A stretch of 64,000 bases of DNA from Thioalkalivibrio sp. K90mix (GTDB lineage Bacteria; Pseudomonadota; Gammaproteobacteria; Ectothiorhodospirales; Ectothiorhodospiraceae). Positions 1-64,000 of this stretch are shown piece after piece (within the stretch, counting starts at the first letter, position 1; each line of letters opens with the position of its first letter). Location of the stretch: NCBI RefSeq assembly GCF_000025545.1, contig NC_013889.1:1853501-1917500 (forward strand), given 5' to 3'. The notes under the pieces are model-generated. The model saw only the letters and a list, made by a program, of their open reading frames with translations, was not told the origin of the DNA and made no database searches. The translations under genes were made by a program, and so were the position numbers.

Positions 1-1
1 C

Positions 2-1165
2 GAACACCACCCAGGCATCCTGCTGAACGGGCGCAGCGCGTCGGCCCAGACGGCCACCCTGCGCGCAGCCGTGGAGGGCGAGATCGAAGCCGTCCCAGCC
101 CGGATCGGGGCGCGCATGGAGGCTGGCGAAACCCTGTTGCGCATCGACCCGCGCGAGGCGGAACTGCTGCTCGTCCAGCGCACGGCCGAACGCCGTGAGC
201 TCGAGGGCGCAAAAGAGAGCGAGGAGATCCGCGCCCGCTTCGATCGCGAGGCCCTGGTGCGCGAACGCGAACTCCTGGAGATCGCCGAGCGTGGGCTGCG
301 CCGGGCGCAGAACCTGCGCGAACGCGATCTCGGCTCCGAGACCGACGTGGACACAGCCCGGGAGGCCCTGGAACAGGCCAGCCTGACGTTGGACAACCGC
401 GAGCAGGCGATGGCCGATGCCCCGATGCGCATGGCCCAGGCAGAGGCCCGCCTGGAGCGCGCGCGGGCTGCCGAGGATCAGGCGCACATCGATCTCGAGC
501 GCACCACGATCACCGCACCCTTCGATGCCCGGATAGTCGAAGTCGAGGTGGCCGTCGGCGAGCGTGCACGCCCGGGCGACCCGCTGGTGCGCCTGTTCGC
601 GCTCGACGACCTGGAGATTCGCGCCAGCATCCCGGCCTACATCCTCCCGCGCATCGAGGAACTGCTGGACGCGGGCGAGGAGCTGACTGCCCATGCCCGG
701 GTGGGCGGGCGCACGGTGCGCACGGAACTGGCACGCCTGGAAGGCGAGACGCGCGCGGGCGAAGCCGGGACGCGCGGCGTCTTCGAGGTACGCGAGGGTC
801 ATTCGGCGCTGAACCTCAACCGCTTCGTCGAGTTGACGCTCCGCCTGCCGGCCGAGGCCGACAGTGTCGCCGTGCCCTACGAGGCCCTCTACGGCCGCGA
901 CCAGATCTTCCGCGTCGTGGATGACCGCATGCAGTCGCTGCGGGTCGAGCGTCTCGGCGAGTTCGTGACCGACGCCGGGGACGTCCGGGCGCTGATCCGC
1001 CACCCGGATCTGGAGACGGGCGATATCCTGGTCGCCACCCGCCTGCCGAATGCCGTGGACGGGCTGAAGGTCGAGGTCGAGGAGCCCGGCGAACGCCCGG
1101 ACCGCGATGCCGCGATCCCGCGCGCCTCCGACAGCAACGGGGAACAGGACCCGAACGATGACTGA
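2..1165 (+). CDS. RND efflux periplasmic adaptor subunit (HlyD/AcrA family), 5' end cut off
   Basis: Periplasmic membrane-fusion protein that would link an RND pump to an outer-membrane channel. The reading frame is open to the left edge of the window, so the signal peptide or lipobox is missing; an internal GTG at 71 is not the true start. A half lipoyl motif (EGEIEAVPARIGARMEAGETLL) opens the visible part, followed by a long charged coiled-coil hairpin rich in Glu, Arg and Ala, then the second lipoyl half (TITAPFDARIVEVEV) and a beta-barrel. The stop overlaps the start of the pump gene by 8 bases, so the two are translationally coupled. The substrate cannot be read from the sequence. Confidence 0.88.
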   Translation, partial: EHHPGILLNGRSASAQTATLRAAVEGEIEAVPARIGARMEAGETLLRIDPREAELLLVQRTAERRELEGAKESEEIRARFDREALVRERELLEIAERGLRRAQNLRERDLGSETDVDTAREALEQASLTLDNREQAMADAPMRMAQAEARLERARAAEDQAHIDLERTTITAPFDARIVEVEVAVGERARPGDPLVRLFALDDLEIRASIPAYILPRIEELLDAGEELTAHARVGGRTVRTELARLEGETRAGEAGTRGVFEVREGHSALNLNRFVELTLRLPAEADSVAVPYEALYGRDQIFRVVDDRMQSLRVERLGEFVTDAGDVRALIRHPDLETGDILVATRLPNAVDGLKVEVEEPGERPDRDAAIPRASDSNGEQDPNDD

Positions 1166-4100
1166 CGCCGATCCCGGCCAGCGCGCCGGCGACGGCCCGA
1201 ACGAGCGCCCGATGCCCGGCGGGGGATCGCGCGACAACGGCCAGCCACCGCGTGGTCCCATTCAGCTGTTCCTGGAACACCGCCTGGCCGCGAATCTGCT
1301 GATTGCGCTGATGCTGCTGGCCGGGGCGTTCGCGCTGACCAAGCTGAACACCCAGTTCTTCCCGAACTTCGAACTGGACTTCATGATCGTGGAAGTGGTC
1401 TGGAGCGGCGCCAGTGCGGAGGACGTGGAACAGGCGATCATCGATCCCCTGGAGCAGGACCTGCGCACCGTGGACGGCCTGCGCAACATGACCTCGACCT
1501 CTGCGCTGGGCGTCGGCGTGGTCACGCTGGAGTTCGAGGCGGGCACCGACATGACGCGGGCCGCCGAGCAGGTCAACGACCGCGTCGACCAGCAGCGCAA
1601 TCTGCCGGAAGACGCGGAAACCCCGGTGGTCAAACGGATCATCCGCTACGAGCCCGTGGCGCGGCTGCTGATCACCGGCCCGGAAGACCCGCAGCAGCTG
1701 CGCCGGCTGGCCCGGCAGTTCGAACGTGAACTGCTGGATGCCGGGATCGCCCAGATCGAGTTCACCGGGCTGACTGAAGACGAGATGGCCATCCAGGTGC
1801 CGGCGCGCGAGCTCTATCGACTGGACATGACGCTGGACCAGATCGGTGCGCAGATCCGCGAGATGGCGCAGGACTTCCCCGCCGGCTCGGTCGGGCGCGA
1901 CGATACCGCGCGCCAGATTCGCAGCCTGGAGCAGGCCCGCGATGTTGTCGGCTTCGAGCGGCTGATCCTGCGCGGCGACACCGATCTGGGGCGGATCAGG
2001 CTGGGCGATATCGCCGACATCGAACTGCGCCCGCGCGATGGCGAGGTACGCACCCGTGCCAACGGCAAGCCCGCTATCGAGATGCAGCTGCTGCGCTCGG
2101 AGACGGGTGACTCGCTGGAGGCCGCGCGCGTCCTCGAAGACTGGCTGGAGGAGACCAAACCCGCCCTGCCCCCGGGAGTGGATCTCCAGGTGATGGATGC
2201 CTTCTGGGAACTGCTGGCCGAGCGCATCAACCTGCTGCTGAAAAACGGCCTCGGCGGCCTGATGCTGGTGCTGGGGATTCTGTTTTTGTTCCTCAACCGG
2301 CATGTCGCGCTACGCGTGGCGCTGGGCATCCCCATCGCGTTCACCGCCGCGTTTGTCGTGCTGTGGCTGGTGGGCGGCTCGATCAACATGATCTCGCTGT
2401 TCGGCTTCATCATGTCGCTGGGGATCATCGTCGACAACGCGATCGTGGTCTCGGAGCATGCCTACAGCCTGCACCAGCGCGGGCTGGACGCGGGCCGGGC
2501 CGCGCGCGACGGCGCCCGGCGCATGGTCGGTCCGGTGATCGCAGCCTCGCTGACCACGGTCGCCGCCTTCATGCCGCTGATGCTGATCGGCGGGGTGATC
2601 GGAAACATCCTGTTCGACATCCCGCTGGTGGTGATCTGCGTGATCGTGGCGACCCTGCTGATTGCGTTCCTGATCCTGCCGGCCCACCTGAAGGGTGTGA
2701 TGCATCGGCTCAAGGAGCCCGCCCCGAACAGCCTGCGGGCGCGCTTCGACGCCGGCTTCGAACGGCTGAGAAATGGCCCGTTCCGCCGCGCTGTTACGCA
2801 CTCGGTGGACCACGCGGGCGTCACCCTGGCACTGGCCGTGGGCGCGCTGATCCTGGCCATTGGTCTGGCCGCCAGTGGCCGCATCGGCTTCACCTTCTTC
2901 CCCTCGCCCGAGGGCACCATCGTCAACGCCGGGGTGAACTTCGTCGCCGGCACCCCGCCGGAGCGGGTGGAGTCGTTCCTGATCCACGCCGAGCGCGCTC
3001 TTGAGGAGACCGAGGAGGCATTGGGCGGCAACCTCGTGCGCACCTCCGTGACCCGCCTCGGCAAGGGGATCGACCCGGGCGATGGCAATGCGCCCAAGGG
3101 GGAGCAGTTCGGCAACATCCAGGTGGAACTGGTCTCGCCGGAAGAACGGACCGTGCGCAATCGCGAGTTCATCCGCGAATGGGAGGACCGCATCCGCCAG
3201 GCCCCTGGAATCGAGAACTTCTCCATCGACGAGCGCCAGACCGGTCCGCCCGGGCGTGACCTCGATATCCGCCTGACCGGGGACGACCCGCATGTACTGA
3301 AGGAGGCGGCGCTGGAACTGGCCGACATGCTGGACGACTTCCCCGGGACCTTCGCCACCAGCGACGACACCCCGTTCGGGCGCGAGCAGTTCGTATTTCA
3401 GCTGAAGCCCGAGGGCCGCGCGGTCGGGCTGACGACCGAATCGGTCGGGTTGCAGCTGCGCAACGCCTTTGATGGCTACCTCGCCCAGCTCTATCAGGAC
3501 GGGCTGGAGGAAGTGGAGGTTCGCGTACGACTGCCGGATGGCGAGCGCCACCGCAGCGAGAGTCTGGAGCGGCTGAACCTGCGCCTGCCGGACGGGGCCT
3601 TCGTGCCACTGGACGACGTCGTGGAACTGCGTTCACGCCAGGGGTTCGAGACCCTGCGCCACGCCGATACGCGGCTGGCCATTCAGGTCTCGACCGAGGT
3701 GGATCGGGCGGTGAACAACGCCGCCCGTATCCGGGCGGCACTCGAGGACGGGCCGCTGGACGAGCTGGCTGTCCGCTATGGCGTCGAGTACTCCTTCGAA
3801 GGGCGCGCGGCCGACCAGGAAGAGACCTTTGCCGACATGCGGATGGGCCTGCTGCTGGCGCTAGGGCTGATGTACATCGTGCTGGCCTGGGTGTTCGCCT
3901 CCTGGGGCTGGCCGCTGATCGTGATGGCAATCATCCCGTTCGGGATTCTCGGCGCACTGTTCGGGCACTGGGTGATGGGTGTGGAGCTCACCATCCTGTC
4001 ACTGTTCGGCCTGTTCGGACTGACCGGGATCGTGGTCAACAACTCGATCATCCTGGTCAGCTTCTACCAGGGGCTGCGGGAGACCGGACTCGCTCTGCGC

Positions 4101-4352
4101 GAGGCGATCGTAGAGGCCGCCTGTCAGCGCCTGCGTGCGGTCATCCTGACCTCGGTCACCACCATCGCCGGGCTTACACCCCTGCTGTTCGAGCGCTCGG
4201 TGCAGGCCCAGTTCCTGATCCCGATGGCGATCTCGATCGTGTTCGGACTGGCCTTCGCGACCCTGCTGGTGCTGTTCGTGATCCCCGCCCTGCTGCGCCT
4301 GTACGAGGGGCGCTTCGGACGCGCGGAGGCCACCGAGGCACGCGTTTCTTGA
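1158..4352 (+). CDS. RND efflux transporter permease (AcrB/MdtB/HAE-1-like)
   Basis: Proton-driven inner-membrane pump of about 1064 residues, the normal length for the family. The ATG at 1158 overlaps the end of the adaptor gene (ATGACTGA), which is preferred to the longer frame beginning at 1107. After a disordered Pro/Gly-rich N-terminus comes TM1, a large periplasmic loop, a TM2-6 block with the family motif GIIVDNAIVVSEHAY, a second periplasmic domain and a TM8-12 block with the mirrored motif GLTGIVVNNSIILVSFYQGL. The first half-motif has Asp-Asn where many HAE-1 pumps have Asp-Asp. No outer-membrane factor gene follows, so the operon either starts to the left with one or uses a shared TolC. 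Confidence 0.93.
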   Translation: MTDADPGQRAGDGPNERPMPGGGSRDNGQPPRGPIQLFLEHRLAANLLIALMLLAGAFALTKLNTQFFPNFELDFMIVEVVWSGASAEDVEQAIIDPLEQDLRTVDGLRNMTSTSALGVGVVTLEFEAGTDMTRAAEQVNDRVDQQRNLPEDAETPVVKRIIRYEPVARLLITGPEDPQQLRRLARQFERELLDAGIAQIEFTGLTEDEMAIQVPARELYRLDMTLDQIGAQIREMAQDFPAGSVGRDDTARQIRSLEQARDVVGFERLILRGDTDLGRIRLGDIADIELRPRDGEVRTRANGKPAIEMQLLRSETGDSLEAARVLEDWLEETKPALPPGVDLQVMDAFWELLAERINLLLKNGLGGLMLVLGILFLFLNRHVALRVALGIPIAFTAAFVVLWLVGGSINMISLFGFIMSLGIIVDNAIVVSEHAYSLHQRGLDAGRAARDGARRMVGPVIAASLTTVAAFMPLMLIGGVIGNILFDIPLVVICVIVATLLIAFLILPAHLKGVMHRLKEPAPNSLRARFDAGFERLRNGPFRRAVTHSVDHAGVTLALAVGALILAIGLAASGRIGFTFFPSPEGTIVNAGVNFVAGTPPERVESFLIHAERALEETEEALGGNLVRTSVTRLGKGIDPGDGNAPKGEQFGNIQVELVSPEERTVRNREFIREWEDRIRQAPGIENFSIDERQTGPPGRDLDIRLTGDDPHVLKEAALELADMLDDFPGTFATSDDTPFGREQFVFQLKPEGRAVGLTTESVGLQLRNAFDGYLAQLYQDGLEEVEVRVRLPDGERHRSESLERLNLRLPDGAFVPLDDVVELRSRQGFETLRHADTRLAIQVSTEVDRAVNNAARIRAALEDGPLDELAVRYGVEYSFEGRAADQEETFADMRMGLLLALGLMYIVLAWVFASWGWPLIVMAIIPFGILGALFGHWVMGVELTILSLFGLFGLTGIVVNNSIILVSFYQGLRETGLALREAIVEAACQRLRAVILTSVTTIAGLTPLLFERSVQAQFLIPMAISIVFGLAFATLLVLFVIPALLRLYEGRFGRAEATEARVS

Positions 4353-4443
4353 TTCTCGCTCGCCAGCGAGTAAACTTCCGGCGCCACGAATTCCGTTTCA
4401 CCGGGGCCTGGCCCCGGCAATCCAAACGTCCCAGGAGATAGGC

Positions 4444-4881
4444 ATGGCTGGACATTTCCCGTTTGCTGGTAAGCGCGGCACGCGCTACGGCCTCGCCCCG
4501 CGCGGCACCATCGCCGCCTTTTTCGAAAACCACGGGTTCAACGAGGACCTGCAGGAGAAGTACTACAAGTGGTGGTACGACTGGGCCAAGGACTTCGTCG
4601 AGAAGGACGCCGATCTCTCCTACACCATGATCACCAAGTTCGACAGCTATCCGATGGGCACCCATGCCCACCACTCGTTCCATCTGAACGGCAAGTACTG
4701 GCCGAGCTGCCTGGACGAGCTGGGCTCGTTCATCCGCGACGTCATCTTCCCGAAGATGGACGAAAAGGCGATGCACGATCTCGAAGAGAAGCACGCCAAA
4801 ATGATCAAGGACCTGGAGAAGGAAGCCGAGTCCAACCCGCGCGAAGCGGCCCCGGACGTCGGTCTGTTCCGCCACGTCTGA
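4444..4881 (+). CDS. conserved hypothetical protein rich in His, Trp and Tyr
   Basis: I do not recognise this 145-residue soluble protein. The start is well supported by an AGGAG seven to eight bases upstream, and a strong terminator follows the stop, so it is a single-gene transcript. The N-terminal half is aromatic (KYYKWWYDWAKDF) and the centre carries a His-rich stretch (GTHAHHSFHLNGKYW) that could bind metal; the C-terminus is a charged helix (DEKAMHDLEEKHAKMIKDLEKEAE). There is no signal peptide or membrane segment. Its good ribosome binding site, private terminator and even codon use suggest real and possibly abundant expression. Function unknown. Confidence 0.8.
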   Translation: MAGHFPFAGKRGTRYGLAPRGTIAAFFENHGFNEDLQEKYYKWWYDWAKDFVEKDADLSYTMITKFDSYPMGTHAHHSFHLNGKYWPSCLDELGSFIRDVIFPKMDEKAMHDLEEKHAKMIKDLEKEAESNPREAAPDVGLFRHV

Positions 4882-4902
4882 TCGGCAGCCTTGCCGCAGC
4901 AT

Positions 4903-4932
4903 CCGGCCCCGCCCTGCGGGGCCGGTTTGTTT
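4903..4932 (+). terminator. Rho-independent terminator of the gene at 4444
   Basis: Perfect 10-bp stem CCGGCCCCGC / GCGGGGCCGG with a CCT loop, followed by TTTGTTT. It starts 21 bases after the stop codon and ends directly at a copy of the dispersed GGGAAACACTGATT repeat. Confidence 0.85.
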
Positions 4933-4950
4933 AGGGAAACACTGATTAAT
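4931..4950 (+). repeat. dispersed terminal-repeat-like sequence overlapping the nth start
   Basis: TTAGGGAAACACTGATTAAT is a variant of the ends of the 318-bp element at 6047-6364. Its last bases form the start of the nth ATG, so the remnant supplies the immediate 5' leader of nth. Confidence 0.55.
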
Positions 4951-5596
4951 GAACGCCGCGAAGCGTGAAGCCATCTTCGAACGCCTGAAGGCGGCGAACC
5001 CCGAGCCGACCACCGAGCTCGAATACAACACGCCCTTCGAACTTTTGATCGCAGTCATCCTGTCGGCCCAGGCCACGGATGTCGGCGTGAACAAGGCCAC
5101 CCGCCGCCTCTACCCCGCCGCCAACACGCCCGAGGCGATCCTCGCGCTGGGGCTGGACGGGTTAAAGGAACACATCAAGACCATCGGCCTGTACAACGCC
5201 AAGGCCGAGAACGTGATCAAGACCTGCCGCATCCTGGTCGACCAGCACGGCGGCGAGGTTCCGCGCGACCGCAAGTCGCTGGAGGCCCTGCCGGGGGTGG
5301 GCCGCAAGACCGCGAACGTCGTCCTGAATACCGCCTTCGGCGTACCCACCATCGCGGTGGACACCCACATCTTCCGGGTCGCCAACCGCACCGGACTGGC
5401 GCCCGGCAAGAACGTGCTGGAGGTCGAGAAGCGGCTGATGCGGCTGACGCCAAAGCCCTATTTGCAGGACGCCCACCACTGGCTGATCCTGCACGGACGC
5501 TATGTCTGCAAGGCGCGCAAGCCCGAATGCTGGCGCTGTCCGATCGAGGACCTGTGCGAATACAAGGCGAAGACGCCGCCACCCATCGGCGCCTGA
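4949..5596 (+). CDS. nth: endonuclease III (DNA glycosylase/AP lyase)
   Basis: Base-excision repair enzyme that removes oxidised pyrimidines and cuts the abasic site. At 215 residues it has the normal length. The helix-hairpin-helix LPGVGRKTANVVL carries the catalytic Lys, VDTHIFRVANR carries the catalytic Asp, and the C-terminus has the four-cysteine [4Fe-4S] pattern C-x6-C-x2-C-x5-C (CKARKPECWRCPIEDLC). In many gammaproteobacteria nth sits at the end of rnfABCDGE; here the rnf operon is 50 kb away. The start codon lies in a repeat remnant with only a weak AGGGA upstream. A DUF1841 gene follows 28 bases later, probably in the same transcript. Confidence 0.95.
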   Translation: MNAAKREAIFERLKAANPEPTTELEYNTPFELLIAVILSAQATDVGVNKATRRLYPAANTPEAILALGLDGLKEHIKTIGLYNAKAENVIKTCRILVDQHGGEVPRDRKSLEALPGVGRKTANVVLNTAFGVPTIAVDTHIFRVANRTGLAPGKNVLEVEKRLMRLTPKPYLQDAHHWLILHGRYVCKARKPECWRCPIEDLCEYKAKTPPPIGA

Positions 5597-5624
5597 CCAC
5601 CCCCATACCTTCGAGGAACACCCC

Positions 5625-6050
5625 ATGTACGGCAACCGCGACCAGATCCGCACCCAGTTCGTCGACGCCTGGCACAAGGCGCAGGCCGGCGAGACGCTGA
5701 CCGACCTGGAACAGCAGCTGGTGGACGTGATCTCAGAACACCCCGAGTACCACGAATTCATCAAGGACCGCGAGACCGCGCTGACTGGCGAATTCCCGCC
5801 GGAGCTGGGCACCTCCAACCCGTTCCTGCACATGGCGATGCATCTGAGCCTGCGCGATCAGGCGCGCACCGACCGCCCCGCCGGCATCCAGGCCGCACAC
5901 GCGAGCCTGTGCGCCCGCTTTGGCGTGATGGATGCCGAGCACCGGATGATGGAATGCCTGGGCCAGGCCCTGTGGGAGGCCCAGCGCAACAACACGCCGC
6001 CGGACCAGAATGCCTACCTCGAGTGCATCCAGCGCCTCGCAGCGCGCTAG
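5625..6050 (+). CDS. DUF1841 family protein
   Basis: A 141-residue cytoplasmic helical protein of the proteobacterial DUF1841 family, function unknown. The start MYGNRDQIRTQFVDAW is typical; the frame open upstream overlaps nth and is not used. Conserved family features are HPEYH near residue 40 and NPFLHMAMHLSLRDQ. Genes of this family are often found next to nth, as here, which hints at a shared transcript but not at a function. The TAG stop is the last three bases of the CTAG at the left end of the MITE-like element, so insertion of the element may have set or trimmed the C-terminus. Confidence 0.88.
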   Translation: MYGNRDQIRTQFVDAWHKAQAGETLTDLEQQLVDVISEHPEYHEFIKDRETALTGEFPPELGTSNPFLHMAMHLSLRDQARTDRPAGIQAAHASLCARFGVMDAEHRMMECLGQALWEAQRNNTPPDQNAYLECIQRLAAR

Positions 6051-6364
6051 GGAGACGCTGATTGAATCGCACGTCCGCGTTGGTGCCCCCTGTTTTCCGA
6101 GACAAGGCGCCTCTGGCAGCGGGTAGTGGTTCTACCCGCCCGTTCTTGATGGATTCGGGGCGCAACGCAGGATCGGGGAACAGGGGGCGCCAACCCCACA
6201 AGCCATTGAAAGCAGGGGCTCGGCCGCCCGTTGTTATCAAGAACGGGCGCGCGCACAGCGTTGCGGTTCCCTTGTGCAGAATGACTGCACGGCAGTCACC
6301 GCGCCTTGTTCGCACGCAAAAGCGACTCGAGCGCGGACGCGCGATTCAATCAGCGTCTCCCTAG
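6047..6364. mobile_element. 318-bp MITE-like element with about 33-bp terminal inverted repeats and CTAG ends
   Basis: The ends are inverted copies of CTAGGGAGACGCTGATTGAA continuing to about 33 bp (6047-6079 and 6332-6364), with one mismatch. Both ends carry CTAG, which could be a 4-bp target duplication of the type made by IS5-family or related DDE transposases. The inside holds two further nested inverted repeats: GCCCGTTCTTGAT near 6139 pairs with ATCAAGAACGGGC near 6236, and a GTGCCCCCTGTTTTCC segment pairs with the GGGGAACAGGGGGCGCC segment near 6176. The whole could fold into one long hairpin. It has no transposase gene, so it would be non-autonomous. It fills the gap between the stops of two convergent genes. 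Confidence 0.8.
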
Positions 6365-6379
6365 GGAAACGCTGGTCTA
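6361..6379 (-). repeat. second element end abutting the MITE, supplying a stop codon
   Basis: CTAGGGAAACGCTGGTCTA continues outward from the right CTAG of the 318-bp element, so two ends face away from one shared CTAG. The final CTA is the TAG stop, read on the minus strand, of the hypothetical gene at 6377-6826. Confidence 0.5.
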
Positions 6380-6826
6380 ACGCGAGAACAGGCGCTGCCA
6401 CCAGCGCCGGCGGCTGCCGGTCGGGGGGATCGCGGCCTGCAGGTCCACCGGTGGGACCCGCGAGAGCACCCAGCCGGGCAGTATCCTCAGCCCCGAGGAG
6501 CCACAACTGGCCCCCAGGTGGTTCGGGTCGAAGATCTTCACAAAGCTTGGGGCATCACGATCGTCGACATAGACGATGCCGCAGTAATCCTCGTCATGAT
6601 CCTGCCGCAGCAAGTGATCGACCTCCTCCAGGAAACGCCGAAAGTCCTCCGCCGAGACCGGCGCCTGCGGCACTGCATCGCCCACGGCATAGATGTACCA
6701 GTGATCGTCCGCCTGTTCGCGCAGCCGGGCCCACACGGCATCCAGGTCATTCCAGTGCAGCACACCGGTACTGCCCGCCTGAAAGCGCTTGAGAAACTCG
6801 GGTTCGAGGGCGGACGGGGCGGACAT
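6377..6826 (-). CDS. conserved hypothetical protein, 149 residues
   Basis: I do not recognise a named domain. The protein is soluble with no signal peptide. It has aromatic motifs (HWNDLDAVW, DDHWYIYAVGD), a central DYCGIVYVDDRDAPSFVKIFDP strand-rich block and a GASCGSSG segment, and it ends in a basic tail (GSRRRWWQRLFSR). The SPS-like alternation and the IVYVDD...KIFDP block look like a small alpha/beta fold. Its stop lies in a repeat remnant next to the MITE-like element, so the basic tail could be a late addition. It is convergent with DUF1841 and divergent from the SRPBCC gene at 6940. Confidence 0.7.
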   Translation of the reverse strand: MSAPSALEPEFLKRFQAGSTGVLHWNDLDAVWARLREQADDHWYIYAVGDAVPQAPVSAEDFRRFLEEVDHLLRQDHDEDYCGIVYVDDRDAPSFVKIFDPNHLGASCGSSGLRILPGWVLSRVPPVDLQAAIPPTGSRRRWWQRLFSR

Positions 6827-6939
6827 CGCGGTAACCGGTAGGGGTGAATCGTCATCGTAGCCCGCCGTCGACTCCCTTGCATGGAACCCACGGCCTGCGC
6901 GAGCCTCTGAACAGCAACACTCTTCCCAACGCCCGGACG

Positions 6940-7374
6940 ATGCGTCAGCTCACTCACAATACCTCTCTGCACGCGGAACCGGAGCAGGTCTTCGACCTGT
7001 TGAGCCACGTGCCCAACTTTGTCGATCTGTGCGACAACGTCGAGCATATCGAACCGCTGGGGGACGCGCGCTACCGCTGGACCATCCGCGCGGCGGGGAT
7101 GAAGCTGCATTTCGATGTGGAGGTCTGCGAGGCCGCGCGTCCGGAGTATTTCGCCTGGCGCTCGATCCGCGGCATCCAGAATCGGGGCAGCTACCGCCTG
7201 AGCCCCGGCGAGCCTGGCCACACGCAGGTGGCGTTCGAGCTGCAATACCGCCTGGGCAGCCCGCTGCTGGAGGCCGCGGTGCGCCGCGCCGCGCACTCGC
7301 TGGTCGAACGCGTCTCCGGTCAGTTAATGACCCGGGTGCAACACCGGCTCGATGTCGAGAACGGTCGCTCCTGA
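6940..7374 (+). CDS. SRPBCC (START/Bet v1-like) family protein
   Basis: A 144-residue protein with the SRPBCC ligand-pocket layout: the N-terminal strand and helix (HAEPEQVFDLLSHVPNFVDL), a beta-sheet core (RYRWTIRAAGMKLHFDVEV), then TQVAFELQYRL and a long C-terminal helix (LVERVSGQLMTRVQHRL). It resembles the polyketide-cyclase/RatA-like group, which binds lipids or quinones, but no ligand can be named. The start at 6940 gives the natural N-terminus; the frame stays open to 6844, but that extension has no domain. It is convergent with the MFS gene that ends 18 bases later. Confidence 0.75.
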   Translation: MRQLTHNTSLHAEPEQVFDLLSHVPNFVDLCDNVEHIEPLGDARYRWTIRAAGMKLHFDVEVCEAARPEYFAWRSIRGIQNRGSYRLSPGEPGHTQVAFELQYRLGSPLLEAAVRRAAHSLVERVSGQLMTRVQHRLDVENGRS

Positions 7375-7392
7375 CGCTTCAAGCCGGGCGGC

Positions 7393-8550
7393 CTATGGCG
7401 TACGCACCGGTGTCCTGTGGCGCCACTCCCCGTATACCGACGCCAGCACACCAGCCGCCGCCAGACATGCCGCGAACACATAGACCGAGGCCGGGCTGAT
7501 GCCGTCCCAGAGATAGCCCGCGACCAGGCTCCCCGCCGCACCCCCCATCCCGAATGCCAGGGAGGAATACAGGGCCTGCCCGCGCCCTTGTAGCCGCCCG
7601 GGGAAGAAGTAATGGATCAGCGAGATGGCGGCGGCGTGATAGACGCCGTAGCTCGCCGCATGCAGGGCCTGGATGAACAACAGCATGGGCAACGAGTCGG
7701 GGATCGCGGCCAGGAGCCCCCAGCGCAGGGTGGTCAGCACCAGCGCCACCGACACCAGGAACCAGGCGCCGAAGCGCAGGATCAGCCTCGGCATCAGCAG
7801 GAACAGCACCACCTCCGCCGCCACCCCGAGCGCCCACAGCTGGCCGGCCACCGCCCGCGAGAACCCGGCCTCCTCCAGGTACAGCGTGAAGAACGCGTAG
7901 TACGGCCCGTGGCTCGCCTGCATGAAAAAGCAGGCCGCAAACAGCGCGATCACCTCGGGCCGCTTGAGTACCGCGACCAGCGCCGGGACGTTGTTGTCCT
8001 GTTCCAGGTCGCGCACGGGCTCGCGCACCCAGAGCGTCGCCAGCCAGAGGGCTGCGAAGATCCCGAGCACGATCCAGGGCAGCCAGGCGATGTCGATATG
8101 GTCGAAGGCCCAGCCCAGCAGCGCGACCGCGACGATAAACCCGACCGACCCCCACAGCCGCACCAGCGCGTAGCGATGGGCATCGCAACCCAGGGTACGC
8201 ATCGTGGTCGCCTCGAACTGCGGGAGGATTGCATTCCAGAAGAAGCTGAAGGCCGCCATCACCACGGCCAGCCACCAGTAGCCGGTGTACAGCAGTACCC
8301 CGGCAAAGGCGATCACTCCGCCAAACGCTCCCCAGCGTGTAATCGGCATGTGCGCGCCGGCGCGGTCGGCCAGCCAGCCCCAGACGTTGGGTGCAATGAT
8401 CTTGGTGGCGAGCACGATCGCCATCAACTCGCCGATCTGCGATCCGCTAAAACCGGCCTCGGACAGATACGGGCCCCAGAACGGCATGAACGCGCCGAGG
8501 CTGGCGAAATAGAAGAAGTAGACCGTGGAAAGGCGCGCGCTGGGGATCAC
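7393..8550 (-). CDS. MFS transporter of the HcaT-like (MFS_1_like) family
   Basis: A 385-residue inner-membrane protein with about 12 membrane segments. The N-terminal motif (STVYFFYFASLGAFMPFWGPYL) and the WLADRAGAH loop between TM2 and TM3 are typical of the 3-phenylpropionate/sugar-like MFS branch that includes HcaT and YwbF. Its substrate is unknown. It lies 45 bases downstream of aroC on the same strand and may share its transcript. Nothing nearby points to aromatic acid catabolism, so an HcaT function should not be assumed. Confidence 0.85.
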   Translation of the reverse strand: MIPSARLSTVYFFYFASLGAFMPFWGPYLSEAGFSGSQIGELMAIVLATKIIAPNVWGWLADRAGAHMPITRWGAFGGVIAFAGVLLYTGYWWLAVVMAAFSFFWNAILPQFEATTMRTLGCDAHRYALVRLWGSVGFIVAVALLGWAFDHIDIAWLPWIVLGIFAALWLATLWVREPVRDLEQDNNVPALVAVLKRPEVIALFAACFFMQASHGPYYAFFTLYLEEAGFSRAVAGQLWALGVAAEVVLFLLMPRLILRFGAWFLVSVALVLTTLRWGLLAAIPDSLPMLLFIQALHAASYGVYHAAAISLIHYFFPGRLQGRGQALYSSLAFGMGGAAGSLVAGYLWDGISPASVYVFAACLAAAGVLASVYGEWRHRTPVRTP

Positions 8551-8595
8551 CGGAACAGGCCTCCGGCGATGCGGGCACGGCGGTACGCGCCCATA

Positions 8596-9702
8596 TCAGT
8601 CGTGCGGCAGGTCGCGCAGTTCCGGCAGGCCGGTGTCACCGACGTCGGCGTTTTGTCCACGATGGCGCAGGGCGTGATCCATCAGCACAAGCGCCATCAT
8701 CGCCTCGGCGATCGGGGTCGCACGGATGCCCACGCAGGGATCATGGCGACCCTTGGTGACCACTTCCACCGGTTCGCCGGCGGTGTTGATGCTGCGTCCC
8801 GGCAGGCGGAGGCTGGAGGTCGGCTTGAGCGCGATGCTCGCGCGCACGGCCTGGCCGGTACTGATCCCGCCGAGCACGCCGCCGGCGTGGTTGGAGAGAA
8901 ATCCCTCGGGGGTGATCTCGTCGCGGTGCTCGGTGCCCCGCTGGGTCACCGATTCGAAACCGGCCCCGATCTCCACGCCCTTGACCGCGTTGATACTCAT
9001 CAGCGCATGCGCCAGTTCGGCATCCAGGCGATCGAACACCGGCTCGCCCCAGCCCGCCGGTACACCCACGGCCTCCACCGTCACTCGCGCGCCGATGGAG
9101 TCGCCCGACTTGCGCAGGGCATCCATGTATTCCTCCAGCTCCGCGACCTTGTCCGGGTCGGGGCAGAAGAACGGGTTGTCGTTGACGATCTCCGGCTGCT
9201 TTGCTTCCAGCTCGATCGGGCCCAGCTGTGACAGCCAGCCACGGATCTCGATCCCGTAACGCTGCTGGAGGTAGCGCCGGGCGATGCCACCCGCCGCCAC
9301 ACGCAGCGCGGTCTCGCGCGCGGAACTGCGACCCCCGCCGCGGTAATCGCGCAGGCCGTACTTGCGGTGATAGGTGTAGTCCGCATGTCCCGGACGGAAG
9401 CGATCCATGATCTCGCTGTAGTCCTTGGAACGCTGATCGACGTTCTCGATCAGCAGGCCGATCGGAGTCCCGGTCGTGCGGCCCTCGAACACCCCGGACA
9501 GGATGCGTACCTGGTCCGGCTCGCGGCGCTGGGTGGTGTGGCGCGACTGTCCCGGCCGACGGCGATCGAGGTCGAACTGCAGGTCCGCCTCGCAAAGCTC
9601 CAGACCGGGCGGACAGCCGTCCACCACCGCGCCCAGGGCCGGCCCGTGACTCTCACCAAAGGTACTGACGACGAACAGTCGCCCAAAGCTGTTTCCCGAC
9701 AT
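8596..9702 (-). CDS. aroC: chorismate synthase
   Basis: Last shikimate-pathway enzyme: it converts EPSP to chorismate with reduced FMN. The 368-residue length is normal. The N-terminus [20 protein letters not shown] matches the family exactly, and the signature regions [42 protein letters not shown] and [13 protein letters not shown] are intact. The MFS gene at 7393 follows on the same strand. The start lies opposite the GlcG-like gene at 9836 with about 130 bases between them, so the two promoters diverge there. Confidence 0.97.
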
Positions 9703-9800
9703 GCGCGATAGTGTATCCGCGCCGCGCGGTGCTGTCGCCTGTCGCCGCCCCGACCGGACGGCAAAGCCACGATGTTTCTGCCATGATCGACAGCGTGCAA

Positions 9801-9820
9801 ATTAATCAGTGCTTCCCTGG
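9801..9820 (-). repeat. dispersed terminal-repeat-like sequence in the leader of the GlcG-like gene
   Basis: The reverse complement CCAGGGAAGCACTGATTAAT is a variant of the 318-bp element end. It lies just upstream of the ribosome binding site of the gene at 9836. Confidence 0.5.
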
Positions 9821-9835
9821 AGAAAGGAGATGAAT

Positions 9836-10342
9836 ATGTCGCGTTCGATCAAACGCCTGGCCGCCGGCACCGCCGCCGCGGCCTGTCTGGGACTGGCCGG
9901 TGCGGCCCAGGCCGACGTGTTCAACCAGCGCATGATGAGCATGGAGCTGGCCAACGACATCGCCGAGGCCGCGGTGCTCGCCTGCCGCGAGAAGGGACAT
10001 CAGACCAGCGCCGTGGTCGTCGACCGCGCCGGCAACGACCGCGCCGTGCTGCGCGACAACCTGGCCGCCGTGCAGACCATCCAGATCGCCGGCGACAAGG
10101 CCCGAGCCACGGTCATGTCCGGCACCAGCTCCGGCAACTTCCGTGATAACCGCGAAGACATCCGCATGGAGATGAACCACGTGGACGGCATCATCATGCT
10201 GGAAGGCGGGCTGCCGATCGAGGTGGCCGGCAGCATGATCGGCGCGGTGGGTGTATCCGGTGCCCCCGGTGGTGATCTGGATGAAGAATGCGCCCAGGCC
10301 GCGCTAGACTCGGTTCAGGAGCGACTCGACTTCGCGATGTAA
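9836..10342 (+). CDS. exported GlcG/HbpS family protein
   Basis: A 168-residue secreted protein of the GlcG/HbpS (DUF336) family, whose studied members bind haem or corrinoids. The signal peptide is clear (MSRSIKRLAAGTAAAACLGL, then AGAAQA before DVFNQ). The mature part has the family core: LANDIAEAAVLACREKGHQ, SAVVVDRAGNDRAVLRDN, then the GGLPIEV and IGAVGVSGAPGGDLDEECAQAAL block. The ATG at 9836 is chosen over the one at 9830 because AAGGAG ends six bases before it, while 9830 directly abuts it. The rhodanese gene at 10385 follows 42 bases later and may be cotranscribed. Ligand not determined. Confidence 0.85.
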   Translation: MSRSIKRLAAGTAAAACLGLAGAAQADVFNQRMMSMELANDIAEAAVLACREKGHQTSAVVVDRAGNDRAVLRDNLAAVQTIQIAGDKARATVMSGTSSGNFRDNREDIRMEMNHVDGIIMLEGGLPIEVAGSMIGAVGVSGAPGGDLDEECAQAALDSVQERLDFAM

Positions 10343-10384
10343 CGAGTCCCTGGGGACGGCCGCCGACCCACGCCCGGAGCCTTG

Positions 10385-10840
10385 ATGAAAGATCCACTCG
10401 CCAATCAGAAGACGGTTCCCGCGCCCGGCGTACGCCGGATTCGCCCGCAGGAGGCCCATCAGCGGCTGCAGGAGCGCCCGCGCGACCTGCTGATCGACAT
10501 CCGCTCCACGATGGAATTCCTGTTCGTCGGGCACCCGCAGGGCGCCATCCATATCCCGTGGATCGACGAGCCGGACTGGACCGTGAATCCCCACTTCGTG
10601 CCCCAGGTGCGCAAGCTGCTGCTGGGGGGCGCCGAGGATCACAGCGAGGATGCCCCCGCGCTCTACCTGATCTGCCGCAGCGGGAAGCGCACGCTGGCCG
10701 CCGGCCAGGCCCTGGTCGATGCCGGTATCGAGAACGTGTACTCGGTGGATGAAGGCTTTGAAGGGCCGCTGGACGAACACCACCAGCGCTCCACCCGCGG
10801 TGGCTGGCGCTACCACGGGCTGCCCTGGGAACAGTGCTGA
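10385..10840 (+). CDS. rhodanese-domain sulfurtransferase, single domain
   Basis: A 151-residue cytoplasmic protein with one rhodanese domain. The CH2A-like region DLLIDIRSTMEFLFVGHPQGAIHIPW and the active-site loop ICRSGKR, with the persulfide-carrying Cys, are present. The loop CRSGKR resembles the thiosulfate-type loops found in sulfur oxidisers and in PspE/GlpE-like proteins. The start is the ATG at 10385; a TTG one codon earlier is in frame. It probably shares a transcript with the exported GlcG-like protein. The donor and acceptor of the sulfane sulfur cannot be told from sequence. Confidence 0.88.
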   Translation: MKDPLANQKTVPAPGVRRIRPQEAHQRLQERPRDLLIDIRSTMEFLFVGHPQGAIHIPWIDEPDWTVNPHFVPQVRKLLLGGAEDHSEDAPALYLICRSGKRTLAAGQALVDAGIENVYSVDEGFEGPLDEHHQRSTRGGWRYHGLPWEQC

Positions 10841-10845
10841 GCGAG

Positions 10846-10861
10846 TCAGCGTCTCCCTAGC
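10846..10861 (-). repeat. terminal-repeat-like remnant between convergent stops
   Basis: TCAGCGTCTCCCTAG fills the 16-base gap between the rhodanese stop and the rnk stop; read on the minus strand it is CTAGGGAGACGCTGA, and its TAG is the rnk stop codon. Confidence 0.6.
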
Positions 10862-11267
10862 GGTGGTACTCGCCGGCGCGCTCCGGCTGGTACTCGACGG
10901 CCTCGATGCGAACATGCATCTGCCCGCCACCCGGGCGCGGCCATTCGATCTCGTCCCCCTCGGACAGTCCCAGCAGTGCACTGCCCACCGGGGCCAGGAT
11001 CGACAGCGTGCCGCCGCTGTCATCCACATCGCGCGGGTAGACCAGTGTCAGCGAGAATTCCTCGCCGGACTCGGTCACCCGGAACCGGACCTTCGAATTC
11101 ATCGTGACCACGGTGCCCGGGATCTCGCGCGAATCCACGACATCCGCGCGGTCCAGCTCGGCCTCCAGGTCGGCCTTGCCGGGGAAGCTGTCGTCCGGCA
11201 GCGACTCCAGCAGCTTGTCCAGACGCTCAATGTCCGTGCTGGAGACGACGATCTTCGGCTTACTCAC
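10857..11267 (-). CDS. rnk: Rnk-like regulator of nucleoside diphosphate kinase (GreA/GreB C-domain family)
   Basis: A 136-residue protein: an N-terminal short coiled coil (STDIERLDKLLESL) followed by a GreA/B-type FKBP-like C-domain (VTMNSKVRFRV, TLVYPRDVDDSGGTLSILAPVGSALLGL, GDEIEWPRPGG). Rnk-type proteins bind RNA polymerase near the secondary channel but lack the long acidic coiled coil of Gre factors, as here. The GTG at 11267 is taken as the start: it gives MSKPKIVVS, the family N-terminus, with GGAG nine bases upstream. The stop TAG lies within a dispersed repeat. A GC-rich hairpin is present in the leader. Confidence 0.88.
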   Translation of the reverse strand: MSKPKIVVSSTDIERLDKLLESLPDDSFPGKADLEAELDRADVVDSREIPGTVVTMNSKVRFRVTESGEEFSLTLVYPRDVDDSGGTLSILAPVGSALLGLSEGDEIEWPRPGGGQMHVRIEAVEYQPERAGEYHR

Positions 11268-11292
11268 CTTTACACACTCCAATAAAGCAGAA

Positions 11293-11313
11293 CGCGCCCC
11301 CACGGGAGGCGCG
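11293..11313 (-). promoter_or_regulatory. hairpin in the rnk leader
   Basis: CGCGCC / GGCGCG pairs around a 9-base loop, 26 bases upstream of the rnk GTG, followed on the minus strand by TTCTGCTTTATT. It could be an attenuator or the end of an upstream transcript; weak evidence. Confidence 0.3.
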
Positions 11314-11418
11314 CTGAATAAAATAGGGACCAATCCGAAATCGGAGAATCAAACCCGAGAGTAGCCAAGGCCCAGGCAAAAAGCCATATTGGCCGAGACG
11401 GGTATTCCTGCGCTTAAG

Positions 11419-11757
11419 TCACGTCTCGCGCCACACCGAATAGCCACCCCGCAGGACATGGGCGTCAATACCCATGGCGCGCAGGCTCGCAGCCACCAGT
11501 TGCGACCGACCACGGTACCCGCAGTACACGACGACCGGCTGCTCCGGATCCTTCAAGTAGGCCTCTATACTGGCCTCCAGCTTCGGCCGCGGGATATTCA
11601 CCGCCCCATCGATGATGCCTTCTGCCGCTTCCTCCGGCTGGCGAACATCCACCAACAGAAACGACCGCCCCGCCTGGCGCCAGTCAGCAAGATCCGCGGG
11701 TTCCAGATGCGGCAGCTCTTCTTCCAGTTCCGCAATGCGCTTCTCGAACAGGCTCAC
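11419..11757 (-). CDS. rhodanese-domain protein at the end of the FNR-box operon
   Basis: A 112-residue single rhodanese domain: DLADWRQAGRSFLLVDVRQPEE, GAVNIPRPKLEASI and the active-site loop VVYCGYRGRSQLVA with its Cys. The GTG at 11757 (VSLFEKRIAELEEEL) is preferred because GGAG sits eight bases upstream; another GTG at 11781 is possible. It lies 62 bases downstream of the thioredoxin-membrane fusion on the same strand and is plausibly the last gene of that operon, giving the cluster a persulfide carrier beside its dithiol protein and lipoyl protein. Confidence 0.85.
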   Translation of the reverse strand: MSLFEKRIAELEEELPHLEPADLADWRQAGRSFLLVDVRQPEEAAEGIIDGAVNIPRPKLEASIEAYLKDPEQPVVVYCGYRGRSQLVAASLRAMGIDAHVLRGGYSVWRET

Positions 11758-11819
11758 AGTCAGTGGCTCCGTTGGGTACACAGGGTCACCATTCTATCGT
11801 CTCGACAGAGGCTGGGTGT

Positions 11820-12488
11820 TCACAGAGACGGGCGCAGCAAGAGCGGGGCGATGCGCAGCGTAAACAGCAAAAGGCCGACGAATGCGGCCACCGCACCGAC
11901 CGCCGTCAACAGGGGCACACCCAGGAGCCAGCCCAGCCCCATCGCCAGCACGGCCAGGTGCACCAGAATCTGCGGCGTCCAGGCCCACAGCCAGCCGCCC
12001 GCGATCGGGTGCCCGGTAAAGCGCGGCAGCATGTGCTCGCCCAGGCCCATGATCAGCAGCAGCAAAAACCCGAGGGTAAAACCGTGCAGCGCGGCGGGGC
12101 GCGCGGCGCCATCCAGAAAGAAGCCACCCAGCGGCAAGGCCGCACCCGCGATCAGCAACCAGATCATCGCGCCCAGCACGGAGGCACGGCTGGAGGCCGA
12201 AAGCCCCAGCCCGACATGACGCGCAGCCTTATGCGTGCGCTCCGGCGCATCGGCGACCAGCGCGGTCGCGGCCGTGCGATCCAGCAGCCCAATGTGCTTG
12301 AGCTCGCCGTCCACCACCACGGCCGGGATGGAACGTATGCGCAACCGGGTCGCCAGTTGACGCCCCTCAGGCTGCCCCATGTCGACCACCGCGAAATCGA
12401 TCTGTTTCTTCTGGGCCACCTCGCGCCAGATGCGCTCGGCATCATGGCAGGAGGCACACCATTCGGACACCAGCAGTTCCACCTTCAT
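11820..12488 (-). CDS. thioredoxin-fold domain fused to a multi-pass His-rich membrane module
   Basis: A 222-residue protein. Residues 1-80 form a glutaredoxin/thioredoxin-like domain with a CASC dithiol near residue 11 and the cis-Pro motif RSIPAVVV. The remainder has about five membrane segments and contains HG-x3-GF-x4-I-x-G-x-G-x-H-x-LPRF-x-G, which reappears in the 132-residue protein at 12961 in the same operon. The motif recalls haem-binding helices of CcoN/NorB- and NnrS-type proteins, so the two His are candidate haem or copper ligands. The ATG at 12488 is used; longer frames run through the H-protein gene. It sits 20 bases after that gene. Role inferred: membrane redox relay. Confidence 0.82.
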   Translation of the reverse strand: MKVELLVSEWCASCHDAERIWREVAQKKQIDFAVVDMGQPEGRQLATRLRIRSIPAVVVDGELKHIGLLDRTAATALVADAPERTHKAARHVGLGLSASSRASVLGAMIWLLIAGAALPLGGFFLDGAARPAALHGFTLGFLLLLIMGLGEHMLPRFTGHPIAGGWLWAWTPQILVHLAVLAMGLGWLLGVPLLTAVGAVAAFVGLLLFTLRIAPLLLRPSL

Positions 12489-12508
12489 GAATCGGTTGCC
12501 TCCCAGCC

Positions 12509-12961
12509 TCAGTCGGCACAGCGCATGCAGTGGATGTCGTAGCGGTCGATCCACTGTTTGAGCCCGTCGACGGCTTCGGGCCCTGTGTGCAGCCGTTCCA
12601 GCGCCTTTTGCGGGTCGTCCGGGCGCATCACCACCACCCAGGCATCGGTATAGGGAGCGACATTCACCAGCCCCGGGTCGGCCTCCACGGCCGGGTTGAT
12701 GCGCTCGATGGTGCCGTCGAAGGGCGTGGGGATCCCCCCCGCCCACTTGCCGGACTCCAGCCGCGCGACCGGCTTGCCCGCAGCCCGGTGCGAACCCGGC
12801 TTGCGAAAACGGAAGTACTGCACGCGCCCCGCCATCGTCTGGGCGGGATCGGTAATGCCCAGGGTAAAGGTCCCATCATCCTCCGGACGGACCCAGACAT
12901 AGTCGAGGTCATAGAACAGGTCGTCCGGCAGCTCACAGCCGTTGTATTCGGTATGGCTCAT
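12509..12961 (-). CDS. glycine-cleavage H-like lipoyl carrier protein
   Basis: A 150-residue GcvH-fold protein. The family marks are a LGITDPAQTMAGRV strand, ARLESGKWAGGIPTPFDG with the lipoyl-acceptor Lys at about residue 72, NPAVEADPGLVN and PYTDAWVVVM. The tail DIHCMRCAD adds a C-x2-C pair not normal for GcvH. No gcvT, gcvP, lipoate ligase or sHdr gene is nearby, so a glycine-cleavage role is unlikely; lipoate-binding H-like proteins with sulfur-transfer roles are known in sulfur oxidisers (LbpA of the sHdr system). The ATG at 12961 overlaps the preceding stop as TGATG; a GTG one codon upstream is also possible. Confidence 0.82.
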   Translation of the reverse strand: MSHTEYNGCELPDDLFYDLDYVWVRPEDDGTFTLGITDPAQTMAGRVQYFRFRKPGSHRAAGKPVARLESGKWAGGIPTPFDGTIERINPAVEADPGLVNVAPYTDAWVVVMRPDDPQKALERLHTGPEAVDGLKQWIDRYDIHCMRCAD

Positions 12962-13359
12962 CACGCCCCCTTCGGACCATAGTGGCGCACCGTGAGTGCG
13001 ATATTCAGCGCAAACAGGATCATCGCCCCCCAGGCCATCGCCCCGCCGACCGCAACCGTCGGGTTATGGAACATCATCCAGCCGGCGATCATCACCCAGA
13101 GGCCGACATTGGCCAGCACGAACTGGACATGCGCCAGCCGTTCCGAGAACAGCGAGCGCCCGGAAAAACGCGGCAGTACGTGAAGCCCCACGCCGTAAAT
13201 CATCATGATCACGAATCCCAGCAGCATCAGATGACCATGGATACGCGGCACGTTGCCGGGGATCAGCCCCGGATGGGCCAGCCAGAGGACGCCGATCAGT
13301 CCACCCAGCAGCGCATAAACCAGTGCGGCCAGGATGAACATCCGGTTGCGTGGATGCAT
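12961..13359 (-). CDS. small four-helix membrane protein with CcoN/NnrS-like His motif
   Basis: A 132-residue inner-membrane protein, first gene of the leftward operon under the FNR-type box. About four membrane helices are visible. The sequence IHGHLMLLGFVIMMIYG followed by VGLHVLPRFSG looks like the haem-ligand helix region of haem-copper oxidase subunit I (CcoN/NorB), but the protein is only a quarter of that length and lacks the binuclear-centre histidines, so it is not an oxidase. The GF...LPRF block matches the C-terminal half of the thioredoxin fusion at 11820. The stop overlaps the lipoyl-protein start. Possible haem b or NO-related membrane protein; function unproven. Confidence 0.8.
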   Translation of the reverse strand: MHPRNRMFILAALVYALLGGLIGVLWLAHPGLIPGNVPRIHGHLMLLGFVIMMIYGVGLHVLPRFSGRSLFSERLAHVQFVLANVGLWVMIAGWMMFHNPTVAVGGAMAWGAMILFALNIALTVRHYGPKGA

Positions 13360-13416
13360 GTCGCGTTCGCTCCCTTTGCTTGTTTGTTACGGCTTTGTTT
13401 GTTCTTCAGCGAGGCT

Positions 13417-13422
13417 AGACTA
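13417..13422 (-). promoter_or_regulatory. possible -10 element for the leftward operon
   Basis: TAGTCT on the minus strand is centred about 33 bases from the centre of the FNR-type box, close to the spacing expected for a class II FNR promoter with the box near -41.5. It is a weak match to TATAAT. Confidence 0.35.
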
Positions 13423-13445
13423 CGATAAGATGCATAACGAATGCA

Positions 13446-13459
13446 TTGATCGAGATCAA
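13446..13459. promoter_or_regulatory. FNR/ANR/DNR-type operator TTGAT-N4-ATCAA
   Basis: TTGATCGAGATCAA is a perfect match to the palindromic CRP-FNR family consensus. It sits midway between the divergent starts at 13359 and 13540 (about 90 bases to each). Anr/FNR (oxygen) and Dnr/NnrR (nitric oxide) regulators use the same site, so the sequence alone cannot tell which acts. Next to it, ATGCAT is repeated at 13430-13435 and 13441-13446. Confidence 0.8.
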
Positions 13460-13539
13460 CACGGACCCGGGAGACTTAAGGGACAGTAGCGCCTCCGTTA
13501 TTCGTACACACGCCGTCGCCCCGCGATCCGAGCCTATTG

Positions 13540-14097
13540 ATGAAACTGCAACTCCACGAACCCGCCCCCGGCTTTCACCACCCGATCGAACTCCTGCGGG
13601 CCTGTCATCGGCGGATCACGAACTGCCTCGACGCGCTGGAGCGACTGTCGGGACACCTGGAGCAGCACGGGGCCGACGCAGAGGCCCAGTCCGCGGCTCG
13701 CCGTGTGCTGGCCTATTTCGAGCAGGCCGCCCCGCAACATCACGCCGACGAGGACCAGGATCTGTTCCCGATCCTGCATGCATACCGCGACCATCCCGAG
13801 GCCCATCCACAACTGGGTGAGTGGATGGATCGCCTGAGCGCGGAGCACCCTCGGCTTGAGGCCGGCTGGGACGCCCTGGAGCCTGCCCTGCAAAACATTG
13901 CGGCGGGGCACGCGGATCCGCTGGAAGGCGCGACTGACTGGATCCAGTGCTACCGGACCCACCTCGAGCTGGAGGAACAAGCCGTACTGCCACTGGCTGA
14001 CCACCTGCTCAGCGCCGAGGAGCGCGCCCTCATCGGACGTTCCATGGCGCGCCGGCGCGGCATCCCGGACGCGTACGCGAAGCCCGCCGATGAGTGA
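13540..14097 (+). CDS. hemerythrin HHE-domain protein
   Basis: A 185-residue soluble four-helix protein of the hemerythrin-like family, which carries a non-haem di-iron centre and binds O2 or NO, or repairs nitrosylated iron centres (YtfE/DnrN-like). Likely ligands are His in LLRACHRRITNCL, QHHADEDQDLFP, SAEHPRLE and YRTHLELEEQAVLP. The start is the ATG at 13540, where the longer TTG start is one codon away. The stop overlaps the next gene by 8 bases, so the two hemerythrins are coupled. It is the first gene rightward from the FNR-type box. Confidence 0.88.
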   Translation: MKLQLHEPAPGFHHPIELLRACHRRITNCLDALERLSGHLEQHGADAEAQSAARRVLAYFEQAAPQHHADEDQDLFPILHAYRDHPEAHPQLGEWMDRLSAEHPRLEAGWDALEPALQNIAAGHADPLEGATDWIQCYRTHLELEEQAVLPLADHLLSAEERALIGRSMARRRGIPDAYAKPADE

Positions 14098-14806
14098 CTT
14101 TCTGCTGGACCTGCGGGGGCTGGGCGACCACGCACACACCCGCGCCTACTACACGCTGCGCGAACTCCAGCCGGGTCAGGTCTTCGACGTCTGGCTGGAT
14201 CAGGAGCCGCAGCTGCTGATGGATGCCGTCAGCCTGCAGCTGCGCCACGCCATCCACTGGCAGGTGCAGGAGAACGGCCCACCGCTTTGGAAACTGCGCG
14301 TCCAGCGCCGCGAGGACGTCGCGCCCGTGGACCTCGTCGATCTCCTGCAGCGCGACCACCTGCGCATCGACCGCCTGTTCGCCAGCGCCCTGCACAAGGT
14401 CAATGCCGGCGATCTCGAGGGCGCAGCACCCGACTTCCAGGCCTACGTGGAAGGCCTGCGCCGACACGTGCATGTGGAAAACGAACTGATCGTCCCGACG
14501 CTTGAGGTTGCGCGCGGGGCCGGCAGCCAGGACCCGGTCACGATCATGCTGCGCGAGCATGACGAGATCCTGGAACAAACCGCACTGCTGGAACACGAGT
14601 TTCAGGAAGGTGTCGAGGAGGCCTGGATGGTGGCCCCCTTCTTCGCCCTGATCTCCGGGGCCCTCGCCAAGCACGAAAGTCGCGAGGAGCAAAACGTGTT
14701 CCCGAACTGGGGACGCCGCCTGCGCCACGAGCCCGACCTGGCGGCCGAACTCCTGGAGAAGGCCCGTCAGCAGCTAGGGGCCGGCGCCACCACGCCCGGA
14801 CAATAG
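14090..14806 (+). CDS. DUF2249 domain fused to a hemerythrin domain
   Basis: A 238-residue protein. Residues 1-75 are a DUF2249 (TusA-like) domain: LDLRGLGDHAHTRAYYTLRELQPGQVFDVW. The expected Cys-Pro of TusA is absent (the position reads LGDHAH), so a sulfur-carrier role is doubtful. Residues 85-225 are a hemerythrin domain with DLLQRDHLRIDRLF, LRRHVHVENELIVP, LREHDEI and KHESREEQNVFP giving the His/Glu ligands. The ATG overlaps the end of the first hemerythrin gene. DUF2249-hemerythrin proteins are commonly part of NO-detoxification or denitrification regulons, in line with the FNR-type box upstream. Confidence 0.88.
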   Translation: MSDFLLDLRGLGDHAHTRAYYTLRELQPGQVFDVWLDQEPQLLMDAVSLQLRHAIHWQVQENGPPLWKLRVQRREDVAPVDLVDLLQRDHLRIDRLFASALHKVNAGDLEGAAPDFQAYVEGLRRHVHVENELIVPTLEVARGAGSQDPVTIMLREHDEILEQTALLEHEFQEGVEEAWMVAPFFALISGALAKHESREEQNVFPNWGRRLRHEPDLAAELLEKARQQLGAGATTPGQ

Positions 14807-14918
14807 GGGTCGGCAATACGGAATGATTGTGTCACGATGGCCCATCGCCACGGCCTGACACGACGTGACACCACTCCACCTCGATATCGGCTTTTCCCGC
14901 CCTGTTCACTGGCTTCGT

Positions 14919-17609
14919 ATGCGGTTTGCGGCATGGCCAGCCGGCCTGTCGGCCATAGGCGTCCTGCTCCTTTGCTGCACCGGCGTGCAGGCCGACGAAC
15001 CGCCACCTCCCCTGATCGTCTCCCAGGATCACGCCTGGCCCCCCTTTGCCTTCGAAGATAACGGGGGCGAGCCTCGCGGCTTGCTGGTAGACCTGTGGCA
15101 GGAGATCGCGAACGAACTCGACCGTCCAGTGGAATTCCGACTGGTCGACTGGCCGCGCACCCTGGATCTCGTCCGCGGTGGCGAGGCTGATGTGCACGGC
15201 GGGCTGATCCAGTCTCCCGAGCGCGAACAAACCCTGGCCTTCAGCGAAGTACTGCTCCCGCTGCGGACCTTCGCGTTCGTGCGCACCGGCGCGCCCGTGG
15301 CCCGACTGGACGAACTCGCGCACAAACCGGCTGGCGTGGTGGCGGGCAGCTTCGAACTCGAGTTCATGCGGCGCGAACGACCTGAACACCCGCTGCAGGT
15401 CTTCGACAACAACGAGCAGATGGTGCGCGCCGCGCTGGAAGGCACGATCGATGTCTTCGTGGGCGACTACCCGGTCGCCATGTACCTGCTGGACCGTCAT
15501 GGCGAGCCGGGCATGTTTCACCCCCTGGAGCTGCTCTACGAGCAGCCCCTGCGCGCAGCGGTAACGCACGCTAACGAGGAATTGCTGGACGAAATCAACA
15601 CGGCCATCGCCCAGCTGGATGACGAACTGCTGCGCCAGATCACGCAGCGCTGGATCCACTCCGATACGGTCGAGGTGTTCCCCGCCTGGCTGCTCCCAAC
15701 CGTCATTGGCCTGAGCCTGCTGGCGGTATTGCTGTATGCCGCATTGCTGCTTCGCCAGCGGCGTGCGCTCGAGACCCGCGTTCGCGAGCGCACCGCCGAA
15801 CTCGAGGACGAGCGCGAGCTGTTCCGCACCCTGACCGAACACGCTGCGGCCGGCGTATTCATCCTCCAGAATGACCATTTCCAGACCGTGAATCCGGCCC
15901 TTTCCCGCATCCTCCAGCGCCCCGAACACTGGCTGCTGAACCAGCCCTTCTACGAGATCATCCACCCGGAACAGCGCGAGGCCGTGACTCAGCGGGCTCG
16001 CGACCGGATCGCGGGCAAGAAGGTGCCGGACCACTACGAGATGAAGGTCATCACCGGTAACGGCGAGACGCGCTGGGTCGAGCTGACCGCCGGCCGCGTG
16101 GAGCTGCAAAGCGGCGCGGCCAGCATTGGCACGATATACGACATCACCGAGCGGCACCTGCTGGAGGAACAGTTGCGCGCCAGCGAGGCCCAGTACCGCC
16201 AGCTGGTCGAGAACATCGGGGACATCATCTACACCCTCACGCCGGACGGCGTCATCACCTATGTCTCCCCGCAATGGACACGAGTGCTGGGTTACACCGC
16301 CGAAGAGGCGACCGGAACCCCCATCGCCGACTACGTCCATCGGGAGGACCGCGGGGAATGCGGCCGCTTCCTCCAACGCACCCTCCGTTCGGAGCAGAAC
16401 GACCAGGAAATCGAGTACCGCGTCCGGCATCAGAGTGGGGAATGGCGCTGGCACGTCTCCAGCGGCGCCCCGATCCGCAGCGCGACGGGCGAGATCACAG
16501 GCTATGTGGGCGTTGCTCGAGACATCACCGATCGCCGCCGCATGCACGACGAGCTTCAGTATCAGGCACGTTTCAACGCCATGCTGGCGCGCCTGTCCTC
16601 GGACTTCGTGACCGCCAGCGCCGACTTGATGGACGAGCGACTGGATGCTGCCCTGGCCGACATCGGGCGCTTTTTCGAGAGCGATCGCTGCTATCTGTTC
16701 GAGTTATCACCTGATGGCACACACATGGACAACACCCATGAATGGTGTGCCCCCGGCGTATTCTCCGTAATGGACCAACTGCGGGATGTGGACATCAAAA
16801 AGCTACCCTGGTGGCGCACCCGCATGCTGGAGATGATCGAGCAGCGCATACCGGTGGTGATTCCCGTGGTGGACGAGCTCCCGGAGGAGGCGGCCACCGA
16901 GCGCGAGTTGTTCCGGCGACAAGGCGTCAAGACCCTGATCTGCGTACCCATCCTGGCCGGACAGCAGGTCACCGGCTTCGTCGGCATGGACATGCTGCGC
17001 CCGCGCACCTGGCGCAAGGATCAGGATGAATTGCTGCTGGTGCTCGGCAACCTGATCTCGGAGGCACTGCAGCGCAACCACCTGGAGATCCAGCTACGCG
17101 ATCTTGGGATCACCGACCCGTTGACCGGCCTGTACAACCGCCGCTACCTGATGGAGCGCCTGCGCGAACAGATCGAGGCCTGGCGCCGCCACGGCGAAGA
17201 TTTTGCCGTGGCGATCCTGGATCTGGACCACTTCAAGACCCTCAATGACACCCACGGACACCTGGCCGGCGACGAGGTTCTGCGCAACTTCGGCGATCTG
17301 TTGCGGCGCCAGCATCGGGCCTTCGACATTGTGGCTCGCTTTGGCGGCGAGGAATTCATCGTGGTCCTCACCCGTGTCGATCACGAGGCCGCCACCACCG
17401 CCATCGAACGCCTGCTGGAGGCCACCCGCGAACTCGACACACGCTTCGAGGACGAATCGCTGGCCTTCACGGTCAGCGCCGGACTGGCCTGGTCCGACGA
17501 GTGCGACCCCGGGCACCTCACGCCCGAAACCCTGATCAATCGGGCCGACGATCGTCTCTATCGCGCGAAGGCTCAGGGCCGCGACCGGCTTGTGGCCGGA
17601 GACACGTAA
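14919..17609 (+). CDS. transmembrane sensor diguanylate cyclase (SBP_bac_3-TM-PAS-PAS-GAF-GGDEF)
   Basis: An 896-residue membrane sensor that would make c-di-GMP. After a signal peptide (MRFAAWPAGLSAIGVLLLCC) there is a periplasmic solute-binding domain (PPPLIVSQDHAWPPFAF to about residue 265), one TM helix near 275-300, a coiled coil, PAS (about 320-420), PAS (about 425-550), GAF (about 560-720) and GGDEF. The active site is GGEEF at about 808-812, and the product-binding I-site RxxD (RAFD) lies five residues before it, so both synthesis and feedback inhibition are expected. A GTG start at 14865 is possible; 14919 gives the cleaner signal peptide. The ligand is unknown. Confidence 0.92.
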   Translation: MRFAAWPAGLSAIGVLLLCCTGVQADEPPPPLIVSQDHAWPPFAFEDNGGEPRGLLVDLWQEIANELDRPVEFRLVDWPRTLDLVRGGEADVHGGLIQSPEREQTLAFSEVLLPLRTFAFVRTGAPVARLDELAHKPAGVVAGSFELEFMRRERPEHPLQVFDNNEQMVRAALEGTIDVFVGDYPVAMYLLDRHGEPGMFHPLELLYEQPLRAAVTHANEELLDEINTAIAQLDDELLRQITQRWIHSDTVEVFPAWLLPTVIGLSLLAVLLYAALLLRQRRALETRVRERTAELEDERELFRTLTEHAAAGVFILQNDHFQTVNPALSRILQRPEHWLLNQPFYEIIHPEQREAVTQRARDRIAGKKVPDHYEMKVITGNGETRWVELTAGRVELQSGAASIGTIYDITERHLLEEQLRASEAQYRQLVENIGDIIYTLTPDGVITYVSPQWTRVLGYTAEEATGTPIADYVHREDRGECGRFLQRTLRSEQNDQEIEYRVRHQSGEWRWHVSSGAPIRSATGEITGYVGVARDITDRRRMHDELQYQARFNAMLARLSSDFVTASADLMDERLDAALADIGRFFESDRCYLFELSPDGTHMDNTHEWCAPGVFSVMDQLRDVDIKKLPWWRTRMLEMIEQRIPVVIPVVDELPEEAATERELFRRQGVKTLICVPILAGQQVTGFVGMDMLRPRTWRKDQDELLLVLGNLISEALQRNHLEIQLRDLGITDPLTGLYNRRYLMERLREQIEAWRRHGEDFAVAILDLDHFKTLNDTHGHLAGDEVLRNFGDLLRRQHRAFDIVARFGGEEFIVVLTRVDHEAATTAIERLLEATRELDTRFEDESLAFTVSAGLAWSDECDPGHLTPETLINRADDRLYRAKAQGRDRLVAGDT

Positions 17610-17622
17610 CCCATCCGGGACA

Positions 17623-17646
17623 CGTTGAATACGTCAGTGCCTCCCG
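17623..17646 (-). repeat. terminal-repeat-like sequence overlapping an MFS stop codon
   Basis: On the minus strand GGGAGGCACTGACGTATTCA resembles the element end GGGAGACGCTGATTGAATCG. It contains the last codons and the TGA of the MFS gene at 17634. Confidence 0.45.
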
Positions 17647-18839
17647 GCGCCCCGTGGACCCGACAGTCGGCTGAGCGCCCACAACCCGAGCGCGGGCCCG
17701 GGCAGCAACAGCCACAACACCCACAGCCCGATGTCGTCCCACAGCCAGGCGGTGACCAGGATCGAAGGCAGGGTGAGCGCAAAGCCGATGGCATTCATCA
17801 CGCTCAGGGCAGAGCCCACCGCATCCGGTGGCGCACTCTCCGCGGCCAGCGCCGAGAACTGGGGCGAATCCGCGATCACCGTCAGCCCCCAGAGGGCGAG
17901 CAGGCCCAGAAGCAGCCATGGCGCCAGTCCAGCCAGCAACGGGTACAGCAGGCACACCAGCCCGGATGTCGCCAGCGCCACCCGTGCGACCCGCAGGCTC
18001 CCCAGACGGCGGCTCAGGCGGCCACCCCAGACACAGCCCACCGCGCCCAGCCCGATCACCGCGAAGGCCAGCCAGGGCACCAGGCCGGCGGGGGCATCCA
18101 GACGGGCCAGTTCATGCGCAACCAGCAGCGGAACCAGCGTCCAGAAGGCGTACAGCTCCCAGCAATGGCCGAAATAACCGCCGGCCACCGCACGAAAGTC
18201 ACGCCCGCCCAATGCACGAAAGCCCTTGCCCAGCCCCGGTGTGCGCCCCGCCGGCGGCAGATGCGGGCCGTCGCCCAGGCGCGCGATCATCCCGGCGGCC
18301 GCCACCGCCAGCACGGAGGCCAGCATCATCGGTACCGGCCAGACCAAATCGAGGGTCACGCCCCGCAAGAGATGAGGAAGCGCCGTTCCCAGCGTGAGCA
18401 TCCCGAGCAGCCAGGACAGGGCCCAGCCCTTTTGCTGCGGCGTCCAGCTGATCACCAACTTCATGCCCAGCGGATACACCCCGGCCAGGCACAGCCCGAC
18501 GACAAAGCGCACGGCCAGTGCCAGCTCCCAGACGCCGGCCAGCAGGATGAACCCGGCATTGACCAGTGCCCCCAGCAGCGCGGACACCATGAACAGGCGA
18601 CTCGCACGCACCCGGTCGGCCAGCCCGGTTGCGGCCGTCACCAGGGTACCGGTGATGAATCCCAGCTGGGTCGCCATCGTCAGCCACCCAATCTCGGTCG
18701 CCGTCCAGCCCAGTTCCTGCTGCAGAGACAACCCGACCCCGTTCACACTGAACCACAGCGAGGTCGCAAAGAGCTGAGCGATCACGATCGCCGCCAGGGG
18801 ATGGCGGTGCAGCAGTCCGACGTAATGGCCTGCCTGCAC
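17634..18839 (-). CDS. MFS transporter
   Basis: A 401-residue inner-membrane carrier with about 12 helices. It has an N-terminal TSLWFSVNGVGLSLQQELGWTATEIGWL segment, an ADRVRASRLF loop after TM2 and a central DGPHLPPAGRTPGLGKGFRAL linker. The pattern (LFATSLWFSVNGV, PQFSALAAESAPPD) is typical of the CynX/NimT-like MFS group, but the substrate is not evident. Its last codons lie in a repeat-like sequence. Upstream on the same strand, only 5 bases away, ends the DNA glycosylase gene, so it may be the third gene of an rluB-glycosylase-MFS transcript. Confidence 0.85.
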   Translation of the reverse strand: MQAGHYVGLLHRHPLAAIVIAQLFATSLWFSVNGVGLSLQQELGWTATEIGWLTMATQLGFITGTLVTAATGLADRVRASRLFMVSALLGALVNAGFILLAGVWELALAVRFVVGLCLAGVYPLGMKLVISWTPQQKGWALSWLLGMLTLGTALPHLLRGVTLDLVWPVPMMLASVLAVAAAGMIARLGDGPHLPPAGRTPGLGKGFRALGGRDFRAVAGGYFGHCWELYAFWTLVPLLVAHELARLDAPAGLVPWLAFAVIGLGAVGCVWGGRLSRRLGSLRVARVALATSGLVCLLYPLLAGLAPWLLLGLLALWGLTVIADSPQFSALAAESAPPDAVGSALSVMNAIGFALTLPSILVTAWLWDDIGLWVLWLLLPGPALGLWALSRLSGPRGAGRH

Positions 18840-18844
18840 GAGTG

Positions 18845-19495
18845 CTAAACCGCCACACGGCCCGGACAGACGTCACTCAGTGGGCATCCCTGACAAAGCG
18901 GTTTGGGTCGGCAGCGCTGCTTGCCGTGTTCCACGATCAGGGCGTGCAGATCATTAAAGGCCTGCGCATCCGGCCCCAGCTCCGACTCCACCCAGACCCG
19001 CAGGTCGTCGTAGGCGCCGCGGGCATGCGGCAGGCCCAGCCGCTCGAACAACCGCCGGGTATAGGCATCGACCACGAACACCGGCCGTTCGAACGCATAC
19101 AGCACGATGTCGTCCGCCGTCTCCGGCCCAACCCCCTTCACACTCAAAAGGGCCGAGCGCAGGGCCTCGGTCTCCATGCGGGCCAGGGCTTCCACGCCAC
19201 CCTGCTGTTCCAGAAAGCGCAGCAGGTGCCGCAGGCGGTCGGCCTTCACGTTGAAGTAACCGCTCGGCCGGATGTGCTCGGCCAGGATCTCGTGCGGGAG
19301 CTCCAGCAGCGACTCCGGATCCAGTACATCCCCCGCGCGCAGATTGGCGATTGCGCGTTCGACATTGGTCCAGCTGGTGTTCTGCGTAAGCACCGCGCCC
19401 ACCATGACCTCGAACGCCGACTCCGCCGGCCACCACTGCAGATCACCGTAGGCACCCTGCAGGCGCTGCCGGACCTCGGACACCCGCAACGGCAT
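18845..19495 (-). CDS. HhH-GPD base-excision DNA glycosylase (MagIII/endonuclease III-like)
   Basis: A 216-residue repair glycosylase. WWPAESAFEVMVGAVLTQNTSW is the usual N-terminal helix; the HhH motif is LLSVKGVGPETADDIVLY, followed by the catalytic Asp in VFVVDAYTRRLF. At the equivalent of the Nth catalytic Lys it has Glu (GPETA), which suggests a monofunctional 3-methyladenine-type glycosylase. The C-terminus has CRPKPLCQGCPLSDVC, a four-cysteine [4Fe-4S] pattern. The start overlaps the RluB stop as TGATG, so it is coupled to it. This is the second HhH-GPD enzyme in the window after nth. Confidence 0.88.
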   Translation of the reverse strand: MPLRVSEVRQRLQGAYGDLQWWPAESAFEVMVGAVLTQNTSWTNVERAIANLRAGDVLDPESLLELPHEILAEHIRPSGYFNVKADRLRHLLRFLEQQGGVEALARMETEALRSALLSVKGVGPETADDIVLYAFERPVFVVDAYTRRLFERLGLPHARGAYDDLRVWVESELGPDAQAFNDLHALIVEHGKQRCRPKPLCQGCPLSDVCPGRVAV

Positions 19496-20451
19496 CAGGA
19501 ACGCGCCCGACCACCCGGCTTGCGCGGCCCGCCCTTGCGCCCGGCACCTCCCGGCCCCGAACGCCCGGTCTTGCCGCCCTTGCCGGGGCCGCTCCCCGGC
19601 TTGGTAGAGGTCCAGCGATCCGCTTCGCGTACGCGCCCCCCCGACTTGCCCCGTTTGCCACGCGCGGGCCGAGTGTTGCGGCCCGGTCCGCGGCGCCGGC
19701 CCCGCTCGCGAATGGATTCCGGCACCGGCAGTTCGACCGCCTCGTACAGGGCCTCGACCTCGCGCACCTCCAGATCGCGGGAGGCGCCCGTCTTCAGGCC
19801 GCGCCCGAGGACCACCGGTCCGTAGCGCACCCGGATCAGCCGGCTGACGGTCACACCGACCGCATCCCACAGGCGGCGCACCAGGCGGTTGCGGCCTTCA
19901 CTGACCACGACATGAAACCAGTGATTGGCACCGTCGCCGCCACGCTCTTCCAGGACATCGAAACGCGCGGGACCATCCTCCAGCTCGACCCCTTCCAGCA
20001 GCATGCGCCGCGTATCGTCGGGGACCTCGCCCAGCACCCGCACCGCATATTCGCGCTCCAGCGAATGGCTGGGGTGCATCAGGCGATTGGCCAGTTCGCC
20101 ATCGGTGGTGAACAGGAGCAGCCCCGAGGTATTCAGGTCGAGACGCCCGACCGCCACCCAGCGCTGCCCCTTCAGGCGCGGCAGGCTGGCGAACACCGGC
20201 TTGCGGCCCTCGGGATCCGAGCGACTGCAGATCTCGCCGACGGGCTTGTGATACACGAGCCAGCGATGGGCATGCTCCGCCATGTGGATCACGCGCCCGC
20301 GCACGCGGATCACGTCATTCGGCCCCACCTGGTCGCCCAGCTTGGCCGTGCGCTGGTTGACCTTCACCTCGCCGCGCTCGATCCAGCCCTCGATCTCGCG
20401 CCGCGAACCGAGGCCGCGCGCCGCCAGGACCTTCTGTACCCGCTCCGACAT
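19495..20451 (-). CDS. rluB: 23S rRNA pseudouridine synthase RluB-like
   Basis: A 318-residue enzyme of the RsuA/RluB/E/F family. It has an N-terminal S4 RNA-binding domain (ERVQKVLAARGLGSRREIEGWIERGEV), then the catalytic domain with VAVGRLDLNTSGLLLFT carrying the catalytic Asp. A C-terminal tail of about 65 residues after PESIRERG is almost wholly Gly, Arg, Lys and Pro, a low-complexity basic extension like that of E. coli RluB but longer. The ATG at 20451 gives the family N-terminus. RluB converts U2605 of 23S rRNA in E. coli; the exact target here is inferred. Confidence 0.9.
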   Translation of the reverse strand: MSERVQKVLAARGLGSRREIEGWIERGEVKVNQRTAKLGDQVGPNDVIRVRGRVIHMAEHAHRWLVYHKPVGEICSRSDPEGRKPVFASLPRLKGQRWVAVGRLDLNTSGLLLFTTDGELANRLMHPSHSLEREYAVRVLGEVPDDTRRMLLEGVELEDGPARFDVLEERGGDGANHWFHVVVSEGRNRLVRRLWDAVGVTVSRLIRVRYGPVVLGRGLKTGASRDLEVREVEALYEAVELPVPESIRERGRRRGPGRNTRPARGKRGKSGGRVREADRWTSTKPGSGPGKGGKTGRSGPGGAGRKGGPRKPGGRARS

Positions 20452-20549
20452 TCCTGCTGACTCCAGACGTCTCGATCCGCCCGCATTGCCGCGACCGGAC
20501 CCGCATTCATTATGATGGGCGCTCACGATACACCAACAGGACGTTGCCC

Positions 20550-21086
20550 ATGACCGCCAAGAGCCCGGAAACCACTCCCGTCCAGACCCCGCTGAACATC
20601 GCCGTCCTCACCGTATCCGACAGCCGAACCCTGGCCGAGGACCGCTCCGGCGATGCCCTGGTCGAACGGCTGGAGGGCGCAGGGCACCACCTGGCCGAGC
20701 GCCGCGTGGTCCGGGATGACATCTACGCGATCCGCGCCGACCTCTCGCGCTGGATTGCGGACCCGGAGATCGACGCGGTGCTGACCACTGGCGGCACCGG
20801 CATCACGGGCCGCGACGGCACCCCGGAGGCGGCCTCGGTGCTGCTGGACAAGACCATCGAGGGCTTCGGCGAGCTGTTCCGGGCACTGTCCTATGAAGAG
20901 ATCGGCACCTCCAGCCTGCAGTCCCGCGCCCTGTCGGGGGTCGCCAACGGCACCTATATCTTCGTGCTGCCCGGCTCCACCGGCGCCTGCCGCACCGCCT
21001 GGGACCGCATCATCCAGGCCCAGCTCGACGACCGCACCATGCCCTGCAACCTCACCATGCTGATGCCGCGCCTGAAGGAGTCCTGA
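20550..21086 (+). CDS. moaB: molybdenum cofactor biosynthesis protein B
   Basis: A 178-residue MoaB/Mog-type protein that handles molybdopterin, with the MPT-binding signatures [20 protein letters not shown] and [15 protein letters not shown]. It starts at the ATG at 20550; a TTG two codons earlier is in frame. It is a lone gene, divergent from rluB with about 100 bases between starts, and convergent with the DUF488 gene. No other moa gene is in the window, so the rest of the pathway lies elsewhere. Confidence 0.92.
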
Positions 21087-21090
21087 GCGG

Positions 21091-21519
21091 TCAATCGGGA
21101 TCTGCCCCGGGCTCGTCGGGCGCGAAGCACACCGGCGAAGCGCGTTCTCCGGTTCGCTCCTCCTCGGCCCTCTCGGCATTGAGGAGATCGCGCAACACCG
21201 CCACGTGGCTGTGTTCCACGTCCCGAGTAGCCGTCAGCAGCGTCAGGCAGCCACGGCGGGCATACCCCAGCAACCGGCCAAAGGCCTCGGAGCCCGCGTC
21301 CAGTTCGGCCTGATAACGACGGCTGAAGTCACGCCAGCGACTTGGGTCATGCGCGAACCAGCGGCGCAAGTCCGGCGATGGCGCGACAGACTTCTCCCAT
21401 GCGTCGAGTACGAGCGCGGACTTCTTGACGCCGCGAGGCCAGAGGCGATCAACCAGTACACGGGCCCCATCGTCGGGATCGACCGGATCGTAGACGCGCC
21501 GGATCCGCACCCGTTCCAT
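21091..21519 (-). CDS. DUF488 family protein (YeaO-like)
   Basis: A 142-residue protein with the DUF488 signatures RIRRVYDPVDPDDGARVLVDRLWPRG near the start, WFAHDPSRWRDFSRRY in the middle and a TLLTATRDVEHSHVAVL strand-helix. The family's function is unknown. The ATG at 21519 gives the natural N-terminus. It follows the AsnB-like gene by 7 bases on the same strand, so it is likely the second gene of that transcript. It ends 4 bases from the convergent moaB. Confidence 0.85.
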   Translation of the reverse strand: MERVRIRRVYDPVDPDDGARVLVDRLWPRGVKKSALVLDAWEKSVAPSPDLRRWFAHDPSRWRDFSRRYQAELDAGSEAFGRLLGYARRGCLTLLTATRDVEHSHVAVLRDLLNAERAEEERTGERASPVCFAPDEPGADPD

Positions 21520-21526
21520 GCCGCGA

Positions 21527-23311
21527 TTACCGGTCCACGTGGGTCTGCAGCCAGTATTCGAGCAGGGCGGCATGCCAGAGTTTGGAGCCCTGGATACGGG
21601 TGAAGTACTGGTCCGGTGCATCCAGCAGCTTGTCGATATAGGCCGGCTGATAGAGGCCCCGCTCGCGCGAGGCGCGCGAGGTGAGAATGTCGCGCATGAA
21701 TTCGAGAAAGTCGCCACGCACGTATTTCAGCGCCGGCACCGGGAAGTAGCCCTTGGGCCGGTCCAGCACCGCATCCGGCAGGCGGCCGCGCGCGATGCGC
21801 CGCAAGACATCCTTGCCGCCATCGCCAAGCTTCAGGTGCGGCGGCATCGCGGCGGCAATCTCCACCAGCTCGTGATCCAGGAACGGCACCCGCGCCTCCA
21901 GGCCGAAAGCCATGGTCATGTTGTCCACGCGCTTGACCGGGTCGTCCACGATCAGCGTGGTCACATCCAGCGCCAGCACCGCATCGATAAAGGAGTCCGC
22001 ACGGTCGGTCTCGAGCTCGGCGAACTGCTCGCGCAGCCAGTCGCCGGTGATGTCGTTCGCGGGGGGATGACGCAGCATCTCGGCCATCTCGGGGTGATCG
22101 CGGTCGAAGTAGTGGCGCCGGAAGCGTTCCACCCAGTCACCGTGGCGATCCTCCGCCATCTGCGGATACCAGAAATAGCCACCGAAGACCTCGTCGGCAC
22201 CCTGGCCCGACTGGACCACCTTCACGTGCCGCGAGACCTGCTCGGAGAGCAGGTAGAAGGCCACCGCATCCTGGCCGAACATCGGCTCGGCCATCGCGCC
22301 GACGGCCTCCGGCAGCCGGGCCAGGACCTGGTCGTTCGGGATCAGCGTGGCCTGGTGGTCGGTCGCGTAGCGTTCGGCGACCGGATCGGAATATTCGAAC
22401 TCGGAACCCTTCTCCTCCGGCTGGTCCTCGAAGCCGACGGTAAAGGTACGCAGGTCTTGCGCCCCCTCCTCCATGGCCAGTGCCACCAGCAGCGAAGAGT
22501 CCAGCCCGCCCGACAGCAGAACGCCCACCGGGACGTCGGCCACCTCCAGGCGCTTGCGCACGGCACTGCGCAGGGCGTGTTCGATGCGCTCCTGCCACTC
22601 GTTATCCGATACCGGCTCGGCCGGGCGGCGTGCGTGCAGCGTCCAGTAGCGCTGCAGCCGCTCCTGTCCCCGGGCGTCGATGCTCAGGTAATGCCCCGGC
22701 TCGAGTTTGCGGATGCCGCGCAATACGGTACGCGGCGCCGGCACCACCGCGTGCAGCGAGAACAGCATGTGCAGTGCCTCGGCATCCAGCTCGGTATCCA
22801 CGTCGCCCGCCGCCAGCAAGGCCTGGGTATTCGAGGCGAAACGAATGCCGTTGCCCGTGCGCGCCAAGTACAGCGGCTTGATGCCCATGCGGTCGCGCGC
22901 CAGCAGCAGACGCTGGGCGTGGCCGTCATACAGGGCGAAGGCGAACATCCCGTGCAACCGCGCCACGATGCCCTCGCCCCACTCGGCATAGCCGCGCAGG
23001 ATGACCTCGGTATCACCCGTCGAGAAAAAGCGGTGGCCGCGGCCTTCCAGCTCCGAACGCAGCGCCCGGAAGTTGTAGATCGCGCCGTTGAACACCAGCG
23101 CGAGCCCGGTCTCCGGGTCGAACATCGGCTGGTGCGCGCGCTGCGACAGATCCAGGATCGACAGCCGCCGGTGCCCCAGCGCGACCCGCCCGGAGGCCCA
23201 CAGCCCGTCGGCATCCGGCCCGCGCCGTTCCAGGCTGGGCAGCATGCGCGCCACCGCCTCGCCGCTCGCGCGCCGCTCGCCCCAGACGAATTCTCCCGCG
23301 ATCCCGCACAT
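21527..23311 (-). CDS. asnB: asparagine synthase-type amidotransferase, resembling the N-acetylglutaminylglutamine amidotransferase branch
   Basis: A 594-residue two-domain enzyme. The N-terminal class II glutaminase starts with the catalytic Cys (MCGIAGEF) and has RRGPDADG, GHRRLSILDLS and FNGAIYN. The synthetase domain has the PP-loop VLLSGGLDSSLLVAL. Several segments (RFFSTGDTEVILRGY, KGSEFEYSDPVAERYATDH, VVQSGQGADEVFGGYFWYP) resemble, as I recall them, the amidotransferase that makes the osmolyte N-acetylglutaminylglutamine amide (NAGGN), which would suit a halophile. The usual partner, an ATP-grasp/GNAT NAGG synthetase, is not adjacent, so plain asparagine synthesis remains possible. A DUF488 gene follows. 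Confidence 0.88.
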   Translation of the reverse strand: MCGIAGEFVWGERRASGEAVARMLPSLERRGPDADGLWASGRVALGHRRLSILDLSQRAHQPMFDPETGLALVFNGAIYNFRALRSELEGRGHRFFSTGDTEVILRGYAEWGEGIVARLHGMFAFALYDGHAQRLLLARDRMGIKPLYLARTGNGIRFASNTQALLAAGDVDTELDAEALHMLFSLHAVVPAPRTVLRGIRKLEPGHYLSIDARGQERLQRYWTLHARRPAEPVSDNEWQERIEHALRSAVRKRLEVADVPVGVLLSGGLDSSLLVALAMEEGAQDLRTFTVGFEDQPEEKGSEFEYSDPVAERYATDHQATLIPNDQVLARLPEAVGAMAEPMFGQDAVAFYLLSEQVSRHVKVVQSGQGADEVFGGYFWYPQMAEDRHGDWVERFRRHYFDRDHPEMAEMLRHPPANDITGDWLREQFAELETDRADSFIDAVLALDVTTLIVDDPVKRVDNMTMAFGLEARVPFLDHELVEIAAAMPPHLKLGDGGKDVLRRIARGRLPDAVLDRPKGYFPVPALKYVRGDFLEFMRDILTSRASRERGLYQPAYIDKLLDAPDQYFTRIQGSKLWHAALLEYWLQTHVDR

Positions 23312-23379
23312 CGATTCATTCCTTGCTGGTTGGGTGGCTTGGTTTTGGAAACGGCTTGTTACCGCCCGACGCGGGCAGG

Positions 23380-23407
23380 GGCTTCGCCTGCAAGCAGGCT
23401 CCTACCG
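23380..23407 (-). repeat. REP-like palindromic sequence
   Basis: On the minus strand the segment reads GTAGGAGCCTGCTTGCAGGC followed by GAAGCC, with an inverted core GCCTGC-TT-GCAGGC. It matches the widespread Pseudomonas/gammaproteobacterial REP pattern. It contains the TAG stop of the LysR gene. Confidence 0.65.
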
Positions 23408-24304
23408 TTCAGGGGGCTCTGACGGGGTTGCGCCGAAGGTGGCCTCCAGGGCCTCCATCAGGGCCTGACTGGCGGCCCCGGCGCGATCGCGATCCGCGTG
23501 CGCCATGTAGAACGGCACCTCGTGGCGCGTGCCCGCCTCCAGGTTGAGTTCGACCAGACGCCCCTGCGCGAGATCCTCCGCGATGCGATCCAGCGGCAGC
23601 CAGGCAAAGCCGATCCCGGAGCACAGGATCTCGCGCGCGGTACTCATGTGCGAGACCGTCCAGCGCTGGTCGGCCTCGAGCCAGCCACCCTCCCCGGCCT
23701 GCTGCTCGCCGGAATCACGAACCACGATCTGGCGCTGAGCCTGCAGGTCCCGCCGCGTCAGTCGACGGCCGTCGGCCAGCGGATGCCCCGGGTGTGCCAC
23801 GCAGACCATGACCTGGTCCGTCAGCCAGGCACCCAGATAGCCGCCCGGAAGCTCCGGCGCGATCAGGATATCCACCCGGCCTTCGCGCAGGAGTTCCGGA
23901 CCGCCGCTCAGGACGACCTCCTCCAGCTGAACACGCGTGGCCGGATAGGCACGGGAAAAACGCTCCAGTGCCTGGATCACAGGCCCCCGCGGCAGGATCT
24001 GGTCCACCGCCAGCCGGACCTCGGACTCCACACCGGCGGCGAGCGCACCGGCCAGGGCCTCGATCTCGGCGGCCTCCTCCAGCAGGTGCTCGGCACGGCG
24101 CAGCAGCGCCTCACCCGCCGGGGTCAGGACCGCCTTGCGGCCCTGTACCTCGAAGACCTCGACGCCCAGGCGCTCCTCCAGTTTCTGCACCGCATGGTTC
24201 ACGCTGGAGGGGCTCTTGTGCACCTGTTCCGCGGCACGGGCAAAACCGCCGGCGGCCACCACCGCCTGCAGCATGCGCCACTGCTCCAGGGAGACGCGAA
24301 TCAA
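23402..24304 (-). CDS. LysR-family transcriptional regulator
   Basis: A DNA-binding regulator of about 300 residues. The N-terminal helix-turn-helix is WRMLQAVVAAGGFARAAEQVHKSPSSVNHAVQKLEERLG, followed by the dimerisation helix and a periplasmic-binding-like effector domain (VRLAVDQILPRGPVIQALERFS, then MVCVAHPGHPLADGRRL). A TTG at 24304 (MIRVSLEQW) is the best domain-based start; the frame is open to a GTG at 24334. No divergent target gene is evident, since the next gene upstream is an ORF6N-like protein on the same strand. Its stop codon lies in a REP-like sequence. Confidence 0.87.
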   Translation of the reverse strand: MIRVSLEQWRMLQAVVAAGGFARAAEQVHKSPSSVNHAVQKLEERLGVEVFEVQGRKAVLTPAGEALLRRAEHLLEEAAEIEALAGALAAGVESEVRLAVDQILPRGPVIQALERFSRAYPATRVQLEEVVLSGGPELLREGRVDILIAPELPGGYLGAWLTDQVMVCVAHPGHPLADGRRLTRRDLQAQRQIVVRDSGEQQAGEGGWLEADQRWTVSHMSTAREILCSGIGFAWLPLDRIAEDLAQGRLVELNLEAGTRHEVPFYMAHADRDRAGAASQALMEALEATFGATPSEPPER

Positions 24305-24433
24305 GGAACCCGCCCCCGCCGGCACCCCGCCCACCCCGGTCCGACACGGCTTCGATCCAGGGGCGAAAGGCGGTCCGGCCAGCGCCGCGAGTGGCCCGCA
24401 AACGGGCGCGATTCGAGCCCGGCTGGCGCCACT

Positions 24434-24823
24434 CTAGTGTTCCTCCGGGCACCCGCAACCGGTCTTGTGCATGCGCCGATGCCACTCTTCGCGCATCCGC
24501 GCGTACGCGGTCGTGGTCATCAGCAGCACATGAACCGTGGAGGGGTAGATCCGGCCGTCCATGCGCAGGGTCTCGGTCAGCTCCGGGTCCTTGCCCTCGG
24601 GAATGTAGAAAAAGTCCTGCCCTTCGCGCAGCTGGTCTTTTTGCGCCTTGAACAGGCGAAAGGCCGTGCCCTTGGGCACACCGTTCCATTCGTCAATCTG
24701 ACGCAGGCTCAAGGTGGCATACCCCGCGTGGATGATCGGGTCCGGCGGGGTGGCGCTGGCGGAACCCTCGCGCCCCGGAAACAGTCCTGCACTACGGGGG
24801 TCTTCGTCGCTTTCGATCCTCAT
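24434..24823 (-). CDS. small protein with an ORF6N-like domain
   Basis: A 129-residue protein. The central part (ATLSLRQIDEWNGVPKGTAFRLFKAQKDQL then REGQDFFYI) resembles the ORF6N DNA-binding domain found in phage and some chromosomal regulators, followed by YPSTVHVLLMTTTAYARM. The C-terminus HKTGCGCPEEH has a C-x-C pair that may bind metal. The ATG at 24823 is chosen; an upstream extension overlaps the divergent sohB promoter. There are no phage genes around it, so it is probably a domesticated regulator. Assignment moderate. Confidence 0.65.
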   Translation of the reverse strand: MRIESDEDPRSAGLFPGREGSASATPPDPIIHAGYATLSLRQIDEWNGVPKGTAFRLFKAQKDQLREGQDFFYIPEGKDPELTETLRMDGRIYPSTVHVLLMTTTAYARMREEWHRRMHKTGCGCPEEH

Positions 24824-24873
24824 GCTGGCATTATGGCATGCCGACAGCCGGCCGACGGAACAGGACGACACGG

Positions 24874-25944
24874 ATGGAATTGCTACAGGAATACGGGCTG
24901 TTCTTCGCCAAACTCGTAACCGCCCTCGTGGTGGTGCTGATCTTCGTGAGTGCCGTGGCGGGGGTGGTCGCCAAGAGCCGCGAGAGGCGGCCGGACCGCC
25001 TGACGGTACGCAAGCTGAACGATCGCTATCGCCGCATGGAGAAGACCATTCGCCACGCGGTGGAGGGCAGCGCGAACTGGCGGGCGCGGTTGCGCAAAAA
25101 GCTGGGCTGGCAACGCGGCGATTCGTCGTCAGGCGAACGCGATGCAGGCGAAGCGTCCGGGTCGGATGCCCCGGCCGATGAATCCGTCGACAAGGAGCGC
25201 CCCCGGGTCTATGTGTTGCGCTTCACGGGCGACATCCGCGCCTCCAGCGTCGACAGCCTGCGCGAGGAAATCACCGCGATCCTGACCCTCGCTCGCCCCG
25301 AACAGGACCGCGTCATCGTATGCCTGGAGAGCCCGGGCGGGCTCGTCCCGTCCTACGGCCTGGCCGCCTCGCAACTGGCCCGCCTGCGTGAAAAGGGGCT
25401 GGACCTGACCGTCGCGGTGGACCGGGTCGCCGCGAGCGGCGGGTACATGATGGCCGCGGTGGCAGACCGGATCGTGGCCGCGCCCTTCGCAGTGCTGGGG
25501 TCGATCGGGGTCGTGGCCCAGATCCCGAACCTGCACCGCTGGCTGGAGCGCCATGACATCGATGTCGAACTGCTGACCGCCGGCGAATACAAGCGCACCC
25601 TGACCGTACTCGGGGAGAACACCGACGAGGGCCGGCGCAAGTTTCGCGAGCAGCTGGACGAGGCCCACGACCAGTTCAAGACGTTTCTTTCCCGCTACCG
25701 CCCATCCCTGGATCTGGAGAAAGTGGCGACCGGAGAGCACTGGTACGGAGAACAGGCACACCAGCTGGGCCTGGCCGACGAGCTGCGAACCAGCGATGAT
25801 CTGCTGCTGGAGACCAGCCGCGAGGCTGACCTGTTCGAGATCACCTATACCCGCCCGCAACGTCTGAGCCGGCGGATTACCCTGGCGATGGAGTCCATCG
25901 TCGAGCGCGTGCTGCGCAGCCAGGGACCCGAGGCGCGGCTTTGA
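24874..25944 (+). CDS. sohB: SohB-type membrane serine protease (peptidase S49)
   Basis: A 356-residue inner-membrane protease of the SohB/SppA family. One or two N-terminal TM helices (LFFAKLVTALVVVLIFVSAV) precede a charged linker with a Ser/Asp/Glu-rich insert and the S49 core. RVAASGGYMMAAVAD carries the nucleophilic Ser (near residue 188) and LTAGEYKRTLT the general-base Lys (near residue 239), an intact Ser-Lys dyad. The start MELLQEYGLFF at 24874 is the family start. It is divergent from the ORF6N-like gene with only about 50 bases between them. Confidence 0.93.
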   Translation: MELLQEYGLFFAKLVTALVVVLIFVSAVAGVVAKSRERRPDRLTVRKLNDRYRRMEKTIRHAVEGSANWRARLRKKLGWQRGDSSSGERDAGEASGSDAPADESVDKERPRVYVLRFTGDIRASSVDSLREEITAILTLARPEQDRVIVCLESPGGLVPSYGLAASQLARLREKGLDLTVAVDRVAASGGYMMAAVADRIVAAPFAVLGSIGVVAQIPNLHRWLERHDIDVELLTAGEYKRTLTVLGENTDEGRRKFREQLDEAHDQFKTFLSRYRPSLDLEKVATGEHWYGEQAHQLGLADELRTSDDLLLETSREADLFEITYTRPQRLSRRITLAMESIVERVLRSQGPEARL

Positions 25945-26021
25945 GCCATCTCGGCATAAAGGGAAGAAGAACCCGTCCCTGCCCGTCGACCATGCAAAGG
26001 ACCAATTCGGAGGATATGACC

Positions 26022-26522
26022 ATGAAAAACCGTTCCTGCACCCCCGCGTTGCTGTTGTGTCTGCTCGCCAGCCTGGCCTTGCTTGCCCTGCCGCTGAAGG
26101 CGGCCGCAGACGACCAGATGCCCTGGGGCTCGGCCGAGATGATGGACCGTGAATACGAACCACGAAAGGTGGTCTATGACGTCTATGTGGATACCGAAGA
26201 CGAGCTGAACATGGTGCTCGACCGTGTCAGCATGTTGAACAACGTCTACGAGTCCGATCCCTTCGAGGCCCATATCGTACTGGTCCTGCACGGCCGCGAG
26301 GTCCCGTTCTTCACCCGCGACCAGTTCGAGGAACGCGAGGAAACCATGCGCCGTGCCAAGTCCCTGACCGAGGGTGGCGTGGTGGAATTTCGCATGTGCG
26401 AGGCCTCCGCCCGGCTGCGCGGCATCGACCACGAAGACGTCCACGGCTTCGTGAACCTGGTGCCCATGGCTGACGCCGAGATCATCGAACTGCAGCACGA
26501 GGGCTATCTGCTGATGCAGTGA
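26022..26522 (+). CDS. exported DsrE-like protein
   Basis: A 166-residue secreted protein with a signal peptide (MKNRSCTPALLLCLLASLAL, cleavage after LKAAA). The mature part has a DsrE/DsrF-like alpha/beta pattern: KVVYDVYVDTEDELNMVLDRVSMLNNVYESDP, AHIVLVLHGREVPFFTRDQFEE and FRMCEASARLRGI with a single Cys, then FVNLVPMADAEIIELQHEGYLLMQ. Such periplasmic DsrE-like proteins are common in sulfur oxidisers, but their role is poorly known. The ATG at 26022 is chosen because GGAGGA ends seven bases upstream. A strong hairpin follows the stop. Confidence 0.82.
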   Translation: MKNRSCTPALLLCLLASLALLALPLKAAADDQMPWGSAEMMDREYEPRKVVYDVYVDTEDELNMVLDRVSMLNNVYESDPFEAHIVLVLHGREVPFFTRDQFEEREETMRRAKSLTEGGVVEFRMCEASARLRGIDHEDVHGFVNLVPMADAEIIELQHEGYLLMQ

Positions 26523-26533
26523 GGCCCCGCCTG

Positions 26534-26570
26534 CAGACAGACGCCAGAACCCTGGCGTCTGTCTGTTAAC
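26534..26570 (+). terminator. strong hairpin terminator after the DsrE-like gene
   Basis: Perfect 14-bp stem CAGACAGACGCCAG / CTGGCGTCTGTCTG with an AACC loop, then TTAAC. The U-tract is short, so it may be a Rho-independent terminator of moderate strength. Confidence 0.7.
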
Positions 26571-26639
26571 GCCCCTTCAATGGCTGCCCCGAACGAGCCT
26601 CCTACGCCCCATCGATGGCACCCCAAGGAATCCCCGCTC

Positions 26640-27971
26640 ATGAAACGACGTCTGCTTGCCCTCCTGATCGCGGCCACCGGCCCCACCCTGGTCCTGGCCG
26701 ACGAACCGCGAAAGAGCGAACCTGACCGGAATGTCTACATCCCCGGGGCCGAGGACAGCCAAGGCGTGTTGCGCGTGGCAGCGGTCTACAACGGGGACCG
26801 CATCCGGATTCACTACGAGTACGAGACCAACAATCCAAGCTGGTATCACCAGTACTGGCGCTACGAGGATGGCGAATGGGTGCGCTATGGCTCCGGCGGG
26901 CCGGAGCCGGACGAGCACGGCCTGTACGAAGACCGTATCTCGATGATGCTGGATGACGGCGCGGTCGAGGACTTCATGCGCCTCGGAGGCTGGATCACGG
27001 CGCACGAGGGCATGCGCAGCCTGAGCTCGGAGATCGATCGCGACGAGGTGCGCAACCACCCCAAGCTGGGCGAGGAGATGGGGCGCCGCGACGTGCGCAA
27101 GTACCTGCCGCAGACCCGCGAGACCGATGACCCGGAAGACGTCTCCTGGGACGCGATCCGTGACGATGACGAACTCGAGGCGATGCGCGACGACGGCGAG
27201 TTCCTCGACCTCTGGCAGTGGCGCGCCCATCGCAGCCACCCGGTTGGGTACGCGGACAACGGCTATGTGCTGCACTACCGCCTGAGCTCCGAGGGCGACG
27301 GCATGTTCACCGACAACTGGGACGACGACGCCGACCAGCCCGCGTACATGTTCGACCCCGACCAGGTGGGCGCTCCGGCCCTCGACTGGGAACGCCTGGT
27401 CGCTGGCGAATACGGCCAGAACGACCCCTACTTCCTGTCGGAAGATAACTCGGTCGCGTTTGACCCCGACTATGACTGGCAGGAGGGCGACACACTGCCC
27501 CAGCGCTTCCTGCGCGAGCCCAGTGGCAGCCGCGGCGCGATCGAGGCCTCGGGCGGCTACCAGGACGGGGCCTGGCGCATCGCATTGACCCGCTCGCTCG
27601 ACGCCCCGGACTCGCGCGACAGCAAGGCGCTTGAGCAGGGCAATACCTATAACGTCGCCTTCGCTGTGCATAACGGTAACGGGGCCCGCTGGCATCTGGT
27701 CTCGCTGCCCATGACGCTGGGCCTGGACAATGGCGAGGCCGACATCGAGGCCCAGTACGCGGATGGGCATCTGGACGACGTTGATCTGGAATGGACCGAA
27801 ATCCCGGTGTTCTACCCTGGGCAGATGACCTACCAGGACCTGCACGGCGACACGCACGGGGCCGGCGGCCCGCTCGTGCGCGACGGCGACCTGGGCGTGC
27901 TTGACGCCCATGATCCGGAGGGGCTGGCGGACCTGATCATCGAGCACGAACTGCGTCAGCTCGAGCACTAG
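26640..27971 (+). CDS. exported ethylbenzene-dehydrogenase-related haem-binding domain protein
   Basis: A 443-residue periplasmic protein with a signal peptide (MKRRLLALLIAATGPTLVLA). The body resembles the EB_dh/cytochrome c-552-like fold, the haem b-binding gamma-subunit type of DMSO-reductase family enzymes: RVAAVYNGDRIRIHYEYE, the conserved GDTLPQRFLREPSGSRGAIEA, and GAWRIALTRSLDAPDSRD followed by YNVAFAVHNGNGARWHLVSLPMTL near the end. No c-type CxxCH is present and no molybdenum oxidoreductase is encoded nearby, so it is either free-standing or works with a distant partner. The protein is strongly acidic. The TAG stop runs into a GGGAGA...TCTCCC palindrome. Confidence 0.82.
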   Translation: MKRRLLALLIAATGPTLVLADEPRKSEPDRNVYIPGAEDSQGVLRVAAVYNGDRIRIHYEYETNNPSWYHQYWRYEDGEWVRYGSGGPEPDEHGLYEDRISMMLDDGAVEDFMRLGGWITAHEGMRSLSSEIDRDEVRNHPKLGEEMGRRDVRKYLPQTRETDDPEDVSWDAIRDDDELEAMRDDGEFLDLWQWRAHRSHPVGYADNGYVLHYRLSSEGDGMFTDNWDDDADQPAYMFDPDQVGAPALDWERLVAGEYGQNDPYFLSEDNSVAFDPDYDWQEGDTLPQRFLREPSGSRGAIEASGGYQDGAWRIALTRSLDAPDSRDSKALEQGNTYNVAFAVHNGNGARWHLVSLPMTLGLDNGEADIEAQYADGHLDDVDLEWTEIPVFYPGQMTYQDLHGDTHGAGGPLVRDGDLGVLDAHDPEGLADLIIEHELRQLEH

Positions 27972-27988
27972 GGAGACCAATATCTCCC
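27969..27988. repeat. short GGGAGA/TCTCCC palindrome at a stop codon
   Basis: TAGGGAGACCAATATCTCCC: the TAG is the stop of the gene at 26640 and the 6-bp arms flank a 6-base loop. The left half matches the start of the dispersed TAGGGAGAC repeat. It lies between two convergent genes and could act as a weak terminator. Confidence 0.45.
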
Positions 27989-28000
27989 CAGGACTGATCG

Positions 28001-28975
28001 TCAGGTCGACCCGGATCGATCCAAGGATGCCTGCGAGGCAGGGAACAGGCGCGGCATCCAGCGCAGGTAGCCGAGCATCCCGAACAGCTCGACCAGCGAC
28101 TGCAGTACGATGACCATGACGGCCGCGTGCAGGGCCTCCGGCAGCGCAAGGGCCACCGGCAGCACGACAAACGAGTTGCGCGTGCCCAGGCTGAACGCCA
28201 GCGTGCGCCCCTGCTCGCCGGGCAGGGCGAAGGCCCGTGCGAGACCCCATGCCAGCGCGGCCGCCCCGAACAGGAACAGCAGGTACACCGGGATCACCCC
28301 CAGGAGCTCCCGTCCGCCCTGGAACACCGCCGGGGCCTCCACCAGCGCGATCATTCCCACCACGAGGGCCAGCAGCGGAACGGTAGCGCCCGCGAAGCGG
28401 TTCTGCCAGACCTCTACACGCCCCCGCAGCCTGAGCGCCTGTTCCAGCAGGATGGCCGCCAGTAGCGGCAGGCCGATCAGCAGCGCCGCCGCGGCGAACA
28501 CAGCCGGCGACATCAGGCCCATGGCCTCCCCCGGCCCCAGGATGATGGCCAGATAAGCGGGCAGCATCAGAAACTGGGCCGCCAGGCTCACCGGTGTAAA
28601 AGCCGCGGCACGCGCACCATCGCCCCCGCCCTGGCGGGCAAAGGTAATGAACCAGTCGGTGCAGGGCATCAGCAGCACGAGCAGGATGCCCAGCCGTATC
28701 GCCGGGTCGGCGGGGGCCAGCGGCAGCAGGGCGACCAGCAACAGGGGTACCAGCACGAAGTTCCCCACGAGCGCGGCGATCAGGAAGCGTCGGTCGTTAA
28801 ACGCGAGCCGGATCGCCTCCCAGGGGATCTGTGCAAAGGTGGCAAACAACAACAGTCCGAGCGCGATCCATACCCAGGCGATCAGACCCTCGCCAAGCCC
28901 CGGCCAGAGGCCAGCCAGCACCAGACCCATCACAATGGCGGCAAGATAGATCCAGACCTGAAGGCGTTCCAGCAT
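28001..28975 (-). CDS. bile acid:sodium symporter / ACR3-like carrier, possibly arsenic-related
   Basis: A 324-residue inner-membrane carrier with about 10 helices of the BASS/ACR3 superfamily. The region LLVLLMPCTDWFITFARQG has the Cys-containing helix seen in arsenite carriers of the ACR3 type, and ALALPEALHAAVMVIVLQSLVELFGM is the conserved C-terminal half. The divergent neighbour is arsS, which supports an arsenic link, but arsR, arsC and arsM are not in the window. The ATG at 28975 (MLERLQVWIYLA) gives a proper first helix; upstream codons encode a basic non-conserved stretch. Confidence 0.78.
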   Translation of the reverse strand: MLERLQVWIYLAAIVMGLVLAGLWPGLGEGLIAWVWIALGLLLFATFAQIPWEAIRLAFNDRRFLIAALVGNFVLVPLLLVALLPLAPADPAIRLGILLVLLMPCTDWFITFARQGGGDGARAAAFTPVSLAAQFLMLPAYLAIILGPGEAMGLMSPAVFAAAALLIGLPLLAAILLEQALRLRGRVEVWQNRFAGATVPLLALVVGMIALVEAPAVFQGGRELLGVIPVYLLFLFGAAALAWGLARAFALPGEQGRTLAFSLGTRNSFVVLPVALALPEALHAAVMVIVLQSLVELFGMLGYLRWMPRLFPASQASLDRSGST

Positions 28976-29085
28976 CAAGACACGGTACCAGAACCCCACC
29001 CTGCCTCCGGGCTTCGTTGCCCTCGACACTGGGACCGTTCAGGCTTGGAAATACTTGATGTATCGATTAGCCGGCAGCCGATGTC

Positions 29086-30045
29086 ATGTCTCAGCAAGAG
29101 CCTCTGATTGCCTACCACGATTTCCCTCCCGTCACGCGTGACCGGCTGGAGACCCTGCAGGCGAATCTTGGCTATGTCTGCAACCAGACCTGCTTTCACT
29201 GCCACGTGAACGCCGGCCCCAACCGGCGCGAGGTCATGCCGCCGGAGGTCATCGACGAACTGCTCGCCTGCTGCGACCGCTGCGATATCCGCACCCTCGA
29301 CCTGACCGGGGGCGCTCCGGAACTGAACCCCGGTTTCCGCGCTCTGGTCCGCGCCGCCCGCCAGCGCGGCATACACGTGATCGATCGCTGCAACCTGACC
29401 ATCCTCGGTGAACCCGGGCAGGAAGACCTGGCCGCGTTCCTGGCCGAACAGGGCGTCGAGGTCGTGGCCTCGCTGCCCTGTTATCTGGAAGAGAACGTCG
29501 ATGCCCAGCGCGGCGACGGCGTGTTCGAGCGAAGCATTGCCGGTCTGAAGCAGCTCAATGCCCTGGGCTACGGACAGCCCGGCAGAGGATTGGCCCTCAA
29601 CCTGGTATACAACCCGCAAGGGCCCAGCCTGCCGCCCCCGCAGGCCGAGCTGGAGGCCGCCTACCACGAGCACCTCGAGCGCAAATACGGCATCCGCTTC
29701 AACGCGCTGTTCACGATCACCAATATGCCCATCCACCGCTTCGCCAAGACGCTCGCGCGTGAAGGCCGTTACAACACGTACATGCAGACACTGCGAAACG
29801 CCCATCAGTCGTCTAATCTCGCAGGCGTCATGTGTCGGACACTCGTCTCGGTCGACTGGCAGGGGTACGTGCACGACTGTGATTTCAACCAGATGCTGGA
29901 GTTGCCCCTCGGGGCCGGTCGGGGCGGTCGCGTGCACATCGCCGAGCTCACGCCCGAGTACCTGGCGCAGGCACCGATCGCGGTGGCCGACCACTGCTAC
30001 GGCTGCACGGCCGGCCAGGGTTCCAGCTGCGGCGGGGCGCTTTGA
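29086..30045 (+). CDS. arsS: arsenosugar biosynthesis radical SAM protein ArsS
   Basis: A 319-residue radical SAM enzyme of the ArsS family. The [4Fe-4S] motif is CNQTCFHC in NLGYVCNQTCFHCHVNAGP; LDLTGGAPELNP is the SAM-binding GGE-like motif. The C-terminal DUF3641 part has YVHDCDFNQML and ends in CYGCTAGQGSSCGGAL, extra cysteines conserved in the family. Family members are thought to add the SAM-derived ribosyl group to methylated arsenicals. No arsM gene is visible here. It is divergent from the ACR3-like carrier and 49 bases upstream of a DUF302 gene. Confidence 0.9.
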   Translation: MSQQEPLIAYHDFPPVTRDRLETLQANLGYVCNQTCFHCHVNAGPNRREVMPPEVIDELLACCDRCDIRTLDLTGGAPELNPGFRALVRAARQRGIHVIDRCNLTILGEPGQEDLAAFLAEQGVEVVASLPCYLEENVDAQRGDGVFERSIAGLKQLNALGYGQPGRGLALNLVYNPQGPSLPPPQAELEAAYHEHLERKYGIRFNALFTITNMPIHRFAKTLAREGRYNTYMQTLRNAHQSSNLAGVMCRTLVSVDWQGYVHDCDFNQMLELPLGAGRGGRVHIAELTPEYLAQAPIAVADHCYGCTAGQGSSCGGAL

Positions 30046-30094
30046 TTCCCCCGCCACCATTCAAATCCTCAACCACGATGAAAAGGAGTTCGTC

Positions 30095-30559
30095 ATGAAA
30101 AAGACTCTTCTGGCCACTACCCTGTCACTGGCCCTCGCCGCCACGTCCGCGCAGGCGTTCGATGTGGACGGCATGATCACCAAGGCCAGCCCGCACTCGG
30201 CCGCGGAAACGCTGGATCGCCTTGAGTCCACCCTGGAGGCGAACGATGTCAACGTCGCCCTGCGCTGGGACCACGCCGAAAAGGCGGCCGGCGAGGGCAT
30301 TGATCTGGGTCCGACCGAGCTGCTGCTGTTCGGCAATCCGGCCCTGGGCAGCCACATGTTCACCAGCCGCCAGCACGCGGGCATCGACCTGCCGATGAAG
30401 GCACTGGCCTGGACCGATGCGGACGGGCAGACCTGGCTGGCCTATAACGACCCCGTATGGCTGGCCGAGCGCCACGGGATCGACGATCGCGAGGAGGTCG
30501 TCGAGCAGATGAGCAACGCGCTCGACAACCTATCCGACGCGGCGATCGCCGACGACTGA
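30095..30559 (+). CDS. periplasmic DUF302 domain protein
   Basis: A 154-residue exported protein with a signal peptide ([21 protein letters not shown]). The mature DUF302 domain begins [30 protein letters not shown], continues [45 protein letters not shown] and ends with an acidic helix. The family fold is known but its function is not; it often occurs beside cytochromes and sulfur-metabolism genes. AAAGGAG precedes the ATG. It may share the arsS transcript or be separate. Confidence 0.88.
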
Positions 30560-30621
30560 GCACCAGCACCCGGCGGGCGATTCGTTATAGTGGGGGCCGG
30601 ACCCAATTCACCGAGGGACTC

Positions 30622-31119
30622 ATGAATCGCCCGCCTCATTTCAAGCCCTCGGCGCATGCCGAAGATGTGCTCGGCTGGCGCGAGTGGGTCGGCCTGCCGG
30701 ATCTCGGTCTCGGGGCCATCAAGTGCAAGGTGGATACCGGTGCGCGCAGTTCCGCGCTGCATGCCTTCTATATCGAGAGTTTTACCCGCGACGGGCGTGA
30801 ATGGGTGCGTTTTGGCATCCATCCCTATCAGCAGGATGACCAGACCGAGGCCTGGTGCGAGGCCCCGGTACTGGATGTTCGCAACGTCACCGACTCCGGC
30901 GGTCATACCAGCGAGCGCTACTTCATCGCGACCCGCGCAAAAATCGGTGATCGAGTGGTTCCTCTGGAACTCTCCCTGACCAGCCGCGATACCATGCGCT
31001 TTCGTATGCTGCTCGGACGCGAGGCCATGCGGGGACGCTTTCTGGTGGATCCCCGTGCTTCCTTCCTGCTCGGGCGCCCCACTCCACATCTCGCAACACC
31101 GGAACCCACGCCCGAATGA
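30622..31119 (+). CDS. rimB: RimK-associated retropepsin-like protease
   Basis: A 165-residue member of the ATP-dependent zinc protease/RimB family with the aspartic-protease-like motif [16 protein letters not shown] and the later [21 protein letters not shown]. In Pseudomonas RimB acts with RimK in removing or trimming poly-glutamate tails on ribosomal protein S6. Its stop overlaps the rimK start by ATGA, so the pair is coupled. The ATG at 30622 is the natural start; the frame is open much further upstream over the DUF302 gene. Confidence 0.88.
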
Positions 31120-32021
31120 AGCTCGGAATCCTCTCGCGCAACAGCAAGCTCTACTCCACCCGGCGCCTGGTCGAGGCCGCCCAGGAACGCGGCCACGAGA
31201 TCCGCGTGGTGGACCCGCTGCGCTGCTACATGAACATCACCGCACACAAGCCCCAGATTCACTACAAGGGTGATGTGCTCGACCAGTTCAACGCCGTCAT
31301 CCCGCGTATTGGCGCCTCCATCACCTTCTACGGTACCGCCGTGCTGCGCCAGTTCGAGATGATGAGCGTCTATCCCCTGAACGAGTCGGTGGCCATCTCG
31401 CGCTCGCGCGACAAGCTGCGCAGCCTGCAGCTGCTTTCGCGCCGCGGCATCGGCCTTCCGGTGACCGGGTTTGCCCACTCCCCCGATGACATCGACGACC
31501 TGCTGGCCACCGTCGGCGGCGCACCTGCCGTGATCAAGCTGCTGGAGGGCACCCAGGGGCTGGGGGTCGTGCTGGCCGAGACCAAGCAGGCCGCCGAGAG
31601 CGTGATTCAGGCCTTCATGGGGCTGAAGCAGCACATCCTGGTACAGGAGTACATCAAGGAGGCCAAGGGCTCGGATATCCGCTGCTTTGTGATTGGCGAA
31701 AAGGTTGTCGCCTCGATGAAACGCCAGGCGAAAGACGGCGAGTTTCGTTCCAATCTGCACCGCGGCGGCACCGCGACGCTGTGCCGCATCACCCCCGAGG
31801 AACGGGCTACGGCGGTGCGCGCGGCCAAGGTGATGGGGCTGAACGTCTGCGGTGTCGACCTGCTGCGTTCCAACCACGGCGCGGTGGTGATGGAGGTCAA
31901 CTCTTCGCCGGGCCTGGAGGGGATCGAAAACGCCTCCGGAAAGGACGTGGCCGGCATGATCATCGACTTCATCGAGAAGAACGCCAAGCCGAACCGCACC
32001 AAGACCAAGGGCCGCGGCTGA
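31116..32021 (+). CDS. rimK: RimK ATP-grasp ligase (ribosomal protein S6 glutamate ligase family)
   Basis: A 301-residue ATP-grasp enzyme. The N-terminus [18 protein letters not shown] and [16 protein letters not shown] are close to E. coli RimK; the ATP-grasp core has [45 protein letters not shown] and the metal-binding [15 protein letters not shown]. The E. coli enzyme adds glutamates to the C-terminus of S6. It overlaps rimB by four bases at the front, and its stop overlaps the next start as TGATG, so the three genes are tightly coupled. Confidence 0.95.
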
Positions 32022-33091
32022 TGGGCACGCCCCGGGCCGACCGGAACGACCCGATCACCATCGGCGGGACGACCGTCCGCCCCGGTGAACGACGCACGGT
32101 GGAACTGCAGCTCGGCGCCCTGTACACCCACACCCCGACCAACATGCCCGTGCAGGTCCTGTGTGGTCGGCGCAAGGGGCCGGTCCTGTTCGTCAGCGCC
32201 GCCATCCATGGCGACGAGATCAACGGCGTGGAGATCATCCGCCGCCTGCTGAAGATCCCGGCGCTGCGGCGCATGCGGGGCACGCTGCTGGCGATCCCCG
32301 TGGTCAACATGCACGGCTTCATCAACCAGAGCCGCTACCTGCCGGACCGCCGCGACCTGAATCGCTGTTTCCCCGGCTCGCCCAAGGGCTCGCTGGGGGC
32401 CCGGGTCGCGCGGCTGTTCATGCGCGAGATCGTCCACCGCAGCACCCATGGGATCGACCTGCATACCGGGGCGATCCATCGCTCCAACCTGCCGCAGATC
32501 CGTGCCAACCTCGACCACGCGGAGACGCAGGCCCTGGCACGCGCGTTCGGCGCGCCGGTAATCCTGAATTCCGCGCTCCGTGACGGGTCCCTGCGCGAGG
32601 CCGCAGCGGAGCGGGATACCCCGATCCTGCTGTACGAAGCCGGCGAGGCGCTGCGCTTCGACGAGCTGTCCATCCGCGGCGGCGTGCACGGGATCATCGA
32701 GGTGATGCGGCATCTCGGCATGCTGCCGGCGAGCCGACGCCGCTCCCCGCGCGAGCCGATCATGGCCCGCACCAGTGGCTGGGTGCGCGCCCCGCAAAGC
32801 GGCATCCTGCGCAGCTTTGTCCGTCAGGGCGACCGTGTGGTCCGCGACCAGACGCGCCTGGCGATCGTCTCCGACCCCTTCGGCGAGACCGAGACCGAGG
32901 TCCTCGCCCCGGCCTCGGGGATCATCATTGGCCAGCTCAACCTGCCCCTGATCAACGAGGGCGACGCCCTGTTCCATATCGCGCAGTTCAACCGGACCGA
33001 TCTGGCGGTGGAGCGCCTGGAGACCTTCCAGGAAAACCTCGAGGCCAGCGACTACCCCTACGCCGACGCCCAGCGCCCGGAAACGCCCTGA
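32021..33091 (+). CDS. succinylglutamate desuccinylase/aspartoacylase family zinc hydrolase
   Basis: A 356-residue M14-like hydrolase of the AstE/AspA family. The zinc ligands lie in AAIHGDEINGVEI and HGIDLHTG; RYLPDRRDLNRCFPG is the usual substrate-side motif. The C-terminal third is a barrel-like domain (APQSGILRSFVRQGDRV, LAPASGIIIGQLNLPLINEGDAL) found in the subgroup that sits next to rimK. Coupling to rimB and rimK suggests it acts on an N-acyl- or glutamyl-modified product of that system rather than on succinylglutamate. This is inference from the operon. Confidence 0.88.
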   Translation: MGTPRADRNDPITIGGTTVRPGERRTVELQLGALYTHTPTNMPVQVLCGRRKGPVLFVSAAIHGDEINGVEIIRRLLKIPALRRMRGTLLAIPVVNMHGFINQSRYLPDRRDLNRCFPGSPKGSLGARVARLFMREIVHRSTHGIDLHTGAIHRSNLPQIRANLDHAETQALARAFGAPVILNSALRDGSLREAAAERDTPILLYEAGEALRFDELSIRGGVHGIIEVMRHLGMLPASRRRSPREPIMARTSGWVRAPQSGILRSFVRQGDRVVRDQTRLAIVSDPFGETETEVLAPASGIIIGQLNLPLINEGDALFHIAQFNRTDLAVERLETFQENLEASDYPYADAQRPETP

Positions 33092-33167
33092 CGTTCACAC
33101 TCGCGGGGGATCAAAACCCTCCACCAGCACGTCTACGGCTTGAACTCATTCAACCAGAACCCCGTCG

Positions 33168-34508
33168 ATGATCCGTTTGCCCCTGTGCCTCAACACCCTG
33201 CTCCTGGCGGGCGCCCTGTGTGCCAGCCCCACCCTGGCGCAAGAGATCGCCGAAGAAACCCCGGACGATGCCCAGACCGGCGCGGTGTCAGCCGCCACCG
33301 GCATCGATGCGGGTGGCGCCGAGATACCGGTCGAACGCTACCCCGCCGATGGCAAGGCCGTGCTACTGTGGTTCCCGTCCGAGCACGGGCTGCTGGACGG
33401 CCACCGGCAGCAGGCCCTGGCGCTGCAGGCCGCGGGCATCGAGGTCTGGCTGGCGGACCCGTTTGCCGGGCATTTCCTCCCGGAGGCCGCCTCCAGCTTC
33501 GACGAGATGCCGACCGCAACCGTGGGCGACCTGATCGAGGCCGCACACGCGGAGGACGAACGCGCGGTGTTCGTGTTCGGCAACGACCGCGCCCTGCCCT
33601 GGCTGCTCATGGGTCTGTATCAATGGCAGGAGGACCATCCGGAGGCCGAGCACCTCGCGGGGCTGCTCATGATGAGCCCGTACCTGCATACCGGCGTGGA
33701 CACCGACGAAGCCGAGATGCAGCCCATCGTCGGCGTCACCAACCTGCCGGTCTACATCATCCAGCCCATGCTCTCTCCACAGTTCCAGCACCTGGGCCTG
33801 ATCCGTTCGGCCCTGAGCGACGGCGGCAGCGCCGTCGGGGCACGCCTGCTGCCCGAGCTGCGTGACCGGTTCTTCTTCCGCCCCGACGCGATGGAGGCCG
33901 AGCTCCTGGCACGCGAGATCTTCCACCAGGAGCTCGTCTACGGCATGGACCTGCTGCGCCGCCTGCCGGCCGCGCGCACCGCCGCCGCATCCGACGACCG
34001 GGACCTGAGCGTGAACACGCCTACCGGCGGCGACGTCCAGCTGGATGCGCTGGACGAACCGATCGCGGCCCCCGAGCTGGTCCGCCCGGACCTGGCCGGC
34101 GAGGAGCACCGTCTGGAGGATTATCGTGGCGAGGTCGTGCTGATCAACTTCTGGGCCAGCTGGTGCCCGCCCTGCGTGCACGAAATGCCGTCCATGCAGC
34201 TGCTGGAAGACGAGCTGCGCGAAGAGGGCTTTCGCATCCTCGCGGTGAATCTTGGCGAAGACGAAGAGACCATCCGCGACTTCATCGAGAACGAGGTGCA
34301 AACGGAGTTCACCATCCTGCTCGACCCGAACCAGGAGTCGCTGAACGACTGGCGCGCGATGGCCTATCCCACCAGCTATGTCGTCGACCGCGAGGGCAAC
34401 CTGCGCTACTACCTGTTCGGCGCGATCGAGTGGACCGAGCCCGGCGTCGTCGACCAGATGCGCGAGCTGCTCGAGGAAGACTACGAAGCCCCGGAAGGCG
34501 ACGACTAG
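33168..34508 (+). CDS. exported fusion: alpha/beta-hydrolase-like domain plus TlpA-type thioredoxin
   Basis: A 446-residue protein with a signal peptide (MIRLPLCLNTLLLAGALCAS). Residues 45-270 look like an alpha/beta-hydrolase or DUF3530-like domain (AVLLWFPSEHGLLDGHRQQA, VFVFGNDRALPWLLMGLYQW, AGLLMMSPYL), but no GxSxG nucleophile elbow is evident: the expected site reads FGNDRA. Residues 295-446 are a TlpA/ResA-like thioredoxin with WASWCPPC and a cis-Pro in AYPTSYVVD. The whole would be a periplasmic thiol reductase with an extra, probably non-enzymatic, domain. Its TAG stop overlaps the convergent sulfatase-like stop in a shared CTAG. Confidence 0.82.
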   Translation: MIRLPLCLNTLLLAGALCASPTLAQEIAEETPDDAQTGAVSAATGIDAGGAEIPVERYPADGKAVLLWFPSEHGLLDGHRQQALALQAAGIEVWLADPFAGHFLPEAASSFDEMPTATVGDLIEAAHAEDERAVFVFGNDRALPWLLMGLYQWQEDHPEAEHLAGLLMMSPYLHTGVDTDEAEMQPIVGVTNLPVYIIQPMLSPQFQHLGLIRSALSDGGSAVGARLLPELRDRFFFRPDAMEAELLAREIFHQELVYGMDLLRRLPAARTAAASDDRDLSVNTPTGGDVQLDALDEPIAAPELVRPDLAGEEHRLEDYRGEVVLINFWASWCPPCVHEMPSMQLLEDELREEGFRILAVNLGEDEETIRDFIENEVQTEFTILLDPNQESLNDWRAMAYPTSYVVDREGNLRYYLFGAIEWTEPGVVDQMRELLEEDYEAPEGDD

Positions 34509-36100
34509 TCCGAACCCGGAGGCGTCCCGAAGGCCTCGCGCAGCCAGTCGCGCAGGGCGTCAAAGCCATGCTCCGCCCGTTCCGAGGGCGGCTGCATGCC
34601 CGGGACGAAGCCGTACTCGCGAAACGGCTCCAGCAAGGCCGGATCGCCGCTGATGATGTGCACCGGAACGGCCCAGCTGGCGTCCTGACCGGTGACCAGG
34701 GCAGCCGGCTGATGATCGCCCAGCATGAAAAACAGCGTGTCCTCGTCCACGTAGCGGGCGGCATAGCCACCGGTCACCTCCAGCGAGTAACGCACCGACT
34801 CCGCGTAGTACTCGCGCACGCGATCGAAGTCCCGCCACAGCGCCTCCGGCGTGGGCCCCTGGCCCGCCCACTCGTCGAAGATCGCGCCGTCCCCGATCGT
34901 CTCCCAGTCCTCCAGCACCGGCAGGATCGGGGTCCACGGTGCATGCGAGCTGATCAGGGCCAGCATCGCAAACACGGGGCGTTGCGAGGGCCCGCGGATC
35001 TCGCGTTCGAAGAACGACCAGGTGTACTGATCCGGCATGGTCACCCAGAAAAACGGCGGCCCGGCATAGTCGAACCCGTGCTTGTCGATGATGTCGTCCC
35101 AGCGAAACCACTGTCCCTCCGGCCAGTCGAGCTGGATCGCCGGCGCCAGCATGGCCGTCTCGTGCCCGGTCGCCTGGAAGTCCTGCACCAGGGTGTCGCG
35201 GGTCTGCGCCTGCAGGGCGTCATAATGCCCCGCGTAACGCACCTGCAGGCCCGTCAGCAGCGAGGCCTGCGCCAGCCAGGACTGGCCCCCGGCGATCGGG
35301 GCCTCCAGTACTCCGGTCACCACATGCAGGTCCGAGGCCTCGAGCTGCTCGCCAATGGATTCGAGACTCGGCACGATGACCGGGGCATAGCGCTCGTCGA
35401 ACACGGCCGAGACCCCGTAGGACTCGACCAGCCCCAGGATCACGTCGACGTCAGCCAGACCCGTCAGGGGACGCCCCTCGGCCTGCTCGCGGGTCCGTTC
35501 CAGGCCTTCGCGAAAGGCACGGTTCTCCGCCAGCGCCCCCTGCCCGGCCACGATCTGTTCCTGGACCGAAACGATCCCGGGTACGGCTGTACCCGGCGGT
35601 GCCTCGCCGCGCACGGAAACGACCGCCCCTACCAGCCCGAGCGTGACCAGCCCGACCGCGATGGACAGGGGTATCCGGCGCTCGGGTAGCGGCTGCGCGG
35701 TCAAGCCGAACAGGCCACGAGCGGCGCCCGCGATGACCGCGATCAGCCCCGCGGCCAGGACGACCACCAGCGCCACCGTGACCCAGATATCCAGATTTCC
35801 GGTCACCAGCCGCCAGACCGCGTCCAGCAGGATCCAGTCCTGCATCACGTTCAGGGGGCGCACCAGACTGACTCGGGTCAGGGCATCGAACAGTGCCAGC
35901 ACCACCAGCGCCAGCAGGACGAAACCGGCCAGCCAGGCCAGCGTCCGCGCCAGTCGCCCGGTGGGCAGCAGCGCGAACAGCCCGACCAGCAGGACCGCCT
36001 CCCAGGCCAGCCAGTGGGGCCCGATCCCCGCGTGGCGGGGCACATCCAGCCCCAGCAGCACAACGTTGAGTGCCGCAAAGGCCAGCAGCAGTCGGATCAT
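34505..36100 (-). CDS. membrane-anchored sulfatase/phosphoethanolamine-transferase-like protein (alkaline phosphatase superfamily)
   Basis: A 531-residue protein: about four to five N-terminal TM helices (to about residue 165), then an extracytoplasmic domain of the LtaS/sulfatase fold. Visible motifs are DVDVILGLVESYGVS, where the usual nucleophile Thr/Ser region reads ESYGVSA, GGQSWLAQASLLTGL, and MLGDHQPAALV, a His-containing metal motif near the end. Some metal-site Asp residues of active sulfatases are hard to place, so activity is uncertain. The ATG at 36100 is used; the frame extends 11 codons more. A cytochrome b561 gene on the same strand ends 13 bases before it. Confidence 0.8.
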   Translation of the reverse strand: MIRLLLAFAALNVVLLGLDVPRHAGIGPHWLAWEAVLLVGLFALLPTGRLARTLAWLAGFVLLALVVLALFDALTRVSLVRPLNVMQDWILLDAVWRLVTGNLDIWVTVALVVVLAAGLIAVIAGAARGLFGLTAQPLPERRIPLSIAVGLVTLGLVGAVVSVRGEAPPGTAVPGIVSVQEQIVAGQGALAENRAFREGLERTREQAEGRPLTGLADVDVILGLVESYGVSAVFDERYAPVIVPSLESIGEQLEASDLHVVTGVLEAPIAGGQSWLAQASLLTGLQVRYAGHYDALQAQTRDTLVQDFQATGHETAMLAPAIQLDWPEGQWFRWDDIIDKHGFDYAGPPFFWVTMPDQYTWSFFEREIRGPSQRPVFAMLALISSHAPWTPILPVLEDWETIGDGAIFDEWAGQGPTPEALWRDFDRVREYYAESVRYSLEVTGGYAARYVDEDTLFFMLGDHQPAALVTGQDASWAVPVHIISGDPALLEPFREYGFVPGMQPPSERAEHGFDALRDWLREAFGTPPGSD

Positions 36101-36113
36101 GGGCGGACAGGCA

Positions 36114-36695
36114 TCAGCGCCGCGGCGAACCAAAGGTCATCCGCTGCAATACCCCATCCCGACGCACACGCCAGTGGTACAGGGCCGCCGAGATATGGCC
36201 CAGTGCCAGTACCAGAATGGTGATCCCCACGATCTGATGCCAGGCGAACAGGGTCTCCGACAGCGCCTCGTTTTCCGGGAACAGACCCGGCAGGATCAGC
36301 GGGCCCAGCTGCACCGGGTAGCCACCGGCCGCCGTCGCCCACCAGCCGATCACCGGCATCACGATCAGGAGCAGATACAACAGCCCGTGGACGGATTCAG
36401 CGGCGATGCGCTGGGCCGGGGGCAACGCGACCGCGTAGGCCGGCTTGCCGTGACGCAGACGCAGACCCACACGCACCAGCATCAGCAGCAACACCAGCAC
36501 CCCGAAGCTCTTGTGCCAGGTGTAGATCGTGTCGGTCGTGTCTTCGCCAAAGCGCTCCTGCAACCCCTCGAAGCCATACCAGCCAATCGTGCCACCCAGC
36601 GCCAGGGCACCCAGCACCAGCGCGGCGACCGCCCAGTGCACGATCCGCTGGCCTAGTGCGTAACGCGGCCATACCTCGGCATTGTCCGTATCCAT
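36114..36695 (-). CDS. cytochrome b561 family protein
   Basis: A 193-residue four-helix membrane cytochrome b. Haem-ligand histidines appear in QRIVHWAVAALVLGAL, IYTWHKSFGVLVLLLMLVR, AESVHGLLYLLLIVMPVIGWW and LFAWHQIVGITILVLALGHISAALYHW, as in prokaryotic b561 (CybB). A basic loop RVGLRLRHGKPAYA lies between helices two and three. The ATG at 36695 is preferred because GGGAG lies seven bases upstream; an ATG 11 codons earlier is also in frame. It precedes the sulfatase-like gene on the same strand and may be cotranscribed. Confidence 0.9.
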   Translation of the reverse strand: MDTDNAEVWPRYALGQRIVHWAVAALVLGALALGGTIGWYGFEGLQERFGEDTTDTIYTWHKSFGVLVLLLMLVRVGLRLRHGKPAYAVALPPAQRIAAESVHGLLYLLLIVMPVIGWWATAAGGYPVQLGPLILPGLFPENEALSETLFAWHQIVGITILVLALGHISAALYHWRVRRDGVLQRMTFGSPRR

Positions 36696-36809
36696 CCCGC
36701 GCTCCCGTTCGTGTATGCCCCCCAACATGCCGCCCACACGGGATGCCCGCAACCCTAAATCAGCTGACGATATCCCGCATGGCCCGGTGCGGGCCATTAT
36801 GCTTTGAGG

Positions 36810-37535
36810 ATGCGATCCTCCATCCCCAACTCCACGCCCCTGGCCGGCGTACGCTGCCTGACCTTCGACCTCGACGACACCTTGTGGCCAGTGATGCCGG
36901 TCATCCACCACGCGGAGGCGCGCTTCTACGCCTGGCTGCGGGAGCATGCACCGGTCGTCTGCGAGCGCTTCGATCCGCAGGAACTGATCGCCGCGCGCAC
37001 CACCTTCATGCGCGCCGCGCCACCGGAGGAGCGCCACGACCTGACCCGCCTGCGCAAGCGCTGGCTGCGCGAGCTGGCCACGGACTGCGGCTGTTGTCCC
37101 GACCGCCTGTCGGGCGAGGGGTTCGAGGTGTTCTGGCATGCACGCAACGAGGTGACGCCGTTCCCCGAGGCGGACGGCGTCCTCGCGACCCTGGCGCGGC
37201 ACTTCCGGCTGGGCGCCATCAGCAACGGCAATGCCGATGTCTTTCGCACCCCCCTGGGGCGCCATTTCGACTTCGCGATCGCGGCGGGCGCGGCGGGCGC
37301 GGCCAAGCCCGATCCGGTGATCTTCGCGCAGGCCCGCGAACAGGCCGGCGTCAACGCCGAAAATATTCTGCATGTGGGGGATGACAGCACCAGCGACGTG
37401 CTCGGGGCTTTGAACGCAGGGTTTCAGGCCGCCTGGTTCAACCCCGACGCGCTGCCCTGGGAACACGGGCGGCCCCGGCCGGTGCTGACGCTGGGGCGGC
37501 TGGGCCAGCTGCCGCGGCATCTCGGCATCGACTAG
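36810..37535 (+). CDS. HAD-superfamily hydrolase, subfamily IA (YigB-like)
   Basis: A 241-residue phosphatase. Motif I is LTFDLDDTLWP with both Asp, motif II is GAISNGNAD, motif III Lys is AAKPDPVIF and motif IV is LHVGDDSTSDVLGALNAG, all intact. The length and the cap resemble YigB (flavin mononucleotide phosphatase), but its substrate is not proven. The ATG at 36810 follows an AGG; a TTG two codons earlier is in frame. A small hairpin TGGCCCG-gtg-CGGGCCA lies 13 bases before the start and may affect translation. Confidence 0.9.
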   Translation: MRSSIPNSTPLAGVRCLTFDLDDTLWPVMPVIHHAEARFYAWLREHAPVVCERFDPQELIAARTTFMRAAPPEERHDLTRLRKRWLRELATDCGCCPDRLSGEGFEVFWHARNEVTPFPEADGVLATLARHFRLGAISNGNADVFRTPLGRHFDFAIAAGAAGAAKPDPVIFAQAREQAGVNAENILHVGDDSTSDVLGALNAGFQAAWFNPDALPWEHGRPRPVLTLGRLGQLPRHLGID

Positions 37536-37554
37536 GCCGACGATCGCCAACCAG

Positions 37555-37566
37555 CCAGTCTCCCTA
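37555..37566 (-). repeat. TAGGGAGACTGG repeat remnant at the arfB stop
   Basis: On the minus strand the arfB stop TAG continues as GGGAGACTGG, the start of the dispersed element end. Confidence 0.35.
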
Positions 37567-37983
37567 ATCGGGGTCGACGCGGCCGCGCAGGGCCTTCTTG
37601 CGGCCACGGTGGGTCTTGCCCTCCAGCCGACGCAGCTTGGACGCGCGCGTGGGACGGGTCGGCTTGCGCGTCTTGATCGGTCGGCCGGCCTCGCGCAGGA
37701 GCTCGGCCAGGCGCTCCAGCGCATCCTCGCGGTTGGCCTCCTGCGTGCGGTACTGCTGTGCCTTGATCACCACCACGCCGTCCTTGCTGATGCGCTGATC
37801 ACGGCGGCGCAGCAGGCGCTGCTTGTAGACCTCCGGGAGGCTGGAGGCCCGGATGTCAAAACGCAGGTGGATGGCGGAGGCCACCTTGTTCACGTTCTGA
37901 CCACCCGCACCCTGGGCCCGGATGGCAGTCAGTTCGATCTCGTCCTCGGGCACCGAGACACTGTTGGAAATGCGAAGAACCAT
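37564..37983 (-). CDS. arfB: alternative ribosome-rescue factor ArfB (peptidyl-tRNA hydrolase YaeJ)
   Basis: A 139-residue release-factor-like protein that rescues stalled ribosomes. It has the catalytic GGQ in [23 protein letters not shown] and the basic C-terminal tail (RRRDQR ... [26 protein letters not shown]) that enters the mRNA channel. The length is normal for the family. The start directly abuts the stop of the upstream lipoprotein gene (TGA-ATG), so the two are coupled. Its TAG stop lies in a repeat remnant. Confidence 0.94.
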
Positions 37984-38289
37984 TCAGCGAAAGTCGCCGT
38001 CCCGGATCCGGCCCTCGTCATCCAGCTCGGCGAAAAAGCGCGAGTGGTCCTGGCGATACTCGTGGGTCGCGATCTCGCCCGGCAGCACCAGCGTCACATC
38101 CGGGTAGACGCGCTCGAATTCCTCCGGGGTCGGCCGGGTTTCCAGGAAATGCAGGAACGGGTTCATCTGCTTGACCGTCCCCGGACGCGGCTCCGGCCCG
38201 TCGGCTCGGGTCTCGGTCTTGTGCACCGCGCAGCCGCCGGCCACCAGCGCCACGACCACGCCGATTATAGACAAGAATCGAAACGCCAT
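37984..38289 (-). CDS. small lipoprotein
   Basis: A 101-residue protein with a lipoprotein signal (MAFRFLSIIGVVVALVAGGC, lipobox VAGGC). The mature part is hydrophilic with HFLETRPTPEEFERVYPDVTLVLPGEIATHEYRQDHSRFFAEL; I recognise no family. AGGAGG lies seven to eight bases before the ATG at 38289, which decides the start. It is the first gene of a pair with arfB, though the functional link is unclear. Confidence 0.78.
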   Translation of the reverse strand: MAFRFLSIIGVVVALVAGGCAVHKTETRADGPEPRPGTVKQMNPFLHFLETRPTPEEFERVYPDVTLVLPGEIATHEYRQDHSRFFAELDDEGRIRDGDFR

Positions 38290-38314
38290 ATTTTCCTCCT
38301 GCACCACACGATTG

Positions 38315-38433
38315 CACCGTCATTGCGAGGCGTCGCAGACGCCGTGGCCATCGCCTCAAGCTGGCATCAAGCCCGGCGCCGCTGGCTTTGGATGGAGTTC
38401 GCCACGTCGCTTCGCTCCTCGCCGGTGACGGTG
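38315..38433. repeat. 119-bp element with CACCGTCATTGCGAGG-type ends
   Basis: The left end CACCGTCATTGCGAGG (38315-38330) is an imperfect inverted copy of the right end CCTCGCCGGTGACGGTG (38417-38433). The left part continues with further small palindromes (GCGTCGCAGACGC). It matches the CGTCATTGCGAG family of dispersed palindromic repeats seen in many proteobacteria. It fills most of the gap between the lipoprotein gene and prfC. Confidence 0.7.
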
Positions 38434-38458
38434 CCAGAACCACGTTCCGGAGTGCTCC

Positions 38459-40051
<1,593 letters not shown>

Positions 40052-40129
40052 GGTCTTGGGTCGCCTGAGTGAAGCGCGGGAGTTTAACGCGAAAACGGGG
40101 TAGACGTTGCGCTTCCCGGTGCCCGGAAT

Positions 40130-40165
40130 GCAAACGGCCCCGGATGAACATCCGGGGCCGTTTGC
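40130..40165 (-). terminator. strong, nearly perfect hairpin between the Sel1 gene and prfC
   Basis: Perfect 17-bp arms GCAAACGGCCCCGGATG and CATCCGGGGCCGTTTGC flank an AA centre. It begins 29 bases past the Sel1 stop. The arms end in GTTTGC rather than a long U-tract, so termination could work in both directions. Confidence 0.8.
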
Positions 40166-40193
40166 AGTAGGCCCTGAACCGTAATGGTTGCGG

Positions 40194-40997
40194 CTAGCGT
40201 GCAGAGGCTCGCTGGATCGCGGAGGACTGTTCGTCCAGCCGGCTCTGGGCCAGGTCCAGGTCACGCGGACTCATGCGCGCCTTCACGGTTTCCATGCGTT
40301 CGCGGTCCTCGGCCAGGGAATACCAGACATAGGCTTCGACCAGATCACGCTCCACGCCCTGTCCGTTCTGATGCAGGCGCCCCAGACCGATCTGCGCATT
40401 GCGATCGCCACGCTCAGCGGCTTTGGTGTACCAGCGGGCGGCCTCACCGGGGTTCGGATTCGTCCCGCGACCCGTCTCGTGCAGGAAACCGTAGTAGTAC
40501 TTGGCCGAAACCTGCCCCTGCTCGGCTGCCTTGCCCAGCCACTCCAGGGCTTCGCCATTCGACTGCTCGTTACGGGCATAGTGGCTGCCCAGCCAGTACT
40601 GCGCATTGGCGTAGCCGAGTTCGGCCGAGCGGGTGTAGTGCTCGAGGGCCTTGTCTTCATCGGCGGCCGTGCCACGGCCGGCGGCAAACATGAACCCAAG
40701 GTAGTAATGGGCGCCGGCGTGATCATCATCCGCCGCACGCGCGAACCAGTGCAGCGCCGCGTCGTAATCCACGTCGGTACCACGACCGACGTAATTGGCC
40801 ATGCCCACGTCGAACATGGCACGGGTGTCACCGCGCTGGGCGTTGCCTTCACGAATCTCGTACCAGACGCCGAGCAACTCCTGCTGGCGCTCAACCTCGT
40901 CGTAGCCAAATTCCTGGGCCTGGGCCACACCGACCCCGAAGGCCAGGGGCAGAGTCAGCGGAAGGGAGAAAAACAACGCACGCAGGGTTCGGGACAT
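40194..40997 (-). CDS. exported Sel1-repeat protein
   Basis: A 267-residue secreted protein with a signal peptide ([20 protein letters not shown], cleavage after AQA). It contains five Sel1-like repeats of about 36 residues, with the pattern [34 protein letters not shown] recurring as [36 protein letters not shown] and [12 protein letters not shown]. These make an alpha-solenoid for protein binding; the partner is unknown. A strong hairpin terminates it upstream of prfC. Confidence 0.9.
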
Positions 40998-41153
40998 GGG
41001 GCAGCCTCACAGGGAATTCGGGCATCAATACCGGTTACGATCATAGACCGCCCCCCATCCGCGCGCAAAACCCGTCCACGGGTACGAGAACCCCTGGCCG
41101 CAAAACGCTCTCCGAACGCCGAAAAAACGTGGCAGACGTCACAGTGTTTCGCG

Positions 41154-41633
41154 TCACGTCCCGGCCGGGGTGTCACATCGGCAACTCAGCACCCAGGCAT
41201 CCTCGCGGCCGCTGTGCAAGGGGTAGTAGCGCGGCCGGGTCCCGATGTGCTCGAACCCCTCCGAGCGGTAGAGCTGCACCGCCGCGACATTGGAGGGACG
41301 AACCTCCAGAAACAGGGCCTCGGCCTTCTGTTCGCAGGCATAGTCGAGCAGGCGGCGCAGCATGAAGCGACCCAGCCCGTAACCCTGCCAGCGTCGATCG
41401 ACGGTCAGGTTCAGCAGGTGCGCCTCGCCGGCCGCCACGGTCAGCACAGCGTGCCCCACCTGGCGCTCGTCCACCTCCAGCACCCAGCAGTCGTAGCCAA
41501 CCCGGATGCAGTCCTCGAAGATGCGCGCGGTCCACGGATAGTGGTAGGCCTCGCGCTCGATGCCCATCACACGCTCGACATCCTCGGCCAGCATGCGGCG
41601 CATCCGGGGTTGTACTTGCGGCTCGGCACTCAT
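41154..41633 (-). CDS. rimI: ribosomal protein S18 alanine N-acetyltransferase
   Basis: A 159-residue GNAT acetyltransferase. It has REAYHYPWTARIFEDCIRVGY at the front, the acetyl-CoA P-loop RRWQGYGLGRFMLRRLL and LEVRPSNVAAVQLYRSEGFEHIG, the pattern specific to RimI, then RPRYYPLHSGREDAWVLS. It acetylates the N-terminal Ala of S18 in E. coli. It follows the type-4 uracil-DNA glycosylase on the same strand, 94 bases later. Confidence 0.93.
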   Translation of the reverse strand: MSAEPQVQPRMRRMLAEDVERVMGIEREAYHYPWTARIFEDCIRVGYDCWVLEVDERQVGHAVLTVAAGEAHLLNLTVDRRWQGYGLGRFMLRRLLDYACEQKAEALFLEVRPSNVAAVQLYRSEGFEHIGTRPRYYPLHSGREDAWVLSCRCDTPAGT

Positions 41634-41727
41634 GGCGTCGGGCTGGGTCTCCTGAGTTCATTACCTGGGCTGAACATATAGGCGTGTAGGCAATCGCTGC
41701 GTTCCCTAACACCTACAGTCTGCAGGG

Positions 41728-42522
41728 TTAGCTCCCGGGTGCACTCGTCAGGCAGGCCCGAGCGCGCTGCAGGTCCTGCCAGGCCTTGGCCTTGTCCTGC
41801 GGCTTCCGCAGAAGATAGGCCGGATGATAAGTCACGACCAGCGGGACCTCACGATACCGATGCAGGCTGCCACGCATGCGGCCCAGTGGCTGGTCGGTCT
41901 CCAGCAGATGCTGGGCGGCGATACGCCCGAGCGCCACGATTACCTCCGGCTGCACCAGCGCGATCTGCCGGTCGAGGAAGCCGCGGCAGGCCCGGGACTC
42001 GTCCGGACTGGGGTCGCGGTTGTTCGGCGGGCGACATTTGAGGACATTCGCGATAAAGACATCCTGCCCGCGATCGAGCCCCAGCGCGGCGAGCATGCTG
42101 TCCAGCAACTGGCCGGCACGCCCGACAAACGGCTCGCCCCGGCGGTCTTCCTCGGCCCCCGGGGCCTCGCCCACGAACAGCCACCGGGCACGGCGATCGC
42201 CCACGCCGAACACGGTCTGCGTACGCTGGGCCGCGAGTTCGGCGCAGGCCGTGCATTCGCGCACGCGGGCTTCGAGCTCTGGCCAGTCCAATACCGCGAC
42301 CCCGCCTTCCTCCGGCACGTCCGCGGGGGACACGAGCGGCTCGGATGTCTCCGAGGGCGCGCCGGGTGCCTGGGCCGACTCGGCCTCGGTCATTAGCGGC
42401 GCAGCGGGAGGCTCGGCGACCGGGGCTGCCACCGGCACGCCCGGTAAGGCGCCGTCCCGGGCACGCCAGACGGGGATCCCCATGTCGGCCAGAATACGGC
42501 GTTTGCGCGCCGACAGTTCCAC
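41728..42522 (-). CDS. type-4 (thermostable-type) uracil-DNA glycosylase
   Basis: A 264-residue protein that removes uracil from DNA. The N-terminal third is low-complexity and acidic/Pro-rich; the family-4 domain begins near ARVRECTACAELAAQRTQTVFG. Iron-sulfur cysteines occur in CTACAELA and CRPPNNRDPSPDESRACRGFL, the GEAPGAEEDRRGEPFVGRAG motif is present, and VVTYHPAYLLR carries the C-terminal His motif. It starts with GTG (MELSARKRR) three bases after the pssA stop, so it is in one transcript with pssA and psd. Confidence 0.92.
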   Translation of the reverse strand: MELSARKRRILADMGIPVWRARDGALPGVPVAAPVAEPPAAPLMTEAESAQAPGAPSETSEPLVSPADVPEEGGVAVLDWPELEARVRECTACAELAAQRTQTVFGVGDRRARWLFVGEAPGAEEDRRGEPFVGRAGQLLDSMLAALGLDRGQDVFIANVLKCRPPNNRDPSPDESRACRGFLDRQIALVQPEVIVALGRIAAQHLLETDQPLGRMRGSLHRYREVPLVVTYHPAYLLRKPQDKAKAWQDLQRARACLTSAPGS

Positions 42523-42525
42523 GCC

Positions 42526-43335
42526 TCAGTCCCCCGAGGGCGTACGACGCCGATGGCGGCGCCAGCGTTCCAGTGTCAGCAAGGGCCCGGAGAGGGCATA
42601 GACCACGAAACCCGCCCAAAGGACCTTGGGCGGATCCAGCGCCAGCAGCATCAGTGCGCCCACCACTCCGACAATCGCCAGGAAGGGCACCCGATGCTTG
42701 AAGTCCATGTCCTTGAAGCTGAAGTAGGTCAGATTGCTGACCATCCCCGCACCCGCCAGAACCGTTACGATCAGGATTGCGACTACGTACGGATCGGCCA
42801 GGTCCGCCGGAATGCCGAGATCCTCCAGCACCCAGACCATCCCGACCACCAGTGCAGCGGCAGCGGGGCTCGGCAGCCCCTGAAAGAAACGCTTGTCGAC
42901 GACGGCCAGACGACTGTTGAAGCGCGCGAGACGCAATGCCGCGGCCGTGGCAAAGAAGAAGGCCGCCACCCAGCCGAGATTGCCCAGGTCCTGCAGCTGC
43001 CACAGGTACACGACCAGGGCCGGGGCCACGCCGAAGGAGACCAGGTCGGAAAGCGAGTCGTATTGCGCCCCGAACTCGCTTTGCGTGTCCGTCATCCGCG
43101 CCACGCGGCCATCCAGGGTATCCAGGACCATGGCCACGAACACTGCGATCGCGGCGGTCGTAAACTCGCCATTGATCGCGGAGACAATCGCGAAGAAGCC
43201 GGAGAAGAGCACCCCGGTCGTGAACAGGTTGGGCAGCAGAAAGATCCCGCGGCGACGCCGGGCACGGCCCTCGTGCCGCTCGTCGGCCCCGTTCATCTCG
43301 TCGATGTCGCTTGATCCCTCGTCATCCGGCGTCAC
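42526..43335 (-). CDS. pssA: CDP-diacylglycerol-serine O-phosphatidyltransferase
   Basis: A 269-residue integral membrane enzyme that makes phosphatidylserine. The CDP-alcohol phosphotransferase motif DG-x2-AR-x8-G-x3-D-x3-D is intact in LDGRVARMTDTQSEFGAQYD followed by SLSD, and there are about eight membrane helices. The GTG start overlaps the psd stop (GTGA), which decides the start. It is the PssA type typical of most bacteria, not the E. coli PLD-like PssA. Confidence 0.95.
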   Translation of the reverse strand: MTPDDEGSSDIDEMNGADERHEGRARRRRGIFLLPNLFTTGVLFSGFFAIVSAINGEFTTAAIAVFVAMVLDTLDGRVARMTDTQSEFGAQYDSLSDLVSFGVAPALVVYLWQLQDLGNLGWVAAFFFATAAALRLARFNSRLAVVDKRFFQGLPSPAAAALVVGMVWVLEDLGIPADLADPYVVAILIVTVLAGAGMVSNLTYFSFKDMDFKHRVPFLAIVGVVGALMLLALDPPKVLWAGFVVYALSGPLLTLERWRRHRRRTPSGD

Positions 43336-44000
43336 TCCAGCACCTCCACGGTCGCTTCCTCGTCGCCACTGGCCTCCGGCAGACCCCCGATCACGGTGGA
43401 GCCCGCCAGAACCTTCTGGCCGACCTGGGCCATAACCTGCGACCCGGCCGGTAGCCAGACCTCGAAGGTAGCACCGAATCCGGCAAAACCCATGCGCTTG
43501 CCGCGCCCGAGTCGATTGCCGGGCACCACATTCTGCAGGCGGATCATGCGCGGCCAGTGATTGACCGACAGGGCGAGCGTCAGGCGCGTACCCTCGTCGG
43601 TCGCCAGCGCAAACGCCAGCCGGTGATCGAGCTGCGCATCCGGCGGGCTATCCGTCTCCTTCCCCGGCCAGATTCGCTCCACCACCTTCGATTCCTGCGG
43701 GGCATGGACGTTGTATTCCCCCAGCCGCCGCTGGCGAATGCGGATGCGCCGGGCGGGCTCGCCGGTAAACGGATCGGTCGTCTCGTCGATCGCCTCCACC
43801 GTGCCATCGGCCGGAGCAATCACGCCCAGCGCGGGGGCCGCCGCCTTGCGCCGCAGATCACGGAAAAGCCCCATCAGCGCCACGGTCAGCAGCACCATGA
43901 ACAGGCCCAGCTCCGCCTCCCCGACCAGCAGTGAGATCACCGCCATCCAGGCGGAGATGATCACGAACACACGGCCTTCGGGGGCAAGCGGAAACAGCAT
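43332..44000 (-). CDS. psd: phosphatidylserine decarboxylase, short type
   Basis: A 222-residue membrane-associated proenzyme that makes phosphatidylethanolamine. The N-terminus has two hydrophobic segments; the core has GVIAPADGTVEAIDE and GEYNVHAPQESKVVERIW, with NVHAPQ as the usual HRxHxP-like region. The self-cleavage site that yields the pyruvoyl group is near the end, VLAGSTVIGGL, with the Gly-Ser-Thr cut. The short length (about 220 rather than 320) marks the PSD-B group that commonly accompanies this PssA type. It overlaps pssA by four bases. Confidence 0.93.
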   Translation of the reverse strand: MLFPLAPEGRVFVIISAWMAVISLLVGEAELGLFMVLLTVALMGLFRDLRRKAAAPALGVIAPADGTVEAIDETTDPFTGEPARRIRIRQRRLGEYNVHAPQESKVVERIWPGKETDSPPDAQLDHRLAFALATDEGTRLTLALSVNHWPRMIRLQNVVPGNRLGRGKRMGFAGFGATFEVWLPAGSQVMAQVGQKVLAGSTVIGGLPEASGDEEATVEVLE

Positions 44001-44031
44001 GGGGTTCTCGGAGGGGGGCGCGGGTGCGCGA

Positions 44032-44051
44032 CCCGGGGCCTGCGCCCCGGG
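44032..44051 (-). promoter_or_regulatory. hairpin between ilvC and psd
   Basis: CCCGGGGC-CTGC-GCCCCGGG, an 8-bp perfect stem 14 bases after the ilvC stop, without a U-tract on the minus strand. It could reduce read-through from ilvC into psd or stabilise the ilv message. Confidence 0.45.
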
Positions 44052-44064
44052 CCGCCCCGACGGA

Positions 44065-45129
<1,065 letters not shown>

Positions 45130-45131
45130 TT

Positions 45132-45156
45132 AAAAGCCCGTGCCCGGCCGGCACGG
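45132..45156 (-). terminator. intra-operon terminator-like hairpin between ilvH and ilvC
   Basis: On the minus strand, CCGTGCC-GGCCG-GGCACGG is followed by GCTTTTAATT. A partial terminator at this point could lower ilvC relative to ilvIH or provide a processing site. Confidence 0.6.
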
Positions 45157-45172
45157 ACGAAAGCGAAGACGA

Positions 45173-45667
45173 TTACAGCTGCAGCGCGACGTCGCCGCGG
45201 GCGATGCCCATCACACCCGAACGCACGACCTCCAGCACCGGAAACGGCGAGACCGCCTCGAGGAAGGCATCCAGTTTGGAGCCCTCGCCGGTGATCTCGA
45301 TCACGTAGGTCTGCTGGGTCACGTCGATGATGCGACCGCGGAAGATATCGGTCAGGCGCTTGACCTCTTCACGGTCGGCCGCCTCGCCGACGCGCACCTT
45401 GATCAGCGCCATCTCGCGCTCGATGTGCGGGTGAGCGGTCATGTCCAGCAGCTTGATCACGTCGACCAGCTTGTTCAGCTGCTTGGTGATCTGCTCGACG
45501 ATCTCGTCGGAGCCACTGGTGACGATGGTCATGCGCGACAGCGACGGGTCGTCGGTCGGCGCGACGGTCAGCGATTCGATGTTGTAGCCACGCGCGGAGA
45601 ACAGGCCGGCCACCCTTGAGAGGGCACCGGATTCGTTTTCCAGCAGGACACTGATGATATGACGCAT
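45173..45667 (-). CDS. ilvH: acetolactate synthase small (regulatory) subunit
   Basis: A 164-residue ACT-domain subunit that stimulates the catalytic subunit and gives valine feedback. The ACT domain begins MRHIISVLLENESGALSRVAGLFSARGYNIESLTVAPT, and the C-terminal domain FRGRIIDVTQQTYVIEITGEGSKLDAFLEAV is complete. It follows ilvI by 22 bases on the same strand. Confidence 0.96.
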   Translation of the reverse strand: MRHIISVLLENESGALSRVAGLFSARGYNIESLTVAPTDDPSLSRMTIVTSGSDEIVEQITKQLNKLVDVIKLLDMTAHPHIEREMALIKVRVGEAADREEVKRLTDIFRGRIIDVTQQTYVIEITGEGSKLDAFLEAVSPFPVLEVVRSGVMGIARGDVALQL

Positions 45668-45689
45668 ACGGCTCTTCCCTGTACCCGGT

Positions 45690-47408
45690 TCAGACCAGGA
45701 TCATTTCGTTCTGGCCGGCGCCGGCCGGGATCATCGGATAGACGTTCTCGGACTGATCCGTAATGAAGTCCAAAAACACCAGGCGTTCCTTCTGCGCGAG
45801 GGCCTCCTTGATCGCACCCTCGACGTCGCCCGGCTTGTCGATGCGCATGCCGACGTGGCCATAGGCCTCGGCCAGCTTCACGAAGTCGGGCAGGGCGTCC
45901 ATGTAGGACATCGCGTAGCGCCCCTGATAGAAGAACTCCTGCCACTGCCGGACCATGCCCAGATAGCGGTTGTTCAGGTTCAGGATCTTGATCGGGAGCT
46001 GGTACTGGTAGCAGGTCGACAGCTCCTGGATGCACATCTGGATGCTGGCCTCGCCGGTGATGCAGCCGACCGTCGCGTCCGGGTGCGCGAACTGCACGCC
46101 CATCGCGAACGGCAGGCCCACGCCCATCGTCCCCAGGCCACCCGAGTTAATCCAGCGGTTGGGCTTGTCGAAGCCGTAGAACTGCGCCGCCCACATCTGG
46201 TGCTGGCCGACGTCGGAGGTCACAAAGGCATCGCCCTGCGTCAGCTCCCAGAATTTCTGCACCACATACTGTGGCTTGATCAGTTCGGAGTCGCGGTCGT
46301 ATTTCAGGCAGTCCTGTGACTGCCACTCGCCGATCTGTTTCCACCAGGCGTCCAGCGCCTCGGGATCCGGCTTCGCCTTGGCGGCGTCCAGCGCCTTGAT
46401 CAACGCGCGCAGCACCGGCTCCACTTCACCCACGATCGGCACATCGACCTTCACGTTCTTGGAGATCGAGGACGGATCGACATCGACATGCACGATCTTC
46501 GCGTGCGGGCAGAACTTCTCGATGTTGCCGGTCACGCGGTCGTCAAAGCGCGCGCCGATCGCGATCAGCACATCGGCGTGGTGCATGGCCATGTTGGCCT
46601 CGTAGGTACCATGCATGCCCAGCATGCCGAGGAACTGCTTGTCCGACGCCGGATAGCCGCCCAAGCCCATCAGGGTGTTGGTGATCGGGTAACCCAGCTT
46701 GCGGGTGAACTCGGTCAGTGCCTCGGAGCCACGCCCCAGAATCACGCCGCCGCCGGTGTAGATCATCGGCTGCTTCGCCGACAGGATCAGGTCCACCGCC
46801 TTGTCGATCTGGCCGGTATAGCCGCCAAAGGTCGGGTTGTACGAGCGCATGTGGATGGACTCGGGATACTCGAACTCGCAGCTCGCCGCGGTCACATCCT
46901 TCGGGATATCCACGACCACCGGGCCCGGACGACCCGTAGTCGCCACGTAAAAGGCCTTCTTGATGGTGGTCGCCAGGTCCTTCACGTCCTTGACCAGGAA
47001 GTTGTGCTTCACGCAGGGGCGGGTAATCCCCACGGTATCCACTTCCTGGAAGGCGTCGTTGCCGATCAGGCTGGTCGGCACCTGGCCGGTGAACACCACC
47101 AGCGGCACCGAATCCATATAGGCGTCGGCAATGCCGGTAATCGCGTTGGTCGCACCGGGACCGGAAGTCACCAGCGCGACACCCGGCTTGTCGGAGGACT
47201 TGGCATAGCCCTCGGCCGCGTGCACCGCGCCCTGCTCGTGGCGCACCAGTACGTGCGAGACCTTGTCCTGGCGATACAGCGCATCATAGATGTGCAGTAC
47301 CGCCCCGCCGGGATACCCGAATACGACATCGACACCCTCGGCCTGCAGGCTGCGGCAGAAGATTTCGGCGCCGGTGATGGCGGTGGAGGAACTTGAGGTC
47401 TCGGACAT
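45690..47408 (-). CDS. ilvI: acetolactate synthase large (catalytic) subunit
   Basis: A 572-residue ThDP-dependent enzyme. The catalytic Glu lies in VLVRHEQGAVHAAEGYA, the FAD-binding and middle domain follow, and the ThDP motif GDG-N(28)-N appears as GCITGEASIQMCIQEL with NNRYLGMVRQWQ: the usual GD(G/A) reads GE-A, with Glu in the place of Asp. It heads the ilvI-ilvH-ilvC-psd-pssA-udg-rimI leftward gene string. No leader peptide rich in Leu/Ile/Val was found in the 160 bases upstream. Confidence 0.95.
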   Translation of the reverse strand: MSETSSSSTAITGAEIFCRSLQAEGVDVVFGYPGGAVLHIYDALYRQDKVSHVLVRHEQGAVHAAEGYAKSSDKPGVALVTSGPGATNAITGIADAYMDSVPLVVFTGQVPTSLIGNDAFQEVDTVGITRPCVKHNFLVKDVKDLATTIKKAFYVATTGRPGPVVVDIPKDVTAASCEFEYPESIHMRSYNPTFGGYTGQIDKAVDLILSAKQPMIYTGGGVILGRGSEALTEFTRKLGYPITNTLMGLGGYPASDKQFLGMLGMHGTYEANMAMHHADVLIAIGARFDDRVTGNIEKFCPHAKIVHVDVDPSSISKNVKVDVPIVGEVEPVLRALIKALDAAKAKPDPEALDAWWKQIGEWQSQDCLKYDRDSELIKPQYVVQKFWELTQGDAFVTSDVGQHQMWAAQFYGFDKPNRWINSGGLGTMGVGLPFAMGVQFAHPDATVGCITGEASIQMCIQELSTCYQYQLPIKILNLNNRYLGMVRQWQEFFYQGRYAMSYMDALPDFVKLAEAYGHVGMRIDKPGDVEGAIKEALAQKERLVFLDFITDQSENVYPMIPAGAGQNEMILV

Positions 47409-47570
47409 GGTGGTCGACTTCCTTACCTAAGGGCTCGTGCGTGATCGTGGCGGGATGACCCAGCAGGAATCAAAATAGCCCAACATCCTAATATGAAATG
47501 ACGATTTTTCCCAGCACCGGGGTGCGGAAAAGCCACCCCGGGAGGGGACCCAGCGTCGTGCAGACAGCCT

Positions 47571-47780
47571 TCAGTCGTCCGACTTCTTCACGTCCGCCGC
47601 GGGCAGACCAGGATTGGTCGGGCGGCGGGCATCGTCGCTGGACATGTCCTGCGGCGCCATCTGCTGTTCCAGCCCTTGCGGCGGGTTCATCTCTTCTTCC
47701 TCGCCCCCGCAGCCGACCAGCACAAGCGTGGCGGCAACCGACAGAACGAAAAATCCAGTGATGCGGGCATGGCGGTACAT
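47571..47780 (-). CDS. very small lipoprotein
   Basis: A 69-residue protein with a lipoprotein signal (MYRHARITGFFVLSVAATLV followed by LVGC) and a short mature part rich in Glu, Pro and Gln (GGEEEEMNPPQGLEQQMAPQDM). No family recognised. The ATG at 47780 lies nine bases after AAGGA; an ATG three codons upstream is possible. It sits between arcC and ilvI, both on the same strand. Confidence 0.7.
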   Translation of the reverse strand: MYRHARITGFFVLSVAATLVLVGCGGEEEEMNPPQGLEQQMAPQDMSSDDARRPTNPGLPAADVKKSDD

Positions 47781-47858
47781 AGTGTTCATCCTTGCGAGAC
47801 AGGGGCGTGAACTGGCGAGCTTGCCGTGGCGCCAATGGCTTGGCAACAATCCACCACG

Positions 47859-47880
47859 GCGAGACGCTGATTCCCGCGCG
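47859..47880 (+). repeat. terminal-repeat-like sequence near the arcC stop
   Basis: GGCGAGACGCTGATTCCCGC is a variant of the 318-bp element end, 8-29 bases from the arcC stop. It is followed by a CCCGCGCGACGCGGG palindrome. Confidence 0.5.
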
Positions 47881-47887
47881 ACGCGGG

Positions 47888-48793
47888 CTACCCCGCCCCC
47901 ACCGGCAGTATCCGCGTCCCGGCCTGCTCCGCAATAATCGCGGTGGCGTCCTCGAGTGCCCCGATCCCGGCCCGGGCACCCTGATCGGCCACGCGCCGGG
48001 CGGCCTCCATCTTCGGGCCCATCGAGCCGGCCGGGAACGATGCGGGGTCGACCGCGCTGACCAGCAATGCCTTCAGCCGCGTGGCATCGGGCTCGCCCCA
48101 GTTCCAGTAGACGCCGTCGACGTCCGTCAGCATCAACAGCCAGTCCGCGCCCAGTTCCACTGCGAGGCGTGCGGCGGTCAGGTCCTTGTCCACCACCGCC
48201 TCGATGCCGTACAGCCGGCCTTCGTCGTCGCGCGCGACCGGTACGCCGCCGCCCCCCGCGCAGATCGCGAGGGACCCGCCGTCGACCAGGGCCCGCACGG
48301 CCTCCACGCCCAGTACCTTCCGCGGCTCCGGCGAGGCGACCACGCGACGCCAGCCGTCGCCGTCGCGGGCGATATCCCAGCCGCGCTCCTCGGCCAGCGC
48401 GCGCGCCCGGGATTCATCCCATACCGGACCAATGAACTTCTCGGGGCAGGAAAATGCCGGATCGTCCGGATCCACTTCGGTCTGCGTCAGGAGGCTGGCG
48501 ATCCGGTCATGGCCCAGGGCGTTGTGCAGTTCCTGCGCCAGGATGTAGCCGATCATCCCGTGGCTCTCGGCGCCGACCACATCCAGCGGCCAGTGGATGG
48601 AATCGGCCTCCGCCTGACTGGCGAGCAGCCCCACCTGCGGGCCATTGCCATGAGTCACGACGACCTCGTGCTCGTTTGCGACATCGGCGATGGCCCGCGC
48701 CGCGGCACGGGCGTTGCGCCGCTGGGCCTCGGCCGACGGCGTCTCGCCGCGTTGCAGCAGGGCGTTTCCGCCCAGCGCGATCACGATACGCAT
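47888..48793 (-). CDS. arcC: carbamate kinase
   Basis: A 301-residue amino-acid-kinase-fold enzyme: carbamoyl phosphate plus ADP to ATP plus carbamate. VIALGGNALLQRGE, VVTHGNGPQVGLLA, GGGGVPVARDD and DKDLTAARLAVELGADWLLMLTDVDGVY are the family signatures. The other arginine-deiminase genes (arcA, arcB) are absent from the window, so it may act on carbamoyl phosphate from another source or in a split pathway. Confidence 0.94.
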   Translation of the reverse strand: MRIVIALGGNALLQRGETPSAEAQRRNARAAARAIADVANEHEVVVTHGNGPQVGLLASQAEADSIHWPLDVVGAESHGMIGYILAQELHNALGHDRIASLLTQTEVDPDDPAFSCPEKFIGPVWDESRARALAEERGWDIARDGDGWRRVVASPEPRKVLGVEAVRALVDGGSLAICAGGGGVPVARDDEGRLYGIEAVVDKDLTAARLAVELGADWLLMLTDVDGVYWNWGEPDATRLKALLVSAVDPASFPAGSMGPKMEAARRVADQGARAGIGALEDATAIIAEQAGTRILPVGAG

Positions 48794-48826
48794 GGCGGGT
48801 CTCCTGGTGAGCGTATGGACAGAACG

Positions 48827-49393
48827 TCAGGTGCGCGGGAGCGTCACGCCGCGCTGGCCCTGGTACTTGCCGCCGCGGTCCTTGTAGGAGGTCTCGCAGA
48901 CCTCGTCGGACTGCAGGAACAGCATCTGCGCCACGCCCTCGTTGGCGTAGATCTTGGCCGGCAGCGGCGTGGTGTTGGAGAACTCCAGCGTCACATGGCC
49001 TTCCCACTCGGGTTCCAGCGGAGTCACGTTCACGATGATGCCGCAGCGCGCGTAGGTCGACTTGCCGAGACAGATCGTCAGCACATCACGCGGGATGCGG
49101 AAGTACTCCACCGTATGCGCCAGCGCGAACGAGTTGGGCGGGATGATGCAGACATCCGAATGCACATCCACGAAGCTGCCCTCGTCGAAGCCCTTGGGGT
49201 CGACGATGCTCGAGTTGATGTTGGTGAAGATCTTGAAATGGTCCGAGCAGCGCACGTCATAGCCGTAGCTGGACGTGCCGTAGGAGACGATGCGCTGCTC
49301 GTCGTGATAGCGGACCTGACCGGGCTCGAAGGGCTCGATCATGCCCTTCGTCTCGGCCATCTCCCGGATCCAGCGGTCCGACTTGATGCTCAT
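48827..49393 (-). CDS. dcd: dCTP deaminase
   Basis: A 188-residue trimeric enzyme that makes dUTP from dCTP. The signature [29 protein letters not shown] includes the catalytic Glu, and [29 protein letters not shown] is the C-terminal triphosphate-binding region. The order dcd-mrp-(divergent) metG is similar to E. coli and other gammaproteobacteria, supporting chromosomal conservation of this block. Confidence 0.96.
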
Positions 49394-49422
49394 CTGCCCT
49401 GTCCCTGGTTGTGATCGCCGGA

Positions 49423-50514
49423 TCAGTTGTTCTGGATGACGATGTTGGGGAATTTGCTGCTGTAATCCTTCGCCTGCTCCGCGAGCTTGGCGCCCGTGCG
49501 ACGGGCAATCTCGCGGTAGATCTCCGCGATGCGGCCGTCCGGATCGGCGATCACGGTCGGTTCACCGCCATCCGCCTGCTCGCGAATGCGGATATCCAGC
49601 GGCAGCGCGCCCAGCATGTCCACACCATATTCCTCGGCCATGCTCTCGGCCCCGCCCTGGCCGAAGATGTGCTCCTCGTGCCCGCAGTTGGAGCAGATGT
49701 GGATGCTCATGTTCTCGATGATGCCCAGTACCGGCACCTCGACCTTCTCGAACATGCGCAGGCCCTTGCGCGCGTCCAGCAGCGCGATGTCCTGCGGGGT
49801 GGTAACGATCACCGCGCCAGAGACCGGGATCTTCTGGGACAGGGTCAGCTGGATGTCGCCGGTGCCCGGCGGCAGGTCGATCACCAGGTAGTCAAGATCC
49901 TTCCAGTTGGTCTCGTTCAGCAGCTGCTCCAGGGCCTGGGTGACCATCGGGCCACGCCAGATCATCGGCGTGTCCTCGTCAATCAGAAAGCCGATGGACA
50001 TCGCCTGCACGCCGTGGCGCTCCAGCGGCTCCATGGACTTGCCGTCCTTCGACTCCGGGCGGTCCTTGATGCCCAGCATGCGCGGCTGGCTCGGGCCATA
50101 GATGTCCGCATCCAGGATGCCGACCTGCGCCCCTTCAGCGGCCAGCGCCAGCGCCAGATTGACCGCGGTGGTGGACTTGCCCACCCCGCCCTTGCCGGAG
50201 GCCACGGCGATGATGTTCTTGATGCCGGGCATCGGCTTCAGGCTCTTCTGCACCGCGTGGGCGGTCACCTTGGTGGTGATCGTCACCTCCGAGGACTCCA
50301 GCCCGGCCACGCCGGCCAGCGCGCCCTGAATCGCAGCGCGCAGCTCGTCGTGATAGCCGCTCGCGGAGTAGCCCATCTCAAGAGTGATGGCCGCCCGTGC
50401 GCCCTCCACACGGATGTCCTTGACCGCACCGGCGGCCACCAAGTCCTGCTCCAGGTACTTGTCCTGAACGGTCTTCAGGGCGTTTTCGATCTGCTCGCGT
50501 GAGAGTTCGGCCAT
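49423..50514 (-). CDS. apbC: Mrp/ApbC iron-sulfur cluster carrier ATPase
   Basis: A 363-residue protein. An N-terminal MIP18/DUF59-like domain ([37 protein letters not shown]) precedes the P-loop ATPase with the deviant Walker [32 protein letters not shown], and the cluster-binding C-x2-C in [14 protein letters not shown]. The ATG at 50514 is the natural start. It is divergent from metG across a 461-bp gap with DnaA-box-like sites. Confidence 0.95.
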
Positions 50515-50975
50515 GGCGTTCGTTCCATCCGACAGTTGGGAGTAATCGCGCGATTCTACTGGGCGCAAATCGGCACGCCAATGGCACCACCACTGGCCAG
50601 TCCTTTGCCCCATGCCACAAGAGGGGTCCTCAACGATCTGTCAACCCCTCTCAGCGAGTTTTATACACATGAACCTCCACTGGCCCTGAAAACGCCCCAG
50701 ATAGCAGCCAAAAGGCCGAAAGCAGTACACAAAAAGATCGCATCTATTTGTTTATTCGGAATAAAAACAAATTGAACGTTTTTTGACCAATCTGTACAAG
50801 GCCCTTGCGTGACAAGGCCTGACGATGAATTCCACTGGGTTGCCCACAGAGTTATCCACAGCTTCTGTGGAAAAGCCTATGACGGTCTTTATGCGCCTCG
50901 ACAACCCGGCAGGCAGCCCCGACAATAGCGCCCCTGCATTCCACCGCCCGCCGCTACCGACGCACGGACCCGACG
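50515..50975. other. 461-bp AT-rich intergenic region with DnaA-box-like 9-mers
   Basis: No gene is seen between divergent apbC and metG. TTATACACA (50661-50669) and TTATCCACA (50852-50860) match the DnaA box consensus TTATNCACA; TGTGGAAAA at 50866-50874 is a third box in the opposite direction (TTTTCCACA), and TTGCCCACA at 50840 is a poorer one. From about 50735 to 50790 the DNA is unusually A/T-rich for this genome (AAAAACAAATTGAACG and TTTTTTG). The region may hold divergent promoters, a DnaA-titration or control site, or, less likely, an origin. Confidence 0.6.
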
Positions 50976-53012
50976 ATGACTGACACGCCGCGCAAGATCC
51001 TGGTCACCAGCGCCCTGCCCTATGCCAACGGGCCGATCCATCTGGGACACCTGGTCGAGTACATCCAGACCGACATCTGGGTGCGCTTTCAGCGTGCACG
51101 CGGCCACGAGGTGATCTATGTCTGCGCGGATGACGCCCACGGCACGCCGATCATGCTGAAGGCCCGCGCCGAGGGCATCGAGCCCGAGGAGCTGATCGCG
51201 CGGGTGCGTCAGGAACACGAGGCCGACTTCAGCGAGTTCCTGGTCGATTTCGACCACTACCACTCGACCCACTCGGACGAGAACCGCGAGCTCGCCGCCC
51301 ACATCTACACCGCGCTGCGCGATGCTGGACACATCGAGACGCGCACGATCGACCAGGCCTATGATCCCGAGGCCGGGATGTTCCTGCCCGACCGTTTCAT
51401 CAAGGGCACCTGCCCGAACTGCGGCGCCGAAGAGCAGTACGGCGACTCCTGCGAGGCCTGCGGCGCAACCTACAGCCCGCTGGACCTGAAAGACCCGGTC
51501 TCCGCGATCAGCGGCGCCCGTCCCGAGTCCCGCCAGTCCGAGCACTACTTCTTCAAGCTCGGCGACTTCGAGGCCTTCCTGCGCGAATGGACCGGCTCCG
51601 GCCGCCTGCAGGACGCGATCCGCAACAAGCTGGACGAGTGGTTCGACGCGGGCCTGACCGACTGGGACATCTCGCGCGACGCCCCCTATTTCGGCTTCGA
51701 GATCCCCGACGCCCCGGGCAAGTACTTCTATGTCTGGCTGGACGCCCCGATCGGCTACATGGCGAGCTTTCGCGCCTACGCCGAAAAGCAGGGCCTGGAC
51801 TTCGACGCCTGGTGGGGCGCGGACTCGGACGCCGAGCTGTATCACTTTATCGGCAAGGACATCGCCTACTTCCACACCCTGTTCTGGCCGGCGATGCTCC
51901 ATGGCGCGGGTTTCCGCACCCCGTCGGCGGTGTTCTGCCACGGCTTCCTGACCGTCAACGGCCAGAAGATGTCCAAGTCGCGCGGGACCTTTATCCGCGC
52001 CCGCGACTACCTGGACCACCTGAACCCCGAGTCCCTGCGCTACTACCTGGCGGCCAAGCTGGGCGCCGGGGTCGATGATCTCGACCTCAACCTCGACGAC
52101 TTCGTCCAGCGCGTGAACTCCGATCTGGTCGGCAAGCTGGTCAACATCGCCAGCCGCTGTGCCGGCTTCATCACCAAGCGTTCGCACGGCGAACTCGCGG
52201 CCGAACTGCCGCGCCCGGACCTGCACGAGGCCTTCGTAGCCGAGGGCGAGGCCATCGCCCAAGCCTTCGAGAAGCGCGAATACGCCCAGGCCATCCGCCG
52301 CATCATGGCGCTGGCCGACCAGGCCAACCAGTACATCGACGAGGCCCAGCCCTGGGTGCTGGCGAAGCAGGAAGGCCGCGAGGCCGAGGTGCAGGCCATC
52401 TCCACCCAGGGACTGGACCTGTTCCGCATCCTGATCGTCTACCTCGCCCCGGTCCTGCCGAAGCTGGCGGCCGACGCCGCGGCCTTCCTGCGCCTGGACA
52501 GCCTGGCCTGGGATACGCGCGCGCCACTGGTCGGCCACTCGATCGAGAAGTTCAAGCCGCTGATGACGCGCATCGAGGGCGAGACCGTGGAGAAGCTGCT
52601 GGAGGCCTCGAAGGCGACCCTGGCCGCTACCGAATCGACCACCACCCCAGACAACAAAGCGGAAGCCAACGTGGACCCCATCGCCGACACCATCGACTTC
52701 GACACCTTTGCCCAGGTCGACCTGCGCATCGCGCGCATCGCCAACGCCGAGCACGTGGAAGGCGCGGACAAGCTGCTCAAGCTGACGCTGGATATCGGTT
52801 CCGGGACGCGCCAGGTGTTTGCCGGCATCAAGTCGGCCTACGCACCGGAGGACCTGGTCGGCCGGCACACCGTAATGGTGGCCAATCTCGCGCCGCGCAA
52901 GATGCGCTTTGGCGTATCCGAGGGCATGGTCCTGGCCGCTGGTCCCGGCGGCTCGGATTTGTACATCCTGCACCCGGACGACGGCGCCCAGCCCGGCATG
53001 CGGGTAAAATAG
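50976..53012 (+). CDS. metG: methionyl-tRNA synthetase
   Basis: A 678-residue class I synthetase. The HIGH-type motif is [10 protein letters not shown], zinc-binding cysteines lie in [17 protein letters not shown], and KMSKSRG is the second signature. The C-terminal EMAPII-like tRNA-binding domain ([35 protein letters not shown]) is fused, as in E. coli. A Ser/Thr/Ala-rich linker ([17 protein letters not shown]) joins the two. It is the first of a long series of rightward genes. Confidence 0.97.
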
Positions 53013-53081
53013 GCCGCCGGCGTCATGGATTTGCACCCACGGCTCGCGTAAGCTGCCGCTCTTTTGCCGATACCCGGACGC

Positions 53082-53702
53082 ATGGACCAAAGCCCCGAAT
53101 TCCAGGCACAGGTACGCCTGCTGGCCGAAGCAGGACGTGATCTCTCGGCGCGCGGCTGGCTGCCCGCGCGCACCGGGCACTTCTCCGCGCGCCTGGACGA
53201 CCGGCATATCGCCGTCACCGCGCCCAATCGCGAGAAGAGCTTCCTCGACCGCCATGACTTCCTGGTGGTCGATCTCGACGGACACGTGGTGGCCGGGACC
53301 GAAGAGCCCGCCCCGGAGACCTTCCTGCACATCATCATGTACCGCCACGACCCCCAGCTGGGGGCGGTGCTGCATACGCACTCGGTGCATGCGACGGTCC
53401 TGTCGCGTCAGTTCCCCGGCACGCTCGCCCTGCGCGACTACGAGGTCCTGCGCGAACTGCCCGGGGTGGAAAACCCCTCCCGGGGCCTGAACCTGCCCGT
53501 TTTCGCGAACGAGCCCGATGTGCAGCAGCTCGCCGCACGCGTCGATGCCGCGATGAGCCGCGAGCCCAACCTCGCCGGTTTCATGATCGGCGGCCACGGG
53601 CTCTACACCTGGGGCGCAAGCGTGGAGCTGGCGCTGCACCGGGTCGAGGCCTTCGAATTCATGTTCCAGTGCGAAACGCTCGCGCACCAGATGAGCCGAT
53701 GA
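53082..53702 (+). CDS. mtnB: methylthioribulose-1-phosphate dehydratase
   Basis: A 206-residue class II aldolase-fold enzyme of methionine salvage. RGWLPARTGHFSARLDD, APETFLHIIMYRHDPQLGAVLHTHS with the zinc His pair HTHS, and GFMIGGHGLYTWG with the third His are all intact. The ATG at 53082 is preferred to a TTG six codons earlier. The stop overlaps the start of the MtnC-like gene (ATGA). No mtnA or mtnD is visible in the window. Confidence 0.93.
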   Translation: MDQSPEFQAQVRLLAEAGRDLSARGWLPARTGHFSARLDDRHIAVTAPNREKSFLDRHDFLVVDLDGHVVAGTEEPAPETFLHIIMYRHDPQLGAVLHTHSVHATVLSRQFPGTLALRDYEVLRELPGVENPSRGLNLPVFANEPDVQQLAARVDAAMSREPNLAGFMIGGHGLYTWGASVELALHRVEAFEFMFQCETLAHQMSR

Positions 53703-54394
53703 ACAAGTCACCGAATCCCGCGCCCCAGGCCCTGATCCTCGCCTTCGAGGGGGTGCTGGCACCGCCCGGCGTGCTGCGCGACACGCTTGAGCCCTACTCC
53801 CTGGAGGCCCTGCCGGGCTTCCTCGAGCGTCACGCGGAGAGCACCGCGGTGCAGCGCGTGCTGGCGGACATCCTCGCCTATTCCGGGCGCGAGCTGGACG
53901 TCGACGGGCTGCTCGCGCAGATCCGCGCCTGGATCCGCGGCGGACAGGACATCACGCCTCTGCGCCAGCTACAGGGGCTGATCTGGGCCGACGCCCTGGA
54001 GGCCTCGATGCTGCGCCCGGAGCTGTCGGACGACACGGCCCGCACCCTGATGGCGCTGGACGATGCCGGGGTGGCCCTGTACAGCTTCGGCGCGAGCCCG
54101 GCGCCGGTGCAGCGCGACTGGCTGCGCCACGGCCCGCGCCCCGAAGTCGAACAGCGCCTGGCCGGTCTGTTCGATACCCGCATCGGGGGTCGGCGCGATG
54201 CCGGCAGCTACCGCCGTCTGGCAGACGAAATCGGCGTCGCCCCGGAGGCCATCATGCTGCTGTCCATGCGCGGCGAGGAGCTGGACGCCGCACACCAGGC
54301 CTGGCTGCAGACTGCCCGACCCTTCGCCGACCCGGCCGCTTCAGACGATCACTCGCTGCGCAGCCTGGACTCGCTCATCCCGACAGACCGCTAA
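53699..54394 (+). CDS. MtnC-like (enolase-phosphatase E1) HAD protein with degenerate catalytic motifs
   Basis: A 231-residue homologue of acireductone synthase MtnC, coupled to mtnB. The overall layout is kept (ALILAFEGVLAPPGVLRDTLEPYSLEALPGFL, YSFGASPAPVQRDWL, FDTRIGGRRDAGSYRRLADEIGVAPEAIMLLSMRGEELDAAHQAWL). But the HAD nucleophile motif DIEGT reads AFEGV, the motif III GPK reads GRR and the SD before the metal-binding Glu reads SM. All three catalytic positions therefore look changed, which suggests an inactive or repurposed protein. The frame is intact and codon use normal, so it is not a decaying pseudogene. Confidence 0.82.
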   Translation: MNKSPNPAPQALILAFEGVLAPPGVLRDTLEPYSLEALPGFLERHAESTAVQRVLADILAYSGRELDVDGLLAQIRAWIRGGQDITPLRQLQGLIWADALEASMLRPELSDDTARTLMALDDAGVALYSFGASPAPVQRDWLRHGPRPEVEQRLAGLFDTRIGGRRDAGSYRRLADEIGVAPEAIMLLSMRGEELDAAHQAWLQTARPFADPAASDDHSLRSLDSLIPTDR

Positions 54395-54432
54395 ACTGAT
54401 AACAGGGCGCGATCGGCCTGCGGGGGACCAAT

Positions 54433-54460
54433 CTGCAGGAGCGGGCCTGGGCGCGAATGC
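54433..54460 (+). repeat. possible REP-like sequence
   Basis: TGCAGGAGCGGGCCTGGGCG followed by CGAATGC resembles the Pseudomonas-type REP GTAGGAGCGGGCTTGCCCGCG. It lies in the 216-base gap before rnfA, which otherwise holds nothing I recognise. Confidence 0.4.
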
Positions 54461-54610
54461 CTCCGGCCAGAGCCTGGCCATTACAAAGGCCTCGAGGACA
54501 AGCCCGTTCCCAAAGGGGCGGGGGCATTCAGATCACCCGTATCCGGAAGGGTTGAGTCGGGATTAGCGGTCCCTGATACTATTTTGTTGACCTGACGACT
54601 CGGAATTAAC

Positions 54611-55189
54611 GTGGAATACGTCCTGATCCTCATCAGTACGATCCTCGTGAACAACTTCGTACTGGTGAAGTTTCTGGGCCTGTGCCCGTTCATGGGGGTC
54701 TCGCGCAAGGTCGAGACGGCCACTGGCATGGGCCTGGCCACGACCTTCGTGCTGACGTTGTCTGCGGTCAGCTCCTACGTCATTAACGAATATCTGCTGC
54801 TCCCGCTCGGGCTCGAATACCTGCGCACGATCGCCTTCATACTGGTGATCGCGGCGGTGGTGCAGTTCACCGAGCTGGTGGTGCGCAAGACCAGCCCGCT
54901 TCTGTACAACGTGCTGGGGATCTTCCTGCCGCTGATCACGACCAACTGCGCGGTGCTGGGCGTGGCCCTGCTGAACGTCCAGGAGGCCCACAACTTCGTC
55001 GAGTCCGCGCTGTACGGCTTTGGCGCCGCGGTCGGCTTCTCCCTGGTACTGATCCTGTTTTCCGCCATTCGCGAACGCATCGCGGTCGCGGACGTGCCCG
55101 TGGTCTTTCGCGGCAGCGCGGTGGCCATGGTCACGGCGGGCCTGATGTCGCTGGGATTCATGGGCTTCTCGGGGCTGGTGCGGCTGTGA
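54611..55189 (+). CDS. rnfA: Rnf/Rsx electron transport complex subunit A
   Basis: A 192-residue six-helix membrane subunit. [37 protein letters not shown] has the Cys that ligates the membrane [2Fe-2S] with RnfE, and [31 protein letters not shown] is the mirror motif. It begins with GTG and heads the rnfABCDGE operon, which in sulfur oxidisers likely links NADH/ferredoxin and a sodium or proton gradient. Confidence 0.96.
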
Positions 55190-55770
55190 GTGTCGTCTAC
55201 GCCATTCTCGCGATCGGGGGCCTGGCCGCCGCGTTCGGGCTGGTCCTCGGCTTTGCCGCGCAGCGCTTTCGTGTCGAGGCGGACCCGGTCGTCGACCAGA
55301 TCGACGCCCTGCTGCCCCAGACGCAGTGCGGCCAGTGCTCCTACCCCGGCTGCCGCCCCTACGCGGAGGCGATCGCCGCCGGCGAGGCCGACATCAACCG
55401 CTGCCCCCCCGGCGGCCAGGCCACGGTGCAGGCCCTGGCGGATCTGCTGGACCGCGAGCCGACCCCGCTGGAAGAAGAGGAACAGGAAAAGGCCGTCGCG
55501 GTCATCGACGAGAACATCTGCATCGGTTGCACCCTGTGCATCCAGGCCTGCCCGGTGGACGCGATCCTCGGCGCAGCCAAGCAGATGCACACCGTCATCG
55601 AGGAGGAGTGCACCGGCTGCGAGTTGTGCATCGAGCCCTGCCCGGTCGACTGCATCGAGATGGTCCCGGTGCAGACCGACATCACCGAATGGCGCTGGGC
55701 GGAACCGGAACCCTCGCCTATCGAGCGGCCCATACACGCTCTTGCAGAAGGCTCGCGGAGCTCCCGCTAA
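55186..55770 (+). CDS. rnfB: Rnf/Rsx complex subunit B, iron-sulfur protein
   Basis: A 194-residue subunit with one N-terminal helix, a [4Fe-4S] site ([16 protein letters not shown]) and two ferredoxin-type clusters ([14 protein letters not shown] and [14 protein letters not shown]). It overlaps rnfA by four bases (GTGA) and starts with GTG. The short tail after the second cluster is Glu/Pro-rich. Confidence 0.96.
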
Positions 55771-55802
55771 GCCGGGGTTCCGCGAAACGTTAGAATACGC
55801 CA

Positions 55803-57428
55803 ATGCAGCTGCACCGCTTCCATGGAGGCCTGAAACTGGCCGACGAGACCGACGCCAGTACCGCCGAGCCGGTGCTGGTGATGGGTGTGCCTGCGAAACT
55901 GACCGTTCCGCTCGGCCAGCATATCGGCGAGGCGACCGAGGCCTGTGTCCAGGTCGGCGATCACGTCACCAAGGGCCAGCGCATCGGTCAGTCCAAGGGC
56001 TACATCGCCGCGCACGTGCACGCGCCCACCTCCGGCAAGGTGGTCGATATCGACCTGTACCCGGTCCCTCATCCCTCGGGCCTTGATGCCCCCTGCGTGG
56101 TGATCGAGCCCGATGGGCACGACGATTGGGGCGATGCCCGCATGGAGCCCTGGCTGGACTGGGATACCCGCGACCTGCGTGCGCTGCGCCAGCGCCTGCG
56201 TGCCGGCGGGATCGTCGGACTGGGTGGCGCGGCCTTCCCCACGGCAGTCAAACTGAACCCGCGCGCCGGCCAGCGCATCCATACGCTGGTGGTCAACGGG
56301 GCGGAGTGCGAACCCTACATCAGCGCCGACGACATGCTGCTGCGCACCGCTCCCGAGGCGGTGTTCGAGGGGATTCGCATCACCGCCCGCCTGCTGGGCG
56401 TGGAGCGGGTGCTGTTCGCGGTCGAGGACAACATGCCGGAGGCGATGCGCTCGCTGACCGAGACCCTGCCCCCCGAGCTGCGCGACCTGATCGAGCTGGT
56501 ATCGGTCCCCTCGATCTATCCCACCGGGGGCGAACGCCAGCTGATCAAGGTACTGACCGGCCAGGAGGTCCCGAGCGGCGGCCTGCCCGCGGATCTCGGG
56601 ATGGTCTGCCACAACCCGGGCACCTTCAAGGCGATCTGCGACACGGTGATCCAGGGCCGACCGCTGCTGTCGCGTATCGTCACCGTCACCGGCCCCGGTG
56701 TGAAACACCCGCGCAATGTGGAAGCCCTGCTCGGCACCCCGTTCGCCGACGTGATCGAGGCGGCCGGCGGCTATGCCGAAGGCGTGGACCGGCTGGTGAT
56801 GGGCGGCCCGATGATGGGCTTCGCGGTCCACGACGACTCCATTCCTGTGATCAAGGCCACCAACTGCCTGCTCGCCACGCGCCCCCAGGACACGCCTGAC
56901 CCCGGCCCGGTCATGCCCTGCATCCGCTGCGCCGAGTGCGCGGCCGTCTGCCCCGCCCAGCTGCTGCCGCAGCAGCTCTACTGGCAGGCGAAAGCAAAAG
57001 ACTTCGACGCGATCCAGGACTACGGGCTGTTCGACTGCATCGAATGCGGCTGCTGCGCCTATGTCTGCCCCAGCAACATCCCGCTGGTCCAGTACTACCG
57101 CTATGCCAAGAACGAGATCTGGGCGCGGGAGAAGGAACGCCACAAGTCGGACATCGCGCGCGAACGCTACGAATTCCGCCAGGAACGCATCGAACGCGAG
57201 GAGCGCGAGAAGGCCGAACGCCTGGCGAAGAAAAAGGCCGCTCTGAAGAACAAGGAAGCCGACGGCGACAAGCAGGCCGCGATCCAGGCGGCACTGGAAC
57301 GCGCCCAGAAGAAAAAGGCCGCCCGTGCGGAAGAGTCCGCGAAGGGTAGCGATCAGGCACCCGGATCGGAGACGACCCGCGAGGAAACCTCCACGACGAA
57401 CGACACCCGCGACAGGGACGACCGCTGA
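55803..57428 (+). CDS. rnfC: Rnf/Rsx complex subunit C
   Basis: A 541-residue peripheral subunit that takes NADH and holds FMN. It has an N-terminal barrel (VPAKLTVPLGQHIGEA), the NADH/FMN domain (RAGGIVGLGGAAFPTAVKLNP, GAECEPYISADD, YPTGGERQLIKVLTG), an SLBB region, two [4Fe-4S] motifs (CIRCAECAAVCP, CIECGCCAYVCP) and a charged C-terminal helix rich in Lys, Glu and Ala. The stop overlaps the rnfD start (TGATG). Confidence 0.96.
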   Translation: MQLHRFHGGLKLADETDASTAEPVLVMGVPAKLTVPLGQHIGEATEACVQVGDHVTKGQRIGQSKGYIAAHVHAPTSGKVVDIDLYPVPHPSGLDAPCVVIEPDGHDDWGDARMEPWLDWDTRDLRALRQRLRAGGIVGLGGAAFPTAVKLNPRAGQRIHTLVVNGAECEPYISADDMLLRTAPEAVFEGIRITARLLGVERVLFAVEDNMPEAMRSLTETLPPELRDLIELVSVPSIYPTGGERQLIKVLTGQEVPSGGLPADLGMVCHNPGTFKAICDTVIQGRPLLSRIVTVTGPGVKHPRNVEALLGTPFADVIEAAGGYAEGVDRLVMGGPMMGFAVHDDSIPVIKATNCLLATRPQDTPDPGPVMPCIRCAECAAVCPAQLLPQQLYWQAKAKDFDAIQDYGLFDCIECGCCAYVCPSNIPLVQYYRYAKNEIWAREKERHKSDIARERYEFRQERIEREEREKAERLAKKKAALKNKEADGDKQAAIQAALERAQKKKAARAEESAKGSDQAPGSETTREETSTTNDTRDRDDR

Positions 57429-58489
57429 TGCGCTTTCGCACGCAATCCTCGCCGCACGTGATCCCCGCGCACTCCGTGGGCGGCGTGATGCAGCAGGTGC
57501 TGATGGCGCTGGTGCCCGGGACCCTGGCGATGACCTGGTTCTTCGGCTGGGGTGTACTGGTCAACGTCCTGCTGGGCGTGCTGTTCGCCGTGGCCTTCGA
57601 GGCGGCGATGGTCGCCGCGCGCAAGCGGCCCGTCATGGCCACACTGGCGGACAACTCCGCGATCGTCACCGGCTGGCTGTTCGCGCTGGCGATCCCGCCA
57701 CTGGCGCCGTTCTGGGTCACGTTAATCGGTATTGCATTCGCGATCATTGTCGCCAAGCACCTGTACGGCGGGCTGGGCTACAACCCGTTCAACCCCGCAA
57801 TGGTCGGCTATGTCGTCGTGCTGGTCTCGTTCCCGCGCGAAATGGCGCTCTGGCCGGCCCCCAGCACGCTGCCGGAATCCCCGCTCACCCTGCTGCAGAC
57901 CCTGCAGACGGTCCTGACCGGCAGTCTCCCCGGCGCCCAGGCGTGGGACGCGGTCACGCGCGCCACCCCGCTCGACGCGATGCGCGAGGGGCTGGTCTCC
58001 GGGCGCACGGTTGGCGAGATCACGGCCAGCCCGCTGTTCGGAAGCTTCACCGAGACCGGCTGGGAATGGGTCGGCAACTTCTTCCTGCTGGGTGGGCTGT
58101 ACCTGCTGTTCCGTCGGATCATCCACTGGCACATCCCGGTGGCGGTGATCCTGGGCGTGGCCATCCCGGCCGGCTTCTTCTGGCTGCTGGACCCGGACTC
58201 GTTCGCCTCGCCGGCCTTCCACGTGTTTTCCGGGGCGGTGATCATCGGGGCCTTTTTTATCGCCACCGATCCGGTCTCCGCGTCCACCACCCCTCTGGGT
58301 CGCATCCTCTACGGCGCCGGGATCGGCGTGCTGATCTTTGTGATCCGCACCTGGGGTGGCTACCCGGACGCAGTCGCGTTCGCCGTGCTGCTGATGAACA
58401 TGGTCGCCCCGACGCTCGACCACCTGACACGACCGCGGATCTTCGGGCGCACCCGCGGCGGGCCGCCGTCAGGGGACGGTCGTGCCTGA
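57428..58489 (+). CDS. rnfD: Rnf/Rsx complex subunit D, flavinylated membrane subunit
   Basis: A 353-residue membrane protein of the RnfD/NqrB family, about ten helices. The covalent FMN is expected on a Thr in the region ATPLDAMREGLVSGRTVGEI, while FFIATDPVSASTTPLGRILYGAG is the conserved later motif. It begins directly at the end of rnfC and overlaps rnfG by 8 bases. Confidence 0.95.
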   Translation: MRFRTQSSPHVIPAHSVGGVMQQVLMALVPGTLAMTWFFGWGVLVNVLLGVLFAVAFEAAMVAARKRPVMATLADNSAIVTGWLFALAIPPLAPFWVTLIGIAFAIIVAKHLYGGLGYNPFNPAMVGYVVVLVSFPREMALWPAPSTLPESPLTLLQTLQTVLTGSLPGAQAWDAVTRATPLDAMREGLVSGRTVGEITASPLFGSFTETGWEWVGNFFLLGGLYLLFRRIIHWHIPVAVILGVAIPAGFFWLLDPDSFASPAFHVFSGAVIIGAFFIATDPVSASTTPLGRILYGAGIGVLIFVIRTWGGYPDAVAFAVLLMNMVAPTLDHLTRPRIFGRTRGGPPSGDGRA

Positions 58490-59150
58490 CCTGAAGCCGC
58501 GCGACATCCTGATCGCCACCGTCCTGCTGGCCGGATTTGCGGCGGCCGGCGCGGGTCTGGTCGCGCTGGTGCAGGAAGGCACGGAGGCCCGCATCGCGGA
58601 CAACCGCATGGAGGTCAACCGCAGCCGCATCGCGGAGCTCACCGGCGACCTCGATTACGCCAATGATCCGGTGCACGACGCAGTGGCCCTGAGTGACGAG
58701 CGTCTGGGCGGCGACAACCTGCCCGCGTGGTTCGCACGCGACGCAGACGACAACGTCATGGGCATCGTGTTCTCGGCGGTCGCGCGTGACGGCTACAGCG
58801 GTGACATCCACCTGCTGATCGGCGTGGACCGCGACGGTGAACTGCTGGGCGTGCGTGTCTCCAGCCACCGCGAGACGCCGGGCCTGGGAGACGCGATCGA
58901 GGCCGAACGCTCCGACTGGATCCACGGCTTCGAGGGCCGCTCCCTGGGCGACCCCTCGCCCGGCGACTGGGCGGTGCGCCGCGATGGCGGCGTGTTCGAC
59001 CAGTTTACCGGCGCCACCATTACCCCGCGTGCGGTGGTTCGCGCCGTCCGCCGCACACTGGAATACTTCGACAACTATCGCGATGACCTGCTCTCGACCT
59101 CGCCGGAGGAAGAGGAAGGTGCGGTGGTCGAACCAATAGGGAACGACTGA
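58482..59150 (+). CDS. rnfG: Rnf/Rsx complex subunit G, FMN-binding
   Basis: A 222-residue periplasmic subunit with one N-terminal helix and an FMN-binding domain. The covalent flavin site is [14 protein letters not shown], an (S/T)GAT motif, and [19 protein letters not shown] precedes it. It starts with GTG inside the end of rnfD, which supports this start. Confidence 0.94.
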
Positions 59151-59176
59151 TCCATGTACTCGGAACAGGACGACCG

Positions 59177-59869
59177 ATGAACCCGACCCTGACCGACATC
59201 ATTCGCGACGGCCTGTGGAACAACAACCCGGGCCTGGTCCAGCTGCTCGGCCTGTGCCCGCTGCTGGCGATCTCCGGGACGATGGTCAACGCCATCGGCC
59301 TGGGCATCGCGACCACCCTGACGCTGCTGCTGTCGAACGTCCTAGTCTCGATGATCCGCCGCCACGCCCGTCCGGAGATCCGTATCCCGGTGTACGTGCT
59401 GATCATCGCCTCCATCGTGACCGCGATCGAACTGGCGATGAACGCCTGGTTCCACGGCCTGTTCCTGATCCTCGGCATCTTCATCCCGCTGATTGTCACC
59501 AACTGCGCGATTATCGGCCGCGCGGAGGCCTTCGCCTCGCGCAACTCGGTCCCGCGCGCCGCGCTGGACGGTCTGATGATGGGGCTGGGCTTTACCGGCG
59601 TACTGATTGCGCTGGGCGCGCTGCGCGAGGTCCTGGGCCAGGGCACGCTGATGGACAACGCCCACCTGCTGTTCGGCGAGTGGGGGCACGCGATGACCAT
59701 CCAGATCTACCCGTCCGAACACGGGTTCCTGCTGGCCCTGCTGCCGCCGGGCGCGTTCATGGCCATGGGCCTGCTGATCGCCGCCAAGAACTGGATCGAC
59801 CAGCACACGGCGACCGAGCCGGAGCCCGCCGCGGAGGAATCCCGCGCCGAGGCCTCCGAAACCACCTGA
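59177..59869 (+). CDS. rnfE: Rnf/Rsx complex subunit E
   Basis: A 230-residue six-helix membrane subunit, homologue and partner of RnfA. The symmetrical motifs [27 protein letters not shown] and [28 protein letters not shown] carry the Cys that share the membrane cluster with RnfA. It is the last gene of the operon; nth, which often follows it in other gammaproteobacteria, is elsewhere in this window. Confidence 0.95.
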
Positions 59870-59897
59870 TCCGGCGCGCCCTACAGGCCCCTTAAAC

Positions 59898-59928
59898 GAA
59901 AACACCCCACCGGGGCGCTCCGGCGGGG
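59898..59928 (-). terminator. terminator of the YjfB-like gene
   Basis: On the minus strand CCCCGCCGG / CCGGTGGGG pairs with one mismatch and is followed by TGTTTTCG. It lies 42 bases after the stop of the gene at 59970 and faces the end of rnfE, where it may act on both. Confidence 0.7.
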
Positions 59929-59969
59929 CGTAAAGGGAAACCAGCTTCCCCAAGTGACCGTATGGGCAA

Positions 59970-60182
59970 TCAGGCGGTCGTGTCGACGTTATTGCCCACG
60001 TGGTCGGGCAGGCCCTGGGAGGTCGCCTGCATCTCGCTGATGTTCGGCATGGCCTGCAACAGGCCCTGTGCCGCCATCTCTTCCGATTCCATGGCCTTTT
60101 TCTGTACCGCCACATCCTTTTGCGCGGCGATGTTCTGCTGGCTCATCTGCGTGGCCTGGCTGGCAATCGCACTGGCATCCAT
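59970..60182 (-). CDS. YjfB-family small protein (putative motility protein)
   Basis: A 70-residue helical protein of the YjfB/putative-motility-protein family: it opens MDASAIASQATQMSQQNIAA, continues AVQKKAMESEEMAAQGLLQAMP and has no signal peptide. CAGGAG lies six bases before the ATG. In Bacillus and others the family occurs with flagellar genes, but no flagellar gene is in this window. A terminator follows, so it is a stand-alone transcript. Confidence 0.8.
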   Translation of the reverse strand: MDASAIASQATQMSQQNIAAQKDVAVQKKAMESEEMAAQGLLQAMPNISEMQATSQGLPDHVGNNVDTTA

Positions 60183-60282
60183 CTTCTGCTCCTGATTCGA
60201 ATATGGAGCCGGCCCGCCCGGGGACTCGGTGTGCCGTTTCGGGCCCGACTCACTCCGGGTGACGGCCAGTGGTGCGCAGACT

Positions 60283-60918
60283 TTAGGGCATGGGTGAAGT
60301 TTTTTCGGCGCGTGCGGCCTCGAGCGGGTCCGGGCGGGCGGCGAACCGCCGCATAACCCCGCGCGACTCGCGATCCTCCGCCTCGATTACGAACCCGGCG
60401 CGCTCCACCACCGCCTCGGTATCGCGGTTCGGGTGGCAACCCCCGGTCACACAGGTCCAGGTCGGTTGCACGCGATCCTGCACCCAGGCCAGGCTCGGGC
60501 GCGTGTGCCGCACATGCTCGAGCATGCGCAACTGACCCTCGGTGCCCAGCACACGGCGGATCTCCGCCAGCCCCTGCTCCGGGTCCTGAACCGAACAGAA
60601 CACCAGCCCCGACACAACCGTGTCGAACCGTGCATCGGCAAATGGCAATGCCTCGGCCCGGGCGACCACGAAAAGGGCCCCGGGCGCGCGTTCGCGCGCC
60701 CGACGCAGGGCCGCCAGGTCTGGATCGAGCGCGACGACATGCGTCGAGGCGGAATACAGGGGAAGATTGCGGCCCGTGCCACAGCCCAGCTCGAGGACGA
60801 GCCCCCCTGCCCCCGCGACGAGACGGCGGCGCCAGCCACGGAAACCAAGCGCGTCCGCCAGCCCCATCAGGGCGTCATAAAGCCAGGGAATCTGTTCCAC
60901 TCCACGCATGGATTTCAT
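60283..60918 (-). CDS. class I SAM-dependent methyltransferase (UbiE/Methyltransf_11-like)
   Basis: A 211-residue methyltransferase. LVLELGCGTGRNLPLY is the SAM-binding motif I, VVALDPDLAALRRA is motif II, FDTVVSGLVFCSVQDPEQGLAEIRRVL the downstream block, and ECTGGCHPNRDTEAV-like residues (TGGCHPNRDTEAVVERAGF) match the small-molecule/thiol methyltransferase group. The substrate is unknown. The ATG at 60918 is used; another ATG three codons later is possible. Confidence 0.85.
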   Translation of the reverse strand: MKSMRGVEQIPWLYDALMGLADALGFRGWRRRLVAGAGGLVLELGCGTGRNLPLYSASTHVVALDPDLAALRRARERAPGALFVVARAEALPFADARFDTVVSGLVFCSVQDPEQGLAEIRRVLGTEGQLRMLEHVRHTRPSLAWVQDRVQPTWTCVTGGCHPNRDTEAVVERAGFVIEAEDRESRGVMRRFAARPDPLEAARAEKTSPMP

Positions 60919-60949
60919 TCTACGCCCCGCAAAATGTGAACGCGTTGGC

Positions 60950-61119
60950 GTGATACCCGGATCCGAAAGGAACCTGTGGGCAACACCCCTGTCTACCGAG
61001 GCAAGAGCGGAAAGATCGGCGCCTGGCAACGGCCGCCGCAGTTCCGCCGTTCAGACTTGAAGACTCCATCACACGGTTGTCTGAACGTTCGGCCCGGACT
61101 CCCACCGGGCCTTTTTTTT
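60950..61119 (+). ncRNA. candidate structured RNA or 5' leader ending in a strong Rho-independent terminator
   Basis: No good coding frame explains this stretch. CGTTCAGAC (61048-61056) pairs perfectly with GTCTGAACG (61079-61087) around a 22-base loop, and the terminator GGCCCGG-ACTCCCA-CCGGGCC (61091-61111) followed by eight T comes directly after. A second stem GGCCCGCG / CGCGGGCC (61125-61151) lies between it and the permease gene at 61235. This could be an independent sRNA, or an attenuated leader of the permease. The 5' end is a guess. Confidence 0.6.
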
Positions 61120-61234
61120 GCCTGGGCCCGCGACCGGGGTCGGCGCGGGCCAACGCCTGACTCACGCCTGCGCGGTCACTCCCCCCTTACCCTGATACGA
61201 TTCGGCGCTTTCGTGCTCCCCACGCGGTGATGCA

Positions 61235-62977
61235 ATGACCGAATCCTCGCAATCGAAGATTCTCTACGAGGTGGATGACCGTCCGCCGATCGGGAAATGC
61301 GCGCTCAGCGCCCTTCAGAGTCTGATCCTGGTCGCCCCGACCATTATCCTCGCGCCCCTGATTCTGGCGCGCACCATCGGCCTCGACCTGGCCGCCACCC
61401 AGTGGACCGTCTTTGCCGCACTCATCGGCAGTGCGCTCGCCACGCTGGTCCAGGTTCGTCGCGTCGGGCCGGTCGGTTCGGGCTACCTGATCTTCATGGG
61501 CACCTCGACCGCGTATCTGGCCGTCGGCATCGAGGCGGCCATGGTCGGCGGCATGGCGCTGGTCGCGACGCTGGCCATCCTGTCCGCACCCGCACAGTTA
61601 CTGTTCGCCCGCTACCTGGGCCTGTTCCGGCGCATCATAACGCCGACCGTCAGCGGGGTCGTGATCATGCTGCTGGTGCTGACCGTGATCCCGTCCACGG
61701 CCGACATGATGCATGGAGAAGGCGAGTACGAGGGCACCTGGCGCGCCCTGGTCGTCGCCCTGTTTACGCTCGGGTTCACCATCCTGCTGGCGATCTTCGG
61801 CGGTCGCATGCTGCGCCTTTGGGCACCCATCATCGGGCTCGGGGTCGGCGTCGCGGTGGCGGTTGCATTCAACGTCACGGACTTTTCCAGGGTCGCGGAC
61901 GCCGCCTGGCTGGGTCTGCCGCCACTGGAATGGCCGGGCTTCAACTTCGAGTTCTCGACCGCCTGGTTCACACTACTTCTGACCTTCATCATCGTCACGC
62001 TGGTCGGATCGGTCGAGTCGGTGGGCGACACCATGGTCGCGCAACGCAACTCCCACCGGATCCCGCGCAAGGTTGATTACGACCGCGTGCGCGGCGGCCT
62101 CTATGCGGACGGGGTCGGCAACATGATCGCCGGCGGCCTGGGTACGCTGCCAAACACCACCTACGGGATCGGCGTGTCCTCGATCGAGCTGACCGGCATG
62201 GCTGCGCGGCGCGTCGGCTACTACTTCGCCGGCTTCCTCGCCCTGGTCGCACTCATCCCCAAACTCAAAATGGTGATGATCTCGCTCCCCGGCCCGGTCT
62301 TTGGAGCCTTCCTGCTGATCCTTCTGGCGCTGCTGTTCGTGGCCGGCATTCGCCTGTGCGCACAGGACGGCCTGAGCTACCAGAGCGGGCTGATCATCGG
62401 CGTGGCGTTCTCCACCGGCTTCCTGTTCCAGAACCAGTTGTTCTTCCATCACTTGATCCCGGACGCGCTGGGGCCGTTCATGAACAACAGCGTGACCACC
62501 GGCGGCACCGTCGCGGTCGCCATCAGCCTGATCTTCAACCTGCGCCCGCGCCCACGACGCCACAGCACCTTCGCGCCCGAGGCCGAATCCCTGCCGCAGA
62601 TCCAGGCCATGGCGCGGGAGTTCGGCGAGAGCCTGAGTCTGCCGGAGAAGCAGTCCGTCAAGCTGCAGGTGGCCCTGGAAGAGGTGTTCATGCACCTGTC
62701 CGAACAAGCCGCCAGCGAGCCGGGGCGCAGCCGCCCGGTGGATGTCCGTCTGGAACGCGAGGGCGAACACCTCGCGGTGGAGATGATCGACCGCAGTGCG
62801 GCGGCCGAAGTCGACGAGGCCTCGCTGCGCAAGGCCCGGCAATGGGGTCACAACGACGAGCAGTCCCTGCGCGAACTGGGGCTGTACCTGCTGAATAGCC
62901 TCGCACAGGATGTGCGACACCTGCGCATGGCCGGGGTCAACTACATCTCGTTCGGTATCCCGCTGCGCCCGATGTAA
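61235..62977 (+). CDS. NCS2 (xanthine/uracil) permease fused to an RsbW-like GHKL domain
   Basis: A 580-residue fusion. Residues 1-430 are an NCS2/UraA-like transporter of about 14 helices (GSGYLIFMGTSTAYLAVGIEAAMVGG, VESVGDTMVAQRNSHR, GGLGTLPNTTYGIGVSSIELTG, where the last resembles the NCS2 signature). Residues 445-580 look like an anti-sigma-factor-type GHKL ATPase (REFGESLSLPEKQSVKLQVALEEVFMHLSEQA, then LRELGLYLLNSLAQDVRH and NYISFGIPL). The N-box Asn is replaced (EEVFMH) and a clear DxGxG is missing, so ATP binding is doubtful. The fusion lies in one open frame. It is preceded by a terminated RNA leader. Confidence 0.88.
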   Translation: MTESSQSKILYEVDDRPPIGKCALSALQSLILVAPTIILAPLILARTIGLDLAATQWTVFAALIGSALATLVQVRRVGPVGSGYLIFMGTSTAYLAVGIEAAMVGGMALVATLAILSAPAQLLFARYLGLFRRIITPTVSGVVIMLLVLTVIPSTADMMHGEGEYEGTWRALVVALFTLGFTILLAIFGGRMLRLWAPIIGLGVGVAVAVAFNVTDFSRVADAAWLGLPPLEWPGFNFEFSTAWFTLLLTFIIVTLVGSVESVGDTMVAQRNSHRIPRKVDYDRVRGGLYADGVGNMIAGGLGTLPNTTYGIGVSSIELTGMAARRVGYYFAGFLALVALIPKLKMVMISLPGPVFGAFLLILLALLFVAGIRLCAQDGLSYQSGLIIGVAFSTGFLFQNQLFFHHLIPDALGPFMNNSVTTGGTVAVAISLIFNLRPRPRRHSTFAPEAESLPQIQAMAREFGESLSLPEKQSVKLQVALEEVFMHLSEQAASEPGRSRPVDVRLEREGEHLAVEMIDRSAAAEVDEASLRKARQWGHNDEQSLRELGLYLLNSLAQDVRHLRMAGVNYISFGIPLRPM

Positions 62978-63031
62978 TCACTCGACGACGGTTCGCCGGT
63001 TCAGGGCCCTGCACAGGCCGCCGCCAGCGGT

Positions 63032-63685
63032 TCAGTCGCGAGAGCCGTGGATCAGGTTGAGGAACTCGCGACGGGTGCGCGCATCCTTGCGGAACGCACC
63101 CAGCATCACCGACGTCGCCATCGAGGAGTGCTGCTTCTCCACCCCGCGCATGGTCATGCACATGTGCTTGGCGTCCACGACCACACCCACGCCCTTGGCA
63201 TCGGTGACCTGCATCAACGCCTCGGCGATCTGCCGGGTCATGTTTTCCTGGATCTGCAGGCGCGCGGCGAACATATCGACAATGCGCGCGATCTTGGAGA
63301 GGCCGATCACCTTGCCATTCGGCAGGTAGGCGACATGCACCTTGCCGATGATCGGCAACAGGTGATGCTCGCACAGCGAGTACAGCTCGATATCGCGCAG
63401 CAGCACCATCTCGTCGTTATCGGAGCTGAACAACGCCCCGTTGACGATCGTGTCGAGATCCTGGTGATAGCCACGGGTCAGGTACTGCATCGCCTTGGCC
63501 GCCCGCATCGGCGTATCCAGCAGGCCCTCGCGGTTCGGGTCTTCATTCAGGCCGGCGAGGATCTCGCGGTAATGACGGGCCAGCGCCTCGGGGGCCGGCA
63601 GCGGCCGCCCATCGGCGGCGCTGGTCACGGGTTCGTCCGCGGTACGGGCATCTGCTTGCATCGATAGGTCCTTGTTCTGTGCCAT
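63032..63685 (-). CDS. folE: GTP cyclohydrolase I
   Basis: A 217-residue enzyme that starts tetrahydrofolate synthesis. The zinc ligands are Cys and His in [24 protein letters not shown] and the later Cys in [29 protein letters not shown] and [23 protein letters not shown] are intact. The ATG at 63685 is chosen because AGGGA lies nine bases upstream; an ATG three codons earlier abuts it directly. Confidence 0.95.
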
Positions 63686-63715
63686 CTTCGACATTCCCTG
63701 GGGCGTGCGGGCGCG

Positions 63716-64000
63716 TCAGCGCCCCATGATAACGGCCAGCCCAGAGGCCAGCGATACGATGGCCCCCGCGGTCAGCACCAGGCGCATCCCCAGGTACCCA
63801 CGCGGCAACGGCCGCCCACGCAGGCTCAGGCGGTCCACCCACAGCGCCCCCAGAAACAGCACGGCCAGGGTCATCAGTGCCTCGGGCAACGGTTGCAGCA
63901 ACGTAAGCCAGGCGAGGATCGCCGGGACCACCGCCCACACGGGCGCCGACAGCGGGCCCACCCGGTGTTCGCGATCCGCCAGGTAAAGCCCCCAGTGGAT
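63716..64000 (-). CDS. DUF3429 family membrane protein, 5' end cut off
   Basis: The frame is open through the right edge (upstream residues read IHWGLYLADREHRVGP), so the GTG at 63961 is not the true start. About three membrane helices are visible (VWAVVPAILAWLTLLQPL, LMTLAVLFLGALWVD and LVLTAGAIVSLASGLAVIMG). The IHWG and WVD...LRGRPLPRGYLGMRLVLT pattern matches the small inner-membrane DUF3429 family. It is 31 bases upstream of folE on the same strand and may be cotranscribed with it. Function unknown. Confidence 0.72.
   Translation of the reverse strand: MHWGLYLADREHRVGPLSAPVWAVVPAILAWLTLLQPLPEALMTLAVLFLGALWVDRLSLRGRPLPRGYLGMRLVLTAGAIVSLASGLAVIMGR

Follow-up and report, generated by a model that had tools for sequence, protein, structure and literature searches.

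Thioalkalivibrio sp. K90mix carries a three-gene unit that recurs together with sHdr (sulfur-oxidising heterodisulfide-reductase-like) genes across genomes behind a conserved box, and that encodes a lipoyl protein of the LbpA class and membrane pieces with an oxidase-arc fold and an HxH pair. Judging from the gene and protein sequences, we give about an even chance to the explanation that this unit is an FNR/DNR-controlled accessory branch of sHdr-LbpA cytoplasmic sulfur oxidation, in which dihydrolipoyl electrons would pass via thioredoxin (Trx) into the membrane.

Organization of the locus and its conserved core

The host K90mix is a sulfur-oxidising soda-lake bacterium, and the same gene set occurs in many other sulfur oxidisers. 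The window (the whole stretch of 64,000 nucleotides analysed here) contains the following features.

11419..11781, minus strand: single-domain rhodanese, in the operon only in Thioalkalivibrio
11820..12488, minus strand: core gene 3, Trx domain (W-C11-A-S-C14) with a second four-helix arc; invariant H135 and H152
12509..12961, minus strand: core gene 2, LbpA3; in ATG numbering, Cys9 and a predicted lipoyl Lys72; tail C-M-R-C at the C-terminus
12961..13359, minus strand: core gene 1, small four-helix membrane protein; haem-copper-oxidase-like arc, invariant H41, H43, and H60
13446..13459, no strand: palindromic FNR/DNR-type box, TTGATCGAGATCAA, between two divergent transcription units
13540..14097, plus strand: hemerythrin 1 (185 aa), transcribed away from the core on the other side of the box; common, non-obligatory partner
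14090..14806, plus strand: hemerythrin 2, DUF2249 plus hemerythrin, 238 aa, overlapping hemerythrin 1

The perfect TTGAT-N4-ATCAA palindrome, which the preliminary description had placed between the divergent units, has its sole copy in the 64 kb at 13446-13459. The relaxed pattern TTGAY-N4-RTCAA also detected this one site, and the perfect pattern with one mismatch allowed gave two sites versus 0.40 expected from shuffles of the 64 kb. The box is 86 bp from the leftward ATG (13359) and 80 bp from the rightward ATG (13540). The stop codon of the small membrane gene (12963-12961) and the ATG of LbpA3 (12961) are coupled by TGATG, and the start of hemerythrin 2 (14090) and the end of hemerythrin 1 (14097) give an 8-base overlap. 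Both junctions were as previously described, and the lipoyl protein, the Trx-membrane fusion, the hemerythrins, and the rhodanese were recovered by Pfam: Rhodanese (E-value 4e-18), Thioredoxin_3 (2e-9), GCV_H (1e-29), Hemerythrin in hemerythrin 1 (9e-16), and Hemerythrin (2e-13) with DUF2249 (1e-8) in hemerythrin 2.

A motif search for LbpA3 only, with two exact peptide patterns that leave more divergent relatives outside their reach, yielded 52 loci; such relatives do exist, as seen in the class-genome survey. The small membrane gene, LbpA3, and the Trx-membrane fusion gene stood together in 49/52 loci (50 genomes), the fusion gene following LbpA3 in all 52 and the small membrane gene preceding it in 49, with median intergenic gaps of 2 and 12.5 bp. 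The neighbourhood search in other genomes thus recovered the core in a fixed order, and its genes were not scattered among relatives. This recurring order, together with the conservation of the box, indicates that the arrangement reflects more than chance.

Of the six-gene unit proposed earlier, only the three core genes were conserved; the distribution over the loci ruled out the rhodanese and the hemerythrins as core members. The rhodanese had a match in 11 of the 14 fetched loci of the order that carry the core (one a contig-edge piece), all Thioalkalivibrio, and none at E <= 1e-4 in members of the 52-locus set not labelled Thioalkalivibrio. Hemerythrins were found near the core in 13/14 loci of the order and 11/44 outside it, where NnrS and a lone DUF2249 each occurred in 4/44. 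These counts within 6 kb outside the order cover 44 loci, only 25 of which reach 5.5 kb on both sides; L168, L169, and L172 were dropped as repeats, as was L119 from a separate neighbour survey. A spread of the core over the whole phylum was rejected, 398 genomes giving, at E <= 1e-25, only K90mix itself and one Trx-domain match.

Control of the unit and respiration of the host

The low-oxygen/NO-type control read from the box is supported by its conservation among orthologues and by DNR-like neighbours. Orthologues of the small membrane gene had the strict box upstream in 12/14 loci of the order and 16/38 others, and lacked it in 2 and 22, respectively; that is 28/52 core loci versus 18/614 unrelated genes in the same loci. 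In a further control with mostly intergenic upstream DNA, it was found in 21/304. Outside the order, 17/44 loci had a Crp/Fnr gene resembling the DNR-type regulator within 6 kb (25/44 reach 5.5 kb on both sides), and the one of these 17 regulators that was tested had DNR as its best solved relative (2e-45). One regulator encoded in the K90mix genome carries a Cys motif at its N-terminus and has FNR as its best solved relative (4e-62).

Just two COX1-family proteins of K90mix are full-length, CcoN being one of them, and neither matched an NO-reductase model. NarG was over the cut-off in 3/47 genomes of the order and in 0/15 carriers, which rules out nitrate respiration as the common theme. K90mix likewise has no NarG over the cut-off and no such NO-reductase match, and it is listed as an aerobe (PMC3368412); for this host, control by low oxygen via FNR is therefore a better fit than a response to NO.

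LbpA3, a third class of LbpA

By its residues and its position in a tree, the H-like protein is a third class of sHdr-type LbpA with a tail CxxC, named LbpA3 here. Its candidate lipoyl Lys is residue 73 from GTG and 72 from ATG, so that the position 72 given previously is right when counted from ATG; similarly, Cys9 from ATG is C10 from GTG, and the tail Cys are C146 and C149 from GTG. K73, C10, and the tail CMRC (C146, C149) are invariant in 44/44 aligned rows. LbpA3 therefore has a Cys near the N-terminus, one near the C-terminus, and a lipoyl-type Lys, the combination described as the LbpA hallmarks absent from GcvH (Cao et al., PMC6067878). Besides the protein of the window, the alignments of the Trx fusion, the small membrane protein, and LbpA3 comprised 38, 39, and 43 of 42, 40, and 45 listed references, a list drawn up after the removal of short pieces and of nine loci of the order that were near-identical.

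In a tree of 84 selected rows, for which the program issued a long-branch warning, GcvH was split from all LbpA (100/99), and LbpA3 was joined to LbpA1 (100/97); support for LbpA3 as a single group was weak (72/91; recovered in 68% of bootstrap trees). LbpA3 shares 44% identity with the LbpA1 and 38% with the LbpA2 of K90mix. On the GcvH models TIGR00527 and NF002270, it scored 78.6 of 115.85 and 95.3 of 117 bits, and the other GcvH of K90mix scored 172.8 and 189.9; these cut-offs are not fully discriminating, as LbpA2 passes NF002270 (126.3 of 117) and LbpA1 neither. No gcvT or gcvP partner is present within the LbpA3 cluster, as first noted, and gcvT-gcvH-gcvPA, with GcvT and GcvPA over the NCBIfam cut-offs, lies elsewhere in the genome. 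The genome also has a ligase and LipS-like genes, sHdr-type LbpA being lipoylated by sLpl(AB)-LipS1/S2. The LbpA3 gene is 1.19 Mb from sHdr in K90mix, neither in nor beside the hdr cluster, which argues for a separate class that is neither LbpA1 nor LbpA2. Exceptions were L115 (described below), L131, with an LbpA2-like gene near LbpA3, and G110, where LbpA3 has an sHdrB1-like gene next to it at the end of a contig.

Association with sHdr

sHdrB2 was present in 10/11 class genomes with the full fusion against a background of 22/369 (Fisher 6e-13, kinship ignored). Outside the order, 31/38 carrier genomes have sHdrB2 at 64-90% identity (some as pieces); the other seven, all MAGs of unstated completeness, have none or only a 32% match. 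The survey comprised 40/47 genomes of the order and 38 genomes of other carriers; L110 and L133, each the second contig of a MAG in the set, and L119, which equals G012, add no further genome. The sHdr-type nature claimed for the lipoyl protein is thus borne out by co-occurrence as well as by its grouping with LbpA1 and its cysteines. The unit is dispensable for sHdr: 12/22 sHdrB2-positive class genomes lack the full fusion, sHdrB2 occurs in 21/25 tested genomes of the order without the core, and G230 has sHdr and the small arc but no LbpA3. LbpA and GcvH were examined in 15 of the 18 genomes with a Trx-fusion match and sHdrB2 (G019, G274, and G318 left out).

Outside the order, only 3/44 loci had sulfur genes no farther than 6 kb from the core. 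L115, L117, and L131 have an operon with DsrE-like, TusA, and SQR-like genes beside the core, in L131 on the same strand and 99 bp after the fusion gene; the SQR-like gene, Pyr_redox_2 in Pfam, is presumably of that type. In L115, sHdrC2-sHdrB2-LbpA2 also precede the core by about 5 kb, all on one strand. The sHdr cluster of G255 is complete and includes an sHdrB1 (83%), and a further copy of sHdrB1 (80%) lies inside a hemerythrin-Trx cluster that has a box in front.

Membrane arcs and the Trx fusion

Each of the membrane pieces resembles one four-helix arc of a haem-copper oxidase with the HxH pair retained. The small protein (132 aa, four helices) is not a COX1 by the Pfam test, matching PF00115 (E 3e-5) with 23.4 bits, below the cut-off of 34.8, and lacking the full many-helix subunit; its NnrS score (PF05940) was also below the cut-off (15.2 versus 28 bits). 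H41 and H43 are present in 40/40 rows, and in a profile search against the PDB, CcoN was the only match, with H41/H43 on its HVH. The first 20 Foldseek hits were all subunit I of haem-copper oxidases or NO reductases, with weak E-values (best 0.012, none at 0.001). The four-helix LTC4 synthase reached Z 10.6, and the tool warns that Z under about 13 for helical bundles may reflect only a common arrangement. HxH motifs are haem ligands in haem-copper oxidases and lie near the periplasmic side; such a site would be far from a cytoplasmic Trx, a point against the mechanism below.

The membrane half of the fusion gave Z 14.0 to a ba3 oxidase arc in a second structure search, thioredoxins having swamped the first. 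It shares 32% identity with the small protein (query residues 95-214, E 2e-8), confirming the kinship suspected earlier. The Trx domain is over the PF13192 cut-off, has C11 and C14 in 39/39 rows, and aligns with thioredoxins at Z up to 12.0. This Trx family also occurs without LbpA3 beside other genes (L175 and L180) or with no labelled neighbour (L183), and no sHdrB2 match was found in these three genomes; the survey left aside another four class genomes, whose Trx matches were weak. In a second (type II) layout, a hemerythrin replaces the arcs while LbpA3, Trx, and the box are kept, and the neighbours include globins, DUF2249, and small hemerythrins.

Proposed mechanism and alternatives

We infer lipoylation, haem, the direction of electrons, quinone as the acceptor, and the role of the hemerythrins as follows. 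LbpA3, a relative of LbpA1, would be a third lipoyl carrier with regulation of its own, made together with the membrane-anchored Trx at low oxygen (or NO, in hosts with DNR). sHdr would load electrons (or sulfane) onto its lipoyl arm, and the WCxxC Trx domain with the tail CxxC of LbpA3 would re-oxidise the dihydrolipoyl group by dithiol exchange. Electrons could then reach the quinone pool via a haem between the arcs of the small protein and the fusion, and the hemerythrins may hold or remove O2 or NO harmful to lipoyl and Fe-S groups. Type II loci have no arcs; therefore, the quinone route through arcs cannot be universal.

Tentatively, and with the chances against it, the unit could be a lipoyl-protein:quinone oxidoreductase, i.e. 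a new respiratory entry point in which separate oxidase-fold arcs, one fused to Trx, come together around haem and accept electrons from a dihydrolipoyl carrier dedicated to sulfane-sulfur oxidation, with sHdr refitted with LbpA3 (in some hosts, a second sHdrB1) at low oxygen or NO. On this reading, the isolated arc would also be a living example of the unit triplicated into oxidase subunit I.

We consider it unlikely that the unit is primarily protective, with the LbpA3 dithiol and Trx reducing a haem (arcs) or di-iron (hemerythrin) scavenger of NO or O2 that shields sHdr Fe-S and lipoyl groups under NO or micro-oxic stress. The hemerythrin, DNR-like, NnrS, and DUF2249 neighbours counted above, the type II loci with their globins and small hemerythrins, the ability of a hemerythrin to stand in for the arcs, and the similarity of the arcs to NO reductase as well as oxidases agree with it. 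However, little endogenous NO is expected in K90mix given its lack of NarG and NO-reductase matches, a scavenger needs no dedicated lipoyl carrier, and the carriers are tied to sHdr, with no NarG in the 15 of the order.

Distinctly unlikely is a role in sulfur traffic, with LbpA3 as an alternative sulfane carrier, Trx and the tail CxxC (plus rhodanese in Thioalkalivibrio) loading or unloading persulfide, and the arcs as sensor, anchor, or sulfur channel. The rhodanese in the Thioalkalivibrio operon, the DsrE-TusA-SQR-like operons, the second sHdrB1 with the type II cluster of G255, and a metallo-beta-lactamase-fold gene near LbpA3 in L212, which we take for a persulfide dioxygenase, are consistent with it, but loci not labelled Thioalkalivibrio gave no rhodanese match, and an oxidase-arc fold whose ligand-type His are invariant is better suited to electrons than to sulfur. 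An ordinary GcvH recruited to a stress operon and serving a distant glycine cleavage system is highly improbable: GCV_H is over the Pfam cut-off and the closest solved relatives by sequence are GcvH structures, but LbpA3 is outside GcvH in the tree and below both NCBIfam GcvH cut-offs although LbpA2 passes one, the other GcvH of K90mix sits between GcvT and GcvPA, and G323 (98% complete) has LbpA3 and no GcvH-type match.

Comparison with known systems

We found no description of the three-gene set or a linked third LbpA class in the open-licence literature that we searched. Expression of K90mix LbpA1, LbpA2, and lipoylation enzymes has been achieved before (PMC6067878, PMC10332631), and Hdr electrons are described as going to quinones in this strain (PMC3368412). 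The authors of the 2018 eLife paper noted that they found no gene for dihydrolipoyl dehydrogenase (E3) in the hdr clusters of bacteria, and proposed that a shared E3 re-oxidises dihydrolipoyl-LbpA (PMC6067878). The proposed Trx-membrane route would have the same role but quinone, not NAD+, as the acceptor, and this 2018 question becomes testable in K90mix via the LbpA-Trx membrane unit. If true, the proposal would link FNR/DNR control to lithotrophic sulfur oxidation, and oxidase arcs that stand alone are relevant to the origin of haem-copper oxidases.

LbpA3 shares with LbpA1 and LbpA2, of which LbpA1 is nearest in the tree, a GcvH-like domain, a lipoyl Lys, an N-terminal GC motif, and a C-terminal Cys, but differs in its location outside the sHdr cluster in K90mix, its own FNR-type box, its two-Cys tail CMRC, and its Trx-membrane genes. 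With the glycine cleavage H protein it shares the domain and the lipoyl Lys, but not gcvP/T neighbours, the clade, or scores above the GcvH cut-offs, and it has extra Cys. The arcs resemble CcoN, COX1, NorB, and NnrS in the four-helix arc, in which the second-helix HxH falls on the HVH of CcoN, whereas the small arc has 132 aa versus about 460-530 residues in subunit I of haem-copper oxidases and NO reductases. Finally, the core loci are like FNR/DNR regulons with hemerythrin/DUF2249 in having a TTGAT-N4-ATCAA-like box, as reported for these regulons (PMC1274295), and hemerythrin, NnrS, and DNR-like neighbours, but are unlike them in encoding a lipoyl carrier and a Trx-arc fusion, joined in one genome by an sHdrB1 paralogue.

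Gene cluster and host genome

The K90mix assembly has 2,985,056 bases on two contigs, and the window corresponds to bases 1853501-1917500 of contig 1. An excerpt of the genome report gives the same size of 2,985,056 bp, of which the chromosome accounts for 2.74 Mb and a plasmid for 240 kb (PMC3368412); in such excerpts the strain is listed as aerobic and living on reduced sulfur compounds. All parts named in the preliminary description, namely the box, the four leftward genes, and the rightward hemerythrin pair, were present:

11419..11781 (-), rhodanese
11820..12488 (-), thioredoxin (Trx) fused to a membrane module (Trx-arc fusion)
12509..12961 (-), H-like lipoyl protein (LbpA3)
12961..13359 (-), small membrane protein of 132 aa with four helices
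13446-13459, FNR/DNR box
13540..14097 (+), first hemerythrin
14090..14806 (+), second hemerythrin with DUF2249, overlapping the first by 8 bases

Directly 3′ of the hemerythrins, a 914-aa SBP-PAS-GAF-GGDEF protein is encoded at 14865-17609, and it occupied the same place in six of the 14 fetched core-bearing loci of the order Ectothiorhodospirales. On the other side, an HbpS-like protein (PF03928; 9830-10342) and a further single-domain rhodanese (10382-10840) were both matched in four of the 15 order loci fetched from other genomes.

Identity of the lipoyl protein

The H-like protein scored above the cut-off of the Pfam model GCV_H and below those of both NCBIfam GcvH models. The other GcvH of K90mix exceeded both NCBIfam cut-offs and was flanked by GcvT and GcvPA (locus L081). 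The NCBIfam scores alone do not discriminate cleanly, since the strain's own LbpA2 also exceeded one GcvH cut-off. A tree built from 84 proteins separated GcvH from all LbpA (support 100/99) and united the H-like protein with LbpA1, its closest paralogue within K90mix (44%), in one group (100/97). As a group of their own, the H-like proteins were less well supported (72/91; 68% of bootstrap trees), and the tree program warned of long branches. The preliminary description had read the protein as no ordinary GcvH, which is borne out by its separation in the tree, its NCBIfam scores, and the true GcvH between GcvT and GcvPA elsewhere.

According to the part of PMC6067878 concerned, LbpA proteins are marked by the lipoyl Lys together with a Cys towards each end of the chain, neither of which occurs in GcvH. 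These hallmarks were present in all 44 aligned rows, with an extra tail Cys giving CMRC; the tail was CLRC in one protein from the second layout (type II) described below. From these sequence features, the H-like protein appears to be a third LbpA class, for which we coin the name LbpA3, and its lipoylation is predicted.

K90mix also has a complete cluster for the sulfur-oxidising heterodisulfide-reductase-like pathway (sHdr; locus L082), with LbpA1, LbpA2, a DsrE-like gene, LipS1, sLpl, LipT, and LipS2, in which the HdrB and lipoate-ligase models match. The gene names follow the K90mix cluster as presented in excerpts of PMC6067878 and PMC10332631. The lbpA3 gene is located 1.19 Mb from this cluster.

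Conservation of the three-gene core

The small membrane protein and the fusion had close relatives near each other in the same 15 of 47 order genomes, and the LbpA3 profile scored 260–282 bits in exactly those 15 (other lipoyl carriers listed, 122–141 bits). Two short LbpA3 motifs searched against 84,980 species gave 52 loci in 50 genomes, belonging to Thioalkalivibrio and to MAGs labelled beta-, gamma-, or proteobacterial, with one labelled Terriglobia. With these motifs alone as the query, the fusion gene was found 3′ of lbpA3 on the same strand in all 52 loci, and the small membrane gene 5′ on the same strand in 49. The median gaps in the loci measured were 12.5 bp between lbpA3 and the fusion gene and 2 bp between the small membrane gene and lbpA3.

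In a 6-kb neighbourhood of the core, hemerythrins were encoded in 13 of the 14 order loci and in 11 of the 44 loci outside the order, and a Crp/Fnr gene resembling the DNR type was present in 17 of those 44; these neighbour counts are bounded by locus length, 25 of the 44 extending 5.5 kb on both sides. When one of the 17 regulators was compared with solved structures, the best match was DNR (2e-45). Since the linkage of the three genes recurs while the rhodanese was matched only in Thioalkalivibrio and the hemerythrins and regulator occur in part of the loci, the conserved core consists of the small membrane protein, LbpA3, and the Trx-arc fusion. The six-gene unit proposed earlier is thereby reduced to this core, with partly recurrent hemerythrins and without the rhodanese. 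Within the order, LbpA3 was the most conserved of the set (91–99% identity, against 71–95% for the fusion, the diverged genome G012 being set aside).

Several loci deviated from this arrangement. In a further genome of the order, G044 (L080:8837-9033), residual pieces of the small membrane and lbpA3 genes are joined and lie beside an intact hemerythrin pair; this is a decayed or deleted core. In G023 (L073:10846-11829), the second hemerythrin gave two non-contiguous matches, consistent with a break or an inserted segment. The core of the MAG labelled Terriglobia (L104) was 49–71% identical to that of the window, with no sHdrB2 match found, and is possibly a misbinned proteobacterial contig. 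Ten of the 44 outside-order loci encode a SirB-family membrane protein (cluster c10; e.g. L101:5592-5978) no more than 6 kb from the core, and several of these ten also have a hemerythrin or a DNR-like regulator.

Co-occurrence with sHdr

sHdrB2 was found at 64–90% identity, in some cases as pieces, in 31 of the 38 carrier genomes outside the order; the other seven had no sHdrB2 match or only one of 32%, and in one of them (L131) an LbpA2-like gene lies ca. 3 kb from the core. Within the order, 14 of 15 carriers had sHdrB2, the exception being a genome 66% complete. Among 369 genomes of the class Gammaproteobacteria, 22 had sHdrB2 and 11, spread over seven families, had the full fusion, with an overlap of 10 (Fisher p = 6e-13, uncorrected for kinship); the eleventh full-fusion genome is 75% complete. 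Conversely, sHdr without the core unit was seen in 12 of the 22 sHdrB2-positive class genomes, as well as in 21 of the 25 tested order genomes that lack the unit. The association is one-way: sHdr does not imply the core.

In L115, the core follows sHdrC2-sHdrB2-LbpA2 by ca. 5 kb on the same strand. DUF1641, SQR-like, TusA, and DsrE-like genes adjoin the core in three Burkholderiales MAGs (L115, L117, and L131), the loci of L115 and L131 also containing an LbpA2-like gene.

FNR/DNR box and its signal

The box TTGATCGAGATCAA (13446-13459) was the sole perfect site of its kind within the window. Twelve of 14 order loci and 16 of 38 loci outside the order had a strict TTGAY-N4-RTCAA site no more than 170 bp from the small membrane gene; in the same loci, it was found at 18 of 614 unrelated genes and at 21 of 304 genes with mostly intergenic upstream DNA. 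DNR is described in an excerpt of PMC1274295 as recognising a motif that resembles the FNR box TTGATnnnnATCAA.

Four K90mix regulators scored above the HTH_Crp_2 cut-off. The best solved relative of one of them, which has a Cys motif at its N-terminus, is FNR (4e-62). Of the other three, one was weakly closest to FixK2/FNR, one had no close relative, and one was closest to Crp/Vfr; DNR was not among the solved relatives listed for any of these three. K90mix has two full-length COX1-family proteins, CcoN and a second one, whose matches included no NO-reductase model, and no K90mix protein exceeded the NarG cut-off. With an FNR-like regulator, no DNR among the relatives listed for the other three, no NO-reductase model match, and no NarG above the cut-off, low O2 is the favoured signal in K90mix. 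Hosts with an adjacent DNR-type gene may respond to NO.

Second layout and extra sHdrB1 copies

Several class genomes with a match to the Trx part only led to a second layout, which is absent from the preliminary description. Here LbpA3 is encoded near a 143–164-aa hemerythrin and an unfused Trx belonging to the family of the fusion's Trx domain, without arcs (L174, L176, L178, L179, and L181); four of these hemerythrins were confirmed by Pfam. In G255 and G110, the LbpA3, hemerythrin, and Trx parts are in separate places. FNR/DNR-type boxes were present at LbpA3, Trx, or hemerythrin genes in eight of the nine second-layout loci examined (exception, L176), and thus these genes have a control-site type in common despite their altered order.

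On one contig of G255 lies a complete sHdr cluster that includes an sHdrB1 (83%); another contig carries a second sHdrB1 (80%), with a box of its own, inside the hemerythrin-Trx cluster. In G110, an sHdrB1 copy is separated by a few kb from the Trx and hemerythrin genes, and a further one lies 3′ of lbpA3 at a contig end; because the contig of the main cluster starts inside sHdrB1, the latter may be the main-cluster copy.

Table. sHdrB1 genes located apart from the sHdr cluster; their neighbourhoods contain FNR/DNR-type boxes together with Trx, hemerythrin, and either DUF2249 or globin genes. One of the G110 entries may be the main-cluster copy.
G255: L173:3564-4961; L240:7155-8450
G110: L243:2290-3615; L213:4701-5843

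Membrane arcs

The model of the small membrane protein had four helices (pLDDT 90, pTM 0.82). Its first 20 Foldseek matches were all catalytic subunits of haem-copper oxidases or NO reductases, with weak E-values (best, 0.012). In the PDB, its profile matched no chains other than CcoN at E ≤ 1; the best E-value was 2.4e-6 over the whole chain, and 0.025 when the HVH stretch was taken by itself. H41 and H43 align with the HVH motif and H60 with the next His; further stretches aligned to other parts of CcoN and were not significant by themselves. A second structure comparison matched 132 residues to CcoN 303–470 (Z 14.3, rmsd 2.6, 26% identity), LTC4-synthase-type proteins coming next (Z ~10.6), and matched the membrane half of the fusion to residues 339–497 of a ba3 oxidase (Z 14.0). 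All 40 aligned rows of the small protein have H41, H43, and H60, and all 39 rows of the fusion have H135 and H152. Subunit I of these oxidases consists of three such four-helix arcs, and its haems are bound by HxH. One haem could be shared by two arcs.

Proposed function and comparison with known systems

For the re-oxidation of dihydrolipoyl-LbpA, Cao et al. proposed a shared dihydrolipoyl dehydrogenase, while noting no gene for one in bacterial hdr clusters (PMC6067878). We propose another electron exit, in which dihydrolipoyl-LbpA3 would reduce the thioredoxin, and the thioredoxin would pass electrons through a putative haem in the arcs to quinone. Such an LbpA3-to-quinone route would run downhill and would serve under O2 scarcity; type II loci, which have no arcs, would have a different end point, perhaps the hemerythrin. 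The main rival is that the cluster protects against NO or O2, and a role in sulfur transfer is our third choice.

The preliminary description knew of no account of this combination, and we likewise found no description of the gene set in the open-licence literature searched. The individual parts are of known kinds, while four features appear to be new: the LbpA3 class, the fusion of Trx to an arc, the free arc, and the combination of these three behind an FNR/DNR box. LbpA3 differs from GcvH in its N-terminal Cys and its CMRC tail, and from LbpA1 and LbpA2 in the additional tail Cys and, in K90mix, in being encoded outside the sHdr cluster.
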